Source of the DNA: Euzebya pacifica
GTDB lineage: Bacteria > Actinomycetota > Nitriliruptoria > Euzebyales > Euzebyaceae
DNA length: 64,000 nucleotides
Reading direction: 5' to 3'
NCBI RefSeq assembly: GCF_003344865.1
Contig: NZ_CP031165.1
Location: 1 to 64,000, forward strand
The notes beneath the pieces are model-generated. The model saw only the letters and a program-made list of their open reading frames with translations. It ran no database searches and was not told the origin of the DNA. The position numbers and the translations under genes were made by a program. Positions 1 to 64,000 of this stretch are shown here, piece by piece (within the stretch, counting starts at the first letter, position 1; the number at the start of each line of letters is the position of its first letter).

Positions 1-1419
1 ATGGACCTCGAAGGCCAAGACCTCGTCGACGTCTGGAACACGGCGGTGAGGCAGCTCTCGGCCGACGTCCCCAGCGCCGCACAGCTGACCTGGATGGCCG
101 AGACCCACCCGATCGGCCTGTCCGATGGGGTGTGTGTGCTGTCCGCCCCGCACGAGTTCGCCCGGGAGCAGCTGCGCCGGAAGTTCCAGGACAAGATCTC
201 TGGCGCCCTGTCCGACGCGGTCGGGTCCCCGGTGACGCTGGTCATCACCGTCAGGCCCGACACCGCCGAACCGACATCCACCAGCGACCCGGCACCGTTC
301 GTCGAGGAACCCGACGACGTGCGCATGGCCCCGCCGACGCCCCGTGTCGACAGCTCGGTCCCCGGCAACGTGCACCCCCTGCCGACGTCGAACCTGTCCG
401 ACAAGTACGTCTTCGAACGCTTCGTGATCGGGCCGGGCAACCGGTTCGCCCATGCCGCGGCGTTCGCGGTGGCCGAGGCGCCCGCGAAGGCCTACAACCC
501 GCTGTTCATCTACGGCGGCTCCGGGCTGGGCAAGACCCATCTCCTCCAGGCCGTCGGCCACTACGCCGGGCGGCTGTACCCCCGCTCCAAGATCACCTAC
601 GTGACCTCCGAGCAGTTCACGTCGGAGTTCATCGAGGGGGTCCGCAGCGGGCACCAGGCCAGCTTCCAGCGGCGATACCGCGACGTCGACATCCTCCTGA
701 TCGACGACATCCAGTTCCTGGAGAAGGCCGAGCGGACGCAGGAGGAGTTCTTCCACACCTTCAACGCGCTGCACCACGCCGAGAAGCAGATCGTGCTGAC
801 CTCCGACCGGCCGCCACGGGCGCTCGAGCGCCTCGAGGACCGGCTGCGCACACGGTTCGAGATGGGCCTGCTGACCGACGTCCAGCCCCCGGACCTCGAG
901 ACCCGTCAGGCGATCCTGCGTCGCAAGGCGGAGCTGGAGGAGGTCGACGTGCCCGCTGGGGTGCTCGAGCTGATCGCCAGCCGCATCTCCACCAACATCC
1001 GCGAGCTCGAGGGGGCGCTCATCCGTGTGATCGCGGCCGCCAGCCTGTCCAAGCAGCCCGTCAGCATGGCGCTGGCCGAGACCGCGCTCAAGGACATCTT
1101 CCCCGCCGCAACCCTGGGGGAGATCACCGCCGACGTGATCATGGACGAGACCGCCAAGTACTTCGGCTTCTCCACCGACGAGCTGTGCTCGGCCACCCGG
1201 ACCCGCTCGCTGGTGACGGCCCGGCAGGTGGCCATGTACCTGACCCGTGAGCTGACCGAGCTGTCGCTGCCCAAGATCGGCGAACAGTACGGCGGCCGGG
1301 ACCACACCACGGTCATCCACGCGAACAAGAAGATCCAGAAGCTCATCCGCGAACGGCCAGCCCTGTTCGAGCAGATCCAGGAACTCACCGGGCACATCAA
1401 GGCACGGTCCCGTGGTTGA
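1..1419 (+). CDS. dnaA: Chromosomal replication initiator DnaA
   Basis: Binds DnaA boxes at the origin as ATP-DnaA, melts DNA and recruits the replicative helicase. Of 472 residues, 1-110 form the protein-interaction domain, followed by a Pro/Asp-rich linker. The AAA+ ATPase has Walker A GGSGLGKT near residues 172-179 and Walker B ILLIDDIQ near 231-238. The C-terminal helix-turn-helix carries the DnaA signature GGRDHTTVIHA near 431-441. The ATG is the first base of the window, so the promoter and the rpmH side are not visible. Length and domain order are normal, and dnaN follows in the usual order. Confidence 0.99.
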   Translation: MDLEGQDLVDVWNTAVRQLSADVPSAAQLTWMAETHPIGLSDGVCVLSAPHEFAREQLRRKFQDKISGALSDAVGSPVTLVITVRPDTAEPTSTSDPAPFVEEPDDVRMAPPTPRVDSSVPGNVHPLPTSNLSDKYVFERFVIGPGNRFAHAAAFAVAEAPAKAYNPLFIYGGSGLGKTHLLQAVGHYAGRLYPRSKITYVTSEQFTSEFIEGVRSGHQASFQRRYRDVDILLIDDIQFLEKAERTQEEFFHTFNALHHAEKQIVLTSDRPPRALERLEDRLRTRFEMGLLTDVQPPDLETRQAILRRKAELEEVDVPAGVLELIASRISTNIRELEGALIRVIAAASLSKQPVSMALAETALKDIFPAATLGEITADVIMDETAKYFGFSTDELCSATRTRSLVTARQVAMYLTRELTELSLPKIGEQYGGRDHTTVIHANKKIQKLIRERPALFEQIQELTGHIKARSRG

Positions 1420-1711
1420 GATTCACCCACAGGACCTCGTGGACAACCGGTGGACGGTCCTCGACGCTCCACGAGCAGAACGCGACACTGGGCTTGTCCA
1501 CATGCGCGTTCCCGGAATTACACGTGTGCCGCACAGCTTCCCCACGAGGCGGCCAACAGGGTCAAACGGCCTTTGACCTGCCGAAACAGTGGTTACCCAC
1601 AGGCATTCGTCGCCCCTACAACTACAACTGTTCCTAGAGATCTGACATCAACCCCTTAACCCGAGGGCCCGGGGAGCGGTGGAAAACACCGCCACGAGCC
1701 GAGGAGATCCC
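1420..1711. other. dnaA-dnaN intergenic region, candidate oriC
   Basis: This gene-free gap holds a consensus-type box TTGTCCACA at 1494-1502. One-mismatch boxes lie at 1438-1446 (reverse, CGTGGACAA) and 1593-1601 (TTACCCACA), with a weaker CACCCACA at 1424-1431. The stretch 1616-1660 is relatively AT-rich for this genome. In most actinobacteria oriC lies between dnaA and dnaN. This gap is short and box-poor, so the functional origin may extend upstream of the window or use other sites. Confidence 0.6.
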
Positions 1712-2836
1712 ATGAAGTTCCGCGCCGAGCGCACCGAGTTCGAAGAGGCCATCAAGTGGGTGCAGCGCACCGTCGGCGAACGCGTCAGCTTCCCCGCCAT
1801 GGCCGGCATCAAGCTGAGCCTGGCCGGTGACGAGCTGACCCTGTCCTCGACCAACGGACAGATCGACTCCGAGCTGACCCTGCCCGTCCAGGGCGAACGG
1901 GACGGCGGGGCCCTCGTGTCCGGCAAGCTGCTCAGCAACGTCGTCCACCTGCTGCCCAACGACGCCGTGGAGATCGCCGCCGTCAACGAGGCCATGAACA
2001 TCCGCTGTGGCCGCGCCAGCTTCGAGCTGCGGCTGATGGTCCTCGAGGACTTCCCGTCCATGCGGACCCCGCTGGAGGATGCGCCCTCCGCCACCCTCCA
2101 GGCCGGCGAGTTCTCCCAGCTGATCACCCAGGTCGCCCGCTCCGCCAGCACCGAGGACGCCCGCGCGGTCCTCACCGGCGTGAAGCTGGAGGCCAGCGAC
2201 GGCAACTTCACTGCCGCGGCCACCGACTCCTACCGCCTCGCCGTCCGCACGATCCCGTGGGACGAGGCGGGTGAGATGAGCGCCCTCGTGTCGCGTCGTG
2301 CGCTGGAACAGGCCAAGCACGCTGCAGACATGCTCGGGAGCGCCGTGAAGCTGGTCCTGGAGCCCAGCTACGCCACCTTCGTGTTCGCCGACCGTCGTCT
2401 GGTCTCCACCCTCGTCGAGGGCAAGTACCCCGAGTACCGCGGGCTCATCCCCGACGGCTACGAGCGGCGCATCCGTGTCGACCGCCAGGCCCTGACCGAG
2501 GTCGTGCGACGCATCGCCGTCGTCGGTGAGGCCGACAAGGCGATGACGCCGGTCATCCTCGGCATGGACAGCGACACCCTGACGGTCAAGGCCGACTCCA
2601 CCGAAGCCGGTCAGGCCGAGGAGTCCCTCCCGATCGAGCTGGAGGGCGAGCCGTTGCAGATCGCCTTCAACCCGCGCTTCCTGATCGACGGGCTCGACGC
2701 CATGGGCGGCGAGCAGGTGATGTTCGAGTTCCGTGACGAGCTCAAGCCCGCCGTCATGCGCCCGCCGGCCCCCGAGGAGGGCGACGACGAGTCCGACGCG
2801 GACTACCTGTACCTGCTGATGCCCGTCCGGGTCTGA
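1712..2836 (+). CDS. dnaN: DNA polymerase III beta subunit (sliding clamp)
   Basis: Ring-shaped processivity clamp that tethers the replicase and repair polymerases to DNA. The 374 residues fit the three repeated clamp domains, starting MKFRAERTEFEEAIKWV and ending in the typical LMPVRV. I chose the ATG at 1712 because GAGGAG lies 5-10 bases upstream; an in-frame GTG at 1679 has no such site. A short acidic insert (EEGDDESDAD) just before the C-terminal strand is a lineage feature. A DinB-fold gene follows after one base, indicating cotranscription. Confidence 0.98.
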   Translation: MKFRAERTEFEEAIKWVQRTVGERVSFPAMAGIKLSLAGDELTLSSTNGQIDSELTLPVQGERDGGALVSGKLLSNVVHLLPNDAVEIAAVNEAMNIRCGRASFELRLMVLEDFPSMRTPLEDAPSATLQAGEFSQLITQVARSASTEDARAVLTGVKLEASDGNFTAAATDSYRLAVRTIPWDEAGEMSALVSRRALEQAKHAADMLGSAVKLVLEPSYATFVFADRRLVSTLVEGKYPEYRGLIPDGYERRIRVDRQALTEVVRRIAVVGEADKAMTPVILGMDSDTLTVKADSTEAGQAEESLPIELEGEPLQIAFNPRFLIDGLDAMGGEQVMFEFRDELKPAVMRPPAPEEGDDESDADYLYLLMPVRV

Positions 2837-2837
2837 C

Positions 2838-3365
2838 GTGGGCCTCGCCGAGCGCGTCGACCCGGTCGGCGCGACCGACGAGAAGACCATGCTGGTGCAG
2901 TACCTGGACCACCAGCGGGCGACCGTGGCGATGAAGGCCCGCGGCGTGGATGCCGCGGGCACCGCCGCCACGGTCGGCGCCTCGACCCTCACCCTCGGCG
3001 GGCTGGTCAAGCACCTGACCCTCGTCGAGCACAGCTGGTTCGAGCACCGCTTCGTCAACGGCCCCGAACGGGAGCCCTGGGCCAGCGTGGACTGGGACGC
3101 TGATCCCGACTGGGAGTTCCGGACCGGAGCGACCGAGGACATCGACGAGCTGCTCGCGGACTACGCGGCGGCCTGCGAACGATCCAACGCCGTCATCGCC
3201 GCGGCGAAGCTCGACGACCGGCTGGCCTGGCCCGGCTGGGACGAGGCCGAGCGCGAACGACCGAGCCTGCGCTGGGTCATCCTGCACATGATCGAGGAGA
3301 CGGCCCGCCATGCGGGGCACGCCGACCTGCTGCGCGAAGCCGTCGACGGCGCCGTCGGCGAGTGA
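2838..3365 (+). CDS. DinB-fold protein (DUF664 / mycothiol-transferase-like)
   Basis: Predicted four-helix-bundle protein of the DinB/DUF664 family, 175 residues. Family members include metal-binding thiol S-transferases that use mycothiol or bacillithiol. Three His residues at typical family positions can be seen: in LVKHLTLVEHSWFEHRF and in EETARHAGHADLL. The start is GTG, one base after the dnaN stop. Sitting between dnaN and recF is unusual, as mycobacteria carry a dehydrogenase (gnd) there. The fold is fairly secure; the substrate is unknown. Confidence 0.8.
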   Translation: MGLAERVDPVGATDEKTMLVQYLDHQRATVAMKARGVDAAGTAATVGASTLTLGGLVKHLTLVEHSWFEHRFVNGPEREPWASVDWDADPDWEFRTGATEDIDELLADYAAACERSNAVIAAAKLDDRLAWPGWDEAERERPSLRWVILHMIEETARHAGHADLLREAVDGAVGE

Positions 3366-3393
3366 CCCGCCCGACCACGGCACGGGTGACCTG

Positions 3394-4557
3394 ATGCGGC
3401 TGGAATCGCTGCACCTGCTCGACGTGCGCAACTACGAACGGCTGGACCTCGAGCTCCAGCCGGGGGTGACGACGTTCGTCGGCTCCAACGCGCAGGGCAA
3501 GACCAACCTGCTGGAGGCCGTGCACTACCTGTCGCTGGGCCGTTCCCACCGGGTCTCCAGCGACCAGGCGATGGTCCGGGCCGGCGCGGACGCCGCGGTC
3601 ATCAGGGCCGAAGCGCGCAGCGACATGGGCCAACGGATCGCCGTCAGCGTCGAGCTCCGCCAGGGACGCAACCGTGCGCAGCTCAACGGGCAACCCATGC
3701 AGCGGATGTCCGACGCGTTCGGCGCGATCCGCTCCGTCATGCTGGCCCCGGAGGACCTGACCCTGGTCCGCCGTGACCCCGGCGACCGGCGTCGGTTCCT
3801 CGACGACCTGCTGGCGGGGCGACGGGCCACGTTCGCCGGCGTCCGGAGCGACCTCGACCGTGCGCTCGCCCAGCGCAACGCGGTCCTCAAGGACGCCCGG
3901 ATCACGGGTCGTCTGCAGCGCGACGTGCTGGAGGTGTGGACCGACACCTACGTCAACACCGCCGGCCCGGTGCTGGCTGCCCGCATCGCCGCCATCAACG
4001 CCCTCGCGGCACCCGTCGCCGAGGCCTACGCCGACCTGGTGGCCGCCAGCCCCGCCCAGGACGTGGGACGACTGCCCGTCCTGGCCTACGAGCTGTCGTG
4101 GGGGCGTACCGTCACCGGGACGGCGGGCCAACCGGTGCCCGACCCGGCCGAGCTGGCCGCAGAGCTGCGCGAAGCCCTGGCCGAGCAGGAACGCGACGAG
4201 GTCCGCCGCGGCATGACGCTGGTCGGACCGCACCGCGACGAGCTCTTCCTCGGCATCGGGGACCTGCCGGCCAAGGGGTACGCCAGCCACGGGGAGCAGT
4301 GGTCGCTGGCCCTCGCCCTCAAGCTCGCCTCCCACGAGGTCATCGGTGAGATCGGCGATCAGCCGATCGTCCTCCTCGACGACGTGTTCGCCGAGCTCGA
4401 CGCCGATCGACGCCGTCGGTTGGCCGCGCGCTGCGCAGCCTTCGAGCAGGTCCTGGTCACCGCCGCGGTCGGCACCGAGGTCCCCCTGGAGGGGATGCGC
4501 GTGCACATCAGGGCCGGTACGGTCATCGACCCGCCGTCGACCGGAGGATCCACGTGA
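3394..4557 (+). CDS. recF: DNA replication and repair protein RecF
   Basis: SMC-like ATPase that helps load RecA at single-strand gaps. Of 387 residues, Walker A GSNAQGKTN is at 30-38, a MTLVGPHRDEL motif is near 274-284, and Walker B LLDDVFAELD is near 327-336. All key ATPase elements are present. The ATG at 3394 gives the canonical N-terminus MRLESLHLLDVRNYERL; longer in-frame extensions would overlap the upstream gene by about 50 bases and match nothing. A DUF721 gene follows, as in most actinobacteria. Confidence 0.97.
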   Translation: MRLESLHLLDVRNYERLDLELQPGVTTFVGSNAQGKTNLLEAVHYLSLGRSHRVSSDQAMVRAGADAAVIRAEARSDMGQRIAVSVELRQGRNRAQLNGQPMQRMSDAFGAIRSVMLAPEDLTLVRRDPGDRRRFLDDLLAGRRATFAGVRSDLDRALAQRNAVLKDARITGRLQRDVLEVWTDTYVNTAGPVLAARIAAINALAAPVAEAYADLVAASPAQDVGRLPVLAYELSWGRTVTGTAGQPVPDPAELAAELREALAEQERDEVRRGMTLVGPHRDELFLGIGDLPAKGYASHGEQWSLALALKLASHEVIGEIGDQPIVLLDDVFAELDADRRRRLAARCAAFEQVLVTAAVGTEVPLEGMRVHIRAGTVIDPPSTGGST

Positions 4558-4612
4558 AACCGACTGCCCTCCGCCCGGTGCTGATGCTCGCCCCGAACGC
4601 CCGAACGCCCGG

Positions 4613-4933
4613 ATGAGCCGGCGACCACACCGTCCCGACCCCCAGCCGATCGGGCGGGTCATCGACGAGATGATCACCCGCCGTCGTTGGGCCGGGCGAC
4701 TCGACGGGGCGCGGATCTTCGACTTCTGGGACGAGGCTGCGGGGCCCGACATCGCCGCGCATGCCAACCCCGTGCGGCTGCACGGCGGCGTCCTGGTGAT
4801 CGCGGCCGAGGACGCCGGCTGGGCAACCCAGCTGCGCTACTTCACCGGCGACCTGCAGGCCCGGGTCAACTCGATCATGGGACCGGACACTGTCCGCAAG
4901 ATCGAGATCGTGGTCCAACGCTCGGGCAAATAG
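4613..4933 (+). CDS. DUF721 (DciA-like) protein
   Basis: 106-residue DUF721 protein. This family includes DciA, the ancestral loader of the DnaB helicase in bacteria lacking DnaC/DnaI. The sequence shows the family pattern: a basic N-terminus, an IGRVIDEMI helix, WDEAAGPDIAAHANPVRLHGGVLVI and WATQLRYFTGDLQARVN. ATG 4613 is the only plausible in-frame start, and its ribosome site is weak, so coupling to recF 55 bases upstream is likely. Location between recF and gyrB is the standard actinobacterial arrangement. The helicase-loading role is inferred from the family. Confidence 0.88.
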   Translation: MSRRPHRPDPQPIGRVIDEMITRRRWAGRLDGARIFDFWDEAAGPDIAAHANPVRLHGGVLVIAAEDAGWATQLRYFTGDLQARVNSIMGPDTVRKIEIVVQRSGK

Positions 4934-4948
4934 CCCCTGACCTGCTGA

Positions 4949-7138
<2,190 letters not shown>

Positions 7139-7171
7139 GGCCCTTGAACGGTCCAGCAGAGGTTCACCATC

Positions 7172-9844
7172 ATGGCTGACGACACCACTCCTGACGTGCC
7201 CGAGGACGCCACGCCCGAGACCCCCGCGGGGGAGGGCGAGGCGACCGTGGCCACCGAGGTCTTCGAGGCAGTCGAGATCGAGGAGGAGATGCAGCGCTCC
7301 TACATCGATTACGCGATGAGCGTGATCGTGGGACGTGCGTTGCCCGACGTCCGTGACGGCCTCAAGCCCGTCCACCGCCGCATCCTGTTCTCCATGTGGG
7401 AGGGCGGCATGCGCGCCGGCACGCAGCACCGCAAGTCCGCGGCTGCCGTCGGTGATGTGATGAAGAAGTACCACCCCCACGGCGACTCCTCGATCTACGA
7501 CGCGCTGGTCCGCATGGCCCAGCCGTGGGCGATCCGGTACCCGCTGATCGAGGGGCACGGCAACTTCGGCTCCGTCGACGGCGACCCTCCGGCGGCCATG
7601 CGGTACACCGAAGCTCGCCTGTCCCCCCTCGCGATGGAGCTCCTCCGCGACATCGAGGAGGAGACCGTCGACTGGCAGGACAACTACGACGGCCAGGAGT
7701 CCGAGCCGCTGGTCCTGCCGAGCCGCTTCCCGAACCTGCTGGTCAACGGCTCGGCCGGCATCGCCGTCGGCATGGCCACCAACGTCCCGCCGCACAACCT
7801 CGGTGAGGTCACCCGGGCCATCGTGGCGCAGATGGCCAACCCCGAGATCACGCTCGACGAGCTGATGCAGATCATCCCCGGGCCGGACTTCCCGACCGGG
7901 GCCCTGATCATGGGCGCAAACCCCATCCGCCAGGCCTACGAGACGGGTCGCGGGTCGATCCGGATGCGCGCCGTCGTCGACATCGAGGAGAACCGCGCCG
8001 GCGAGCAGCTGGTCGTTACCGAGCTGCCCTACCAGGTCAACAAGGCCAACCTGGCGCTGAAGATCGCCGAGCTGGTCAACACCAAGCGGCTCACGGGCAT
8101 CCGCGACATCCGCGACGAGTCCAACCGCAAGGGCATCCGGCTGGTCATCGAGCTGAAGCGCGATGCCAACGCCCAGGTCGTGCTCAATCAGCTGTACAAG
8201 GCCACGCAGCTGCAGGACACCTTCGGCGTCATCAACCTCTCCCTGGTCCCCACCGGTGAGGACGAGATCGGCCCCGGGGTGCCGCGCACGATGGGTCTCA
8301 AGGACACCATCTCGCGCTACATCACCCACCAGATCGAGATCATCACCCGCCGGACGGAGTACCGGCTGCGCAAGGCCCGCGAACGAGCCCACATCCTCGA
8401 GGGCCTGATCATCGCGCTGGACAACCTCGACGACGTCATCCAGCTGATCCGCAACTCCGCCTCCGCCGACGCTGCCCAGTCCGAGCTGATGTCGCGCTTC
8501 GACCTGTCCGACGTGCAGGCCACCGCGATCCTCAACCTGCCCCTCCGCCGCCTGGCCGCCCTCGAGCGCCAGCGGATCCAGGAGGAGTACGCCGAGCTGA
8601 TGGAGCGGATCATCGAGCTCGAGGGCATCCTCGCGGACCCCCAGAAGGTCAAGGACATCATCGTCGAGGAGCTGGAGGAGATCGCCGACCGCTTCGGCGA
8701 CGCTCGGCGGACCCGGATCGTCCCGGCCGAGGGCGACCTCGACATCGAGGACCTCATCGCCGAGGAAGAGGTGGTCGTCACGATCACCCAGGCCGGCTAC
8801 ATCAAGCGGGTCTCCGCCAGCGAGTACAAGGTCCAGAAGCGCGGCGGCAAGGGCATCAACGCCGGTGGCCTCAAGGACGAGGACATCATCTGGGACCTGT
8901 TCTCCACCTCCACCCACCACTGGGTGCTGTTCTTCACCTCCAAGGGTCGGATGCATCGCATCAAGGCCTGGCAGATCCCCGAGAAGAGCCGTACCGCCCG
9001 TGGCGTCTACATGGCGAACGTGCCCGGCCTGGAGCTGGACAAGGACGAGGTCGTGCGCACCGTCGTGCACCTCGAGTCGCTCGAGCAGAACGGCAAGCAC
9101 CTGCTGTTCTCCACCCGCAACGGCATCGTCAAGCGCACGAAGCTGGAGGAGTACGACTCCCCGCGGTCCACGCTGATCGCGATCAACCTCCGCGACGGCG
9201 ACGAGCTGATCGACGTGCGGCTGACCTCGGGTGACGACGACGTGATCCTCGTGTCCCTCAAGGGCCAGTCGATCCGCTTCCACGAGTCCGACGCCCGCGC
9301 CATGGGCCGCAACGCCAGCGGTGTGAAGGGCATGAACCTTGCCGACGGCGACGAGCTGCTCGCCTGCGCCATCGTCGAACCCGACGGCTACCTCGTCGTC
9401 ATCACCGACGAGGGCTACGGCAAGCGGACCCCGCTGGAGCGGTACCCCACGCAGAAGCGCGGCGGCATGGGCGTGAAGACCGCCAAGCTGACCGATGGTC
9501 GTGGTGGCCTCGTCGGCGCGATCGTCGCCGGGTACGAGCAGGAGATCTTCATCGTCACCGACCGGGGCACCATCATCCGGATGGACGTCAAGGACGTCCG
9601 GCCCACAGGGCGCAACACCCAGGGCGTGCGCGTGATGACCCCCAGGGACGGCGCCAAGGTCGCCTCCGTCGCGAAGGTCATGGAGCTCGAGGACGACGAC
9701 GAGGAGTCCGAGGACGGCGAGGCGACCGACGGCGAGTCGACGGTCGACCTCGACCAGCAGGTGTCAACGACGGAGGTCGAGGGCATCGATGACGAGATCG
9801 ATGGCGACGGCGAGTCCTCGGACGGAGCCGACGAGGAGGAGTAG
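7172..9844 (+). CDS. gyrA: DNA gyrase subunit A
   Basis: DNA-breaking subunit of gyrase, 890 residues. It shows the conserved start [18 protein letters not shown], the quinolone-pocket region [15 protein letters not shown] and catalytic Tyr145 in [10 protein letters not shown]. The C-terminal pinwheel has a GyrA-box-like QKRGGKG and a second KRGGMG repeat. The last roughly 50 residues form a very acidic tail rich in Asp/Glu, longer than in mycobacterial GyrA, which may tune DNA wrapping. It probably forms an operon with gyrB. Confidence 0.98.
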
Positions 9845-9905
9845 CCTTCACCCGGCCGATCGGCCCGCACGGCGCCGTCACCGGGTCAACTAGACTGCGA
9901 GCACC

Positions 9906-10343
9906 ATGTCAACCACCCAACGCCCCAGCAGCGGGAAGAACAAGCCCGCCACGCGGGTGAGCAACCAGCAGCCCCCGCGCGAGCGGGTCAGGACCGGTCA
10001 GGTCGTCCGTCGTCGGGCCACCGTGCGCCGCATCGACCCCTGGTCGGTGCTGAAGCTGTCGGTCATCTTCTACTTCTGCTTCCTGCTCGTGGTCATGCTG
10101 GGGCTCAGCGTCTTCTGGTCCGTCATCCTCCGGATCGGCGTGCTCGAGACGCTGACGTCGTTCCTCGACGAGCTGCAGCTGACGCTGGTGATCAACGGTG
10201 GGAACATCGCCCGTGCGGCGTTCCTGTTGGGTCTGCTCAACGTCGTGCTGTGGACCGGCATCAACGTTTTCCTTGCCTTCCTCTACAACCTGGTCGCCGA
10301 TCTCCTCGGCGGACTGCGTATCGAGTTGGCAAGCGAGGAGTAG
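9906..10343 (+). CDS. DUF3566 membrane protein
   Basis: 145-residue actinobacterial protein regularly found just after gyrA. A basic, disordered N-terminal 35 residues lead into ATVRRIDPWSVLKLSVIFY, then two membrane segments at about 50-75 and 100-130. Mycobacterial relatives have been linked to cell-wall elongation, but the molecular role is open. A -10-like TAGACT at 9891-9896 stands 9 bases before the ATG, so translation may start with almost no leader. Confidence 0.9.
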   Translation: MSTTQRPSSGKNKPATRVSNQQPPRERVRTGQVVRRRATVRRIDPWSVLKLSVIFYFCFLLVVMLGLSVFWSVILRIGVLETLTSFLDELQLTLVINGGNIARAAFLLGLLNVVLWTGINVFLAFLYNLVADLLGGLRIELASEE

Positions 10344-10355
10344 TCGACCTACACT
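10326..10355 (+). promoter_or_regulatory. tRNA-Ile promoter
   Basis: TTGGCA at 10326-10331 and TACACT at 10350-10355 are separated by 18 bases, with the predicted start about 35 bases before the mature tRNA. The -35 box sits at the end of the DUF3566 gene. The same pair of hexamers with identical spacing precedes tRNA-Leu at 41939-41968. Confidence 0.6.
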
Positions 10356-10395
10356 CCTTGACTCCCGCGCGGGCTCTCCGCATCCGCGCAACAAA

Positions 10396-10466
<71 letters not shown>

Positions 10467-10469
<3 letters not shown>

Positions 10470-10668
10470 CATACTTCCGACTCGCTGACGCTCGCCGTCG
10501 TCCGTGGGCCATCGAGGACATCCTTTGGTTTCCCGCTCCGCTCGGGCCGTTCGGGCCACGGAGGCCCCACATACTTCCGACTCGCTGACGCTCGCCGTCG
10601 TCCGTGGGCCATCGAGGACTCCTTTTGGGTTTCCGCTCCGCTCGGGCCGTTCGAGGCCACGGAGGCCG
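10467..10668. repeat. Tandem ~100-bp duplication anchored on the tRNA-Ile 3' end
   Basis: Unit A (10467-10566) begins with the last tRNA bases. Unit B (10567-10668) repeats it: the first roughly 52 bases are identical and the rest has only a few changes. Each unit contains an inverted copy of the tRNA 3' end (15 bases, GTGGGCCATCGAGGA) at 10504-10518 and 10604-10618, able to pair with 10456-10470. The remainder of the gap to 10812 shows no gene. Confidence 0.85.
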
Positions 10669-10812
10669 GGGCGACCAAGCTGGTTGCTTGCGCTTCTCGG
10701 TGCCGTTGAGGGTGTCGGGTGGCACACCACGAGTGGTTGAGCTGGGCGGGGGTTTGTTGGCGCGATCGGGGCCTGGGTCGCGTATGGGTGGGTTTGGGCA
10801 CGATCGTGGGGG

Positions 10813-11487
10813 GTGAGGTGGTTCAATCCGTCCATGCAGCCATCCGCTCGAGCTTCGTCGACGACCGACGCCAGTGCGCCGATCGCGTTCCCGGAGCCGC
10901 GGAGTGGTGGGGGGCAGGTGACGATCCTCACCCGGCGGGCTCGCGTCGGGGTGTCGGGGGCGCACCAGCGAGAGCCCCGGGAGGACAGCGCCCTGCTCGT
11001 CCTCGGCACCGGGACCGCCGTGCTGCGTTCCATCACCCTTCGGACGCCGGCCGAGCATCGCCACGCCGGTCGCATCCCGCCCGCAGAGCTCCAGCTGCGC
11101 TTCACCGCCGACGAGGGCGCCCAGGTGGGCATCGCCGTGCCGATCGTCCCCGGCCCGGCCAGCGCGGCCCTCGATGACCTCGAGCGCGGGATCCTCGACG
11201 TGTACGGCCTCCTGGCACGCCCTCGGGAGTTCGCGGGTTACCACGGCACCGAGACCGTGCCGCCCTTCCTCGACCCGATGATGTGGCTGGTCGCCCTCAC
11301 GCCGGCCACCGCCGGTATCGCCCAGATCGACCGGATCGTGACGGCGACGGCCGACGGCCAGCGCCCCCTCCCACCCCGGGCCCTGCAGCCCAGCCGTGGG
11401 CGACCGGTCGTTCGACTGCGAGCAAAGGTCCTGATCCTGCGCACGGGCAGCTCGGGGGCCGAGACCGGCGAGCTGGCGCGGACCTGA
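10813..11487 (+). CDS. Alpha-carbonic-anhydrase-like protein lacking zinc ligands
   Basis: 224 residues. The central part TPAEHRHAGRIPPAELQL parallels the alpha-carbonic anhydrase block SEHTxDGxxxPxELH. The later GYHGTETVPPFLDPMMWLV and RALQPSRGRPV parallel YxGSLTTPPCxExVxW and RPLQPLNGR. The three zinc His positions of true enzymes appear replaced (Thr/Arg in the first strand, Gln in ELQL), so it is probably not a CO2 hydratase. No signal peptide or membrane segment is visible. Start is uncertain: GTG 10813 or ATG 10834. The comparison is by eye and another beta-rich fold is possible. Confidence 0.5.
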   Translation: MRWFNPSMQPSARASSTTDASAPIAFPEPRSGGGQVTILTRRARVGVSGAHQREPREDSALLVLGTGTAVLRSITLRTPAEHRHAGRIPPAELQLRFTADEGAQVGIAVPIVPGPASAALDDLERGILDVYGLLARPREFAGYHGTETVPPFLDPMMWLVALTPATAGIAQIDRIVTATADGQRPLPPRALQPSRGRPVVRLRAKVLILRTGSSGAETGELART

Positions 11488-11589
11488 CGCATCACCTGCC
11501 CGCCCTGCCGTCCTCGGGTAGGCTCCGCGGCCGAACACCCCCATCGTGACGCGAGCCCTGCCCGACCGAGGCAGACGGAGGAGACCGAG

Positions 11590-11703
11590 ATGAAGAAGCT
11601 GATTGTCCTGCTGGCCGTCCTCGCCGCTGGAGCCATGGCGCTGAAGCGCCAGCGCGACATGGAGCTCGACGAGGCGATCTGGGAAGAGCCTCGCGACCTG
11701 TAG
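11590..11703 (+). CDS. DLW-39 family small protein
   Basis: 37-residue protein: a hydrophobic N-terminal segment MKKLIVLLAVLAAGAMALK, then a charged tail ending DEAIWEEPRDL. Size, sequence and position between tRNA-Ile and tRNA-Ala match the actinobacterial DLW-39 family, whose function is unknown. GGAGGAG lies 6-12 bases upstream of the ATG, and a -10-like TAGGCT is at 11519-11524. It is probably inserted in the membrane as a single-pass peptide. Confidence 0.85.
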   Translation: MKKLIVLLAVLAAGAMALKRQRDMELDEAIWEEPRDL

Positions 11704-11791
11704 GCCACCCGACGAAGGGGCGGCTGTACGACGGGTCCAGGACAGGTCTGGGCCCGATGCCTCGTGGCGCGCTACCCTTCGTTCTCCCCCA

Positions 11792-11864
11792 GGGGCCATA
11801 GCTCAGTTGGTAGAGCGCTGTCTTTGCATGGCAGATGTCGGCGGTTCGATTCCGCCTGGCTCCA
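11792..11864 (+). tRNA. tRNA-Ala (TGC)
   Basis: 73-base cloverleaf. GGGGCCA (11792-11798) pairs with TGGCTCC (11857-11863), with discriminator A at 11864. The anticodon loop TTTGCAT gives TGC and the T-loop TTCGATT is canonical. CCA is not encoded. A -10-like TACCCT at 11773-11778 suggests its own promoter. Confidence 0.97.
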
Positions 11865-11903
11865 CGACATCCATCCACCGCTCACGCCCGACCGGAAGCC
11901 GAG

Positions 11904-12728
11904 TCAGCTGCGGCGCTCGAAGGTGACCGCGAGGGACTTGACCGGGGCGACGTACTTGCCCCACCACGTCCGGAGCAGCTGCTCGGCGCGGGGGTCGTCG
12001 ACCGGCAGCGGATCACCTGGGTCATCGGTGCGGTGCAGGACGGTCATGTGCAGGTCGAGCCGCTTGGCCAGCCGGCGCAGCCGCCACATCGACATGTTCT
12101 GCGTCCGCATGCCCCGTAGCTCCCGGTACTTCTGCCGGCGGTCCGCTGACAGGCCGGGCAGCAGGGCCAGCAGTCCGAAGATCGTGTCGGCCAGGCCGAT
12201 CGGCAACCACGGCGGACCGGCGATGCCGAGGTGCTGCTCGACCGGCCAGATCCGGTTCGGGGTGACCACGAGGATGATCCCGCCGGGTGCCAGGACCCGT
12301 CGCAGCTCCCGGAGGTAGCGCTCGTCGTCCGGCACGTGCTCGATGACGTCCATGGACTCGATGAGGTCGACGCTGCGGTCGGGGATCGGCAGCCGCGCCT
12401 CCGGAGCCAGCTCGTGCACCTCCACGCCTTCGACGTCGGCCACGCGGGACCGGGCCATGTGGGCGAACTGGGCGTCCACCTCGACACCCTCCACGAGTGC
12501 CGCGCCGGCGTCGGAGTAGGCCAGCAAGGACCCGCCGGCGCCACACCCGCTGGACAGGACGCGTGCGCCATCGAGGGGCCGCAGGCGGTCCATGTACCCA
12601 GCCCAGCGGTGGAACCGCTCGATGTCGGTGAAGGTGTGGACCAACGCCTCGTAGTTGAACTGGGCCTCGCGACCGGCCAGGTAGGACTGGACGGCCTCGA
12701 GGAAGGCGGGAGGTGTGGGGTCGGTCAT
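11904..12728 (-). CDS. Class I SAM-dependent methyltransferase
   Basis: 274 residues. The Rossmann methyltransferase core shows motif I VLSSGCGAGGSLLA, an acidic residue in GVEVDAQ, and the UbiE/UbiG-like block DLIESMDVIEHVPDDERYLRELRRVLAPGGIILVVTPN. The Ser and Cys in motif I replace the more usual DxGxG. The C-terminal half (WPVEQHLGIAGPPWLPIGL) resembles methyltransferases acting on lipid or glycan precursors, but the substrate cannot be told. It is divergently transcribed from the next gene with only 15 bases between starts, so the two promoters must overlap the coding ends. Confidence 0.85.
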   Translation of the reverse strand: MTDPTPPAFLEAVQSYLAGREAQFNYEALVHTFTDIERFHRWAGYMDRLRPLDGARVLSSGCGAGGSLLAYSDAGAALVEGVEVDAQFAHMARSRVADVEGVEVHELAPEARLPIPDRSVDLIESMDVIEHVPDDERYLRELRRVLAPGGIILVVTPNRIWPVEQHLGIAGPPWLPIGLADTIFGLLALLPGLSADRRQKYRELRGMRTQNMSMWRLRRLAKRLDLHMTVLHRTDDPGDPLPVDDPRAEQLLRTWWGKYVAPVKSLAVTFERRS

Positions 12729-12743
12729 GGCAGGCTGGGGACG

Positions 12744-13067
12744 ATGAAGCGGTTGGTGATGGTCCTGTTCCTGGTCGGCGTGGTCGCCGCATCCAGGGGG
12801 CTGATCCCGTGGCAGCTGGTCTTCGCCCCGCTGCTCGGCTTGCTGATCTGGTCGATCGGCATCGCCTCGTTCGGGTCGCTCAACCGTGGTGCCGCCCACA
12901 TCCCCGACGGGCCGCCGGAGGCGGTGGATCCCGACGAACGGGTCACGTACACGTGCACCGGCTGTGGGGCCGAGGTCCTGCTGCTGGTCCGCGGGTCGGC
13001 CATGCCGCCCCGCCACTGCGGGGAGAAGATGCACGAACGACGCGAGGTCCGCAGCACCCGCGCCTGA
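12744..13067 (+). CDS. Membrane protein with C-terminal zinc ribbon
   Basis: 107 residues: two hydrophobic stretches (about 4-16 and 23-42), then a hydrophilic tail with CTGCGAEV and RHCGEKM, an FmdB-like zinc-ribbon arrangement (CxxC...C). The tail is probably cytoplasmic. A -10-like CAGGCT 8 bases before the ATG and absence of a ribosome site suggest a leaderless start. Function is unknown. Confidence 0.7.
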   Translation: MKRLVMVLFLVGVVAASRGLIPWQLVFAPLLGLLIWSIGIASFGSLNRGAAHIPDGPPEAVDPDERVTYTCTGCGAEVLLLVRGSAMPPRHCGEKMHERREVRSTRA

Positions 13068-13106
13068 CGCCGGGGCAGGAAATCGCACACCGGGGTGCCC
13101 CCTGGT

Positions 13107-13201
13107 TCGTCCACAGCTGTGGAGAACCCTGTGGAGGAGATTCCCGGTGTGTAGTTCCGCCCTCGGAGTTCATCCACAGACGTGGACAACCCTGTGGATC
13201 C
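13107..13201. promoter_or_regulatory. Cluster of DnaA-box-like sites
   Basis: Six 9-mers within one or two changes of TTRTCCACA lie in about 95 bases. Forward: 13107-13115 (TCGTCCACA) and 13170-13178 (TCATCCACA). Reverse: 13118-13126, 13130-13138, 13181-13189 (CGTGGACAA) and 13193-13201. No gene overlaps them. They are denser here than in the dnaA-dnaN gap. They could form a DnaA titration or reactivation site or an auxiliary origin element. Confidence 0.6.
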
Positions 13202-13225
13202 GCGGGTGCGGGCGAGCGTTGCCCG

Positions 13226-13456
13226 TCAGCGCCACTGGCTGAGGATGCCCAGCCCGACCGCCATCATGACGAAGCCCACGATGATCGCGTAGTTGCCGCC
13301 CGGCAGGAAGCCGGGGAACACGTAGTTGATCAGGATCACGATGATGCCCAGGGCGATGAGCCCCGTGCCGGCGACCGGCACCCACTGCGGGCTGGGCGGC
13401 GGATTCGGCCTCGGCGGCGGTGTGTACTGGTCGCGCTTCGACTTGGACTTGGGCAC
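13226..13456 (-). CDS. crgA: Cell division protein CrgA
   Basis: Small two-span membrane protein of the actinobacterial divisome that bridges FtsZ and the septal peptidoglycan machinery. The 76 residues begin VPKSKSKRDQY (the family's MPKSK start), have a Pro-rich cytoplasmic piece, then membrane segments WVPVAGTGLIALGIIVILI and YAIIVGFVMMAVGLGIL, and end SQWR. GTG 13456 was chosen for the family N-terminus and an AGAGGT site 6 bases upstream. Its position before the sortase gene is conserved in the phylum. Confidence 0.95.
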   Translation of the reverse strand: MPKSKSKRDQYTPPPRPNPPPSPQWVPVAGTGLIALGIIVILINYVFPGFLPGGNYAIIVGFVMMAVGLGILSQWR

Positions 13457-13725
13457 GTCGGCACCTCTGAACGGCTGGCGTTGCGGTTGGCTCCGCACCC
13501 ATCAGGAGGGCTGGAGCACAGGGACAGTAAAGGGTGATGGTACCGCCACCGTGCGCCGATCGAGGCACGCGGGTGGGGGGCGTCCGGTCGACCCGCCCCG
13601 ACGGACGATCGGCTGTGCCCGTCGACGCGGCTACCCTCGCGCGTGGACCGTGACGTGGCGTCGCCCGCTCGTCGCCCACGCGGTCCCGATGTTCCCGCCC
13701 TTCGACGACCCGGATCCTCCTCATC

Positions 13726-14421
13726 ATGCGTACGGCCTTGCGTTCCCTCGGCTGGCTGTTCATCGCCGGCGGTGCCGTGCTGGCCCTGTACCTCGTCTAC
13801 TCCCTGTACTGGACGGGCATCGCGACCAGCAGGGCCCAGGAGCAGTTCCTGGACGACTGGGTCCTCGAGGTCGGCGAGCTCGACGACGGTGGCGACCCCC
13901 TGCTCCCGGTCGAGACCGAGCAGCCGTTGTCGGCCGTCGAGGTCGGCGAGGCCGTTGCGGCCCTGCAGTTCCACCGGCCGGGCAGCGCAGAGCAGCCGGT
14001 GTACGAGGGCCCGTTGTTCATCGTCGAGGGTGTCAACGCCGAATCGCTGAGCGAGGGACCAGGCCACTACCCGGGGACCGCCTACCCCGGTGAGCAGGGC
14101 AACTTCGCGGTGGCCGGACACCGCACCACGGCGGGCGCACCCTTCTACGACCTCGAGACCCTCGAGACCGGGGACGAGATCCACGTGACCGACCGCAACG
14201 GGGTGCGCTGGGTCTACGAGGTCGTCGAGCAGCGGATCGTCGACCCGTCGGAGAACTACGTGCTCGGGCAGGACCCGATCGGCACGGGTGCGCCGGTCCT
14301 GACGCTCACGACCTGCCATCCTCGCTGGTCCAACCGCGAACGCCTCATCGTGTTCGCCGAGCTGGCGGCCGACCAGCAGCAGACCGCGTCCGCACCGTCG
14401 ACCGTGACGACCGCGTCGTGA
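13726..14421 (+). CDS. Class E sortase
   Basis: Membrane-anchored transpeptidase that links surface proteins to peptidoglycan. Of 231 residues, an N-terminal membrane anchor spans about 8-28. The beta-barrel contains GNFAVAGHRTT with catalytic His132, TLTTCHPRW with Cys197, and NRER with catalytic Arg (about 204-206). The tail is Thr/Ser-rich. Location between crgA and trpG/pknB matches actinobacterial housekeeping class E sortases, but the DUF881 gene often present there is missing. A possible substrate is encoded convergently next door (GH18 gene). Confidence 0.93.
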   Translation: MRTALRSLGWLFIAGGAVLALYLVYSLYWTGIATSRAQEQFLDDWVLEVGELDDGGDPLLPVETEQPLSAVEVGEAVAALQFHRPGSAEQPVYEGPLFIVEGVNAESLSEGPGHYPGTAYPGEQGNFAVAGHRTTAGAPFYDLETLETGDEIHVTDRNGVRWVYEVVEQRIVDPSENYVLGQDPIGTGAPVLTLTTCHPRWSNRERLIVFAELAADQQQTASAPSTVTTAS

Positions 14422-14543
14422 ACCCGTGGCTTCGTGGCGGCCTGATCACCGTCGCCGTCCTGGTGGTCGTCTACTTGCTCTTCACGGTCGTCTTCCCGTG
14501 GGTCGAGATCCGCTACGTCACCGACCCCGTGCTCGGCGCCTGA
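14418..14543 (+). CDS. Small single-pass membrane protein coupled to sortase
   Basis: 41 residues (VNPWLRGGLI... to ...TDPVLGA) with one membrane segment, LITVAVLVVVYLLFTVVFPW. The GTG start overlaps the sortase stop as GTGA, a typical translationally coupled arrangement. A similar tiny gene follows the class E sortase in some streptomycetes, from memory. It may assist or position the sortase. The last 26 bases overlap the convergent GH18 gene. Confidence 0.65.
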   Translation: MNPWLRGGLITVAVLVVVYLLFTVVFPWVEIRYVTDPVLGA

Positions 14544-15942
14544 TCCGCCAGCGGATCGTGTGGGCGATGCCGACCAGCCCGAGGAGGGTGGCGGCGGCCA
14601 GCGTGACCATGTCCTCCTCGCCGGGGGTGGCGACGTCCGTGCCGTCCACCGGTGACGGCTCGGTGATCGGCTGATCCAGAGGCTGGGTCGCCACGGTCGG
14701 TTCCCCGGATGGTGTGCCGCCGGCGGGCACCGCACCCTCCTCCACAGCAGCATCCGCGGCCGCGGTCGGGGCCGTGCTCGCGGGAGCCGTGGCAGGGGCT
14801 GATGTGGTCGGGACCGGCTCCACCGTCGAGCCGGGCGCCGACATGGCCGCCAGCTGGGCGTCCAGCGCGGTCCACACGTCGGGCTGCTCGAACCCGGCCC
14901 GCCAGGCGGCGATGCCGGCGAGGCCGTGCACGTCGACCAGCTCGGCCTTGCGCTGCAGGCTCGCGACGTCCTCCAGCCACACCCGGTTGGGACGTCCGTG
15001 CTCGTCGGTCCAGGTGTGCAGGTCCTGCCCGGCAACCGGGTCGTAGGTGACCGCCTGGGACCGTTCGGCCACACGGTTGGCCATGGCGGCCATGCCGAGC
15101 GTGGCCTCAAGCGAGATGCCGTCGCGCGCCGAGGCGTCGGTGGCCCAGTGCCGTGCGTACAACGGCAGGCCGAGGACGACCTTCTCCGCCGGCACCGTGC
15201 GCAGCAGGTACTCGGTGGACTCGCTGACCCACTGCAGCCCGGCCACCGGCCCGTCGCGCCGCAGGGAGTTGTGCTGGTCGTAGCTCATCAGCATCACGTA
15301 GTCGGCGACCTGTCCGAGGCCCTCGCGGTCGAAGGCGGTCGACCAGTTGCCCAGCACCCACGTGTCGGTCATCGCGGTCACGTCCACGGACACGATCACC
15401 TCCGGCAGGGCCTGCTCGAGCTCGCGAACGATATCGGTGAGGAGGAACCGCGTCTCGTCGTGGAGGTTCTCGAAGTCCACGTTGACGCCGTCCACCCCCG
15501 ACCGCCGGACCTCGGCGACGATGCCGTCGACGACCCGCTGTCGCAGGGCCGGGTCACGCAGCACCTGATCGGTCAGGTCGGGGTCGATGTGGTTGCCGAA
15601 GAGGGGCCACACCGCGAGGCCCCTTGCCTGTGCCCACGCCACGAGGTCGTCGTCGGTGTCGAGCTCCAGCCCACCCGGATCGTCCTCGTCCAGGTACCAC
15701 CACGTCGGGGAGATGGTGGTCAGGCCCGCCATCGCCTCGATCTGCGCACGGTAGTCCGCAGAGGACCCACCGTAGAGCCAGGCGAGGGACACGTGGCCGT
15801 CCGCGCGGAGGTGGGGGGTGTCGGCCGGTACCGCGGCGGCCGAGCCCGGTGCACCGCCGGTGAACAACAAGACCATGGCCGACAGCAGGATCCCTGCGAC
15901 GACGGCCCGTGCTGGAGGGACTAAGGTGCGTACGGAGCCCAC
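14518..15942 (-). CDS. Secreted GH18-family glycosidase with C-terminal anchor
   Basis: 474 residues. The signal segment ARAVVAGILLSAMVLLFTGG is followed by a TIM-barrel GH18 domain resembling spore-germination YaaH/SleL enzymes, which act on N-acetylglucosamine linkages. The catalytic motif DGVNVDFE ends with the acid Glu near residue 156; YVMLMSYD and LGLPLYARHW are also present. A Thr/Ala/Pro linker follows. The extreme C-terminus is VATPG, a hydrophobic stretch and an Arg-rich end, shaped like a cell-wall sorting signal. Start GTG 15942 (or TTG 15951) was chosen to place the signal peptide near the N-terminus. Confidence 0.8.
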   Translation of the reverse strand: MGSVRTLVPPARAVVAGILLSAMVLLFTGGAPGSAAAVPADTPHLRADGHVSLAWLYGGSSADYRAQIEAMAGLTTISPTWWYLDEDDPGGLELDTDDDLVAWAQARGLAVWPLFGNHIDPDLTDQVLRDPALRQRVVDGIVAEVRRSGVDGVNVDFENLHDETRFLLTDIVRELEQALPEVIVSVDVTAMTDTWVLGNWSTAFDREGLGQVADYVMLMSYDQHNSLRRDGPVAGLQWVSESTEYLLRTVPAEKVVLGLPLYARHWATDASARDGISLEATLGMAAMANRVAERSQAVTYDPVAGQDLHTWTDEHGRPNRVWLEDVASLQRKAELVDVHGLAGIAAWRAGFEQPDVWTALDAQLAAMSAPGSTVEPVPTTSAPATAPASTAPTAAADAAVEEGAVPAGGTPSGEPTVATQPLDQPITEPSPVDGTDVATPGEEDMVTLAAATLLGLVGIAHTIRWRIRRRARGR

Positions 15943-16012
15943 CCGGGTCAACGTACCAGCGTGCCCACGGCGCCGCCGACGAGGTTCGCACGGGTGGATA
16001 CATGATGGAACA

Positions 16013-19000
16013 ATGCGGCGTCCACGAACCAAGAAGGCGGCAGCGGTGTCCAGAGACGAAACGAGCGCGAAGGAGCGGGCCGAGCTGGCTCGGCAGCAGG
16101 CCGAGGAGGCCCGCCGCAGCGCTGCGCGTCATGCCGCCGCCCGCCGGGCCGTGCAGGACTCCGCCCGTCGCCAGGTTCCGGACCGTCGACCCCCGGCGCT
16201 GAGCCGCAAGCCGGGCCTGGAGTTCCGCGGTGGTGGCATCAGCGTGGACCCGACGGTCACGCGAACCCGCCCGACCCCGCCGACCCCCGAGGTCGAGCCG
16301 GCTCCCGAGCGCCGGGAGGCACCGCCCGAGCCCAGCTCCGACAACGGCAGGGCGGCGCGACCGCGTCCCAGCACGCCGGCCCGCCGTACCGGGGACCGGC
16401 CGCAGCCCCCCGCCACGCTTCGCACCCTGCCGCCGGTGGCCCGTCCGCGCCCCCCGGCGGCCACGCCCCCCGACACCAACCTCCCGGCGTCGACGTCGGC
16501 CCCTGTCGAGGAGGCCCCGGAGCCGGACCTCGACGAGCCGACCGAGCAGCCGTCGTCGACGACCTCCACCGCGGCACCCGCAGCGGCGACCGTTGCAGGC
16601 ACGCCCGCGGTTGCCGACCCGCAGCCCGAGGCCGCGGAACGCCTGGGTGCGTTGACCGGCCTGCCCACCGACATCCCGGCGCTTCCCGACCCCCCATCGC
16701 AGGACGCACCCGAGGAATCCGTTGCGCGTGGTGCCTCCGAGGCACCGGAGGCGGCGGAGTCGGCTGTCGACACGGCCGCCGAGTCCACGGCGCCCGACGA
16801 CATCCCGGCCCTGCCCACCCCACCCATCCGAATGGTGACCGCGCGCGACCTGGAGGCCTCCTCCGCTCGCGCAGGCGCGGTCCAGGACTCGGTGGCGGAC
16901 GAGGCGCCGGCGGAGCCCGCGGTGGACGACCGTCCCGTCGATGCCGACATCGAGGCCCCGGCTTCGGTCGTCGAGCCGACTGCCGACGACGACGCCCCGA
17001 CGATCGTGGCGACGTCGGACACACCGCCGGTCGACGACGAGGCGCCCACCCTCGTGGTCGCGTCCGAACCCTCCGCCGTGGAGCCCGAGGGCAACGAGGA
17101 CGACGGCGTGACGGTGGATGCCGACGACCCCGACGTCGATGCGCCCGCCCTCGTGCTGCCCCTCCCTCCGTCGCGGCCGGAGATGCCGGACACCGACGGA
17201 CCAGTCGACGGTGGCGCCCCCGCCCCGCTGTCGCTGTCGACCGTGTCGATCGACGTCTCGTTGCCGACCGGCGACGAGGACCCCACGCTCGTGGCCGAGG
17301 CGTCACACGTGGAACCGTCCGACGACGTGGAACCGTCCGACGACGCATCCGACGACGAGGCGCCGGCTGTCGAGGCCGAGGCCAGCGACGGGGTAGATGC
17401 CGTCCCGGGCGATGCGGTCATGGACGCGGAGGTCGCTCCGGAGGCTGACGACGACGCCCCGGTCGTCGACACGGCGGACACCTCCTCGATGGAGGGAGCG
17501 GACCGCACGGTCGACCTGTCCCAGGTCCTCGACCAGCTGCCCTCGGCCGCGGACGCGCCGCAGGCGATGCCCGAACGGCCCTGGATCCGGCTGTACCCGC
17601 CGGGTGTGCCCGACACCTATCGCTACCCCCTCGTGCCGATGACGCGGCTCCTCGACGACGCGGCCCAGGACTTCCCCGACGCGACCGCGGTGCAGTTCCT
17701 CGGCACCGAGACGTCCTACCGCGCACTGGGTGAGCAGGTCGACCGCCTGGCCACCGCCCTGCTGCAGCTCGGCCTCGGTCGCGGCGACCGCGTGGGCGTG
17801 GTCCTCCCGTGGTCCCCCCAGCTCGTCCTCGTCCTCCACGCCTGCTGGCGTGCCGGCCTCGTCGCCGTCGTCTGCGACCCCGACGCCGGTCCCGAGGTGG
17901 TGCTCAGGCAGATCGACACGGCCGCACCGACCGCGCTGGTGGTCATCGACACCACCTACCCGGCGCTCGCCGCCTCCAGGGACCAGCTGGCCAGCGTGCA
18001 GCACGTGGTGACCACGGGCCTGCTCGACGTCCTGCCGGCCATCCGTGCGAAGGTCCAGGCCGTCAAGCTTCGCCTGCCGGCCATCACGATCCCCGCCGAG
18101 GACGGCGTGCTGTCGCTCAACGACATCCTGGCGCAGGCTCCCGCGGCCACTCCCCAGGTCGAGCTCGCCGTCGACGAGGCCACCGCCGTGGTCGTCTTCG
18201 ACGGTGACAACCCCGTGGCCCTCAGCCACCTCAACATGATCGCCGCCAGCTTCCAGGCCCGCCTGTGGGTCCCGGATGTCCAGGCCGGCAAGGAGTCCGT
18301 CGTCCTCGTGGGCAGCCCGGCGTCGGCGTTCGTGCTCACCGCGGGCCTCGGACAGGCCCTGCTCTCGGCCGCCACCCTGGTGCTCCCGGAACCCCGTTCC
18401 GGTGCGGCTGCCCGAGTCGTGGACGACATGCGCCCGAGCCTGCTGGTGGGAACCGACGCCGGCCTGACCGACCTGCTGGCGCCGGAGTCCAAGCGACGCG
18501 ACCTGACCTCGATCCGGGTGACCCTGTCGGCCGCGCCCCCCAGCGAACCCGCCATGGCGGCCGCCATGCGCAACCGGACCGGCGGCCGCTTCCGCACCGC
18601 CGTCTCCGGTCAGGCCGTCGGCGGCATGGTCGCGGCCCAGCCGGTGTACGGCGAGTCGCGAACCGGCATCCAGGGCCTGCCGATCACGGACACCGAGGTC
18701 GCCGTGGCGGCCGTCGGCAGCGACGGCGTCGGCACCCTCGTCGCCCGCGGCCCCCAGGTCCCCGGCGACGACGACACCTGGGCGTCCACCGGGTACCTCG
18801 GGCAAATCGACGACCGTGGTCAGGTCAAGGTCGTGGGTCCGGCCGACCGTGTCGTCAGCCACACCGGCGGTACCTCCGACCCGACCGTGCTGGCCACCGC
18901 GCTGCGTCGCACCGACGGTGTGCTCGATGCCATGGTGCGGACCGAGGTCGAGGACGGCGACCTGCTGATGACCGCGGCCGTCATGGTGTCCGACGACACG

Positions 19001-19288
19001 GTGACCGAGGAGCGGCTGATCGCCCGCCTCGGCGAGGTCGTCCCCAACCAGGCGCCCCCGGGACGCTGGACCATCACGGTGGTCACGCCGCCGGAGCCCG
19101 CGGTGGAGGGTGCTGATGCGCCTGCCGCCGGGGACGTCGTCGATGGCCCCACCGCCGACGACGCAGGTGCAGCACCTGCCGTGGACGGGTCCGCGGACGC
19201 GGGTGCCGAGGACGACAGCTCCGGCCCGACGGGGTCGGCCGCCGCCGACCACGGGACCGTGGGCCCGCTGCCGCTGCCGCCCCGCTGA
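16013..19288 (+). CDS. Giant disordered protein with degenerate acyl-CoA-synthetase (ANL) domain
   Basis: 1091 residues, no signal or membrane segment. Residues 1-60 are charged and coiled-coil-like. Up to about 515 is Pro/Ala/Asp/Glu-rich and probably disordered, with repeats of IPALPxPP and of acidic-PT[IL]V (Thr330, Thr346, Thr425). From about 518 to 1010 lies an adenylate-forming fold (YPLVPMTRLLDDAAQDFPD, TGYLGQIDDRG). The ATP-binding Ser/Thr/Gly loop YTSGTTGxPKG is replaced by VVFDGDNPVALSH, so catalysis is unlikely. The tail is acidic. TACATG 8 bases before the ATG suggests a leaderless start. Function unknown; the cell-envelope cluster context hints at a scaffold. Confidence 0.75.
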   Translation: MRRPRTKKAAAVSRDETSAKERAELARQQAEEARRSAARHAAARRAVQDSARRQVPDRRPPALSRKPGLEFRGGGISVDPTVTRTRPTPPTPEVEPAPERREAPPEPSSDNGRAARPRPSTPARRTGDRPQPPATLRTLPPVARPRPPAATPPDTNLPASTSAPVEEAPEPDLDEPTEQPSSTTSTAAPAAATVAGTPAVADPQPEAAERLGALTGLPTDIPALPDPPSQDAPEESVARGASEAPEAAESAVDTAAESTAPDDIPALPTPPIRMVTARDLEASSARAGAVQDSVADEAPAEPAVDDRPVDADIEAPASVVEPTADDDAPTIVATSDTPPVDDEAPTLVVASEPSAVEPEGNEDDGVTVDADDPDVDAPALVLPLPPSRPEMPDTDGPVDGGAPAPLSLSTVSIDVSLPTGDEDPTLVAEASHVEPSDDVEPSDDASDDEAPAVEAEASDGVDAVPGDAVMDAEVAPEADDDAPVVDTADTSSMEGADRTVDLSQVLDQLPSAADAPQAMPERPWIRLYPPGVPDTYRYPLVPMTRLLDDAAQDFPDATAVQFLGTETSYRALGEQVDRLATALLQLGLGRGDRVGVVLPWSPQLVLVLHACWRAGLVAVVCDPDAGPEVVLRQIDTAAPTALVVIDTTYPALAASRDQLASVQHVVTTGLLDVLPAIRAKVQAVKLRLPAITIPAEDGVLSLNDILAQAPAATPQVELAVDEATAVVVFDGDNPVALSHLNMIAASFQARLWVPDVQAGKESVVLVGSPASAFVLTAGLGQALLSAATLVLPEPRSGAAARVVDDMRPSLLVGTDAGLTDLLAPESKRRDLTSIRVTLSAAPPSEPAMAAAMRNRTGGRFRTAVSGQAVGGMVAAQPVYGESRTGIQGLPITDTEVAVAAVGSDGVGTLVARGPQVPGDDDTWASTGYLGQIDDRGQVKVVGPADRVVSHTGGTSDPTVLATALRRTDGVLDAMVRTEVEDGDLLMTAAVMVSDDTVTEERLIARLGEVVPNQAPPGRWTITVVTPPEPAVEGADAPAAGDVVDGPTADDAGAAPAVDGSADAGAEDDSSGPTGSAAADHGTVGPLPLPPR

Positions 19289-19301
19289 GGGTGGGCTGCT
19301 G

Positions 19302-19973
19302 ATGCCGACCCGCGACGCCTCCCGGACCCGCTCCCGCGCACGTCGCGGTGACGGTGCCCGGCTGCGCGAGGAGATCCTCGAGGCCGCGACCGAGCTGTTG
19401 CTGGAGACCGGCGACGAGGCGGCCGTGTCAGTGCGGGCCGTCGCCACCCGGGTCGGCGTCACCCCTCCCTCCATCTACCTGCATTTCGCCGACAAGAACG
19501 AGCTGCTGTTCGAGTGCTGCAGCACGCTGCTCGGCCGGCTGCGGCGCGACATCCTGCAGTCCGCCACGGCGCTGGAGGACCCCGCCGAACGGCTGCGGGT
19601 TGCCGCCCACGCGTTCGTGCGCTTCGGGATCGACAACCCCGAGCCGTACCGCATCATCCTCATGTCCCCCCACCACGACCTCCCGGCGGGGTTCGACCCG
19701 CAGGCCTACGAGGGGTTGCTGGCGTTCAACGCCCTGCGAGGCCTCGTGGCCGATGCCATGGACGAGCGGGCCGGTGATCCGGACGACCCGAGCTCGCCGG
19801 CGTCGATGCATGCCATGGGACTGCTCATGGCGGTCCACGGCGTGACGAGCATGATGGTGGCCAAGGCCGTGGAGCCCATCGACTTTCCCTGGCCGGACGT
19901 GGACCGCCTCGTCGACCACGTCATGGACGTCCACCTGGCGGCGATCCGCCGCACCGCCACCCCACCCCGATAG
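19302..19973 (+). CDS. TetR family transcriptional regulator
   Basis: 223 residues. After a basic N-terminal stretch, the HTH is EEILEAATELLLETGDEAAVSVRAVATRVGVTPPSIYLHFADKNELL (split here only for reading: helix-turn-helix at about 35-70). The C-terminal ligand and dimer part resembles TetR_C/WHG-type domains (AHAFVRFGIDNPEPYRIIL). It lies 13 bases after the ANL-like gene and 8 bases before trpG, so the three may be cotranscribed. Ligand and targets are unknown. Confidence 0.88.
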   Translation: MPTRDASRTRSRARRGDGARLREEILEAATELLLETGDEAAVSVRAVATRVGVTPPSIYLHFADKNELLFECCSTLLGRLRRDILQSATALEDPAERLRVAAHAFVRFGIDNPEPYRIILMSPHHDLPAGFDPQAYEGLLAFNALRGLVADAMDERAGDPDDPSSPASMHAMGLLMAVHGVTSMMVAKAVEPIDFPWPDVDRLVDHVMDVHLAAIRRTATPPR

Positions 19974-19981
19974 GCCATCCC

Positions 19982-20581
19982 GTGACACGGATCCTGCTGA
20001 TCGACAACTACGACAGCTTCACCTACAACATCGCCCAGGAGCTCGGTGAGCTGGGTGCGGACGTCACGGTGACCCGCCACGACGCGTTCGTCCTCGAGGA
20101 CGTCGCCACGGACCGGCCCGACGGCATCGTCATCTCGCCCGGCCCGGGTACCCCGGACGACGCGGGCCTGTCGATGGACGTCATCCGTCGGTTCGCAGGG
20201 GACATCCCGATCCTGGGCGTGTGCCTCGGCCACCAGTGCATCGCGCAGGTCTACGGCGCGACGATCGTGCAGGCCCCCGAGCTGGTCCACGGCAAGGTGT
20301 CGGCCATCCACCACGACGGCCGCGGCGTCTTCGCCGGCCTTCCGCAGCCGTTCGACGCCACCCGCTACCACTCCCTCGTCGCTGACCCCGCCACCGTGCC
20401 CGACGTGCTGGAGATCACCGCCCGCACCGGCCCCGAGTCGACCCACCCCGACATCATCATGGGCCTCCGCCACCGCGAGCTCGCCGTCGAGGGCGTCCAG
20501 TTCCACCCCGAGTCCATCCTCACCCGCAGCGGCATGAAGCTCCTCGGCAACTTCCTGGCGGAGTTACCGGTCAAGGTGTAG
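19982..20581 (+). CDS. trpG: Glutamine amidotransferase subunit TrpG/PabA
   Basis: Supplies ammonia from glutamine to anthranilate or aminodeoxychorismate synthase. The 199-residue class I amidotransferase starts ILLIDNYDSFTYNIAQ, has the nucleophile elbow GVCLGHQ and the catalytic His-Glu in VQFHPES. GTG start. Position upstream of the pknB block is the same as in mycobacteria (trpG/pabA). As there is no synthase partner nearby, tryptophan versus folate use cannot be decided. Confidence 0.93.
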   Translation: MTRILLIDNYDSFTYNIAQELGELGADVTVTRHDAFVLEDVATDRPDGIVISPGPGTPDDAGLSMDVIRRFAGDIPILGVCLGHQCIAQVYGATIVQAPELVHGKVSAIHHDGRGVFAGLPQPFDATRYHSLVADPATVPDVLEITARTGPESTHPDIIMGLRHRELAVEGVQFHPESILTRSGMKLLGNFLAELPVKV

Positions 20582-20607
20582 GAGGAGGGCTGGGTTTGCT
20601 GGTCCGC

Positions 20608-21118
20608 GTTGTTTGTTGGTCCTCGCTCCGCTCGTCGGGTCCTCGGGCTCTGACCCGACGAATCACTCCCTCGATTCTCGGCCCTCGCTCCGCATCGGGC
20701 ACTGCGAGCCTCACTCGCGTTTCGTCGGCGCCCTGCGGCGGTGCATGGGAACCTCTGTGGGCTGCGCACACGACGGTGTGTGCGTTCCCCCGCTCCGTGT
20801 GCTGCTGATCGCACCTACCCTCACCTGCCGTGCGACTTGGACGCCGTCAGGAGGCATGCAAGCCACACGAGCCCTCACCCCGGGTGCGGTCGACCACCCT
20901 CAGAGGTGTCCAACGCACACGCCACCCTGACCACCGCAGCCGAACCGGGCACCGGCCGCCGCAGGGCGCCGGCGATCCGTGAGCAAGACTCACAGCCACG
21001 AGCCTGCGAGAGGCGAGAATCGGCGCAGCGGATCGGCGGTTACGAGCCCGAGGACCGTCCGAGCGCAGCGAGGCAGTGTGAAAGGACCCGACGAGCGGAG
21101 CGAGGACCAACAAACAAC
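20608..21118. repeat. Large imperfect inverted repeat between trpG and pknB
   Basis: The 545-base gene-free gap between convergent trpG and pknB is built around an inverted repeat. Outer arms 20608-20643 and 21083-21118 are a perfect 36-bp match. Inner parts of the arms also match: CCTCGGGCTC, CGATTCTCG, and about 16 bases ending the arms at 20725-20741 and 20956-20972. The roughly 215-base centre shows no convincing gene. It could be a palindromic MITE-like element, or a bidirectional terminator or structured RNA. Confidence 0.8.
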
Positions 21119-21126
21119 CCGAGGAC

Positions 21127-23070
21127 CTACTCCGAGGGAGCGGGGACCGTGGGGGGTGGGGCTGGTTCGGGGGTGGGCTGGGGCTCGGGCTCGGTCGGGG
21201 TCGGCTCGGGCTGCTGGGTGGGGGTGGGCTCGGGCGGCTCGGTGGTGGGCTCGGGCTCGGGCTCCGGCTCCTCCGTGGTGGGCTCGGGCTCGGGCTCCTC
21301 GGTGGTGGGCTCCTCGGTGGGCTCCTCCGTGGACAGCACGATGGTGACGCGGGAGCCGATGAGGACGTCCTCGCCCGACTCGGGGTCGGTGCGGATGACT
21401 CGCCCGTCGCCGGTCACGGTTGCATCGGTCGTGGCGACCACGACGGCACACGGGGTGTCGTCCTCGCGGTCGCAGGCCCCCTCGATCAGCTCGCGGGCTG
21501 CCTCCTCGGTCAGGTCGACCACCGGAGGCATGCGGAACGTCTCCTGGCCGGCGGAGATCACGAGCGTGATGGCGGTGCCCTGCTCGACCTCGATGCCGGC
21601 GGCGGGCTGGGTACGGATGACCAGCCCCTCCTCCACGTCGGGGTCCTGGGCCGTCTCCTCCCCACCGACGACCAGGCCGTCGGCGGCGAGCAGCTGCTCG
21701 GCCTCCGCGGCCGTCAGCCCCATCACCTGCGGGATCCGGATCAACTCCGGCCCTTCCGACAGGATCAGCGTGACGGTGGAGCGGATGTCGACCGCCGTCC
21801 CCTCACCCGGCTCGGTCCGGAGGACGGTGTTGGGCGGTGCGGTGGCGCTGGGCTCGCGTTCGCCGATGGCCGGCTGCAGCTCGAGCGCGACGAGCGCCTG
21901 CTGGGCCGCGTCGACGTCCATGCCGATCAGCGACGGGACCTGCACCTGGGTGATGGCCTCCTCGTCGCCACCGAGGTCGGAGAACAGGAACCACGCGATG
22001 CCCACCAGCGCGGCGATCAGCACGACGAGGAACGCGTAGGCGGCGATGCGGCCGTAGTCCGGCCCGGACCGCTCGTAGTACTCGTCGCTGGGCCGTGGGG
22101 TCTCGCGGACCGGCGTCGCCACCGGGGCGGACGCCACCAGCGTGGGGTCGTGCGGGGCGGCGGTTCCCGCCTGCTGTCGCGGGATGGCCTGGGTGGCGGC
22201 GTAGGCGGCGGTCTGCCCGGCCGACGCGGCGACCTGCTGGCCAGCAACGGCACGGTTCAGGTCGTCGGCGAAGTCCTTGCCCGTCTGGTACCGCTGCGCG
22301 GGGTCCTTGGCCATGGCCTTGAGCACGACCGCCGACAGCGCCGGGGGGATGTCGGGGTTGATCGACCGGGGTTCGGGCGGCGCCTCGGACACATGCTTGT
22401 AGGCGAGGGTCACGGCGGTGTCGCCGGAGAACGGCTGCTGGCCGGTCAACATCTCGAACAGCACACAACCCAGCGCGTACAGGTCGGTGCGACCGTCGAC
22501 CCGCTGTCCCTGGGCCTGCTCGGGGGCGACGTAGGCGGCGGTGCCGAACACCGCGGCGGTCTGGGTGACCGACTCGACGTTGACGGCCCGGGCGATCCCG
22601 AAGTCGGTGACCTTCACCCGTCCGTCGTCGCCGATCATGATGTTGGCCGGCTTGATGTCGCGGTGGACGATCCCGCGTTCGTGGGCGAAGTGCAGCGCCT
22701 GCGCGGCCTCGGCCCCGATCTCTGCGGCCCGGCGGGGCAGCACGCCCTCGCGCTTCATGATCTCGCGCAGCGAACGGCCGGCGATGTACTCCATGACGAT
22801 GTAGGGCCGGCCGTCATCGGCGCCGGTGTCGTACACGCCGACGACGTTGGGGTGGTTCAGCGCGGCGGCCGACTGGGCCTCGCGGCGGAACCGCTCGACG
22901 AAGGAGTCGTCCCCGGTGTAGCGCTCGTGGAGCATCTTGACCGCGACCTGGCGGTCCAGCACCTCGTCGTAGGCCAGCTCGACGTCGGCCATGCCGCCCT
23001 GGCCGAGCAGGCCGCGCAGCACGTACCGGCCGGCGATGACGCGCCGATCCTGTCCGTCGGTGGTGCTCAC
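21127..23070 (-). CDS. pknB: PASTA-domain Ser/Thr protein kinase PknB
   Basis: Membrane kinase that senses peptidoglycan fragments and phosphorylates growth and division proteins. Of 647 residues the kinase domain has Lys45, HRDIKPAN (Asp138) and DFG 156-158, with activation-loop Thr169 and Thr171 in VTQTAAVFGTAAYVAPE. The juxtamembrane region contains DPTLVAS (Thr310). The membrane helix spans about 341-363. Three PASTA domains lie at about 376-440, 443-507 and 511-580. A Pro/Glu/Thr tail of about 67 residues follows, probably wall-spanning. GTG start with AGAAGG upstream. Last gene of the fhaA-to-pknB operon. Confidence 0.97.
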   Translation of the reverse strand: MSTTDGQDRRVIAGRYVLRGLLGQGGMADVELAYDEVLDRQVAVKMLHERYTGDDSFVERFRREAQSAAALNHPNVVGVYDTGADDGRPYIVMEYIAGRSLREIMKREGVLPRRAAEIGAEAAQALHFAHERGIVHRDIKPANIMIGDDGRVKVTDFGIARAVNVESVTQTAAVFGTAAYVAPEQAQGQRVDGRTDLYALGCVLFEMLTGQQPFSGDTAVTLAYKHVSEAPPEPRSINPDIPPALSAVVLKAMAKDPAQRYQTGKDFADDLNRAVAGQQVAASAGQTAAYAATQAIPRQQAGTAAPHDPTLVASAPVATPVRETPRPSDEYYERSGPDYGRIAAYAFLVVLIAALVGIAWFLFSDLGGDEEAITQVQVPSLIGMDVDAAQQALVALELQPAIGEREPSATAPPNTVLRTEPGEGTAVDIRSTVTLILSEGPELIRIPQVMGLTAAEAEQLLAADGLVVGGEETAQDPDVEEGLVIRTQPAAGIEVEQGTAITLVISAGQETFRMPPVVDLTEEAARELIEGACDREDDTPCAVVVATTDATVTGDGRVIRTDPESGEDVLIGSRVTIVLSTEEPTEEPTTEEPEPEPTTEEPEPEPEPTTEPPEPTPTQQPEPTPTEPEPQPTPEPAPPPTVPAPSE

Positions 23071-23112
23071 TCGAGTGCCTTCTTTCTGTCGTGATCCGGG
23101 GAAGTGCAGGCG

Positions 23113-24594
23113 TCAGATCCCCAGCGCTGCTGCCATAACCGTACGGGCGATCGGGGCTGCGATCCCACCACCGGTGCCGGACTCGCCGCCGTTGCCGCCC
23201 TCCTCGACGACCACGGCGACGGCGACACGCGGGGCCTCGGCCGGCGCGAAGCCGATGAACCACACGTCCGGCGACTGCCCCTCGCCCTGCTCGGCGGTGC
23301 CGGTCTTGCCGGCGACCTGCACCCCGCCGATGGCGGCGTTGGTCCCGGTGCCGTTGTTCACGACCCCGACCATCATGTCGGTCAACGTGGCCGCGGTGCC
23401 CGGACTGACGGCCTGGGAGCCGTCGCGGCTGGGGATGGACTGCGGTTCGGCGGGGTAGTCCCGCAGCACCCGTCCGGCGTAGTCCTGCACCTCGGTGACC
23501 AGCCGTGGGCGCATCATCACGCCACCGTTGCCGATCGCGCCGGCGATCATCGCCATCTGCAGCGGCGAGACACGGACGTCACGCTGCCCGATGGCGGACT
23601 GGGCCGTCTGCGGCGGGTCCAGTTCGGTGGGGATCCGGCTGGTTGCGGTCGGGACGTCGAACTCGATGTCAGTGTTCAGCCCGAACGACTGGGCCGTCTC
23701 GACCAGGGCGTCCGCACCGATGTCCAGGCCGATCAGGCCGAAGGTGGTGTTGCACGACACCTCCAGGGCACGGCGGAGGGTGATGGTGCCGCCGGCGCAG
23801 CTGCGACCCGACGAGAAGTTGCCGATCTGCGCGGTGGTCTGCGGCAGGTCGAGGAACGGCGGGTCGTCGAAGGTGTCCTCGGGGCTGCCCCCGCGTTCCA
23901 GCAGCGCAGCTGCGGTGACGACCTTGAAGGTCGATCCGGGGGCGTACAGCTCGCTGGTGGCCCGGTTCAGCCGCGGGTTGGCGGGGTCGGCCTCGAGCCG
24001 CTCCCACGCCTCGCGGATGGCTGTCCCGTCGTGGCTGGACAGCTCGTTGGGGTCATAGGTGGGGCTGGACACCATGGCCAGCACCGCACCGGTGCGCGGG
24101 TCGATCGCCACGATGGCGCCGGTCTGGCCGCCGAGCGCCTGGACGGCGGCCTCCTGCACCGCCGGCACGATGGACGTGACGACGGTGTCGCCCTGCCGTT
24201 CGCGACCCTGCAGGGCGTCGGCGAGGTTGCGGAACAACGCGTCGGGCGAGGACCCCTGGAGGAACTCGTTGTAGCGCTGCTCGAGCTGCGTACGGGCGTA
24301 GATGAAGGAGTGGAAGCCGGTGACGTGGGCGTAGGTCGGGCCGTCGCTGTAGACCCGCTGGAACCGCAGCTGGTCCTGGGTGTCCTGGGACCGGGCGATG
24401 GTCCGCTGCTGCGTCCCGCTGCCCGCGGTGATCGATCCGCGCTGGATCTCGTACTCCGCCAGCAGCTGGCGGCGGTTGCGTTCGTCGCGGGCCAGGTCGT
24501 CGGCCTGGATGACCTGCAGCCAGTTGAGGTTCACGAACAGCAGCCCGAACAGCACGAACACGGCCCATGCGGTGTGGCGGATGGATCGGGTCAT
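23113..24594 (-). CDS. pbpA: Penicillin-binding protein PbpA (class B PBP)
   Basis: Septal/elongation transpeptidase, 493 residues: a short cytoplasmic N-terminus, membrane helix HTAWAVFVLFGLLFVNLNW, dimerisation domain, then the transpeptidase domain with SxxK in APGSTFKV, SxN in VSCNTT and KTG in GKTGTAEQG. ATG 24594 follows the rodA stop after one base, so the two are translationally coupled. A PBP2/RodA-type pair makes glycan strands and cross-links under PknB control. Confidence 0.96.
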   Translation of the reverse strand: MTRSIRHTAWAVFVLFGLLFVNLNWLQVIQADDLARDERNRRQLLAEYEIQRGSITAGSGTQQRTIARSQDTQDQLRFQRVYSDGPTYAHVTGFHSFIYARTQLEQRYNEFLQGSSPDALFRNLADALQGRERQGDTVVTSIVPAVQEAAVQALGGQTGAIVAIDPRTGAVLAMVSSPTYDPNELSSHDGTAIREAWERLEADPANPRLNRATSELYAPGSTFKVVTAAALLERGGSPEDTFDDPPFLDLPQTTAQIGNFSSGRSCAGGTITLRRALEVSCNTTFGLIGLDIGADALVETAQSFGLNTDIEFDVPTATSRIPTELDPPQTAQSAIGQRDVRVSPLQMAMIAGAIGNGGVMMRPRLVTEVQDYAGRVLRDYPAEPQSIPSRDGSQAVSPGTAATLTDMMVGVVNNGTGTNAAIGGVQVAGKTGTAEQGEGQSPDVWFIGFAPAEAPRVAVAVVVEEGGNGGESGTGGGIAAPIARTVMAAALGI

Positions 24595-24595
24595 C

Positions 24596-25978
24596 TCAGC
24601 CGTCGATCCGGGCGAGGTCGGCGCGGGCCGAGCGGCGGGCCACCGGGGCACGGGCAGCGGACACCCGCACGAGCAGGGCGATCAGGACGTAGTTGGCCAG
24701 CAGGCTGGAGCCACCGTAGGACACCAGCGGCAGGGTGATGCCGGTGAGGGGGATCAGGCGGCTGACCCCGCCGACGATGACGAACACCTGCAGGCTGAAC
24801 ACGAACGTCAGCCCGGCTGCCAGCAGCTTGGAGAAGTCGTCGGGCGCCCGCAACGCCGTCACGAACCCGCGGCCGGCCAGCAGGAAGTACAGCAGGAGGA
24901 CGGCGGTGGTGCCGAGCAGGCCGAGCTCCTCACCGATCGCGGAGAAGATGAAGTCGGTCTCCACGTCGGGGATCAGCTCGGGGTTGCCCTGCCCCCAGCC
25001 CACGCCGGCCACCCCGCCGGTGCCGAAGGCGAACAGCGACTGCACCAGCTGGAAGCCCGACCCCTGGGCGTCGGCGAAGGGGTCCAGCCAGATCGACACG
25101 CGGGTCTGCACGTGGCTGAACACCGACCACGACGCGAGCGCCCCGGCCCCGAAGAGCGCTCCGCCGAAGACGACGTAGGCCAGCCGACCGGTCGCCATGT
25201 AGAGCATCGCCACGAAGATGCCGAAGATCAGCAGCGACAGGCCCAGGTCCCGCTCGAAGACCAGCACGCCGAGGGAGACGAACCAGGCGAGCGCCACCGG
25301 CCCGAAGGCCCGTGCCGGCGGGACGTGGAGCGGACCCAGGCGCGACGTGGCGGCCGACAGCAGCGCCCGCTTCTCGGCCAGGTAGGCGGCGAAGAAGATG
25401 ACCAGGCCGATCTTGGCGAACTCGCCGGGCTGCAGCGAGAAGCCGCCGGGGATCCGCACCCAGATCCGCGAGCCACGACCGAAGTCGGTCCCGAGGACGG
25501 GCAGGAGCGGAGTCATCAGCGCCACGACGGCGGCGAGGCCGATGATGTAGCGGTACCGGTCCAGCACCGTGTGGTCGCGCAGCAGCAGCAACGTCCCCGC
25601 GAACAGCGCCACGCCCACGATCGTCCAGATCGTCTGCAGCGGCGCGAGCTCCAGCCCGCTGTCACGGGACGCCTCGGCGAAGTCGACCCGGCGGATCATC
25701 ACCAGGCCGATGCCGTTGAGGAGGAACGCGATCGGCAGCAGCAGCGGGTCGGCACCCGGCGCCAGCCGTCGGCTGACCAGGTGGGCGGCCGCGGCCAGCG
25801 CAGCGAGCGCTCCGCCGTAGGCCAGCAGCCCGGCGGGGATCACCGGTTCCTGGGCCAGGCCCACCAGCGTGTAGGCGCTGAGGGTGATGATGATCGCCAG
25901 GACCAGCAGGCCGACCTCGGTGTTGGCCCGCCGCCGCACCTCCGGGGTGCCCCGGAGCTGGTCGAGCGACACGCTCAC
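24596..25978 (-). CDS. rodA: SEDS glycosyltransferase RodA/FtsW
   Basis: Polymerises lipid II into glycan strands. 460 residues with about 12 membrane segments and SEDS motifs such as SRIWVRIPGGFSLQPGEFAK, GYVVFGG-like loops, GNPELIPDVETDFIFSAIGEE and PLVSYGGSSLLANY near the C-terminus. GTG 25978 overlaps the pstP stop (GTGA). It pairs with the adjacent class B PBP. RodA rather than FtsW is chosen from operon context. Confidence 0.96.
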   Translation of the reverse strand: MSVSLDQLRGTPEVRRRANTEVGLLVLAIIITLSAYTLVGLAQEPVIPAGLLAYGGALAALAAAAHLVSRRLAPGADPLLLPIAFLLNGIGLVMIRRVDFAEASRDSGLELAPLQTIWTIVGVALFAGTLLLLRDHTVLDRYRYIIGLAAVVALMTPLLPVLGTDFGRGSRIWVRIPGGFSLQPGEFAKIGLVIFFAAYLAEKRALLSAATSRLGPLHVPPARAFGPVALAWFVSLGVLVFERDLGLSLLIFGIFVAMLYMATGRLAYVVFGGALFGAGALASWSVFSHVQTRVSIWLDPFADAQGSGFQLVQSLFAFGTGGVAGVGWGQGNPELIPDVETDFIFSAIGEELGLLGTTAVLLLYFLLAGRGFVTALRAPDDFSKLLAAGLTFVFSLQVFVIVGGVSRLIPLTGITLPLVSYGGSSLLANYVLIALLVRVSAARAPVARRSARADLARIDG

Positions 25979-27324
25979 GAGCTGGCCGGAGCGGGCGTGG
26001 GTCGTGGCGCGGTGGTCGGTTCCGGAGTCGGGCCGGGCGCGTCGGCCCCGATGGTCGGGGGGTCCTTGGGTTCGCTGGTCGGCGTGGGGGACGGCGTCGG
26101 CGACTCGGTCGGCAACGGCTCCTCCGACTCGACCTCCAGCTGCGGTTCGAGGACGTCGCTGACGTGCATGCGGGCCTCGGCGAGACTGGAGAAGGCGATG
26201 CCGCCCTCCAGACCCGGGTGCAGGCCCTCGGGCAGGTCGTCGAGGCCGAAGGACTCCGACTCGACCAGCCCGATCGAGAACGCGGGGATGCCCCTGTAGA
26301 TGCCGACCTGGCCGTCGTCGTCGACGCCGACGAAGAAGCTGCGGTTGAGCAGCAGCAGCGCGCCGCCGATCAGCACCGCAAGCACCAGCAGCACGCCGAG
26401 GAGGGTCGCGCCGAGGCGACGCCGGCCCGAGCTGCGTTCCTCGGCCTGCACCTCCTCGGGTTCCTCGCTGCCGCCGCCCAGCTCGGCAAGGCGGCGGGCG
26501 TCCAGCTGTGCGGGGTCGCCGAGCTCGGCGGTTGCGTCGTCGTCGGAGGACGTCGCCGGACCCGGCATCGCCGCGGGGGCGGTCACGGTGCCGTCGCCCT
26601 CGACGCGCAGCAGGACGCAGGTGATGTTGTCGGGCCCGCCGCCGGCGTTGGCGGCGTCGATCAGGCGACGACAGGCGATGTCGCCGTCGTCCTCGGTCAT
26701 CAGGATCTCGGCGATCAGCGACTCGCTGACCGGTCCGGTCAGGCCGTCGGAGCACAGCAGGACCTGGTCGCCGGGTGCCAGCTCCAGCGGCTCGACCATG
26801 GTGTCGACCTGCACGCCGAGCTCAACGCCGATGGCGCGGGTGATGACGCTGCGCTGCGGGTGGCTCGCAGCCTGCTCCTCGGTCAGGCGGCCCTCCTTGA
26901 CCAGCTGGTTCACGAGGGTGTGATCCTCGGTGAGCATCTCCAGCATGCCGGCGCGCAGCAGGTAGGCCCGGCTGTCGCCGACGTGGGCGAGGTGCAGCCG
27001 CGACCCACGGACCATCACGGTGGTCAGGGTCGTGCCCATGCCACGCAGGTCGGGGTCGGCGGCGGCGCGTTCGAGGACGAGCTCGTTGGCCTGGCTGACG
27101 GCGTGGGACAACGCGTCGGTCGCGGCCTGTGGGTCGCGGTAGGTGCCACCGTCGATCTCGCGGAGCGGCATGAGGGCTGCCTCGGAGGCGACCTCGCCAG
27201 CGGCGTGGCCACCCATCCCGTCGGCAACCGCGAAAACGGTGCGACCGGTGAGGAAGTTGTCCTCGTTGATCTCACGGATGCGGCCGACGTTGGAGTAGCC
27301 GAAGGCATGGACGACAAGGGTCAT
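25975..27324 (-). CDS. pstP: PP2C-family Ser/Thr phosphatase PstP
   Basis: Reverses PknB phosphorylation. 449 residues: the PP2C domain (about 1-240) has the metal-binding motifs VADGMGGHAAGEVAS, VGDSRAYLLR and GGPDNITCVLL. An acidic linker, membrane helix LGVLLVLAVLIGGALLLL near 310-330 and an extracytoplasmic domain follow, ending in a Pro/Thr-rich tail. The architecture is that of mycobacterial PstP with a longer, low-complexity outer end. It overlaps rodA by the GTGA junction. Confidence 0.96.
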   Translation of the reverse strand: MTLVVHAFGYSNVGRIREINEDNFLTGRTVFAVADGMGGHAAGEVASEAALMPLREIDGGTYRDPQAATDALSHAVSQANELVLERAAADPDLRGMGTTLTTVMVRGSRLHLAHVGDSRAYLLRAGMLEMLTEDHTLVNQLVKEGRLTEEQAASHPQRSVITRAIGVELGVQVDTMVEPLELAPGDQVLLCSDGLTGPVSESLIAEILMTEDDGDIACRRLIDAANAGGGPDNITCVLLRVEGDGTVTAPAAMPGPATSSDDDATAELGDPAQLDARRLAELGGGSEEPEEVQAEERSSGRRRLGATLLGVLLVLAVLIGGALLLLNRSFFVGVDDDGQVGIYRGIPAFSIGLVESESFGLDDLPEGLHPGLEGGIAFSSLAEARMHVSDVLEPQLEVESEEPLPTESPTPSPTPTSEPKDPPTIGADAPGPTPEPTTAPRPTPAPASS

Positions 27325-27331
27325 TCCCGGC

Positions 27332-27796
27332 TCATCTCCTGACTTCCACTGTGGTCCGACCGAAGGAGATCTGGTCGCCGGCCCGCAACGGCGTGGGTGC
27401 CGTCAGGCGGACCTGGTTGAGGAACGTACCGTTCGTCGAGCCCTCGTCGGTCAGCGTCCACCCGTCTCCGTCGAAGTCGATGCGGGCGTGGAAGTCGCTG
27501 GCGTAGAGGTCGGTGAGGACCACCGACGCGGTCTGGTGTCGGCCGAAGGTCACGCTTCGCCCCTCTTCCAGCGGCAGGACACGCGGGGCGGAATCGGGGA
27601 AGTGGATGACCAGCTCACGGGGACGGGCACGCTTCTGCTTCGGTTGGCGGCCGCGCGCGGCGCGTGGCTGGCTCGACGCCATGGCCGGTCCGGGGTTGGC
27701 GACGTCCTTGATGACCCATCGGACGGCTCTGGCCACGAAGGCGTACAGCAGGACCAGGAAGAGGACCTGCAGCGCGGTGAAGACGATGGGCGGCAC
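27332..27796 (-). CDS. fhaB: FHA-domain membrane protein FhaB (FipA-type)
   Basis: 154 residues: an N-terminal membrane helix (VFTALQVLFLVLLYAFVAR), a basic linker, then an FHA domain with the phosphothreonine-binding residues of SVTFGRHQTASVVL, YASDFHARI and DEGSTNGTFLN. FHA domains bind phosphothreonine, here presumably on PknB or its substrates. GTG 27796 is chosen because it gives the helix directly at the N-terminus and lies 4 bases after the fhaA stop. Confidence 0.94.
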   Translation of the reverse strand: MPPIVFTALQVLFLVLLYAFVARAVRWVIKDVANPGPAMASSQPRAARGRQPKQKRARPRELVIHFPDSAPRVLPLEEGRSVTFGRHQTASVVLTDLYASDFHARIDFDGDGWTLTDEGSTNGTFLNQVRLTAPTPLRAGDQISFGRTTVEVRR

Positions 27797-27800
27797 GTCA

Positions 27801-28634
27801 TCAGCCCGTGAGGAGGAAGGTGAAGGTGATGTCGCCGACCTCGACCCGGTCGCCGGGCTTGATCTCGCTGACCTGGATGGGCTGGGCGTTGACGCGGACC
27901 CCGTTGGTGGAGCCGAGGTCGGTGATCGTCCAGCGCGACCCCTCCTGCTGCACCCGGGCGTGTCGTCGGGAGACCGCCGCACCGGTCAGGGTGATGTCGC
28001 AGTCGGGCAGCCGTCCGATGACCAGCTGTGGGCGGTCGAGGGTGAAGACCTTGCCGGTGTCGGAGCCCTGGACGGCTCGCAGGACCGGTGCGGTACCAGC
28101 CGCGGTGGCCGCGGGTTCGGGGCCGGTCGGGACAGCGGGCGCGGGTGCCGTGGGGGTCGCCGGCGCCGCCGGCGTGGCGGGGGCGGGCTGAAACACCGGC
28201 TCGGCGGGCAGCGGGGCGGGCGCCGGCTGGGACGGCGACGGGACACCGGCAGCCGCAGCCTGGCCGGGGGTCTCGGTCTTGCCGCGCAGCTCGAAGGTGC
28301 CGACGCGGATCTCCTCGGACCGTTCGAACTCGATGCGGATCGGGCCGTGCGTGCGCCAGCCCTTCTCGTCGGCGGTGCGCCGGGCGACGTCGGCCAGCTC
28401 GCGCTGCAGCGACCGGGTGAAGCCGCTGAACCGCTCCAGGTCGGTGGGGGAGAGGGTGAAGCGGTAGACGTTCGGCACGAACACCGCGTCGACCCCTACC
28501 TGCTGGTAGTTGCCCTCGTAGCGCTGGACGGCCTTCGCCAGCTCGACCGGCTGCAGGCCGGAACGGAAAGCGCGCGCGAAGAAGCCCTCTACCGCGCCTT
28601 CCAATCTCTTCTCGAAGTCCCTGAGGATGCTCAT
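27801..28634 (-). CDS. fhaA: FHA-domain protein FhaA
   Basis: 277 residues: an N-terminal DUF3662 domain (MSILRDFEKRLEGAVEGFFARAFRSG..., about 1-125), a Pro/Ala-rich linker and a C-terminal FHA domain with VIGRLPDCDITL, VSRRHARV and DLGSTNGVRVN. In mycobacteria FhaA binds phosphorylated MviN and restrains peptidoglycan synthesis. First gene of the minus-strand operon; a -10-like TAGACT (minus strand, 28688-28693) lies about 55 bases upstream of the ATG. Confidence 0.95.
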   Translation of the reverse strand: MSILRDFEKRLEGAVEGFFARAFRSGLQPVELAKAVQRYEGNYQQVGVDAVFVPNVYRFTLSPTDLERFSGFTRSLQRELADVARRTADEKGWRTHGPIRIEFERSEEIRVGTFELRGKTETPGQAAAAGVPSPSQPAPAPLPAEPVFQPAPATPAAPATPTAPAPAVPTGPEPAATAAGTAPVLRAVQGSDTGKVFTLDRPQLVIGRLPDCDITLTGAAVSRRHARVQQEGSRWTITDLGSTNGVRVNAQPIQVSEIKPGDRVEVGDITFTFLLTG

Positions 28635-28729
28635 GTGTGCGGTGCCTTGCCGGCGTCGTTCGCTCGTCGACGCTGGATGTTGCGGGAAGTCTACGGTCCG
28701 TCGCCGTCCCGCACGGGTGCCCCGTCGGG

Positions 28730-29824
28730 CTAGTCCGCAACCGGACGGTCGCGACGCGACATCAGGGGCTGCACGTGGAGGGCCACGACCCGGCCCTCGT
28801 CGAACCCGATCAGCAGGGGCATCGTGGTGCCGTCGGGCCATTCCAGCAGGGCCAGGACGTGCGCAGTTCCGACCAGGAGGTCGGCCACGTCGGGCCGTTC
28901 CCGTTGCCCATCCGACGCGGCGTCCATCGCCCGGCGCAGGGCGTCCACCACCGCCGGCGGGCCCAGGTAACGGGTTCCGTCCTCGGCGAGCAGCACCACG
29001 TTGTCGCCCATCAGCCGCTGCACCGCCGGCCACCCACCGGTGCGAGCGGCACCCACGAACTTCTGTCCGACCCGCCGGTGCGACGGCGCGAAGGAGTCCG
29101 ATCGCCGGACGTGCATGACCAACAGCTGCTCGATGCGCCAGTGGGCGACCTGCTCGGGACCGATGCCGATCAGCCGGGTGAACAGGGCTTCGTGCAGCAC
29201 CCGGGCGTAGGGGTCGTCGCGCACGTAGGTCAAGCGCTGCCAGGCGTCGTCGAGGTCGTCGCCGATCCAGTGGATCAGCAGCAGGGCCGGACAGTTCGAG
29301 GTCGGCTCCTGCAGCCAGATCCACTCCTCACGGATCGAGGCGTCGGCCAGGAACTGCCCGTGGGCTCGGGACAGGTCGCCGTGCTCGATGCGTTCCACGA
29401 GCGACCGGACCGCATCGATGCCCTCCGTCGGGATGGGCAGCGCGAACATGGTCTGGCTGCCGGCAGTCGCGGTCGCCATCGTGGTGGTGCCGCTGAGCAG
29501 GTGCACCTGCGGCAGCGCGGCCCCCACCGGGTCGAGTCCGTGGATCTGTCCGACGACCTGTTCGGCCATCCAGTCGTCGTGGCGGTTGCCGGTGCCGATG
29601 CGGGACAGGCCGACACGGTCGAGGTCGTCGCAGTCCCAGAGGACCAGCGACAGCGGTGGGGTGCCGGCCCCCGTCTGCATCCACCAGCGTTCCTTGAAGA
29701 TGCCGCGCTCGAGCAGGTGCTGGCGGTGTTCGGTGGCCCGACGGACCGGGATCTCCCCAGCGGTCGCACGCCACTCGTCCTGCTTGTGCGGCAGGAACGG
29801 CACGGCGAACGCGAAACGAGGCAT
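28730..29824 (-). CDS. Hypothetical protein: two similar N-terminal modules plus NTF2-like domain
   Basis: 364 residues, no signal or membrane segment. Residues 1-70 (FAFAVPFLP...RQHLLERGIFKERWWM...LSLVLWDCDDLD) and about 125-200 (FALPIPTEG...GQFLADASIREEWIWL...LLLIHWIGDDLD) look like two copies of one alpha/beta module. The C-terminal part from about 255 (VGAARTGGWPAVQRLMGDNVVLLAEDG...LLIGFDEGRVVALHVQPL) looks like a SnoaL/NTF2 domain as found on some ECF sigma factors. Function unknown. It is encoded just upstream of fhaA on the same strand but separated by 95 bases. Confidence 0.6.
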   Translation of the reverse strand: MPRFAFAVPFLPHKQDEWRATAGEIPVRRATEHRQHLLERGIFKERWWMQTGAGTPPLSLVLWDCDDLDRVGLSRIGTGNRHDDWMAEQVVGQIHGLDPVGAALPQVHLLSGTTTMATATAGSQTMFALPIPTEGIDAVRSLVERIEHGDLSRAHGQFLADASIREEWIWLQEPTSNCPALLLIHWIGDDLDDAWQRLTYVRDDPYARVLHEALFTRLIGIGPEQVAHWRIEQLLVMHVRRSDSFAPSHRRVGQKFVGAARTGGWPAVQRLMGDNVVLLAEDGTRYLGPPAVVDALRRAMDAASDGQRERPDVADLLVGTAHVLALLEWPDGTTMPLLIGFDEGRVVALHVQPLMSRRDRPVAD

Positions 29825-29972
29825 GGGGAGACGGTCTCTTCGGGTTGTGGAGGGTGCTCCCCACCGGCACCCACCACGGATCGTAGTGCTTCCCCGGCCC
29901 CGGTGACCCCCCTTCCGGGCATTGGTACCCACCGCGAGGGCTCGTGCGCGCTGCGTTGTTACCCTCCCGCGA

Positions 29973-32900
29973 ATGCAGTCACGTCCGGTAGCCCTCTCCC
30001 TGTTCGTCATCGCCGCCCTCGTGGCTGCGCTCCTGGCCCCGGTCGTCGCGCCGGCCCGTGCGCAGGACGGCCCCGTCGACACCCCCCCGGACGGGGTGAC
30101 CGCCGTGTCGTTGATGCCGCCGGGCAACTCGGGCTTCACGTCGGTGACCGACCAGGTCGCGGGCACGGCCGGGGGCAGCTTCGGTGCGCACACCGACGAC
30201 CAGACGTCGATCTACTGGGGCCTGGAGGGGTATGCCGGCCAGGGGTTCCTGGACCCGGCCGACGCCGTGCGCACCGAGACGCTGCGCGACGGCGCGGTCC
30301 GCGTGTACTGGGACGAGTTCGGCACCCCGGCCATCCACGGCGACACCGCCGAGGATGTCTGGTTCGGCACGGGCTGGGCCGTCGCCCAGATCCGCCTGTT
30401 CCTCATGGACGCCGTCCGCCGTCAGGGCAGGGGGACCTTCGCCGAGCTCGTCGGGACCTCCGGCGTGCCGCTGGACGTGCAGACGCGCACCCTCACCTAC
30501 AGCGACGCGGAGTACCAGGCCATCATCGACGGGTTGTCCGCCGATGCGTTGACTGCCGTCCAGGGTTACGTCGACGGCGCCAACGAGTGGATCGCGGAGG
30601 TCAACGCCAACCCCGACCTGCTGCCGGTCGAGTACGCGCTGCTGTCGACGCGACCCGAGCCGCTGGAGCTGATCGACATCGCGGCCGCCGGTGTGCTGAT
30701 CACCCGATCCGTCGCGGCCGAGGGCGGCAACGAGATGGACAACGTCCGCCTGCTCCGCGACCTCGAGGACGCGCACGGTGAGGAGGAGGGACGGGCGATC
30801 TTCGCCGACCTGGTGTGGCAGGACGACCCGCTGGCGCTCACCACCGTCCCGCGGGAGGAGGGGACCTTCCCCAACTCGCCGCTGACCGACCTCGACGCAT
30901 CGCTGGACGCCGCAGCGGACTTCGCGGCCACCCTCCCGCTGGAGCTGGCCGACGGGCCGGGCACGGGCGCCTACCCCGAACCGACCACCCTGCCGGCGTT
31001 CGCCGAATCCGGTGAGTCCACCTCCGACGGGTCCTCCTCCGACGACGCGGATGCCGTTGCACGGGCGCAGGCCTTCCGGGCCAGCGAGGCGCTGGCGGAG
31101 TGGGCGGCGTCGTTGCACGGTGGCTCGATCGGCATGGCCATCGGCCCGTCCCGCACCGCCGACGACAACGCCATGCTCATCAGCGGCCCGCAGCTCGGCT
31201 GGAGCTACCCGAGCCTGCTCGTGGAGTACGAGGTGCACGGCGGCGGCTACGACGCCCGTGGCGCATCCGTCCCCGCCCTCCCCGTTGTCGGCATCGGCTA
31301 CACCGACCGGGCGGCCTGGGCCCTGACCACCGGCTACTCCAAGACCGTCGACAGCTTCATCGAGACGGTGCGCGACAACCCGACCGACGGCGGCCCGCTG
31401 CAGTACCTCCACGACGGGGAGTGGAAGGACGCCGACTGCCGCACCGAGACCATCGACTACCGCGAGTCCACCCAGGGCCTGCCCGTCACCCCGCCGCTGC
31501 GCTCGGTCGACGTGGACGTCTGCCGCACCGTCCATGGGCCGATCGTGGCCCAGGAGGACGGCAACGGCGAGCGGCTGGCCCGATCGGTGCAGTACCAGAT
31601 GTTCGGCCAGGAGGTCGACACGATCGACGGTGTCCTGGCGTGGAACCGTGCGGAGTCCCTCGAGGACTTCGAGGCCGCCATGCGCCAGGTCACCTGGAAC
31701 GAGAACACCACCTACGCCGACGCCGACGGGCACATCGCCTTCTGGCACCCCGGCGTCCACCACGAACGGCCTGCCAACGACCTGCGGTTCCCGCTGCCCG
31801 GAGACGGGTCGGCGGACTTCGGCGACCGCATCCCGTTCGACGACCTGCCCCACGCCGTCGACCCTGCCCAGGGGTTCCTCGTGAACTGGAACAACAAGCC
31901 GGCCCACGGCTGGCTCGACGGTGAGGGCATCGGCCCGACGTCGCGTCCCGGCGGTGCGGTGCAGCGGGCAGCCACCCCCGTCGCGCTGGCCGCCTCCCGT
32001 GACGACCACACCTTCGAGACCCTCCAGGCCATCGAGATGGAGTCGGCGCTGACCGACCCGCGCGCCGAGCCGTTCCTGCCGCTCGTGCTCCGGGCCCTCG
32101 AGGCGGGCGACGACGCTCGCCTCGGCGCCGTGGCCGACCTGCTGGCCGGGTGGAACACCCGCTTCTACGACCCGCCCAACGCGCCGACCACCTTCCGCGG
32201 CCCCGGCGGGCAGTCCTCCCTGGAGGACGGCACCGACGGTCCGGCAGCCACGATCTTCTCCGCGGTCGTCGACGCGCTCGTCGAGGAGGTGCTCGGCAGC
32301 GTGTGGGGCGGCCCGATCGCCGACGCCGACGCGGCGGCGGCCTGCAACTCCGGCCGCGGATGCCCCGACCTCGTGTCCCGTCAGCTGGGTGTCGGCGGCC
32401 ACCGCTACGACATGTCCCCTGCCCTCAACCTGGTGCTGCGTGTCCTCGATCCGGCATCGTCCGGGTTGGCGGTCCAGCACGACTGGCTGGGTGACCGGAC
32501 CGCCGACGACGTGCTCCTGGCCGCGGTCGAGTCGGCGCTGGCCACGCTGGAGGACCGCTTCGGCACCGACGACCTGTCGGCCTTCCGTCGGACGACCTTC
32601 ACCACCGAGGTCAGCAGCCTGACCGGGGTGACCGGGCCGTCGTCGGTGCAGCCCTACCTGGAGCGTGGGTCCTACGTGCACCTGGCGACCTTCGACGGAC
32701 TGCCGGCGCTGACCACCGAACGGGCCGGCGGTCCCGAGCGCGTCGCCACCTCGGTCGCTGCCGCGCTGGCGGCCCACCCCGACGGCACCGACACGGTCGT
32801 GCTGGCCGATGCGGGGACCTACCACGACGCCCTGCTGGCCTCGCCGCTGGCCGGGTTCCTCGACGCGCCGATCGTGCTGGTCGACGGGGCGCTCTCGGGG

Positions 32901-33620
32901 GTGTCCCGCGAGGGGATCGCCCGGCTGGGGGCGACCGAGGCGGTCGTTGTCGGGTCGCTGGTCGGCCCCGACGTCGCGGCAGAGCTGCAGGCCATGGGCC
33001 TGACCGTGCGTCGCGTGGGGGAGGGAGACCCGTTCGCCGTCGGTGCGGCCGTGGCTGCCGAGCTGCCCGGTGCCGTCGGCGACGACCGGGCCCCCGAGGC
33101 CTACGTCGTGACCGCCGACGGGTTCGCCGACGCGGTGTCGGTGACGGGTGTTGCGGCACGGACCCACCGGCCGATCCTGTTCGTCACCCGCGACGAGATC
33201 CCGCAGGCCACCGCCGAGACCATCGATGCGCTCGGCATCGAGCGGGTGGCCGTGGTCGGTGGCACCGCCGTGATCGCCGACGCGGTCGTGGACGGCCTGC
33301 CGGATCCGGTGCGCCTGGCCGGCCCCGAGCGGTACACCACCGCCGCGGCTGTCCTCAACCACGCCCGCGCGATCGACCTCTCCTTCGACACGCTGGTCCT
33401 GGCGACCGGGGCGAACTTCCCCGACAGCCTGACCGGGGGCCCGGTCGCGGCCGCGCTGGACGGCGTCGTCGTGCTGGTCAACGGACTGGACCCGGCATCG
33501 CCGGGGGCGGCCCTCGGCCACGCCCTGTCGCAGCGGGCATCCATCCAGCGGGTGATCGGGCTGGGCGGAACAGCCGTCGTCAGCGACGCCTTCCTGACGG
33601 CCGTCGGGACCGCCTCCTGA
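29973..33620 (+). CDS. Surface penicillin-acylase-family hydrolase with three CWB2 repeats
   Basis: 1215 residues. Signal peptide MQSRPVALSLFVIAALVAAL (cleavage after ARA) precedes an Ntn-hydrolase of the penicillin/AHL acylase family. The probable N-terminal nucleophile of the beta subunit is Ser385 in HGGSIGMAIGPSRT, with ISGPQLGW and WNENTTYADADGHIAF following. The acylase self-cleaves before this Ser. From about residue 930 three CWB2 repeats follow (RAGGPERVATS; RPILFVTRDEIP; LAGPERYTTAA), which in clostridia bind anionic wall polymer. TACCCT 7 bases before the ATG and no ribosome site suggest a leaderless mRNA. Substrate (beta-lactam, AHL or other amide) is unknown. Confidence 0.87.
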   Translation: MQSRPVALSLFVIAALVAALLAPVVAPARAQDGPVDTPPDGVTAVSLMPPGNSGFTSVTDQVAGTAGGSFGAHTDDQTSIYWGLEGYAGQGFLDPADAVRTETLRDGAVRVYWDEFGTPAIHGDTAEDVWFGTGWAVAQIRLFLMDAVRRQGRGTFAELVGTSGVPLDVQTRTLTYSDAEYQAIIDGLSADALTAVQGYVDGANEWIAEVNANPDLLPVEYALLSTRPEPLELIDIAAAGVLITRSVAAEGGNEMDNVRLLRDLEDAHGEEEGRAIFADLVWQDDPLALTTVPREEGTFPNSPLTDLDASLDAAADFAATLPLELADGPGTGAYPEPTTLPAFAESGESTSDGSSSDDADAVARAQAFRASEALAEWAASLHGGSIGMAIGPSRTADDNAMLISGPQLGWSYPSLLVEYEVHGGGYDARGASVPALPVVGIGYTDRAAWALTTGYSKTVDSFIETVRDNPTDGGPLQYLHDGEWKDADCRTETIDYRESTQGLPVTPPLRSVDVDVCRTVHGPIVAQEDGNGERLARSVQYQMFGQEVDTIDGVLAWNRAESLEDFEAAMRQVTWNENTTYADADGHIAFWHPGVHHERPANDLRFPLPGDGSADFGDRIPFDDLPHAVDPAQGFLVNWNNKPAHGWLDGEGIGPTSRPGGAVQRAATPVALAASRDDHTFETLQAIEMESALTDPRAEPFLPLVLRALEAGDDARLGAVADLLAGWNTRFYDPPNAPTTFRGPGGQSSLEDGTDGPAATIFSAVVDALVEEVLGSVWGGPIADADAAAACNSGRGCPDLVSRQLGVGGHRYDMSPALNLVLRVLDPASSGLAVQHDWLGDRTADDVLLAAVESALATLEDRFGTDDLSAFRRTTFTTEVSSLTGVTGPSSVQPYLERGSYVHLATFDGLPALTTERAGGPERVATSVAAALAAHPDGTDTVVLADAGTYHDALLASPLAGFLDAPIVLVDGALSGVSREGIARLGATEAVVVGSLVGPDVAAELQAMGLTVRRVGEGDPFAVGAAVAAELPGAVGDDRAPEAYVVTADGFADAVSVTGVAARTHRPILFVTRDEIPQATAETIDALGIERVAVVGGTAVIADAVVDGLPDPVRLAGPERYTTAAAVLNHARAIDLSFDTLVLATGANFPDSLTGGPVAAALDGVVVLVNGLDPASPGAALGHALSQRASIQRVIGLGGTAVVSDAFLTAVGTAS

Positions 33621-33756
33621 GCGGAGGATTACCGGGTGGCAACATCCGCCGGGAGGCGCCCGTTACCGGTATAGGGTGATGCCTCGAACGAGGGTCGGCG
33701 GACGTCGAGGGGGCGTCCGCACCGATTCGAGCGAGCCAGCGAGGGAGGGAAGGCCT

Positions 33757-34269
33757 GTGCACGAACCGATCGATCTCAACCCGGACCGGCTGACCGTCGC
33801 CTTCGGCGGCCCGCTCCAGCCGGCGCTGGCGAGCTCCACGCTGACCCTGCCGACCACGACCGTCGAGGTGGCCGTCCTGTCGGCATCCCACCAGGTCCGC
33901 ACGCTGGAGGGGCACGCGATCGAGACCCTCGCCTGCAACACCGGTGGACGCATGCCGGGCCCTCGCCGGGTGATCGTCCACACCGGCGTCGACCGCTGGG
34001 ACATGGCGTTCGACTACATCGTCGAGACCGTCGACCCGACCGGGTTGGCGGCGCTCGTCGGGCACCTTCGGGAGCGTGCCCGCACCGAAGGGGTGGTCCA
34101 CGCCTTCCCCGGTCACCCCCATGCTGTCACCGCGGTCCTGCCCACACCGAGCGGCGACGGCTGGGCGACCTGGCACTGCTACCCCGAGCACGGCCGTGTC
34201 GCCCGCAGCACCACCACCGTCCTCGCCCACGACCGCATCGCGGTCGCCGTCCACGGAGCCAGCCGATGA
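33757..34269 (+). CDS. DUF2617 family protein
   Basis: 170-residue cytosolic protein of unknown function, first gene of a five-gene operon. Recognised by sequence (VEVAVLSASHQV, ETLAC, RWDMAFDYIVETV, HAFPGHPHAVTAVL) and by position before DUF4247, DUF350 and a spermidine-synthase-like gene, an arrangement conserved in mycobacteria and streptomycetes. GTG 33757 has GGGAGGGAAGG just upstream. A -10-like TATAGG is at 33670-33675. Confidence 0.85.
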   Translation: MHEPIDLNPDRLTVAFGGPLQPALASSTLTLPTTTVEVAVLSASHQVRTLEGHAIETLACNTGGRMPGPRRVIVHTGVDRWDMAFDYIVETVDPTGLAALVGHLRERARTEGVVHAFPGHPHAVTAVLPTPSGDGWATWHCYPEHGRVARSTTTVLAHDRIAVAVHGASR

Positions 34270-34724
34270 CCAGCCTCCGACCCCGCCCGACCTTCCTCGT
34301 GACCCTCGTCGTCCTGGCGCTGGCGCTGACCGGCTGTGGTTCCTCCACCAACCTCACCGAGGCCACCGCGTTCCTCGACGGCGCCTACAGCTACGACGCC
34401 GCCACGTCGCAGTGGCGGACCGGGGACGCGCCGAGCGTCGTCGCTGACAACATGCAGATCAACCTGAAGGCCGACGACAGCGTCCGCGAGTCCGGCAACT
34501 ACTACCTGCGCGGCTCGGACTGGCTGGCGGTGGTCCGCACCGAGGCCGAGGGGTCCAGCATCGAGCTGGACGACTACGACGCCGGCTACCGGCGGCACAG
34601 CACCTTCATCGCCGGCTACTGGGGCAGCCGTCCCGGCTCCTACGGCCCGCGGTCCTCCGGGGGCAGCTCCGGCGGCGGCGGGTTCACCGGCGTCCGCGGC
34701 GGCGGCTCCGGCAGCGGCAAGTGA
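34266..34724 (+). CDS. DUF4247 lipoprotein
   Basis: 152 residues with lipobox ALTGC at about 20-24, so a lipid-anchored exported protein. It belongs to DUF4247 by sequence (SYDAATSQWRTG, SGNYYLRGSDWLAVV) and operon position. The C-terminus is a Gly/Ser-rich tail. ATG overlaps the stop of the DUF2617 gene (ATGA), showing translational coupling. Function unknown. Confidence 0.85.
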   Translation: MTSLRPRPTFLVTLVVLALALTGCGSSTNLTEATAFLDGAYSYDAATSQWRTGDAPSVVADNMQINLKADDSVRESGNYYLRGSDWLAVVRTEAEGSSIELDDYDAGYRRHSTFIAGYWGSRPGSYGPRSSGGSSGGGGFTGVRGGGSGSGK

Positions 34725-34767
34725 CGTTCTCCATGCACCCCGACTTCACCCGAAAGGCCCACAAGCG

Positions 34768-35199
34768 ATGATCGACATGGCAGCCATCCTCGCCGACGCC
34801 TCCGAGGGCCTGGCCTGGGGCGTCCTCGCCCTCGTCCTGCTCGCGGTCAGCTTCGGCGTCATCGACGTGATGACCCCCGGCAAGCTGGGCAAGCAGATCA
34901 CCGAGGACCACAACCGCAACCTGATCATCGTGGTCGCCTCCGGCATGCTGGCCAACGCCATCGTGCTGGCCACCGCCATCGTGACCTCCGCCGACGGCTT
35001 CGCGCTGGGCCTGACGACTGCCGGCATCTACGGCCTGCTCGGCATCCTGCTGAACGCCGCCAGCTTCGGCCTGGTCGACGTCATCACGCCCGGCAAGCTG
35101 CGGGACACGGTGGCGGCGACCGAGCCGACCCCGGTCGCGTGGTTCGTCGCGGCCAACCACGTCGCCGTCGGCATCGTGGTCGCCGCCGCGATCAGCTAG
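34768..35199 (+). CDS. DUF350 membrane protein
   Basis: 143 residues with four membrane helices and the duplicated DUF350 motif VIDVMTPGKLGKQI / LVDVITPGKLRDTV, one copy per half. A two-fold internal repeat is typical of the family. It is conserved next to the aminopropyltransferase gene. Its role, possibly in transport or signalling of the same pathway, is not known. Confidence 0.9.
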   Translation: MIDMAAILADASEGLAWGVLALVLLAVSFGVIDVMTPGKLGKQITEDHNRNLIIVVASGMLANAIVLATAIVTSADGFALGLTTAGIYGLLGILLNAASFGLVDVITPGKLRDTVAATEPTPVAWFVAANHVAVGIVVAAAIS

Positions 35200-35215
35200 G
35201 GGCGCGGACCCGACC

Positions 35216-36781
35216 GTGGCGACCCTGACCAGCCCCGCGGCGACCGACGCCCCCACGGGTCGTCGTGTCGGTCGGACGGCGCTGCTGTTCGTCGTCGCGG
35301 TCTGCGCGGCCTGTGGGCTGGTCTACGAGCTTGCGCTGGTCGCCACGGGCAGCTACCTGGTCGGCTCCTCGATCACCCAGACCAGCCTCGTCCTCGGCGT
35401 GGCGCTGGCGTCGATGGGCATCGGGGCCCTGGTCGCCAAGCGGCTGATCGGCCGGCCGGCAGCGGGGTTCGTCGCCGTCGAGCTGGTCCTCGGGGTCGTC
35501 GGGGCGTTCTGCGTGCCGGCGCTGTACACCGCGTTCGCGTGGCTGGGGCTGTACACCCCAGCCCTGCTGGTGGCAGCCGTTGCCGTGGGCACCCTGATCG
35601 GTGCGGAGATCCCGCTGCTGATGGCGTTGATCGGACGGCTGGGCGATGACGACCCGGCGTTCGTGGTGGCCGACATGTCCGCCGCGGACTACGTGGGCGC
35701 GCTGGTCGGTGGGCTGGTCTTCCCGTTCCTGCTGCTCCCGGTCTTCGGCCTGCTGACCGGATCGTTGCTCGTCGGTGCGGTCAACGTCACCGCCGGGTTG
35801 GCCACGGGGCTGGTGCTGCTGCCCGACCGTCGACGGTGGCTGCTGGCGGCCGGGGTGGTCGCCCTGGGGCTGATCGGCCTGATGCACGTCAAGACGGGCG
35901 ACTTCGAGCTGACCGCCCAGCAGAAGCTGTTCCGCGATCCGATCGTGCTGCACGAGCAGACCGCCTACCAGGACCTGGTCATCACCGAGTCCACGACCCC
36001 CGACGGACCCGACACCCGGTTGTTCCTCGACGGTGACCTGCAGTTCTCCACCCTCGACGAGCACCGGTACCACGAGGCGCTCGTGCACCCGGCGATGAAC
36101 GGGCCGCACGACCGGGTCCTGATCCTCGGTGGCGGCGACGGCCTGGCGGCGCGCGAGGTCCTCGGCTACGACGACGTGGAGTCGGTCACGCTGGTCGACC
36201 TGGACCCGGCGGTGGTTGCGGCCGCCCGCACCGTCCCGAGGATCGTCGAGGCCAACCGGGGGTCCCTCGACGACCCGCGCCTGGAGGTCGTGCACGACGA
36301 CGCCTTCACGTGGGTACGCGACGGCGGCAGCGGGCCGGTCGACGTGATCGTGGTCGACCTGCCCGACCCCGACACCGTGGACCTGGCCAAGCTGTACAGC
36401 GTGGAGTTCTACGGGATGGCCGCCGGGCTGCTGGCCCCCGGCGGGCGCATGGTCGTGCAGTCCGGCAGCCCCTACTTCGTGCCGTTGGCGTTCTGGACCA
36501 TCCAGGCCACCGTCGAGGACGCGGGGCTGGCCACCGTGCCCTATCACGTCGACGTGCCGACCTTCGGGGACTGGGGCTTCGTGCTCGCGACGTTCGGTGG
36601 GGAGCCCGCCCTGCGCATCCCCGGCGATGCGCCTGCGTTGCGCTTCCTGACCGACGAGGTGCTGGCGGCCGCCGCGGTGTTCCCGCCGGACCGTCTGCCC
36701 GACCCGGCGTCCGTCGAGGCGTCGACGCTGCTGGACCCCGTCATCGTCGAGGCGGCCCGCTCGGGCTGGGCGGGATACTGA
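35216..36781 (+). CDS. Membrane-fused polyamine aminopropyltransferase-like protein
   Basis: 521 residues: about seven N-terminal membrane helices (1-210), then a spermidine-synthase-type Rossmann domain. The latter has YQDLVITES, LFLDGDLQFSTLDEHRYHEALVHP, ILGGGDGLAAREVL, VDLDPAV and VIVVDLPDPD. In true spermidine synthases the gate-keeping Asp lies in a DxxDP context; here the block VDLPDPDTV keeps Asp residues, so activity is plausible. GTG start 17 bases after DUF350. The membrane part may export or sense the product. Confidence 0.88.
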   Translation: MATLTSPAATDAPTGRRVGRTALLFVVAVCAACGLVYELALVATGSYLVGSSITQTSLVLGVALASMGIGALVAKRLIGRPAAGFVAVELVLGVVGAFCVPALYTAFAWLGLYTPALLVAAVAVGTLIGAEIPLLMALIGRLGDDDPAFVVADMSAADYVGALVGGLVFPFLLLPVFGLLTGSLLVGAVNVTAGLATGLVLLPDRRRWLLAAGVVALGLIGLMHVKTGDFELTAQQKLFRDPIVLHEQTAYQDLVITESTTPDGPDTRLFLDGDLQFSTLDEHRYHEALVHPAMNGPHDRVLILGGGDGLAAREVLGYDDVESVTLVDLDPAVVAAARTVPRIVEANRGSLDDPRLEVVHDDAFTWVRDGGSGPVDVIVVDLPDPDTVDLAKLYSVEFYGMAAGLLAPGGRMVVQSGSPYFVPLAFWTIQATVEDAGLATVPYHVDVPTFGDWGFVLATFGGEPALRIPGDAPALRFLTDEVLAAAAVFPPDRLPDPASVEASTLLDPVIVEAARSGWAGY

Positions 36782-37617
36782 TGGGCCGCCTTGCCGTCAT
36801 CGCCTCGGCTGCGGCCGCGGAGGTCCGGACCCAGATCAACGTCGACGACATGGACCTCGATCGGGCGTCGTCGATCGGCCGGATGCTGCGCTGGGCGTGG
36901 GAGGCGCTGATGATCGCGGCGGCCGTCCTGGCGGTGTTGTGGTTCAACCGCGACGACCAGGTGGCGGTGACCACCCAGTGGGCGATCTGGGGCCTGTTCC
37001 TGACCGACTACCTGGCCCGGCTGGCCGTGGCGCAGAACCGACGGCAGTTCGTGCGGACCAACGTCATCGACCTGGTGGCGATCATCCCGCTGGACCTGCT
37101 TCGTGGCTTCCGGGCGCTCCGGGTCCTGCGGATCGTGCGGTCGGGCGTCGTCATCTGGCGGGTCCTGCGCACGACGAGGGACGTCCTGACGACCAACCAC
37201 ACCGGGTCGTTGCTGATCGTCGCCGCCGGGCTCGTGGTGGTCGGTGGGACGCTGGTGTCCACCATCGAGCCGGGCATCGACGGGATCGGTGACGGCGTGT
37301 GGTGGGCGGTCGTGACGGCGACCACCGTCGGCTACGGCGACATCTCTCCGGTGACGGGCGCCGGTCGGGGGATCGCGACGTTGCTCATGCTGACCGGGAT
37401 CGGCGTGCTGGGGTCGGTGACGGGTTCGATCGCGACCTACGCCGTACGGCTGGGGAACCGGCCCGACACCGACCCCGACGATCCCGACGTCGCCCACACC
37501 ATCACGCGACTGACCCACTGGGACGAGCTGACCGTCGAGCAGCGCGTCCGCCTGACCAGCCACCTGGCCGAGCTGGCCGCCGACCCCTCCACCGGCCCGG
37601 ACACCCCCGCCGACTGA
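36781..37617 (+). CDS. Voltage-gated-type potassium channel
   Basis: 278 residues: six membrane helices, an S4-like basic helix RGFRALRVLRIVRSGVVIWRVL, and the selectivity filter TATTVGYGD at about 179-187. This is a VIC-superfamily K+ channel with a short acidic cytoplasmic tail (PDTDPDDPDVAHT) and a coiled-coil-like end. The ATG overlaps the stop of the aminopropyltransferase gene (TGATG), so channel and polyamine-type enzyme are coupled; polyamines block K+ channels, which makes the pairing suggestive. Confidence 0.92.
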   Translation: MGRLAVIASAAAAEVRTQINVDDMDLDRASSIGRMLRWAWEALMIAAAVLAVLWFNRDDQVAVTTQWAIWGLFLTDYLARLAVAQNRRQFVRTNVIDLVAIIPLDLLRGFRALRVLRIVRSGVVIWRVLRTTRDVLTTNHTGSLLIVAAGLVVVGGTLVSTIEPGIDGIGDGVWWAVVTATTVGYGDISPVTGAGRGIATLLMLTGIGVLGSVTGSIATYAVRLGNRPDTDPDDPDVAHTITRLTHWDELTVEQRVRLTSHLAELAADPSTGPDTPAD

Positions 37618-37633
37618 CCCGGTCCGTCGCGTC

Positions 37634-37805
37634 CCGAGGGCCGGCGCGCCCCCAGGGTCGGGAGTGCCCCGAGGGCCGGCGCGCCCGGCGCGCTCGGCGC
37701 GCTCCGGGGGCCGGGAGTTGTGCAGCTCGGCCGGGGGGCCGGCCCTGCTGCACCTTTGCCCTGACGTGCTGCGCAGCTCGGCGGGGAAACCGGCCTTGCT
37801 GCACA
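37634..37805. repeat. GC-rich direct repeat and two REP-like palindromes
   Basis: An 18-base direct repeat CCCGAGGGCCGGCGCGCC occurs at about 37634 and 37668. Two palindromic units of the form TGTGCAGCTCGGCC...GGCCGG...TGCTGCAC follow at 37719-37754 and 37770-37805. They match two units at 41101-41187 on the far side of the TetR-ABC genes. Unit 2 ends inside the TetR promoter. Confidence 0.75.
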
Positions 37806-37841
37806 TTGAACATTCGTTTAGCATGTTGAACATGCGTTCAA
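37796..37841 (+). promoter_or_regulatory. TetR-gene promoter with two operator repeats
   Basis: -35-like TTGCTG 37796-37801 and -10-like TAGCAT 37819-37824 are 17 bases apart, placing transcription start about at the ATG 37832. Two repeats TTGAACATKCGTTYA begin at 37806 and 37826, exactly 20 bases apart. The second is a dyad, TTGAAC-4-GTTCAA (37826-37841). This layout would block the promoter when bound, so autorepression by the TetR protein is likely. Confidence 0.65.
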
Positions 37842-38497
37842 CCGATGATCGTTCGACCAAGGCGCGGATCCGGGACGCGGCCATCGACGTGGTCGCCGAA
37901 GCCGGCCCCTCGGCGCTGACGGCTCGAAGCGTGGCCACCCGGGCCGGCGTCTCGGCCGGGTCCGTCATCCACCACTACGGGTCGATGGAGGAGCTCCGCG
38001 ACGTCTGCGACACCCACATCGTGGGAGAGGTCCGCCGCCTGAAGACCGAGGCGATGGCCCAGGGGGCACAGGTCGATCCGATCGCCGCGCTTCGTGATGC
38101 CTCGGACGGACCGCCGCTGATGGCCTACCTCGCCCGCACGATGGTCGACGGGACGCCGCGGGTGACCGCCCTCGTCCGCGAGATGGTCGACGACGCCGTC
38201 GTCTACATGAAGGCCGGAGCAGCAAGCGGCCTGCTGAACGAGCTCGACGACCCCGAGGGCTGCGCGGCGGTCCTGACCATCTGGTCCCTGGGCGCGCTGG
38301 TCCTGCACGACCACGTCAAGGCCCTGCTCGATGTGGACCTGCTGAGCCCGTCGCTGCAAGCGGACCCGACCTACATCCGCCGCTACATGGCTCCCGCGTT
38401 CGAGCTGCTGAGCGGCGGCATGGTGACCGACGAGGCCGCCGCCGGGATCACCGCCGCCATCGCGGCCACACAGACCACCACCACGGAGGACAGCTGA
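37832..38497 (+). CDS. TetR family regulator of the adjacent ABC exporter
   Basis: 221 residues: N-terminal HTH (STKARIRDAAIDVVAEAG, SALTARSVATRAGVSAGSVIHHYGSMEEL), and a C-terminal ligand domain. ATG 37832 gives a leaderless start behind the promoter described at 37796-37841; ATG 37823 is a possible alternative. The ABC ATPase gene begins 2 bases after its stop, so the regulator controls its own operon. The ligand is probably a drug or lipid that the transporter exports. Confidence 0.9.
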   Translation: MRSTDDRSTKARIRDAAIDVVAEAGPSALTARSVATRAGVSAGSVIHHYGSMEELRDVCDTHIVGEVRRLKTEAMAQGAQVDPIAALRDASDGPPLMAYLARTMVDGTPRVTALVREMVDDAVVYMKAGAASGLLNELDDPEGCAAVLTIWSLGALVLHDHVKALLDVDLLSPSLQADPTYIRRYMAPAFELLSGGMVTDEAAAGITAAIAATQTTTTEDS

Positions 38498-38498
38498 C

Positions 38499-39443
38499 AT
38501 GAGCGACACCCCAGCGATCCAGACAGTCGGCCTGACCAAGGACTACGGCGACTTCCGGGCCCTCGACGGCCTCGACCTCGAGGTCCGCCGTGGCGAGGTC
38601 TTCGGCTTCCTCGGCCCCAACGGGGCCGGCAAGACCACCATGATCCGCACGATCCTGGCCCTGCTCCGGCCCACCGCTGGATCGGCCTCGATCCTGGGCA
38701 TGGACAGCCACCGCCAAGCGGTCGAGATCCGCCGGCACATCGGCTACCTCCCGGGCGACCTGTCGATGTACCCCAACCTGACGGGCCACGACACCCTCAC
38801 CTACTTCGCGAACCTGCGGGGCGGCGTCGACTGGTCGGTCGTCAACGGGCTGGCTGAGCGGCTGGACGCCGACCTGACCAAGAAGGTCGGCGACCACTCC
38901 ACCGGCAACCGGCAGAAGATCGGCCTCATCCAGGCCTTCATGAACACCCCCGACGTCATCATCATGGACGAGCCGAGCACCGGCCTCGACCCCCTGGTCC
39001 AGCAGGAGTTCCAGGCGATGATGCGCGAGGTGGCCGCCGCGGGCCGCACGGTCTTCCTGTCCAGCCACACCCTGTCGGAGGTCCAGCGTGCCGCCCACCG
39101 GGTCGGCATCATCCGCGGAGGGCTGCTGGTCGACGTGGAGTCCGTCACCGACCTGCGGTCCAAGGCGCTGCGCACGGTGGAGATGGCCTTCGCCGACCCC
39201 GTCGCCGCCGACGCCTTCTCGACTGTCGAGGGGGTCAGCAACGTCCGCGTCGTCGACCGGACCGTCACCCTCTCCTTCGAGGGGCACATGCAGGCCCTCA
39301 TCGCCGAGGCGACCAGCGGCCGCCAGCTGATCGACATCTCGACCGGCGAGGCGGACCTGGAGGAGATCTTCCTCGCCTACTACCGAACCGACGGCCCCGA
39401 CGACGTGCACCCCGCGGCAACCGATGCGGAGGTGCGGGCCTGA
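38499..39443 (+). CDS. ABC transporter ATPase
   Basis: 314 residues of the multidrug/antibiotic (DrrA-like) ABC class: Walker A GPNGAGKTTM, Q-loop, signature STGNRQKIGL in place of LSGGQ, Walker B VIIMDEPSTGLDP and switch His in SSHTLSEVQ. The C-terminal regulatory domain follows. It drives the two-halved permease encoded next, whose ATG overlaps its stop. Signature variation of this SxGNRQK type is common in this subfamily. Confidence 0.94.
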   Translation: MSDTPAIQTVGLTKDYGDFRALDGLDLEVRRGEVFGFLGPNGAGKTTMIRTILALLRPTAGSASILGMDSHRQAVEIRRHIGYLPGDLSMYPNLTGHDTLTYFANLRGGVDWSVVNGLAERLDADLTKKVGDHSTGNRQKIGLIQAFMNTPDVIIMDEPSTGLDPLVQQEFQAMMREVAAAGRTVFLSSHTLSEVQRAAHRVGIIRGGLLVDVESVTDLRSKALRTVEMAFADPVAADAFSTVEGVSNVRVVDRTVTLSFEGHMQALIAEATSGRQLIDISTGEADLEEIFLAYYRTDGPDDVHPAATDAEVRA

Positions 39444-41095
39444 TGCTCGGCAGCGTCTACGCCAAGTCCCTGCGTGACCGCTGGACCTCGGTGGCCGGTG
39501 CGGGCGTCGGCATCGGCCTGCTGCTGTGGATGGCCATGGCTGTGTACGCCGAGATCGACACGTCGTTCTACTACGAGCTGCCGGCGGCGTTCCTCGAGGC
39601 CGTCGGGATCTCCGCGGAGGTCGGCGGGATCGGCGGCATCGCCTACGGCGCCATGTACAACCTGATGGGCGCCATGACGCTGGCCGGTGTGGCCATCTCC
39701 TTCGGGGCCAGCGCCATTGCCGGGGAGGAACGGGCTGGGACGCTCGGGCTGCTGCTGGCCAACCCGCGCAGCCGCACCGACGTGACGGTGTCGAAGCTGG
39801 CGTCGATGGCCACCCTCCTCGCTGGAGGAGGGCTGATCTACCTCGGCGCCGCCCTGCTCGTGCCGGCCGTGCTGGGTGTCGACATCACCGGCATCCACGT
39901 CGCAGCGTTGATGCTGCACCTGACGGTCAACGCGCTGGTGTGGGGCATGGTCGCCTTCGCCATCGGCGGCTGGACGGGCAACCGCGGTGCGGCCGTCGGG
40001 GTGGCGGCTGGAACCATGGTCGTGTCCTGGCTGGCCACGTCGTTCCTGCCGTTGATCGAGGGCCTCGCCGACGTCGCGAAGGTCTTCCCCTGGTCCTGGT
40101 TCAACGGCAGCCAACCCGAGCTCAACGGCGTCGGCTGGGGCCACCTCGGCCTGCAGGTCGGGCTGTCCGTGGTCCTCGGCGCCGTGGCACTCATCGGTGT
40201 CCGCCGACGCGACCTGCGGGGCGCGAGCACCGGGACCACCATCCTCGACCGCTTGCGCACCAACCCACGGACCCAGGCCATCGTCGAGCGCCTGGCGGGG
40301 TCCGCCCGGGTGTCGGGGATCACCGCCCGAACGATCTCGGACCACCAGGCGCTGCTGTCGGTCGTGCTCGCGATCATCTTCTACATGGCGCTGCTCGTGG
40401 TGCCGATGTACAACCTGCTGCCCGACTCGATCGGCGAGGTCTTCAGCAACCTGCCGGACGCGATGATCGCGGCCATCGGTGGCGTCGACCTGTCCACGCC
40501 GAGCGGCTGGATCCAGGGTGAGCTGCTGGCGTCGGTCTTCCCAATCGCCGCCATCACGCTGTTCGCGTCGATGGGTTCGCGAGCCCTTGCGGGGGAGGAG
40601 GAGAACCGGACGATGGGGATGTTGCTGGCCAGCCCCATCTCCCGCAGGCGGGTGCTCGTCCACAAGGCCCTGGCCATGGTGGTCTTCGCCGTCGTCCTGG
40701 CCGTCGGCACGTTCGCCGGGTTGGCCATCGGCGTGCTGATCGCGGGGTTCGACCTGCCGATCGCCGGCGTCGCGGCTGCGTCGGTACTGGGCAGCCTGCT
40801 GGGCCTCGTCTTCGGCGGTGTCGCGCTGCTCATCGGTGCGGCGACCGGCCGGGTGAAGCTCGCGGTGTACGGCGCCGCCGGGTTGGGTGTGGTCGGGTAC
40901 TTCGTCGACTCGTTCTTCCCCCTGGCCGAGTCCTTCGAGCCGTTCGCGGTGCTGAGCCCGTTCCACTACTTCCTGTCCAGCGACCCGCTGGTCAACGGGA
41001 TGGCCTGGGGGCATGCCGGCGTGTTGGTCGGCATCTTCGTGGTGCTGGTCGCCGCGGCGGTCCCGCTGTTCGACCGGCGGGACCTCCGCGGCTGA
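39443..41095 (+). CDS. ABC-2-type permease, fused double length
   Basis: 550 residues with about 12 membrane segments in two homologous halves, each carrying GEERAGTLGLLLANPRSR or GEEENRTMGMLLASPISR. This repeated motif is typical of ABC-2 permeases whose two halves are fused, as in actinobacterial tetronasin/antibiotic export systems. It starts with an ATGA-type overlap after the ATPase gene. Substrate unknown; the REP pair follows 5 bases after the stop. Confidence 0.9.
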   Translation: MLGSVYAKSLRDRWTSVAGAGVGIGLLLWMAMAVYAEIDTSFYYELPAAFLEAVGISAEVGGIGGIAYGAMYNLMGAMTLAGVAISFGASAIAGEERAGTLGLLLANPRSRTDVTVSKLASMATLLAGGGLIYLGAALLVPAVLGVDITGIHVAALMLHLTVNALVWGMVAFAIGGWTGNRGAAVGVAAGTMVVSWLATSFLPLIEGLADVAKVFPWSWFNGSQPELNGVGWGHLGLQVGLSVVLGAVALIGVRRRDLRGASTGTTILDRLRTNPRTQAIVERLAGSARVSGITARTISDHQALLSVVLAIIFYMALLVVPMYNLLPDSIGEVFSNLPDAMIAAIGGVDLSTPSGWIQGELLASVFPIAAITLFASMGSRALAGEEENRTMGMLLASPISRRRVLVHKALAMVVFAVVLAVGTFAGLAIGVLIAGFDLPIAGVAAASVLGSLLGLVFGGVALLIGAATGRVKLAVYGAAGLGVVGYFVDSFFPLAESFEPFAVLSPFHYFLSSDPLVNGMAWGHAGVLVGIFVVLVAAAVPLFDRRDLRG

Positions 41096-41100
41096 GGAGA

Positions 41101-41187
41101 TGTGCAGCTCGGCCAGCTGGCCGGCTGAGCTGCACCAGACGGTCGAGGGGTGGTGCAGCACGGCCAGCACGGCGGCCGAGCTGCACA
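41101..41187. repeat. Two REP-like palindromes downstream of the ABC operon
   Basis: Units at 41101-41135 and 41153-41187 share the pattern TGTGCAGCTCGGCC...GGCCG...GAGCTGCAC with the pair at 37719-37805. Each can form a hairpin. The first starts 5 bases after the permease stop and may end transcription or protect the 3' end. Confidence 0.75.
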
Positions 41188-41224
41188 ACTCGGGTCGTGG
41201 TGGAGGGCCGGCCGTGGCGTCGGG

Positions 41225-41878
41225 TCAGCGCTCGATGGCCAGCGCGACCGCCGTGTGGGCGTCGCCCTGCTCGCCCGCCCAGGAGAGGGCGAGGTGGTAG
41301 GAGCCGGGCTCGAGGGTCGAGACGTCGATCAGGTTCACGCCCGGGTGCTCCTCGACCACGGTCAGCTCGGTGCGGTCGGCGTCGGCTGGCTCGGCGGCGG
41401 GGTCGGCCTCGTCCAGCGGCCAGGCGTAGGCGGTGACGGTGCCGGGTTCGTAGGTGACGACGAGCTGGGCGTCGGCCTTCAAGGGGTACTCCATCGGCGT
41501 CGGGGCTCCGTCGCTGCAGACGCCGGTGTCCTCGGTGGTCCAGCAGGAGGCGTACGGGTCGGCCGACAACGAGTCGGTTTCGGAGGAGACACCGAAGCTG
41601 GGTGGCTCGGCGAGCGGGCCGGGAGGGCCGGCCCCGTCGCCGATGCCGCCGTCGGGTTCGACGGGGATGGGCCCGTCGTCGATCGGGGCGGAGGAGTCGC
41701 CGGGGGCGCCGGCACCATCACCGATGCCGCCGTCGGGCTCGACGGGGATCGGGGCCTCGCTGGCGGTGTCGTCGTCGGCCGGCCCGCCGGCGCCGACCGC
41801 GGTGCCGTCGGCACAGGCGGTCAGGGCGAGCAGGAGGACGGACAGCAGGAGCAGTCGCGGGATGGTCAGTGTTGGCAT
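41225..41878 (-). CDS. Lipoprotein with internal Pro/Gly/Asp repeats
   Basis: 217 residues. Lipobox LTACADG at about 19-22 and GGAAGGG before the ATG. Residues 40-85 hold two copies of PIPVEPDGGIGDGAG, a low-complexity linker. The C-terminal part ADAQLVVTYEPGTVTAYAWPLD...PGSYHLALSWAGEQGDAHTAVALAIE looks like a compact beta domain with two Cys (CWTTEDTGVC) probably disulfide-linked. No function recognised. Convergent with the ABC operon. Confidence 0.75.
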   Translation of the reverse strand: MPTLTIPRLLLLSVLLLALTACADGTAVGAGGPADDDTASEAPIPVEPDGGIGDGAGAPGDSSAPIDDGPIPVEPDGGIGDGAGPPGPLAEPPSFGVSSETDSLSADPYASCWTTEDTGVCSDGAPTPMEYPLKADAQLVVTYEPGTVTAYAWPLDEADPAAEPADADRTELTVVEEHPGVNLIDVSTLEPGSYHLALSWAGEQGDAHTAVALAIER

Positions 41879-41938
41879 GTCCCTTCCGACGCCGCTGACG
41901 GGGTGATCGTTCCATGTCCGGGAGGGCGGAAATGTGAG

Positions 41939-41968
41939 TTGGCCGACACGCCGGGGCCTCGCTACACT
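41939..41968 (+). promoter_or_regulatory. tRNA-Leu promoter
   Basis: TTGGCC 41939-41944 and TACACT 41963-41968 with an 18-base spacer, about 27 bases before the tRNA. Same elements and spacing as the tRNA-Ile promoter. Confidence 0.6.
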
Positions 41969-41995
41969 CTCCGTTCCTCACTGCGATGAGGCCAC

Positions 41996-42079
41996 GGGCG
42001 AGTGGCGGAATTGGCAGACGCGCACGGTTCAGGTCCGTGTGGACTTAGGTCCTTGGGGGTTCAAGTCCCCCCTCGCCCA
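41996..42079 (+). tRNA. tRNA-Leu (CAG)
   Basis: 84-base class II tRNA with a long variable arm. GGGCGAG 41996-42002 pairs with CTCGCCC 42072-42078, discriminator A 42079, anticodon loop TTCAGGT (CAG) and T-loop TTCAAGT. CCA is not encoded. A tRNA-Leu also lies just beyond the kinase cluster near the mycobacterial origin. Confidence 0.97.
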
Positions 42080-42109
42080 CCCACAGTCGGATTCTCCACC
42101 GGCCAGCAC

Positions 42110-42156
42110 CCGTCACCTCGTGACGGCCTGACCGTTCCGTCGGACCACTCTCCGAC
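42110..42156 (+). terminator. Paired hairpins downstream of tRNA-Leu
   Basis: A perfect 7-bp stem with a CTC loop (CCGTCAC 42110-42116 / GTGACGG 42120-42126) is followed by GTCGGA 42139-42144 / TCCGAC 42151-42156 with a 6-base loop. No T-run, as usual in actinobacteria. Probable tRNA transcript end. The rest of the gap to 42334 shows no gene, only a -10-like GATAGGGT near 42289. Confidence 0.55.
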
Positions 42157-42334
42157 GTCGATCGGTCCACGCACCCATCCGGTGCCGACGCCACACCGGT
42201 GGTCTGTCACCGCCGCCGCTGCCCTCCCCCGCGGGTGTTCCCGTCCCCGAACGATCGGCAAGCTTCCCCGGGCCGGCGAGGGTCACGGGATAGGGTCCGG
42301 CGCCCAAAAGTCCCTGACCCACGGAGAAAATCGC

Positions 42335-43414
42335 ATGCACCGCTCCACCCGACGACTTGCCACGACGCTGGTCGTCCTGACTGTCCTGAGCCTGTTCCCC
42401 AGCGTCGCCCACGCCCAGCCCCAGGCCTTGAGGCGCGCGGCAGACGTGGGCAGCGGCCAACCCGTGGAGGCTGCGCTCGCCGTGTCCCAGGAGGTGTTCG
42501 CCGACGACAGCGCGCCGGCAGTGGTCCTCGGACGCAGCGATGACTTCGCCGACAACCTCGGCGGCGCGGTGCTGGCCCGGACCCTGGGCGCTCCGCTGCT
42601 GCTGAACCCGTCCGACAGCCTGGACGAGCGCGTCCGCGCCGAGATGGACCGCGTCCTGCCGCCCGGGAACTGCGCCGAGCTGGTGGACCGCGGCGAGTTC
42701 GAGGTCTACATGCTCGGTGGGACCAACGCGCTGTCGCAGGAGATCGAGGACGAGCTGTTCGGGGAGTACTGCTACAAGAGGGTGAGCGGACCCACCCGTG
42801 TGGAGACGTCGCTGCAGGTTGCCGAAGAGGTCCTGCACATCCGCGAGAACCGCGGCGAGACCGGCGAGCCCGAGCTCCTCATCGCGCGCTCCGACAACGC
42901 CGTGGACTCCGCCACCGGGGGGGCGTACGGAGGCATGTTCGGTGCCCCGGTCCTGGTGACCCCGTCCCACACGCTCCACCCGGACATCGGTCGCTTCATC
43001 AACCTGGGTGTCAGCTCCGTCACCCTGCTCGGCGGTGAGGCTGCCCTCAGCGCCGAGGTCGAGGCCATGGTCAACGAGGCGCTCAGCGACCAGGAGATCG
43101 TCGCCACCAGGCTGGCCGGTGCCTCCCGCGACGACACGGCTCGCGTCATCGCCGAGGACTTCGCCGCGCGCAGCAGCGGCATCGACGCGGTCACGCTGGT
43201 CAACGGGTACGTGGACGACGCCTGGGTCCTGGCGTTCACCTCCGCCGCGGTCAACACTGGCGAGCCGGTGCTCTACGTGGCCGCTGACGACCTGCTGGAG
43301 ACCACCCGGTCGTTCATCGGGGCCCAGGCCCCGCTCAGCACGGTGAGCGCCTTCGGCGACAGCAGCCTCGTGTCCGACGTGGTCCTGCAGGAGGCCGCCA
43401 GCGCGGCCGGCTGA
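42335..43414 (+). CDS. Secreted protein made of CWB2 repeats
   Basis: 359 residues: signal peptide RLATTLVVLTVLSLFPSVAHA then roughly three CWB2 modules and no other domain (GSGQPVEAALAVSQEVF; VSGPTRVETSLQVAEEVL; LAGASRDDTARVIAEDF; with GAPLLLNPSD and GAPVLVTPSH as the PILL-like motif). Two Cys (NCAEL, YCYK) may form a disulfide. Probably a wall-associated structural protein. CGGAGA precedes the ATG by about 8 bases. Confidence 0.85.
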   Translation: MHRSTRRLATTLVVLTVLSLFPSVAHAQPQALRRAADVGSGQPVEAALAVSQEVFADDSAPAVVLGRSDDFADNLGGAVLARTLGAPLLLNPSDSLDERVRAEMDRVLPPGNCAELVDRGEFEVYMLGGTNALSQEIEDELFGEYCYKRVSGPTRVETSLQVAEEVLHIRENRGETGEPELLIARSDNAVDSATGGAYGGMFGAPVLVTPSHTLHPDIGRFINLGVSSVTLLGGEAALSAEVEAMVNEALSDQEIVATRLAGASRDDTARVIAEDFAARSSGIDAVTLVNGYVDDAWVLAFTSAAVNTGEPVLYVAADDLLETTRSFIGAQAPLSTVSAFGDSSLVSDVVLQEAASAAG

Positions 43415-43691
43415 TCGTTCGTGGTCGGTCGTCGGAGGGGTGTCCCACCGGCGGCCGACCCGCTCTGCTACCCGCCCGCCGCTCGGGCCCGAGGGGCGTC
43501 GGTGGGCGCCGTGGCCCCCTCGGACGACCGCGGTTGACCTCCGTGGCAACGGACCGCATGCCGGGCCCTCGACCACGCGAAGGACCTGCCGTGACCCTGC
43601 ACCAGGGCCGTGGTGGCGAATCCCACACGTACGAGGCAGCAAGTCCGCGCGCCGATCGCGCGGTTCGTAGGCTGAGTCGGAGGAGGTCGGC

Positions 43692-45602
43692 GTGGACGTG
43701 TTCGGATCGTTGAGGCGGCAGACAGGACGCGGCGCGATTGCCTCGATCCGAGGGGGCATGTGGGTGGCGACCCAGGTGGTGCGGAAGGCAGAGTCCTTGG
43801 CCAGCTCGCTGGACACCGATACCCGGCACGCACTGCGCAACGGGCCGCCCGGCGAGGTGGTGGACCTCAACCGGGACGACGGCGCCCGAGTTCGGGTCCA
43901 CCTCGCTGGCGACCCGAACGGTGACGTCGTGGTGCTGACGCACGGCTACGGGTTGACCGCAGCGTCCTGGAACCTGGTGGCGACGCCACTGGTCGAGCAA
44001 GGGTTCCGCGTGGTCACGTTCGACTGGCGAGGACACGGCGGCTCATTGGACGACGACCGCCACGTCACGACCGACGAGTTGGTCAGCGACCTGCGCACCG
44101 TGCTCGAGCACCTCGAGGCCGACGACGCGTTGCTCGTCGCCCACTCGACCGGCGGGTTCATCACGCTCGCGACGCTGGTGGAGCACCCGGAAGCCGCTGA
44201 CCGGCTGCGCGGACTCATCCTCGTCGCGACGCTGGCCGGTGACCTGTTCGACGGGGCGCCAGCCGACGCCGTCGACGGAGCCGCCACCCGCACGAGCGTG
44301 CCGGCACGGCTGCTGCGCAACAGCACCCTCGGCCTGCTGCTCGGCGGCTTCGCGCAGGGCGCCGGGGTGTCCTCAGCGGTGTCCGAGGAGCTCCTCGACG
44401 AGTTCGCCCGCACAAACCACCATGCGCTCGCGACGCTGATCGGTGAGCTGTCGAACCGCAGCTACTAAGGACGGCTGCACCGGATCGACCTGCCGGCCAT
44501 CGTCGTGGTCGCCGGCAGCGACAGCACCACCCCGTCGGGACACGGCAGGTCCATCGCCAACGAGATCCCCAACGCTCACCTGGTGACGGTCGATGGTGCG
44601 AGCCACCTCCTGAACTGGCACCGCCCGCAGCGCATCGTGGAGCTCGTGGTTGACTTCGACGCCGTCACCCGGCCGCCCGAGGACGCCCCCGATCGCCGCA
44701 GCGCCCTGGTCGTGCTGAACCCGGCGTCGGGTGACCACGACGCCGACGAGACCCAGCACGCGATCACCGAGACCCTGGGAGCCGACCGCGTCGACGTCGA
44801 GGTGCGGCGCACCGAGGGAGAGGGGGACGCGCGGCAGTGGGCCGCAGAGGCCGCGAGACAGGGCAGCCACGACATGGTGGTCGCCGTCGGCGGCGACGGC
44901 ACGGTCCGAGAGGTCATCTCGGGGGTGGCGTCCGCCGACGGCGGCGTGACGGTCGGGATCGTGCCGACGGGGACCGCCAACCTCCTCGCCCGAGCCCTCG
45001 CCATCCCGGTCGACGACCCCGGTGCGGCCGCGCAGGTTGCCGCCGGCGCTCGCGCGCGTGACCTCGACGTGCTGCACCTCCTGGACCGCGACGAGCACGC
45101 GGTGCTCATGGTGGACGCGGGCTTCGACGCCGAGCTGGTGCGCGACGCCTCCCGCGGTGTCAAGAACGTGCTCGGCTCGCTGGCCTACGTGCTGGCCGGG
45201 CTGCGCAACACCGTCGGGCTCGACGAGCGCCACCTCGAGCTCGAGGTCGACGGCGAGCGACGCACGGTCCGGGGCCACTCCGTGCTCTGCCTGAACATCG
45301 GACGCATCGGGCAGAGCGTCATCGTCGATGCCGACATACGACCGGACGACGGTCGGCTGCACGTCGGGATCGTCCGACGCGCCACACCATGGCACGTGCT
45401 GACGACAGCAGCAGGCATGACAGCGCTCGGTCGCGACGCCCATCCGAACACGGAGTGGGTTTCGTGCCGGCGGCTCCGGCTCGAGGCCGAACCGGCGCTC
45501 GAGCTGCAGGTCGACGGCGATCCCGCCGGCCAGACGCCCGTCGAGCTCGAGGTGCTGCCGGCGGCCGTCAGGGTTGCGGTGCCCGAGCGCAGCAGCCGCT
45601 GA
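43692..45602 (+). pseudogene. Alpha/beta hydrolase-diacylglycerol kinase fusion interrupted by in-frame TAA
   Basis: A single reading frame carries an alpha/beta hydrolase (HGYGLTAASW, nucleophile Ser152 in VAHSTGG) and, after codon 259 (TAA at 44466-44468), its remaining catalytic residues: Asp277 in AGSDSTTP and His305 in DGASHLLN. A DAG/sphingosine-kinase-type domain follows (GGDGTVREV at 400-408, VPTGTANLLARAL). The frame is unbroken except for the stop, so one substitution explains it. The product ending at 44468 would lack Asp and His. The kinase part has no convincing own ribosome site (GTG 44505 is weak). Start GTG 43692 has GGAGGAGG and TAGGCT 43668-43673 upstream. The 277-base gap before it holds nothing else. 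Confidence 0.8.
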
Positions 45603-45701
45603 GCCGGGCGAACGGGCCGCGTGGTCGGGGCGCGGGGCCGGCACCAGACGGGACCGGGGTGCGGTCCGGGCCACACGCACACCGTCGCTACGCTGGGGCG
45701 G

Positions 45702-46793
45702 ATGGGAGCAGACCCTGTTGACGGGACCGGAGCCGACCTCCACCGGCTGCTCGACGTCCGGACGATCTACCTGCAGCCGGCAGTCCTGGACCTGCCGACC
45801 GGCCGACAGGTGCTCGACCGATTCCCCCATGCCGAGCGCATCGAGGTGGAGGGACACCAGGGCATCGCGGGGCTGCACGGCAACGAGGGCAACGCCGAAC
45901 GCTGGATGGCGGTCAAGCGGCACGCCCTCGTCCTCGGTGTGCTGTCCTCGCCGAGGGTGCGGCCAAACGGGCGCTCGGCGGACTTCATCGCCCCGTCGCT
46001 GGCCAACGGGTGTGCGATGGCGTGCGCCTACTGCTACGTCCCGCGCCGCAAGGGCTACGCAAACCCGATCACCGTGTACTGCAACACCGAGCGGATCCTG
46101 GCCACCCTTCGCCGGCACGCCGACAAACAGGGTCCCAAGACCACACCCAACCAGTGCGACCCCGACCGCTGGGTCTACGACCTCGGGGAGAACAGCGACG
46201 CGTCGGTGGATGCGTTGCTGTCCGACGCCACACGGCAGGCCGTGGGGCTGCTGCGCGACCACCCCCACGCCAAGGCCAGCTTCGCGACCAAGTACGTCAA
46301 CCGGGACCTGCTCACCTGGGACCCCGCGCAGCAGCGCATCCGGTTCTCGCTGATGCCCGCCGCCATGGCTGGCCTGCTGGACCTGCGAACCAGCCCGATC
46401 TCGCAGCGCATCGCGGCCATCAACGACTTCGTCGACGCCGGATGGGAGGTCCACCTCAACTTCTCGCCCGTGGTGCTCCACGAGGGGTGGCAGGCGGAAT
46501 GGGCACCGCTGCTGGAGGAGCTGGCCGATGTGCTGTCCCCGGCTGCCCGCGCGCAGCTGGCCGCCGAGGTCATCATGCTGACCCACAACGCCGACCTCCA
46601 CGAGGTCAACATGCGCTGGCACCCCAAGGCCGAGGACGTGTTGTGGCGCCCGGACATCCAGGAGGTGAAGCGCTCGCAGAGCGGTCAGGTCAACGTGCGC
46701 TATCGGACCGGCTGGAAGGGACAGTGGGTGCAGCAGTTCCGCGACCTGGTGGACCAGCACCTGCCCGGATGCCGGATCCGGTACGCCTTCTGA
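45702..46793 (+). CDS. Spore-photoproduct-lyase-like radical SAM protein
   Basis: 363 residues. The radical SAM cluster motif CAMACAYC (CxxxCxxC) lies at about residues 105-112. Downstream similarity to SplB includes FATKYVNRDLL, RIRFSLMPAA and FVDAGWEVHLNFSPVVLHEGWQ. In SplB a Cys in a CTSD context donates the hydrogen; the aligned place here reads GENSD, so the classical lyase chemistry is doubtful. Start ATG 45702, 7 bases after TACGCT, suggests a leaderless mRNA. Role in a non-spore-former is unknown. Confidence 0.8.
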   Translation: MGADPVDGTGADLHRLLDVRTIYLQPAVLDLPTGRQVLDRFPHAERIEVEGHQGIAGLHGNEGNAERWMAVKRHALVLGVLSSPRVRPNGRSADFIAPSLANGCAMACAYCYVPRRKGYANPITVYCNTERILATLRRHADKQGPKTTPNQCDPDRWVYDLGENSDASVDALLSDATRQAVGLLRDHPHAKASFATKYVNRDLLTWDPAQQRIRFSLMPAAMAGLLDLRTSPISQRIAAINDFVDAGWEVHLNFSPVVLHEGWQAEWAPLLEELADVLSPAARAQLAAEVIMLTHNADLHEVNMRWHPKAEDVLWRPDIQEVKRSQSGQVNVRYRTGWKGQWVQQFRDLVDQHLPGCRIRYAF

Positions 46794-46869
46794 TTCGCTC
46801 GGCCCCGACATCGTCGCCGGTACGAAGTTGCTCAGCTCGGCGGCCAACCGTCCGATCAGAGATGTGCGA

Positions 46870-46889
46870 ACCACCCAAGGACGGGTGGT
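46870..46889 (+). promoter_or_regulatory. Hairpin in flagellin 5' leader
   Basis: ACCACCC (46870-46876) and GGGTGGT (46883-46889) form a 7-bp stem with a 6-base loop 27 bases before the flagellin ATG. The direct repeat TGCGAAC flanks it. May affect mRNA stability or translation. Confidence 0.45.
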
Positions 46890-46916
46890 GCGAACCCACT
46901 CACGGAGGAGGCGGGC

Positions 46917-47777
46917 ATGCGCATCAACAGCAACTTGATGAGCGTCAACGCGCACAGGAACCTTTCACAGACACAGAACGCGCTCGGGAAGAACCTCGAG
47001 AAGCTGTCGTCGGGTCTTCGGATCAACCGGGCCGGCGACGACGCCGCGGGCCTCGTGATCAGCGAGAACCTGCGCAGCCAGGTCGGGGGCCTCGCGGTCG
47101 CTGGTCGCAACGTCCAGGACGGCATCTCCCTCGTGCAGACCGCCGAGGGGGCGCTGAACGAGATGCACGGCATGCTCCAGCGCATGCGTGACCTGGCCGT
47201 CCAGGCCAGCAACACCGGCGCCAACGGCGGCTCGGGCGGGGCGTCGGTCGCGGCCGCACAGGCCGAGGTCGACCAGCTGCACGACGCGATCCAGCAGATC
47301 AACGCCACCACCCAGTTCAACGGCGCCAACGTGCTCGACGCCGGGACCTTCACCTTCCAGGTCGGGGCCAACGGCGGCGAGACACTGAGCGTCTCGGTCT
47401 CCACCTTCATGGACGTCAACTTCCTCGGCACCGGCGCCAATGAGCTGATCTCCGACCTCAAGTCCGGCGGTGTGGCCGACTTCGACTCCTCGGCCACCGC
47501 CGCCAGCGACGCCATCGGGATCATCGACGACGCGATCGCCCAGGTCTCGGCGCAGCGCGCCACGTTCGGCGCCACGCAGAACCGCCTGGAGCACACGCTC
47601 AACAACCTGCAGGTCGCCAGCGAGAACCTCGCCGCCTCGGAGTCCCGTATCCGGGACGTCGACATGGCACAGGAGATGACGGCGTTCACCCGCAACCAGA
47701 TCCTGTCCCAGGCCGGGACCGCGATGCTGTCCCAGGCCAACGCCGTCCCCCAGGGTGTGCTCTCGCTCCTCGGGTAG
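46917..47777 (+). CDS. Flagellin
   Basis: 286-residue filament subunit with complete N-terminal D0/D1 (MRINSNLMSVNAHRNLSQTQ..., LRINRAGDDAAGLVIS) and C-terminal D1/D0 (RLEHTLNNLQVASENLAASESRIRDVDMAQEM...ANAVPQGVLSLL). The surface-exposed middle is short, so filaments would be thin-walled. Starts with CGGAGGAGG before ATG. No other flagellar gene is in the window; motility genes must lie elsewhere. Confidence 0.96.
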   Translation: MRINSNLMSVNAHRNLSQTQNALGKNLEKLSSGLRINRAGDDAAGLVISENLRSQVGGLAVAGRNVQDGISLVQTAEGALNEMHGMLQRMRDLAVQASNTGANGGSGGASVAAAQAEVDQLHDAIQQINATTQFNGANVLDAGTFTFQVGANGGETLSVSVSTFMDVNFLGTGANELISDLKSGGVADFDSSATAASDAIGIIDDAIAQVSAQRATFGATQNRLEHTLNNLQVASENLAASESRIRDVDMAQEMTAFTRNQILSQAGTAMLSQANAVPQGVLSLLG

Positions 47778-47837
47778 TCCTTCGGGGAGGTCACGGCCAC
47801 CCCGGTTCAGCCGCGCGTCGCGGGGTAGGACCGGTGG

Positions 47838-48860
47838 ATGACCTCCCCGTCATGGGCCCTCGGATGGGCCATCGCCGCGCTGCTCCTTTCGGGCGGCGTG
47901 CTGGTCACCGCCGGTGTGCGGCTGACCAAGGTCGTCGACGACCTTGCCGATCGCCTCGGCATCGGTGAGGCGATGGCCGGGGCGGTGCTCCTTGGCGCCG
48001 CCACGTCCCTGCCCGGCCTGGTCACCACCGTCGTCGGTGCGGTGTCCGGCGATGCCGGGTTCGCGGTCTCCAACGCCGTGGGTGGTATCGCCGCGCAGAC
48101 GACGTTCCTCGCGATCGCTGACATGGCCTACCGCCGCACCAACCTCGAGCACGCCGCCGCCTCGGTACCCAACATGGTCCAGGCGCTGGTGCTGACCAGC
48201 CTCATCGGGGTGGTGCTGGCCGCCACCGGGAGCCCCGAGGTGACCGTGCTGGGCATCCACCCGGCCACGGTCCTGCTCGTGGGCCTATACGTCTACGGCC
48301 TGTCCCTGGCAAGGCGTGCCCATCGCGCACCGATGTGGGAGCCCGCACGAACCGAGGACACCGTCGTCGACGAACCCGACGAGGAGGGCCTCGACGCCTC
48401 GACCCGTCGGCTGGGTGTCGAGTTCGGTGTCCTCGCGTTGGTCGTGGGCGCCACGGGCTGGGTCGTGGCGACGGCCGGTCTGTCGATCGCGGCAGGAACC
48501 GGTCTGTCCGGCTCGCTGGTCGGTGCGCTGTTCACCAGCGTCATCACCTCCCTCCCCGAGCTCGTCACGGTCGTGACCGCCGTGCGCATCGGGGCGTTGA
48601 CCCTCGCCGTCAGCGACATCATCGGTGGCAACACCTTCGACGTGTTGTTCGTCGCCGCCGCCGACGTGGCGACGCGCGAGGGATCGGTCTATCACCTGGC
48701 CGACACCCGGGCGGTCTTCCTGATGGCGCTGACGGTCGTGATGACCGCGGTCCTCGCCGCCGGGATGCTCGAGCGAGAGGAACGCCACATCGGCTTCGAG
48801 GGCGTCGGCATCCTCCTCCTCTACTCCCTCGGTGTGGTGTCGCTGATCGTGCTGGGCTGA
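47838..48860 (+). CDS. Sodium/calcium-exchanger-family membrane protein
   Basis: 340 residues, about 10-11 membrane helices. Two alpha repeats: the second, TSVITSLPELVTVVTAVRIG...GGNTFDVLF, is close to the family consensus. The first, LLGAATSLPGLVTTVVGAVSG...SNAVGG, has Gly where the ion-binding Glu should be. A cytoplasmic acidic loop (EDTVVDEPDEEG) separates the halves. TAGGAC 6 bases before the ATG suggests a leaderless start. Ion specificity is uncertain. Confidence 0.8.
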   Translation: MTSPSWALGWAIAALLLSGGVLVTAGVRLTKVVDDLADRLGIGEAMAGAVLLGAATSLPGLVTTVVGAVSGDAGFAVSNAVGGIAAQTTFLAIADMAYRRTNLEHAAASVPNMVQALVLTSLIGVVLAATGSPEVTVLGIHPATVLLVGLYVYGLSLARRAHRAPMWEPARTEDTVVDEPDEEGLDASTRRLGVEFGVLALVVGATGWVVATAGLSIAAGTGLSGSLVGALFTSVITSLPELVTVVTAVRIGALTLAVSDIIGGNTFDVLFVAAADVATREGSVYHLADTRAVFLMALTVVMTAVLAAGMLEREERHIGFEGVGILLLYSLGVVSLIVLG

Positions 48861-48913
48861 CCAGCGGGTGGAGGGGAGTTGGCCCGCACGTCCGCGCCCG
48901 GTACAACCAGCCG

Positions 48914-51508
48914 ATGGCACGAACGTCCGTCAGTCGCGTCCTCGTCCTCGCCGTGGTCCTGCTGGTCGGGCTGCAACCCGGCCTGGCGGTGGCCGCGGAG
49001 GGCAGCCAGTACCAGCCGGTCGTCCGTGGCCACGGCGGGGTCGTGGCGACCGAGTCCTTCGCCGCCGGACAGGTCGGGAGGGACGTCCTGGACGCCGGGG
49101 GCACGGCCGTCGACGCGGCGATCGCCACCGTGTTCGCCCTCAACGTCGCCCGTCCCCAGTCGTGCGGCATCGGGGGCGGCGGGTTCGCGGTCGTCCACCA
49201 GATCGACGGCGAGGTGGCCGCGCTGGACTTCCGCGAGACCGCACCCGCGGCCGTCACCCCGGACACCTTCGGTGGCCTCGGGCTGTACCAGGCGTTCACC
49301 GGCCACACGACCGTCGGCGTGCCCGGCACCGTGGCCGGCCTCTGGGCCCTCCACCAGCGGTTCGGGACCGTCGACTGGGCCGACCTCGTCGCCCCGGCCG
49401 AGGGCCTGGCGCGAGATGGGGTCGAGGTGCCCCAGTCGCTGTCGGAGGCCATGGCGGTCGCGGCCCCTCGCCTGCGTCTGTTCCCTGCCGCTGCCGAGCA
49501 GTTCCTCGTCGGCGGCCTGACCCCGTACCCGCCCGGGGCGACGCTGGTCCAGCCCGACCTGGCCGACACCCTCGCCCTGACAGCCGAGGACGGACCGCCC
49601 GCGTTCTACACCGGACCGATCGCCGAGCGCATCGTGGCCGACATGGCCGACAACGCCGGTGCCTACCCCGGCGACGACGGCTTGATGACCGCCGAGGACC
49701 TGGCCGGCTACGAGGCGAAGTTCCGCGAGCCCCTCGTCGCCGACTACCGCGGCAACACGGTCCTGGCCATGCCGCCGCCCACCTCGGGCGGGATCGCGGT
49801 GGTCGAGATGCTCAACATCCTGGAGAACTTCGACCTGACCGCGGCCGGGCAGTCCAGCGCAGATCACCTGCACCTGGTCGCGGAGGCCCAGAAGATCGCG
49901 TGGGCCGACCGCGGTGCCTACGTCGCCGACAGCGACTTCGTGGACGTCCCCGTCGACCTGCTGACCAGCCAGGCCTACGCCGACCAGCGCGCCGCCGAGA
50001 TCGACCTCGACAGCGCCGGCAGCTACGAGCCGGCTGACCTCGAGGGGGACCCGCCGGCGGACGGCGTGGACAACAACCCGATGGGCAACACCACCCACCT
50101 GTCGGTCATCGACGCGGCCGGCAACGTGATCGCCCTGACGTGCACGATCGAGCAGGCCTTCGGGTCCGCGGTCGTCGCCCCGGGAACCGGCTTCCTGCTG
50201 AACAACGAGCTGACCGACTTCTCCGGCGCCGGCACCGCCAACGAACCCGGACCCGGCAAGCGGCCCCGCTCCTCCATCTCCCCGACGATCGTCCTGCGTG
50301 ACGGCCGCCCGGTGATGGCCGTCGGCGCCGCCGGCGGGGCGACCATCATCATGGGCTCCCACCAGGCGGTCGTGAACGTCCTCGACTTCGGCCTCGACAT
50401 CGCCCAGGCGATCGACGCCGAACGCCTCGACGCCAGCACGGCGGACATGCAGCTGGAGAACGTCCGGGTCCCCTTCGACGTCCAGGCCGAGCTGATCGGC
50501 CGCGGACACCAGATCGTGCCCAACGGCGAGTACGGGGCCCTCCCCCGCGTGCAGGCCATCGGTGTCGACGCGACGACCCGCGAGCACCTCGGCACCAGCG
50601 ACTCCCGGACCGACCAGGCCACCTACGCCCAGGAATCGGTGGTGCTCCGGGCCGCTGGGCCCGACCGGGTCGCCACGGCGGTCGCGATCAGCCAGCAGAC
50701 GTTCGGCCGGGCGGGGACGGTTGTCCTGGCGGCCGGGTTGATCGACGCGCTGGCCGGCGGGCCCTTGGCCTTCGCCGAGGGGGCGCCGCTCCTGCTGACC
50801 GGCCCCGACGCCCTCGACGATCGGGTCCTCGCCGAGTTCGAGCGGCTGGACGCCGAACGGGTCATGGTCCTGGGCGGCGAGGCCGCGGTGTCGCGCGCCG
50901 TGACCGACGCCCTCGATGCGGCCGGCCTGTCGGTCGACCGTGTCGCCGGTCCGGACCGCTTCGCCACGGCGGCGGCCATCGCCGAACGGCTCGGTGGCGA
51001 CGAGGCGTTCGTGGCCAGCGGCCGCGCCCCGGCCGATGCACTGTCCGTCGGGCCGCTCGCCGCGATCACCGGTCAGCCCATCCTCCTGGTGGAGCGGGAC
51101 TCGGTCCCGGCCGTCACGGCCGCCGCGCTGGAGGGGCGGAGCGCCACCACCGTGGTCGGTGGTACGGCTGTCGTCGACGAGGGGGTCGAGCGTGCGCTGC
51201 CGAACCCGACGCGCCTGGCCGGCGTCGATCGGTTCGCCACCAACGACGCCGTGCTGGCCGCCAGCGTCGACGCCGGCCTGCGCACCGTCCGTCGCTGGAT
51301 CGCTGCGGGAGGGGCCACGGCCGACGCGCTGGCCGCAGGCCCGGCCGTGGCGGCCGACGGGGCGACGTTGCTGCTGCTCGACCCCACCGACCCCCTCCGC
51401 GGGCTGGAGGACACCCAGCGGGTCACCCTCCTCGGCGGCAGCGCCGCGATCCCCGACGCCCTGGAGGAGACGATCCGCGCCGCCCTGCGAGACGCGGGGG
51501 AGGAGTAG
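48914..51508 (+). CDS. Gamma-glutamyltranspeptidase with three CWB2 repeats
   Basis: 864 residues: signal peptide LVLAVVLLVGLQPGLAVAA, then a GGT Ntn-hydrolase (ATESFAAGQVGRDVLDAGGTAVDAAIA..., small-subunit nucleophile Thr393 in NTTHLSVIDAAGN, GGATIIMGSHQAV). From about residue 580 three CWB2 repeats follow (RAAGPDRVATA; RVAGPDRFATA; LAGVDRFATND). GGT hydrolyses glutathione and other gamma-glutamyl amides; here it would be held at the cell wall. TACAAC 6 bases before the ATG suggests leaderless translation. Same enzyme-plus-CWB2 plan as the acylase at 29973. Confidence 0.9.
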   Translation: MARTSVSRVLVLAVVLLVGLQPGLAVAAEGSQYQPVVRGHGGVVATESFAAGQVGRDVLDAGGTAVDAAIATVFALNVARPQSCGIGGGGFAVVHQIDGEVAALDFRETAPAAVTPDTFGGLGLYQAFTGHTTVGVPGTVAGLWALHQRFGTVDWADLVAPAEGLARDGVEVPQSLSEAMAVAAPRLRLFPAAAEQFLVGGLTPYPPGATLVQPDLADTLALTAEDGPPAFYTGPIAERIVADMADNAGAYPGDDGLMTAEDLAGYEAKFREPLVADYRGNTVLAMPPPTSGGIAVVEMLNILENFDLTAAGQSSADHLHLVAEAQKIAWADRGAYVADSDFVDVPVDLLTSQAYADQRAAEIDLDSAGSYEPADLEGDPPADGVDNNPMGNTTHLSVIDAAGNVIALTCTIEQAFGSAVVAPGTGFLLNNELTDFSGAGTANEPGPGKRPRSSISPTIVLRDGRPVMAVGAAGGATIIMGSHQAVVNVLDFGLDIAQAIDAERLDASTADMQLENVRVPFDVQAELIGRGHQIVPNGEYGALPRVQAIGVDATTREHLGTSDSRTDQATYAQESVVLRAAGPDRVATAVAISQQTFGRAGTVVLAAGLIDALAGGPLAFAEGAPLLLTGPDALDDRVLAEFERLDAERVMVLGGEAAVSRAVTDALDAAGLSVDRVAGPDRFATAAAIAERLGGDEAFVASGRAPADALSVGPLAAITGQPILLVERDSVPAVTAAALEGRSATTVVGGTAVVDEGVERALPNPTRLAGVDRFATNDAVLAASVDAGLRTVRRWIAAGGATADALAAGPAVAADGATLLLLDPTDPLRGLEDTQRVTLLGGSAAIPDALEETIRAALRDAGEE

Positions 51509-51566
51509 GCGACGGTCGCGCCGGGCCGGAGCAGTCCCCCACCCCTCGCGTGTCGGCGAACCGGCC

Positions 51567-52803
51567 TTGATGTCAACCGGTGGGTGCAACAAGTTGGGCG
51601 AGTTGGGCGGCTGGTGTCTTCCAGCCGAGGGTTTGTCGGGGGCGGGTGTTGAGGCTCTCGGCGAAGTCGTTGAGGTTCGCTTGGGTGTGGACTGACAGGT
51701 CGGTGCCCTTGGGCATGTACTGGCGCAGCAACCCGTTGGTGTTCTCGTTGGAACCGCGTTGCCAGGGCGAGTGGGGGTCGCAGAAGTAGACGGGCACGTC
51801 GGTGTCGATGGTGAACTGGACGTGCTCGGCCATCTCGATGCCCTGGTCCCAGGTGATGGACCGCCGCAGGTGCTCGGGCAGCCCGGTGATCGCGGTGGTC
51901 ATGGCATCGCGCACCGTCGCGGCGGTCCGGTCGCCATCGAGGTGCATCAGCATCACGTAGCGCGTGGAGCGCTCCACAAGGGTGCCCACCGCGGACTTGC
52001 CGTCCTTGCCGATGATCAGGTCGCCCTCCCAGTGACCGGGCACGGCACGGTCCTCCACCTCCGCGGGCCGCTCGCTGATCATCACCATGTCGTGCATGCG
52101 TGGCCGGGGAGACCGACCGGAGGGGACCCGCTTGGCCCGACCGGTCCGCAGGCACGACGTCAGCTCGCGTCGCAGCTCGCCCCGCCCCTGGACGTACAGC
52201 GACTTGTAGATCGTCTCGTGTGACACCGTCATCGACTCATCGTCGCCGAACCGCTCCTTGAGATCTGCAGCGATCTGCTGGGGCGACCACAGTCTGCGCA
52301 GGCCGTGCTCGACGAGGCCGGCCAGCTCCGCGCAGCTGGCGAGCTTGGTCGGCTTGGCCCGCCGTGCCTGCTCGTGGGCACGCTTGTGGGCAAGCATCGG
52401 CCGGTAGGCCTCACGGCCACCGTTGCGGTCCACCTCGCGCCACACCGAGGACTTGTGCCGGCCGACCCGATCGGCGATGGCCTGATAGGTCTCGCCCCGA
52501 CCGATCCCCAACCGGATCTCCACCCGATCATCAAGCGACAACCGGTGCGGTGAGGGATCAGTCGCAAGCTCTGCCCGCAACACCCCACCGAACGGCTTGA
52601 GCACGTTGAGGAAGCTGCCCACGGAGATGTCGACCTCCTCAAGGATCTGCCGGCGGCCCTGACCGGCTCGTGCCCGACGGATCACCTCCGCCCGCACCTC
52701 ATCAGGCAACCGCAACCACCGCTTCTCACCCTTGGCCCTCGACCTCACCATGACCTACCGCCTCCACCTCGAAGTGTCGTGTTGCAACGAAGTCTTGAGG
52801 CTG
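51567..52803. mobile_element. IS30 family insertion sequence
   Basis: Boundaries are set by terminal similarity: TCAA...TGCAACA at 51573-51591 and, inverted, TGTTGCA...TTGA at 52780-52798, with identical 12-base distance between the motif starts. It is flanked by CCGGCC on both sides (51561-51566, 52804-52809). Length is about 1.24 kb, and exact ends are uncertain by a few bases. It interrupts a palindromic repeat whose uninterrupted relative is at 52863-52907. Confidence 0.75.
51573..52751 (-). CDS. IS30 family transposase
   Basis: 392 residues: N-terminal HTH pair (LPDEVRAEVIRRARAGQGRR; ETYQAIADRVGRHKSSVWREVDRNGG) and a DDE integrase core with Asp in WEGDLIIGKDGKS, Asp in ITWDQGIEM and Glu in RGSNENTNGLLRQYMPKG. 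All three acidic residues are present and the frame is open, so it looks active. The stop codon lies within the left terminal repeat. IS30 elements often target specific palindromic sites, consistent with its location. Confidence 0.95.
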   Translation of the reverse strand: MVRSRAKGEKRWLRLPDEVRAEVIRRARAGQGRRQILEEVDISVGSFLNVLKPFGGVLRAELATDPSPHRLSLDDRVEIRLGIGRGETYQAIADRVGRHKSSVWREVDRNGGREAYRPMLAHKRAHEQARRAKPTKLASCAELAGLVEHGLRRLWSPQQIAADLKERFGDDESMTVSHETIYKSLYVQGRGELRRELTSCLRTGRAKRVPSGRSPRPRMHDMVMISERPAEVEDRAVPGHWEGDLIIGKDGKSAVGTLVERSTRYVMLMHLDGDRTAATVRDAMTTAITGLPEHLRRSITWDQGIEMAEHVQFTIDTDVPVYFCDPHSPWQRGSNENTNGLLRQYMPKGTDLSVHTQANLNDFAESLNTRPRQTLGWKTPAAQLAQLVAPTG

Positions 52804-52862
52804 CCGGCCACATGTCGTGATCGGCCGACACGCCCCGGGTCCGGTCGGCCCACCCCACCCCT

Positions 52863-52907
52863 CGCGTGTCGGCGAACGGGCCACATGTCGTAATTGGCCG
52901 ACACGCG
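52863..52907. repeat. Palindromic (REP-like) repeat
   Basis: 45-base element with perfect 11-bp arms, CGCGTGTCGGC and GCCGACACGCG. A second copy was split by the IS30 element: left half 51547-51566, right half 52804-52832. Rejoining the halves recreates almost the same sequence. Confidence 0.8.
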
Positions 52908-52955
52908 TCGCTCGTGCCGACCACCACGGCCCCTCCCTCGCTACCATCCGCCCCG

Positions 52956-53318
52956 ATGTCCGCCGACGACGAGACCCTCACCGCACGTGCCCGGAAGGCG
53001 CGCGTGGACTCCATGCAGCGACACGTGCTGGTCTGCACGGCGGGCGACTGCCCGTCGGGCGAGGCGGTTGCCACGGCGATGAAGCACGGCGTCGCCCTCG
53101 CCGGGGCACGGGATCGGATCGGCGTGCTCGAGACCCTCTGCACCAGCATCTGCAAGGGCGACGGCGCCACCGTGGTCGTCTACCCCGAGGGCACCTGGTA
53201 CGGCTCCGTCGACGTCGAACTGGCCGAGCGCATCGTGGCCGAGCACCTCCTCGACGGGCAGGAGATCAGCGACGAGGTGTTCCTCCGCAACCCCTTGGGG
53301 GACCCACCTTCACGCTGA
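52956..53318 (+). CDS. (2Fe-2S) ferredoxin-domain protein
   Basis: 120 residues of the thioredoxin-like [2Fe-2S] ferredoxin family: Cys in HVLVCTAGDCPSGEA and in LETLCTSICKGDGATVVVYPEGTWYGSV form the expected four ligands (two pairs). Likely a small electron carrier. Sequence ends EEISDEVFLRNPL-like, as in cyanobacterial relatives. A TACCAT 8 bases before the ATG and no ribosome site indicate a leaderless start. Partner enzyme not evident. Confidence 0.85.
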   Translation: MSADDETLTARARKARVDSMQRHVLVCTAGDCPSGEAVATAMKHGVALAGARDRIGVLETLCTSICKGDGATVVVYPEGTWYGSVDVELAERIVAEHLLDGQEISDEVFLRNPLGDPPSR

Positions 53319-53364
53319 TGCGTTGCGGGACGCATGGTTGTCGTCGGTGGCCTACTGTGGCCGC

Positions 53365-53670
53365 ATGATCGTGGCGTTCAGCATCTCCCCAACCGCCGGC
53401 GACGACGACGGCGGGGTGTCAGCGGCTGTGGCCGAGGCCGTCCGGGTCGTCCGCGAGTCGGGCCTGCCGAACGAGACCAACGCCATGTTCACCAACATCG
53501 AGGGGGAGTGGGACGAGGTGATGGCCGTGGTCAAGCGTGCCGTCGACGTCGTCGCCGCCACCTCACCGCGGGTCGGGCTGGTCCTCAAGGCCGACATCCG
53601 CCCCGGGCACGAGGGCCAGCTGGCCGCCAAGGTCCAGCGCATCGAGGAGCACCTCGACGGCACCGGCTGA
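53365..53670 (+). CDS. Thiamine-binding (MTH1187/YkoF-like) protein
   Basis: 101 residues of the MTH1187/YkoF-like fold: IVAFSISPTAGDDDGGVSAAVAEAVRVVRESGLPNETNAMFTNIEGEWDEVM (read as separate motifs), with NAMFTNIEGE typical. Family members bind thiamine or act as oligomeric small-molecule binders. TACTGT 6 bases before ATG suggests leaderless translation. Function here unknown. Confidence 0.8.
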   Translation: MIVAFSISPTAGDDDGGVSAAVAEAVRVVRESGLPNETNAMFTNIEGEWDEVMAVVKRAVDVVAATSPRVGLVLKADIRPGHEGQLAAKVQRIEEHLDGTG

Positions 53671-53693
53671 CGCACCTCCCGGAGGACTGCCGG

Positions 53694-54746
53694 TCAGGGG
53701 ACGATGACCAGCTTGCCCTCGAAGTCGCCCCGGGCGAACCGCGCCTGGGCCGCGTGGATCTCCGCCAGCGGGTACTCCTCTGCCACCGACGGGAGGACCG
53801 AGGCGTCCCGGGCCGCCTGGACCAGCGCGGCGAACTGCTCCGGGGTGTGCAGCGTCGAGCCGATGATCCGGCGGTTCGGCAGGTACAGCTGGCGCAGGTC
53901 GAGCTGCACGTTCGGGCCGGCGATGGCCCCGGCGATCACCAGGGACCCGCCGGGGGACAGGGTGCCGAGCACCTGCCCGAACGCCGGCCCGCCGACCACG
54001 TCGGCGACGACGTCCACACCGCGGCCCTCCAGCACCTCGCGGACGGCATCCCCGAGGTCGCCCTCGCCCCGCAGGACGAGGTGGTGCGCGCCCGCCGTCC
54101 GCACCGCGTCGGCGTGACCGGCGCTGGTGACGGCGACGACCTCGGCCCCACGCGCCGCACCGAGCTGGACCAGCGCCGTTCCGACCCCGCCGGACGCACC
54201 GGTCACCAGCAGCACCTGGCCGGCCGCGACCCCGGCGCGCTCCAGCATCCCCATGGCGGTCCCGTAGGCGGTCGGCAGGCAGGCGAGCTGCGCGTCCGAC
54301 AGCGGGCTGTCGCTCACGTCGTGGGCGTGGCTGGCATCGACCACCACGTACTCCGCGAACGCCCCGTCGCGTTCTGATCCGAGGAACGCCTGGAGTTCAC
54401 CGGCGTCGTCGAACCACGCGGGGTCGATCAGGACCCGTTGGCCAACGCTCCCCCGGTCGCCGCCCGGGCCGATTGCCACGATGCGGCCGACCGCGTCACC
54501 ACCCTGGATGCGAGGGAAGTCCAACGGCACACCCCGCCAGCCAGCGACCGCATCCGCGTCCTCGGCGCTGCCGTAAGCACCCTCCCTTGACCACAGGTCG
54601 GTGTTGTTGATCGCCGCAGCCGCCACTCGGACCAGCACCTCACCGGTCCGGGGTTGCGGGACGACGACGTCGCGGACCTCGATGGCGTCGGGGCCGCCGT
54701 GCTCGGTCAGGACCGCGGCGCGCATGCTGTCGGGTGGGGTGTTCAC
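53694..54746 (-). CDS. Zinc-independent quinone-oxidoreductase-type MDR protein
   Basis: 350 residues, medium-chain dehydrogenase fold: GroES-like N-terminus (AAAINNTDLWSREGAYG), NADPH-binding VTGASGGVGTALVQLG. The catalytic and structural zinc Cys are absent, so it belongs to the quinone-oxidoreductase group acting on quinones or enals. GTG 54746 stands 8 bases after a TAGGCT (minus strand, 54755-54760), fitting a leaderless start; ATG 54725 is the alternative. Confidence 0.87.
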   Translation of the reverse strand: MNTPPDSMRAAVLTEHGGPDAIEVRDVVVPQPRTGEVLVRVAAAAINNTDLWSREGAYGSAEDADAVAGWRGVPLDFPRIQGGDAVGRIVAIGPGGDRGSVGQRVLIDPAWFDDAGELQAFLGSERDGAFAEYVVVDASHAHDVSDSPLSDAQLACLPTAYGTAMGMLERAGVAAGQVLLVTGASGGVGTALVQLGAARGAEVVAVTSAGHADAVRTAGAHHLVLRGEGDLGDAVREVLEGRGVDVVADVVGGPAFGQVLGTLSPGGSLVIAGAIAGPNVQLDLRQLYLPNRRIIGSTLHTPEQFAALVQAARDASVLPSVAEEYPLAEIHAAQARFARGDFEGKLVIVP

Positions 54747-54796
54747 CCCGACGCAGCCTAGGGTGTCGGGCCCCGGAGCCCGTGCCGACGACGGTC

Positions 54797-55342
54797 CTAC
54801 TCCACGGCCCAGTCCACGAAGGTCGGTTCACCGGTCGCGGGGCGCGAGAGGAACGTCACCGTGGCCACGTCGGTCCCGGGGTCGACCACGAAGAGGGTGC
54901 AGTCCTCGAGGGTCTCCCCCGGGGCCAGCTCGCCGTCCTTCACGTCGACGCACGGTCCTTCGGGGTCGCCGCCCTGTCCGCCGGAGAAGTCCAGGACGAT
55001 CGTCGGCGAGATCAGGGCATCGGTGTCGTCCTCCAACGCCACCCGCATGCCACGACCGACGGTTTCCGACCCGGTGTTGGTGTAGCGCGCGTCGACGTAG
55101 AACGGCACGAGGTCCTGCTCGTCGTCGTCGAACTGCAGGCCGGACGCCACGAGCTCCGCCACGGTGCCCTGCCGGACGCCCAGGACGGTCACCTCCAGGT
55201 CGGTGGTGACGTTCGTGGTGTCGTCGGTGTAGGCGACCGCGACGGACGTACCGAGCGGCGAGGCCGAGGTCCCACCACCACAGGCGGCAAGCAACAGCCC
55301 GAAGATCGCTGCACACGGCAGCACGATTCGACAGTCACGCAT
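54797..55342 (-). CDS. Exported lipoprotein (DUF4352-like)
   Basis: 181 residues. Lipobox LLLAAC and AGGAGGGG before ATG 55342. Mature part TNVTTDLEVTVLGVRQG...YVDARYTNTGSETVGRGMRVALED...ELAPGETLEDCTLFVVD has the beta-sandwich look of DUF4352 proteins found on actinobacterial surfaces. Two Cys (GPCVD, EDCTL) may pair. Role unknown. The 226-base gap to the sulfide-oxidoreductase gene contains only promoters. Confidence 0.75.
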   Translation of the reverse strand: MRDCRIVLPCAAIFGLLLAACGGGTSASPLGTSVAVAYTDDTTNVTTDLEVTVLGVRQGTVAELVASGLQFDDDEQDLVPFYVDARYTNTGSETVGRGMRVALEDDTDALISPTIVLDFSGGQGGDPEGPCVDVKDGELAPGETLEDCTLFVVDPGTDVATVTFLSRPATGEPTFVDWAVE

Positions 55343-55568
55343 GACCGGCCCCTCCTGGTCCACACGCCCGACGCGGTGCGGTCGGGACGACGCGCAGACC
55401 AACGGCGGAACGGTACTCCTGCGGCCGCGCCGACGGAAGGGGCAGGAGCGGTCGCGCTCGCCTCGCGTCGGGACCTTCGTCGCGACGGTCCCGGGACCTC
55501 CGGCACGTCCCGATGGCGCAACCGGAACCTACGGTCGGCCTCGACGAAACACTCCGAAGGGACACGTG

Positions 55569-56858
55569 ATGGGCAAGCTCCTCGTACTCGGTGCGGGCAC
55601 GGCGGGAACGATGGTCGCCAACAAGCTGCGGCAGCAGCTGACCGACGACTGGACCATCACGATCGTCGATCAGGACGACACGCACCACTACCAGCCGGGC
55701 TACCTGATGCTGCCCTTCGGCACCTACACGCCGAAGCAGATCGTGCGTCGTCGTTCCCGGTTCATCGGCGACGGCATCGACCTGCGGTTCGGCACGGCCG
55801 ACCGAATCGACACCGAACGGTCCGTGGTCGAGATGCGGGGTGGCGAGACGCTGCCCTACGACCAGCTGGTCATCGCCACCGGCGCGGGCATCCACCCCGA
55901 GGAGACCCCCGGGATGATGGAGGAGGAGTGGCAGCGGTCGGTCTTCGACTTCTACTCCCTCGAGGGCGCGACGGCGCTGCGCGACAAGCTGAAGACCTTC
56001 ACCGGTGGACGGCTGGTCGTCCACATCACGGAGATGCCGATCAAGTGCCCGGTGGCGCCGCTGGAGTTCGCATTCCTCGCCGACGACCACTTCACCGAAC
56101 GGGGCATCCGCGACGCGGTCGACATCACCTATGTCACCCCGCTCGACGGGGCGTTCACCAAGCCGGTCGCCTCAACGCACCTCGGCGGCATGCTCAGCGA
56201 CCGCAACATCAACCTCGAGACCGACTTCATGGTCGAACGGATCGACAACGACGCCAAGGCGCTGGTGTCCTACGACGAACGCGAGATCCCCTTCGACCTG
56301 CTGGTCACCGTCCCCCTCCACATGGGCGCGGAGTTCGTGGGCCGCAGCGGCCTGGGTGACGAGCTGCGCTTCGTCAAGGTCGACAAGCACACCCTGCAGG
56401 CCGTCGGGCACGACAACATCTTCGCGCTCGGCGACGCCTCGAACATCCCCGCATCCAAGGCCGGGTCGGTCGCGCACTTCGCCGCGGAGATCTTCACGGA
56501 GAACTTCCTCGACCACATCGCGGGTCGCCCGATGGCGAAGTCCTTCGACGGCCACGCCAACTGCTTCGTGGAGTCCGGCGCCGGCAAGGGCCTGCTGATC
56601 GACTTCAACTACGACACCCAGCCGCTGCCGGGCACGTACCCGCTGGCCGGCGTCGGGCCCCTCGCCCTCCTGAAGGAGAGCCGCCTGAACCACATCGGGA
56701 AGCTGGCGTTCCGCTGGATCTACTGGCACATGCTGCTGCCCGGTCGACGCCTTCCGGTCCCGGCGCTCATGTCGATGCGCGGAAAGCTTCCCGCTCCCGA
56801 GATCCCCCAGACCACCGGCGAGACGTTCGCCCAGCCCCAGAAGGAGCGCACCCCGTGA
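55569..56858 (+). CDS. Sulfide:quinone-oxidoreductase-like flavoprotein
   Basis: 429 residues, FAD-binding oxidoreductase: GAGTAGTMVAN at 8-18, VIATGAGIHPEETPG, and the second FAD motif IFALGDASNIPASKAG near 304-319. Cys160 (IKCPVAPLEF) and Cys342 (NCFVESGAGKG) sit where two of the SQR redox Cys are expected; the third, dispensable, Cys is missing. It oxidises sulfide or a persulfide carrier and passes electrons to quinone. C-terminus lacks a strong amphipathic helix but has LNHIGKLAFRWIYWHMLLPG for membrane contact. Followed by tusE with a 4-base overlap (GTGA). Confidence 0.85.
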   Translation: MGKLLVLGAGTAGTMVANKLRQQLTDDWTITIVDQDDTHHYQPGYLMLPFGTYTPKQIVRRRSRFIGDGIDLRFGTADRIDTERSVVEMRGGETLPYDQLVIATGAGIHPEETPGMMEEEWQRSVFDFYSLEGATALRDKLKTFTGGRLVVHITEMPIKCPVAPLEFAFLADDHFTERGIRDAVDITYVTPLDGAFTKPVASTHLGGMLSDRNINLETDFMVERIDNDAKALVSYDEREIPFDLLVTVPLHMGAEFVGRSGLGDELRFVKVDKHTLQAVGHDNIFALGDASNIPASKAGSVAHFAAEIFTENFLDHIAGRPMAKSFDGHANCFVESGAGKGLLIDFNYDTQPLPGTYPLAGVGPLALLKESRLNHIGKLAFRWIYWHMLLPGRRLPVPALMSMRGKLPAPEIPQTTGETFAQPQKERTP

Positions 56859-57169
56859 GCACCGCAACGATCGTCGGCCGCGAGATCCACGTCAACGACG
56901 AGGGTTTCATGACCGACCACACCGAATGGACCGAGGACGTCGCTCGTGCGCTGGCCGCCAACATCGGCATCGAGCTGACCGACGCCCACTGGCAGGTCCT
57001 CCGTTTCGTCCGGCAGGACTACGACGCAGAGGGCGAGAGCCCCACCCTGCGCCGCGTCGCCAACATCGGCGGCGTGCCGACCAAGCAGCTGTTCGCCCTG
57101 TTCCCCAAGAAGCCCGCCAAGAAGATGTCCTACATCGCCGGGGTCCCCAAGCCCGTCGGCTGTGTCTGA
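56855..57169 (+). CDS. TusE/DsrC-family sulfur carrier
   Basis: 104 residues: LTDAHWQVLRFVRQDY and the C-terminal arm GGVPTKQLFALFPKKPAKKMSYIAGVPKPVGCV. The penultimate Cys that carries sulfur in TusE and DsrC is present. The second Cys of dissimilatory DsrC, about ten residues earlier, is absent, so it is a TusE-like carrier rather than a sulfite reductase partner. GTG start overlaps the stop of the flavoprotein gene. Confidence 0.88.
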   Translation: MSTATIVGREIHVNDEGFMTDHTEWTEDVARALAANIGIELTDAHWQVLRFVRQDYDAEGESPTLRRVANIGGVPTKQLFALFPKKPAKKMSYIAGVPKPVGCV

Positions 57170-57178
57170 GGAGGCACC

Positions 57179-57681
57179 ATGACCGCTGTTCTTCCAGTCC
57201 CGTCCTTCGACGACACCGACCAGGAGGGTCGCAAGCTCGTCATCATCTGCTCCAAGGGCTCCCTGGACATGGCCTACCCGGGCCTGGTGCTGGCCAACGC
57301 CGCGCTGGGTGAGGGCATCGAGACCCACCTGTTCTTCACGTTCTGGGCTTCGACATGATCAACAACAAGACCATGGATCACCTGGCGTTCAACCCGGTCG
57401 GCAACCCGGCGACCCACATGCCGACCGCGGTCATGGGCCTGCCCGGCATGCAGGCCTTCGCGACCCACATGATGCGCAAGCAGATCGAGGGCCTCGACCT
57501 GCCGACCGTGCCGGAGTTCATGGAGCTCATCACCGACGCCGGTGGCCACCTGTGGGCCTGCCGCATGTCGGCGGACATGATGCACTTGACCGAGGACGAC
57601 CTCTACGACCGCGTCGAGGGCATCATCAGCGCCTCGGACTTCATGGAGATCTCCGAAGGGGCCCAGACCCTGTTCATCTGA
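57179..57681 (+). pseudogene. DsrE-family protein, split by a one-base frameshift
   Basis: The first frame (57179-57358) gives [37 protein letters not shown] and then stops. A second frame from about 57348 to 57681 continues [17 protein letters not shown]...[23 protein letters not shown]. Adding one G in the GGG run 57345-57347 restores a 167-residue DsrE/DsrF-like protein with FFTFWGFDMIN. Cys in WACRM would be the sulfur-carrying residue. Either a real mutation or a sequencing error in a homopolymer. Confidence 0.85.
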
Positions 57682-57761
57682 GCACCGATCATCCGAACGG
57701 CTGTCCAGCGCCGGCGAGTCACCCGACCCGCCGGCGTTGTCGCATTCGTTGCCACGGATTA

Positions 57762-57791
57762 TTGACAGTGTCCAAGGTTGGACGCAGACTA
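57762..57791 (+). promoter_or_regulatory. furA promoter and putative FurA operator
   Basis: -35 TTGACA 57762-57767 and -10-like AGACTA 57786-57791 enclose the dyad GTCCAA-GG-TTGGAC at 57770-57783. Transcription would start about at the GTG of furA (57798). Overlap of the dyad with the promoter fits autorepression. Confidence 0.6.
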
Positions 57792-57797
57792 CGGTTC

Positions 57798-58220
57798 GTG
57801 CTCAGCGACCCGACGGCGTCCCTCCGGACGCATGGACTCCAGGTCACTGCCCAACGCCTGGCGGTGCTCCGAGCGGTCGACTCCTGCCCGCACATCACCG
57901 CCAACGGCGTGGCCGAGGCCGTCCGCCACGAGATCGGGACCATCTCCCGCCAGTCGGTGTACGACACCCTTGCCGTGCTCGTCGACAACGGGATGATCCG
58001 GCGCATCCAGCCGGCCGGGTCGGCCACCCGTTACGAGGGTCGGGTCGGGGACAACCACCACCACCTCGTGTGTCGCAGCTGCGACCGCGTGGTGGACGTC
58101 GACTGCGCCGTGGGGGAGGCCCCCTGCCTGACCCCCGACGACGAACACGGCTTCGCGCTCGACGAAGCCGAGGTCGTCTACTGGGGCCTCTGTGGCGACT
58201 GCCGACACGTCGCGAGCTGA
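57798..58220 (+). CDS. furA: Ferric uptake regulator homologue FurA
   Basis: 140 residues, Fur family: winged helix ([42 protein letters not shown]), then the dimer/metal domain with [26 protein letters not shown] and a C-terminal WGLCGDC. Near-identical in pattern to mycobacterial FurA, which represses katG and itself. The GTG 57798 was chosen for this match and the leaderless promoter. katG follows 50 bases downstream. Confidence 0.94.
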
Positions 58221-58270
58221 GCCGTTCGCAACCCGCAGACACCGAGATACCGCAACACAACGGAGACGTC

Positions 58271-60475
58271 ATGACCGAGAGCAAGAAGAACAGCCCCGAG
58301 TGGGGCTCGCTCACCTCCGGTGAGTTCCAGTCCAACGAGAAGTGGTGGCCCAACGCGCTGAACCTGCGCATCCTCCACCAGCACCACCCGGACTCCACGC
58401 CCCTCGGCGTCGAGTTCGACTACCGGTCGAACCTGGAGAACGTCGACATCGACGAGCTCACCAGGGACGTCGACGCGCTGATGACGGACTCGCAGTCGTG
58501 GTGGCCTGCGGACTGGGGTCACTACGGCCCGTTCTTCATCCGCATGTCCTGGCACGCCGCAGGGACCTACCGGGTCAGCGACGGTCGCGGTGGCGGGGGC
58601 ACCGGTGCCCAGCGCTACGCCCCGCTGAACTCCTGGCCCGACAACGGCAACCTCGACAAGGCCCGTCGCCTGCTGCTGCCGATCAAGCAGAAGTACGGCA
58701 AGGCCATCTCCTGGGCCGACCTGTTCGTCTTCGCCGGCAACCGTGCGCTGGAGACCATGGGCTTCCGCACCGCCGGGTTCGCCTTCGGTCGCGAGGACAT
58801 CTGGGCGCCCGAGGACGACATCTACTGGGGTCCCGAGAACGAGTGGCTGTCGACCAACGACGACCGCTACACCGGCAGCTTCGAGGACGGCAACCGCCTG
58901 CTCGACAACCCGCTGGCCGCCGTCCAGATGGGCCTGATCTACGTCAACCCCGAGGGCCCCAACGGGATCCCGGACGCGCAGAAGTCCGCCCAGGACATCC
59001 GCGAGACGTTCGGCCGCATGGCGATGAACGACGAGGAGACCGTCGCGCTGGTCGTCGGTGGCCACACCTTCGGCAAGATGCACGGCGCGTCCAAGCCGGA
59101 GTTCCACGGGCCCGAGCCCGAGGCCGCCGGCTTCGCCGACCAGGGGCTCGGCTGGGCCAACTCCCACGAGACCGGCCTCGGCGAGTACACGCTGACCTCC
59201 GGCCTGGAGGGTGCATGGACCCCGACGCCGACCACGTGGGACAACAGCTACCTCGAGACGCTGTTCGGTCACGAGTGGGAGCTCGTGGAGTCCCCCGCCG
59301 GCGCCAAGCAGTGGGAGCCAAAGTCGGTGCGCGAGGGCTTCATGGTCCCCGACGCCCACGTCGAGGGTCGTGAGAACAAGCCGGTGATGTCTACCGCCGA
59401 CATGGCGATGCTGGCCGACCCCACCTACCTGGAGATCGCCACCCGCTTCCGCGAGAACCCCGCCGTGCTGGCGGACGCCTTCGCCAAGGCGTGGTTCAAG
59501 CTGCTGCACCGCGACATGGGCCCGGCCGAGCGCTACGTCGGTCCGCAGGTGCCCGACGAGACCTTCGTGTGGCAGGACAACGTGCCGGCCCACGAGGGCC
59601 CGATGATCGGCGACGCCGAGATCGCGGAGCTCAAGTCGACCATCCTGGGCAGCGGCCTGACCACCGCCCAGCTCGTGAAGGCCGCGTGGGCGTCGGCCTC
59701 GACCTATCGCACCACCGACTTCCGGGGCGGCGCCAACGGTGCCCGCATCCGCCTGTCGCCGATGTCGGAGTGGGACGCCAACGTCACCTCCGGCGTCAAC
59801 CAGGTCATCGCGAAGCTGGAGGAGATCCAGCAGGCCTTCAACGGCAAGGGTGGCCCCCAGGTCTCCCTGGCCGACCTCATCGTGCTCGGTGGCTCGGCTG
59901 CCGTCGAGGCGGCGGCGAAGGCTGCCGGCCACGACTTCACCGTGCCGTTCACGCCGGGTCGCACCGACGCGGACCAGGAGTCGACCGACATCGAGTCCTT
60001 CCAGTGGCTCGAGCCGAAGGCCGACGGGTTCCGCAACTACCAGCAGAAGCAGGGTGGCATCCCCAGCGAGCACCTGCTGATCGACAAGGCGTTCATGCTG
60101 AACCTGACCGCGCCGGAGATGACCGCCCTCGTGGGTGGCCTGCGCGTGCTGGGCGCCAACGTTGGCGACGAGGGCTACGGCGTCTTCACCGACCGTCCGG
60201 GCCAGCTGACCAACGACTTCTTCGTCAACCTGGTCGACATGGGCACCAAGTGGCACTCCATCGGTGAGGCCGAGGACGTCTTCGAGGGCGTCGACCGCGA
60301 GACCGGCGCGCCGAAGTGGAAGGCCACCCGCGTGGACCTCGTCTTCGGTGCCAACAGCCAGCTCCGCGCCATCGCGGAGGAGTACGCGGCCGCCGGCGGC
60401 GACGAGCTGATGCTCGACGCCTTCATCCGTGGCTGGGTCAAGGTCATGGAGAACGACCGGTTCGACCTGGTCTGA
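58271..60475 (+). CDS. katG: Catalase-peroxidase KatG
   Basis: Detoxifies hydrogen peroxide and peroxynitrite. 734 residues: distal pocket [11 protein letters not shown] with the catalytic Arg/Trp/His, proximal [10 protein letters not shown] His, Tyr in [12 protein letters not shown] and Met in [10 protein letters not shown] for the Met-Tyr-Trp crosslink, and a C-terminal degenerate second domain ([13 protein letters not shown]). Length normal. It lies in an operon with furA and is therefore iron- and peroxide-controlled. In mycobacteria this enzyme activates isoniazid. Confidence 0.98.
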
Positions 60476-60484
60476 TCCGGGTTC

Positions 60485-60506
60485 CACCGACCCTCCCGGG
60501 TCGGTG
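60485..60506 (+). terminator. Terminator after katG
   Basis: Perfect 9-bp stem CACCGACCC / GGGTCGGTG with a TCCC loop, 10 bases after the katG stop. Confidence 0.75.
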
Positions 60507-60629
60507 ACCGTCGAGAGGTGGGGCGTCGCTGCGGCGGCGCCCCACGCTCGTCCGGTGGCACGGGGGGCCATCGGATCGCCCGACGGCGACTACCCTGCGG
60601 GTACCCGATCCGGAGAATGGTCCACCACG

Positions 60630-61406
60630 ATGGCTGAAGCCAAGCCGCTGCCCCTGTGGCGTCAGGTGCTCGAGGACCTCGAGCGCCGGCTGGAGCGCGA
60701 CGAGTTCACGCATCGCTTCCCCACCGACCGGGAGCTGGTGCAGCACTACGGGACGAGCCGCCACACCGTCAGGGAGGCCGTGCGCCACCTCAAGGCGCGG
60801 GGACTCGTCGAACGGGAGCGTGGACGTGGTGGCGTCGTGACCGACCCCTCCCTCTCCCAGCCCATGGGGGCGCTGTACAACCTGTTCGCCACCGTCGAGC
60901 AGGCGGGTCGCCTCCAGGACAGCCGGGTGCTCGCGCTGGACATGCGCCCCGACGCCGCGGCCGCCGAGAAGTTCGGCTACGACCCGGTGACGCCGTTGGT
61001 GCACCTCGAACGCCTCCGCCTGATGGACGGGGAACCGCTGGCCCTCGACACGGTCTGGCTCGCGCCGGACATCGGCCGCACCCTGCTCGACGTCGATTTC
61101 GCGCACACCTCGCTGTACGACGAGCTGGCCGCCCGCACTGGCGTCCGACCGACCGGCGGGACCGAGACCATCAGCGCGGTGGTGCCCGACGAGGCGCTCG
61201 TCGAGGTCCTCGAGCTGGCCCCGGACGAAGGACTGTTGCGCATCGAACGGGTGACCACGCACGCCGAGCGGGTGGTGGAGTGTCGCCTGACCCTCCTGCG
61301 CACCAGCCGGGTCGCGCTCAGGTCCACCTGGCCGTCCGAGACCGCGCTGGAGGGCCGGGTCATGCCGCCGCCAGCTCCGTCAGCGGAGGCTCGGTCCCAG
61401 CGGTGA
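60630..61406 (+). CDS. GntR/HutC-family transcriptional regulator
   Basis: 258 residues: N-terminal winged HTH (PLWRQVLEDLERRLERDEF, PTDRELVQHYGTSRHTVREAVRHLKARGLVER) and a UTRA-type ligand domain (DPVTPLVHLERLRLMDGEPLALDTVWL). HutC members sense sugars, amino acids or other metabolites. Start ATG 60630 lies about 34 bases after a TACCCT (60591). Possible targets are the adjacent alcohol dehydrogenase and the TauE operon. Confidence 0.92.
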   Translation: MAEAKPLPLWRQVLEDLERRLERDEFTHRFPTDRELVQHYGTSRHTVREAVRHLKARGLVERERGRGGVVTDPSLSQPMGALYNLFATVEQAGRLQDSRVLALDMRPDAAAAEKFGYDPVTPLVHLERLRLMDGEPLALDTVWLAPDIGRTLLDVDFAHTSLYDELAARTGVRPTGGTETISAVVPDEALVEVLELAPDEGLLRIERVTTHAERVVECRLTLLRTSRVALRSTWPSETALEGRVMPPPAPSAEARSQR

Positions 61407-61539
61407 ACAGGTTGATGCCGTCGCCCTGGTCGTGGTCGGCGGTGACGCCGACGCGTGGTCCGTGACGGCGGCATCTTCCGGCGGCGAGGGGCCGCGTGGC
61501 CCCTCGCCGGTGGTGGTGACGGTCTGGTCGAGGGCGTCG

Positions 61540-62580
61540 TCAGCGGGTGAGGACGACCTTCAGCGCGCTGGTGTCGGCTGCCCGTTCGAAGACGTCGTAG
61601 GCAGCCATGAAGTCGTCCATCGCGAAGTGGTGCGTGACGAACTTCTTGGCGTCGACCTGTCCCGCGGCCAGCAGCTTCAGCAGCCGGGGCGTGGAGTAGG
61701 TGTCGACCAGCCCAGTGGTGATCGTGACGTTGCGGATCCACAGGTCCTCGAGGTGGAGGGTGGCGGGTGCGCCGTGCACCCCGACGTTGGCGACGCGACC
61801 GCCGGGACGGATCAGGCGGGTGCACTGCTCGAAGGTCGCGGGCACGCCGACCGCCTCGATGGCGACATCGGCGCCCAGGCCATCGGTGAGCGCCTTGACC
61901 TCCTCGACCGCGTCGTGGGTCGACGGGTTGATCGTGACGGTGGCACCGAACTGCTTGGCCGCGTCCAGCCTGGCGTCGGCCAGGTCGATCGCCACGATGT
62001 GGGCTGGTGAGTAGAACTGCGCGGTCAGCATGGCCGCCAGCCCGATGGGTCCGGCGCCGACCACGGCGACGACGTCGCCCGGCTGCACGGCACCGTTGAG
62101 GATGCCGACCTCGAACCCGGTCGGCAGGATGTCGGCGAGCATCAGCGCGGCCTCGTTGTCCACGCCGTCGGGGAGGTGGTACAGCGAGGTGTCGGCGAAC
62201 GGCACCCGGACCTTCTCCGCCTGTGTGCCGTCGATGAGGTGGCCGAGGATCCAGCCGCCACCGTTGAGGCACTGCCCGTACGCGCCGTCGCGGCAGAACC
62301 GGCACCGGCCGCAGGAGGAGATGCACGACACGAGCACCCGGTCGCCCGGGGCGACCCCAGTCACGGCCGAGCCGACCTGCTCGACGGTGCCAACGGCCTC
62401 GTGGCCGAGGATCCGTCCGTCGGTGACGGCGGGGACGTCACCCTTGAGGATGTGCAGGTCGGTGCCGCAGATCGTGACGGCGTCGACGCGCACGATGGCG
62501 TCGGTCGGATCGATGAGGGTGGGGTCGGGGACGTCTTCCCAGGACTTGCTCCCGGCACCATGGAATACCACTGCCTTCAT
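61540..62580 (-). CDS. Zinc-dependent alcohol dehydrogenase
   Basis: 346 residues, MDR family with catalytic zinc ligands (Cys in ICGTD, GHE His) and structural zinc site CISSCGRCRFCRDGAYGQC. NAD(P) site VVGAGPIGLAAML. FrmA-like zinc alcohol or sorbitol dehydrogenase; closest-looking relatives oxidise alcohols or act on thiol-linked aldehydes. ATG 62580 follows GGAGC by 4 bases. Divergent from the TauE gene, 195 bases between starts. The 133-base gap after gntR holds no gene. Confidence 0.93.
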   Translation of the reverse strand: MKAVVFHGAGSKSWEDVPDPTLIDPTDAIVRVDAVTICGTDLHILKGDVPAVTDGRILGHEAVGTVEQVGSAVTGVAPGDRVLVSCISSCGRCRFCRDGAYGQCLNGGGWILGHLIDGTQAEKVRVPFADTSLYHLPDGVDNEAALMLADILPTGFEVGILNGAVQPGDVVAVVGAGPIGLAAMLTAQFYSPAHIVAIDLADARLDAAKQFGATVTINPSTHDAVEEVKALTDGLGADVAIEAVGVPATFEQCTRLIRPGGRVANVGVHGAPATLHLEDLWIRNVTITTGLVDTYSTPRLLKLLAAGQVDAKKFVTHHFAMDDFMAAYDVFERAADTSALKVVLTR

Positions 62581-62738
62581 CACAGCTCCTTCGCCGGCGG
62601 GATCGGCGAGGACGGCGTGTCCAACAAGTCCGCCAGCCTCCGGAGCGTGCGCGCGAGCCGCCCCCGTCGGAAGGGTCCAATGGCACGCTCCGGAGGTCCG
62701 TTCGTCCCGGTTGGGCGCACGTCACCGCCCGCACCGGC

Positions 62739-62770
62739 TTGACCTGCCGAATTGTTCGGACAACTATGTA
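62739..62770 (+). promoter_or_regulatory. tauE promoter with operator-like motif
   Basis: -35 TTGACC 62739-62744, -10 AACTAT 62762-62767, 17-base spacer. TTGTTCGGACAACTA at 62752-62766 overlaps the -10. A near copy, TTGTACGGATAACT, ends the window at 63987-64000. Confidence 0.5.
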
Positions 62771-62775
62771 CGGCG

Positions 62776-63612
62776 ATGGGTGATCTAGCGGGTATCGGCG
62801 TCCTCGCGGGCCTGTCGTTGCTGACGGCCGGCATCGGCGCGCTGGGCGGGCTGGGCGGCGCCATCCTGCTGGTCCCGTTGCTGGCGCTGACCGGGACCCC
62901 GGCCAGCGAGGCTGCGCCGCTCGGCCTGATCTCCGTTGCCGCCGGTTCCATCGCCGCTGGGGGGCTCCAGCTGGCCGAGCGGACGGTGAACCATCGCCTC
63001 GGGGTGACCACGGAGCTCGCGGCGACGCTCGGGGCGACCATGGGGGCGCTCGGATCGGGGTTGGTCGGCGACACGGTGCTGACCATCGGCCTGGCGGTGG
63101 TCGCTGCTGCCGCGGCGCTGGTGATGCTCCTGCGGACCTCGTCCAAGGGCGAGTCGACGCCGCAGGACCGGACGGTCGGGGAGTGGCCCGGACAGATCGC
63201 TGGTGTGGCGCCGACGGCCCGCATGGCGGCCGGCGGTGGGGTGGTGTACGAGGCCCGGCGTATCCCGACGGGCCTCGGCCTGATGTGGGTGTCTGGTGTG
63301 GTGGCCGGCGTGGCGGGGGCGAGCGGTGGGTTCATCAAGACCCCCGTGACCACCGAGGTCATGGGCATCCCGTTGAAGATCGCGGCGTCCACGACGACGT
63401 TCACGATCGGCGTGACGGCCGCAGCCGGGTTGGTGGTCTTCGCCCTCCAGGGCCGGATCGACCCCTTCGCCGCAGCCGCGGTGATCGCCGGAAGCCTGAT
63501 CGGTGGACAGGTCGGTGCGGCACTCCAGGCTCGAGCGCCGACGTCGATCATCCGCCGGGGCCTCGGCGGCCTCCTGCTGCTGATCGCCGTCCTGCTGGTG
63601 GCGTCGGCCTGA
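62776..63612 (+). CDS. TauE/SafE-family sulfite/sulfonate exporter
   Basis: 278 residues with about eight membrane helices in two repeats: GIGALGGLGGAILLVPLLALTG and MWVSGVVAGVAGASGGFIKTP, the latter conserved in TauE/SafE proteins. A cytoplasmic basic loop separates them. Family members export sulfite, taurine-derived or other organo-anions, fitting the SQR-TusE genes upstream. Starts leaderless at ATG 62776. ATG of the following gene overlaps its stop (TGATG). Confidence 0.9.
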   Translation: MGDLAGIGVLAGLSLLTAGIGALGGLGGAILLVPLLALTGTPASEAAPLGLISVAAGSIAAGGLQLAERTVNHRLGVTTELAATLGATMGALGSGLVGDTVLTIGLAVVAAAAALVMLLRTSSKGESTPQDRTVGEWPGQIAGVAPTARMAAGGGVVYEARRIPTGLGLMWVSGVVAGVAGASGGFIKTPVTTEVMGIPLKIAASTTTFTIGVTAAAGLVVFALQGRIDPFAAAAVIAGSLIGGQVGAALQARAPTSIIRRGLGGLLLLIAVLLVASA

Positions 63613-63926
63613 TGCGGGTCAAGCAGGACGAACCGTTCGAGGTCCAACCCCGGGCCAACGCCGCCCTGGCCAAGGTGCTGCGGGTCGGCACGGGCGCCGC
63701 CCTGGTGGTCGCGCTGGCCGCCCTCGTGGTCGGTGGGATGGGTGCCGATGCCCCCGGCCGCGCGCTGGCCTGGTCGGCGCTCGGGATCGTCGTGGCCGTC
63801 CCGCTGGGACGGGTCGGCCTGCTCGGCATCCGATGGATCGCGCGTCGTGACTACCTGTTCGCCCTGCTGGCGTTCGGGCTGCTGGCCATCGTGGTGGTGG
63901 GCGGCGTCCTTGCCATCCGGACCTGA
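63612..63926 (+). CDS. DUF1634 membrane protein
   Basis: 104 residues: three membrane helices (VLRVGTGAALVVALAALVVG, ALAWSALGIVVAVPLG, LFALLAFGLLAIVVVGGVL). DUF1634 is typically adjacent to TauE and may be its auxiliary subunit. ATG overlaps the TauE stop. Confidence 0.85.
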   Translation: MRVKQDEPFEVQPRANAALAKVLRVGTGAALVVALAALVVGGMGADAPGRALAWSALGIVVAVPLGRVGLLGIRWIARRDYLFALLAFGLLAIVVVGGVLAIRT

Positions 63927-63944
63927 CGGGTTTCTCGAAGCCCC

Positions 63945-64000
63945 TTGACAGGGCGCGCGAGGAGCCCAATAGTTTCCACGGACAAGTTGTACGGATAACT
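63945..64000 (+). promoter_or_regulatory. Promoter and operator of a gene beyond the window
   Basis: TTGACA 63945-63950 and AATAGT 63968-63973 with a 17-base spacer form a strong promoter. The shared operator motif TTGTACGGATAACT follows at 63987-64000, where the window ends. Confidence 0.55.

Follow-up and report, generated by a model that had tools for sequence, protein, structure and literature searches.

Sites outside the replication origin that set the activity of DnaA are well worked out in Escherichia coli and little known in actinobacteria. Whether such a site exists in Euzebya pacifica, and what it might do, is a question raised by a compact group of DnaA boxes beside the cell-division gene crgA, within the 64,000-nucleotide stretch analysed here (the window), which represents the start of a 5.80 Mb chromosome accompanied by a second replicon. 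An earlier reading of the bare sequence (the original prediction) had reported six near-consensus boxes on both strands within about 95 bp, and had counted about three good boxes in the dnaA-dnaN gap. A scan against TTRTCCACA recovered both, with the six boxes occupying the 95 bp from 13107 to 13201 (Table 1). The individual boxes are weaker than TTGTCCACA, carrying one mismatch to TTRTCCACA in four of the six and two mismatches in the other two, and together they form the densest box cluster of the 64 kb (score 10), with the dnaA-dnaN gap as runner-up (score 6). Their density is far above random expectation, in keeping with the original prediction: the 95 bp contain four boxes that deviate from TTRTCCACA at no more than one base, whereas the maximum reached in 300 simulated first-order Markov sequences as long as the window was one (270 runs) or two (30 runs).

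The boxes are regularly phased and resolve into two three-box modules, in each of which one box is followed by a facing box at an offset of 11 bp and then by a tandem box at an offset of 12 bp. The two modules are direct copies of each other, 63 bp apart and with identical box spacing, and the six boxes therefore do not represent six independent events, although the evidence from conservation presented below is independent of this duplication within the window. Genome-wide pattern searches with a degenerate version of the three-box arrangement identified just three chromosomal occurrences, namely this pair of modules and one at 569,290, together with one further match on the second replicon in which the third box is poor. 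Judging from these sequences, DnaA would be expected to bind the window boxes in this organism.

Table 1. Coordinates of the crgA-adjacent box cluster and of neighbouring features in the window.
Feature	Position	Strand	Sequence	Remarks
dnaA	1..1419	+		Carries GGRDHTT DNA-recognition motif
dnaA-dnaN gap, likely oriC	1420..1711	+		Boxes at 1438, 1494, 1593; most AT-rich 25-mer at 1617, 36% GC
Small membrane protein, zinc-ribbon-like tail	12744..13067	+		Convergent with crgA; no Pfam match
Three-box module A	13107..13138	+		Box scan, genome-wide triad pattern, geometry kept in relatives
DnaA box	13107-13115	+	TCGTCCACA	Module A, faces two tandem boxes
DnaA box	13118-13126	-	TTCTCCACA	Module A
DnaA box	13130-13138	-	TCCTCCACA	Module A
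Degenerate McdR motif	13139..13156	-	AACTACACACCGGGAATC	8/12 specified bases, left half 5/6; adjoins module A
Three-box module B	13170..13201	+		Box scan, triad pattern, alignment with three same-genus genomes
DnaA box	13170-13178	+	TCATCCACA	Module B, faces two tandem boxes
DnaA box	13181-13189	-	TTGTCCACG	Module B
DnaA box	13193-13201	-	GGATCCACA	Module B
crgA, cell-division protein	13226..13456	-		Pfam CrgA, E 7e-12; 3' end faces site

The cluster occupies a convergent intergenic region, being located 3' of crgA (minus strand, ending at 13226) as well as 3' of a plus-strand gene ending at 13067, and a cluster between two 3' ends cannot be the promoter of either adjacent gene. The placement originally given, between a membrane-protein gene and crgA, is accurate, while the description of the site as standing before crgA has to be dropped, since it lies 3' of that gene. 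A role as the crgA promoter was ruled out by this position, and control of crgA transcription by the site is unlikely because it stands behind the gene. In relatives from the same class, a neighbour similar to the zinc-ribbon-like membrane protein could be read on the same side of the site. A terminator hairpin was also considered and set aside, since neither the tandem third box nor the layout of the sites in Streptomyces-like genomes looks like a hairpin. The rpmH-dnaA gap, upstream of dnaA, has three good DnaA boxes of its own (tail of L001, G000:C1:5799655-5799778), and GC skew over the 64 kb was too noisy locally to place the origin.

The proposal that the cluster should recur next to crgA in relatives was confirmed, with the cluster being kept throughout the class and in much of the phylum. 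For the class we compiled 61 genomes (this one together with relatives up to class level), of which 53 have a detectable crgA and 49 enough downstream sequence. Across these 49, the first 250 bp past the crgA stop contain a mean of 2.55 boxes compared with 0.03 in flanking windows, and two or more boxes are present in 76% of genomes and in none of the flanking windows. The same module is found again in these relatives, most genomes of families f1 to f3 having a facing offset of 11 and many of family f4 one of 13, and a few class genomes are without the module behind crgA (e.g. L012, L021, L037, L043, L044 and L048). The downstream neighbour, its orientation called by a simple codon-position rule, is convergent with crgA in 31 of the 47 class genomes scored. 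At sites of family f3 (e.g. L011, L028 and L042), facing pairs of TTGTCCCCA are common in place of TTGTCCACA, which suggests that TTGTCCCCA is an accepted box variant in this lineage.

Beyond the class, 59 further Actinomycetota genomes from about 35 families average 1.56 boxes per 250 bp 3' of crgA compared with 0.04 in the flanks, and two or more boxes occur in 47% of them compared with 0.6% of flanking windows; the phylum genomes read in detail were hand-picked from an even sample for their spread and the size of their contigs. Adjacent boxes are mostly 11-13 bp apart in tandem or facing orientation, diverging pairs being almost absent, and the orientation of the module relative to crgA differs among genomes. 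Streptomyces-like genomes possess boxes 3' of crgA, with a convergent neighbour gene at all four of their loci, and zero or near-zero boxes were found 3' of crgA in families f13, f40, f46, f50, f76, f79 and f80.

Among mycobacteria, in which crgA was found with a Mycobacteriales-only CrgA alignment (a phylum-wide alignment being too divergent for the scan), at least one box is present at the Rv0010c-Rv0011c position in all 79 named mycobacteria, and of all 9-mers in the crgA-adjacent gap TGTGGATAA is the best conserved. The mycobacterial gene order, with a ppiA-like gene and a PH-domain gene followed by the site and crgA, is that of Rv0009-Rv0010c-Rv0011c. The Rv0010c-Rv0011c region of M. tuberculosis, bound by DnaA in IDAP-seq and EMSA, is among the five regions with the strongest in vitro DnaA binding, and the same regions were recovered by ChIP-seq in M. 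smegmatis (Hicks et al. 2020, PMC7738170). In M. tuberculosis, variants of this site result in longer cells, as do dnaA variants, which show an unchanged initiation rate, long cells resembling those of weak dnaA alleles, and unaltered expression of Rv0010c and Rv0011c; the site itself was reported to lack an obvious counterpart in other species (PMC7738170). Both the window and M. tuberculosis (where the distance to dnaA is about 13 kb) have a cluster directly 3' of crgA, Rv0011c in the latter, and both combine a facing pair of boxes with a tandem third box. By position, boxes and module, the window site thus appears to correspond to the Rv0010c-Rv0011c site. The two differ in that the downstream gene is a co-directional bacterial PH-domain gene in M. 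tuberculosis and a convergent zinc-ribbon-like membrane-protein gene in the window, that the module is doubled in the window, that its offsets are 11 and 12 rather than the mycobacterial 10 and 13, and that an adjoining box for the regulator McdR, discussed below, is complete in most mycobacteria but reduced to a half site in the window. What is new here is this proposed correspondence of the mycobacterial site across the phylum, DnaA binding at the mycobacterial site being already known.

The distance between crgA and dnaA is about 10-50 kb in most genomes and exceeds 50 kb in some, and in one genome (G004) crgA lies on the opposite side of dnaA with the site retained. For the 57 genomes in which both genes share a contig, box number decreases with this distance when kinship is ignored (Spearman -0.43, p 0.001), a correlation that leans on a few distant cases; a near/far split at 50 kb alone, with kinship again ignored, is non-significant (Fisher p 0.06). 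Zero boxes were found where crgA is 86, 129 and 568 kb from dnaA, and two boxes in each of the genomes in which it is at 75 and 116 kb. When five genomes with a distant crgA were examined for a replacement, only G203 was found to have another clear oriC-proximal cluster. In this genome, which has no boxes behind crgA, the cluster is located in the gyrB-gyrA gap (L121 9970-10008; G203:C1:4400969-4401007), and the gyrA ORF contains an apparent intein.

A further feature of the site is an 18-bp palindrome that, with sites listed by module, adjoins the 5' end of the outer box in many families. Its consensus, AATnACAynnrTGTnATT, matches the published motif AATnACAnnnnTGTnATT of McdR (Rv1830), an essential cell-cycle regulator (PMC9040748). 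The consensus was first tested on the same genomes in which it had been noticed, and a later test on the same sites used the published motif. At least 10 of its 12 bases are matched at 38 of 110 crgA sites, the corresponding figure for background windows being 4 of 1654, and at all but four of these 38 motif-bearing sites (34) a box begins no more than 2 bp (0 to 2) from the motif end. The motif is rare: of the 18 genomes searched, one has none and each of the other 17 has between 1 and 7 occurrences. Besides crgA it is found, among other locations, on the promoter side of WhiB-family genes in several families, and at mycobacterial whiB2, where the motif is found at the promoter, McdR acts as a repressor (PMC9040748). 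Sites with the motif were also seen beside DUF3263 genes (Rv0430-like) in two families (L229 and L234). Using as query the gene found beside an Rv1828-like MerR paralogue, we identified a relative of McdR in all 26 genomes tested, including the window's organism, in which two McdR-like genes are present, one on the chromosome near an Rv1828-like gene (G000:C1:2448154-2448585) and one on the second replicon (G000:C2:179764-180186). HigA2, which has been reported at the same mycobacterial gap with the motif ATATCAC(N)6GTGATAT, was rejected as the reader of the palindrome, the phylum consensus being a better fit to the McdR motif.

Published McdR operators are promoters such as that of whiB2, and the same palindrome adjoins the DnaA module in many lineages, whereas the window has a half motif only. 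Here AACTACACACCGGGAATC occupies the position at which other lineages carry the full AATnACAnnnnTGTnATT; its 8 matching bases fall below the operator threshold of at least 10 of 12, and its score is not above local background. In an alignment with three same-genus genomes, the nearest relative was seen to retain the McdR half AACTACA, and at the crgA sites of the four Streptomyces-like genomes the motif was not detected. Because the window motif is degenerate and at background level, the involvement of McdR in this organism is put forward as a suggestion only.

With regard to function, the original interpretation as a titration or reactivation site is retained in part: the sequence is best read as a DnaA-regulating site separate from oriC, while a formal DARS or datA label is not warranted, the spacing differing from that of the DARS core. 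We give about an even chance to the site being an oriC-linked, non-origin DnaA-assembly site that acts by titration, and it probably helps to control the timing of chromosome copying. DnaA would bind each three-box module cooperatively, with one monomer facing a tandem pair on boxes 11-12 bp apart, and because the site is copied right after initiation it would pull DnaA off oriC and the dnaA promoter, thereby damping re-initiation. Titration is favoured because the site is oriC-linked and mostly located between convergent genes, and because oriC-linked clusters of Streptomyces coelicolor (H69, H24 and D78), which Smulczyk-Krawczyszyn et al. are said to have described in 2006, reportedly titrate DnaA, the boxes 3' of crgA in Streptomyces-like genomes being a further point of likeness. 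In another phylum, oriC-proximal box clusters of Bacillus subtilis reportedly regulate initiation (Okumura et al. 2012, as cited in PMC5742627).

For many actinobacteria we infer that McdR on the abutting box would displace or remodel DnaA, resulting in its release; in the window's organism DnaA alone may act at the site, since the McdR box there is a half site. When overexpressed in M. smegmatis, McdR prevents division and increases the copy number of ori-proximal DNA (PMC9040748), which would fit a release of DnaA from the site, other causes being possible; the main text of that study makes no mention of crgA, Rv0010c or DnaA. A broader and more tentative proposal, to which we attach somewhat less than an even chance, is that a composite DnaA-McdR switch near oriC beside crgA is an ancestral component of Actinomycetota replication control, in which DnaA on the facing three-box module and McdR on the motif overlapping the outer box would couple division status to DnaA activity.

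The main rival to titration, although on balance unlikely, is a DARS-like reactivation in which ADP-DnaA on the facing boxes would lose its ADP and become able to rebind ATP, promoting initiation. The window module has the topology of the E. coli DARS1 and DARS2 cores, in which box I faces a tandem pair II-III with an offset of 12 bp, but its I-II offset is 11 bp (10-13 in relatives) rather than the 14 bp of DARS1 and DARS2. Furthermore, the window site is near oriC, unlike its E. coli counterparts DARS1 and DARS2, and neither IHF nor Fis sites are shown for it. The E. coli offsets of 14 and 12 were read from the MG1655 sequence, and the core spacing of DARS1 and DARS2 is reported to be the same (PMC5742627). 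Speaking for reactivation, variants of the M. tuberculosis site resemble dnaA variants, and long cells fit weak alleles or reduced DnaA activity; taken with the unchanged initiation rate of the dnaA variants, these weak-allele-like cells are easier to reconcile with a positive site than with a sink. That the site instead promotes hydrolysis of DnaA-ATP in the manner of datA, rather than titrating passively, seems improbable. Like the window site, datA is a cluster of boxes in non-coding DNA away from oriC, comprising one tandem and one facing pair at 12 bp, and oriC linkage would also fit, but the window site is closer to oriC and, the McdR box (degenerate here) aside, no co-factor site was identified in it that would take the place of the IHF site of datA.

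We are similarly doubtful of a transcriptional element, whether a DnaA/McdR operator for the neighbouring gene or a DnaA roadblock ending crgA transcription. In its favour, the next gene in mycobacteria is co-directional and starts near the site, and McdR is a known repressor at whiB2; against this, convergent genes flank the site in the window, in the 31 class genomes and at the four Streptomyces-like loci, so that no promoter would be served there, the module is variably oriented with respect to crgA, and expression of Rv0010c and Rv0011c was unaltered in dnaA variants (PMC7738170). The second half of a bipartite origin, also raised at the outset and suggested by the presence of DnaA boxes near dnaA, is unsupported and very improbable. 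A 25-mer GC scan of 12900-13400 found no AT-rich unwinding element beside the boxes, the lowest 25-mer (44% GC) falling inside crgA compared with 36% in the dnaA-dnaN gap, and the bipartite reading is rejected on account of this absence; in addition, the distance from site to dnaA varies from 11 kb to more than 50 kb, and in one genome the site lies on the opposite flank of dnaA. Finally, a chance cluster or functionless local repeat is hardly credible, for although the modules are direct repeats and part of the box count derives from one duplication, conservation across the phylum relative to local background contradicts it.

The mapped mycobacterial site is a target of recurrent clinical mutation, and our data make it one member of a family that extends across the phylum and repeats one type of module geometry, many lineages of which have a built-in motif for the essential cell-cycle regulator McdR. 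This family offers a concrete hypothesis for the coupling of division to replication, as well as harmless laboratory species in which function may be worked out. If the composite switch is real, the isoniazid-tolerance-linked tuberculosis site would be one copy of an ancestral switch.

Two other places on the E. pacifica chromosome have clusters with perfect boxes. The third three-box module (G000:C1:569287-569319; L128 7288-7320), about 0.57 Mb from dnaA, includes two perfect TTGTCCACA boxes and is also situated between convergent genes, named by eye as a HerA-like ATPase and a siderophore-interacting-protein-like gene. A cluster at G000:C1:1532707-1532868 (L129) likewise has two perfect boxes, and its neighbours, again named by eye, are a crotonyl-CoA reductase-like gene and a zinc-dependent-protein-like gene.
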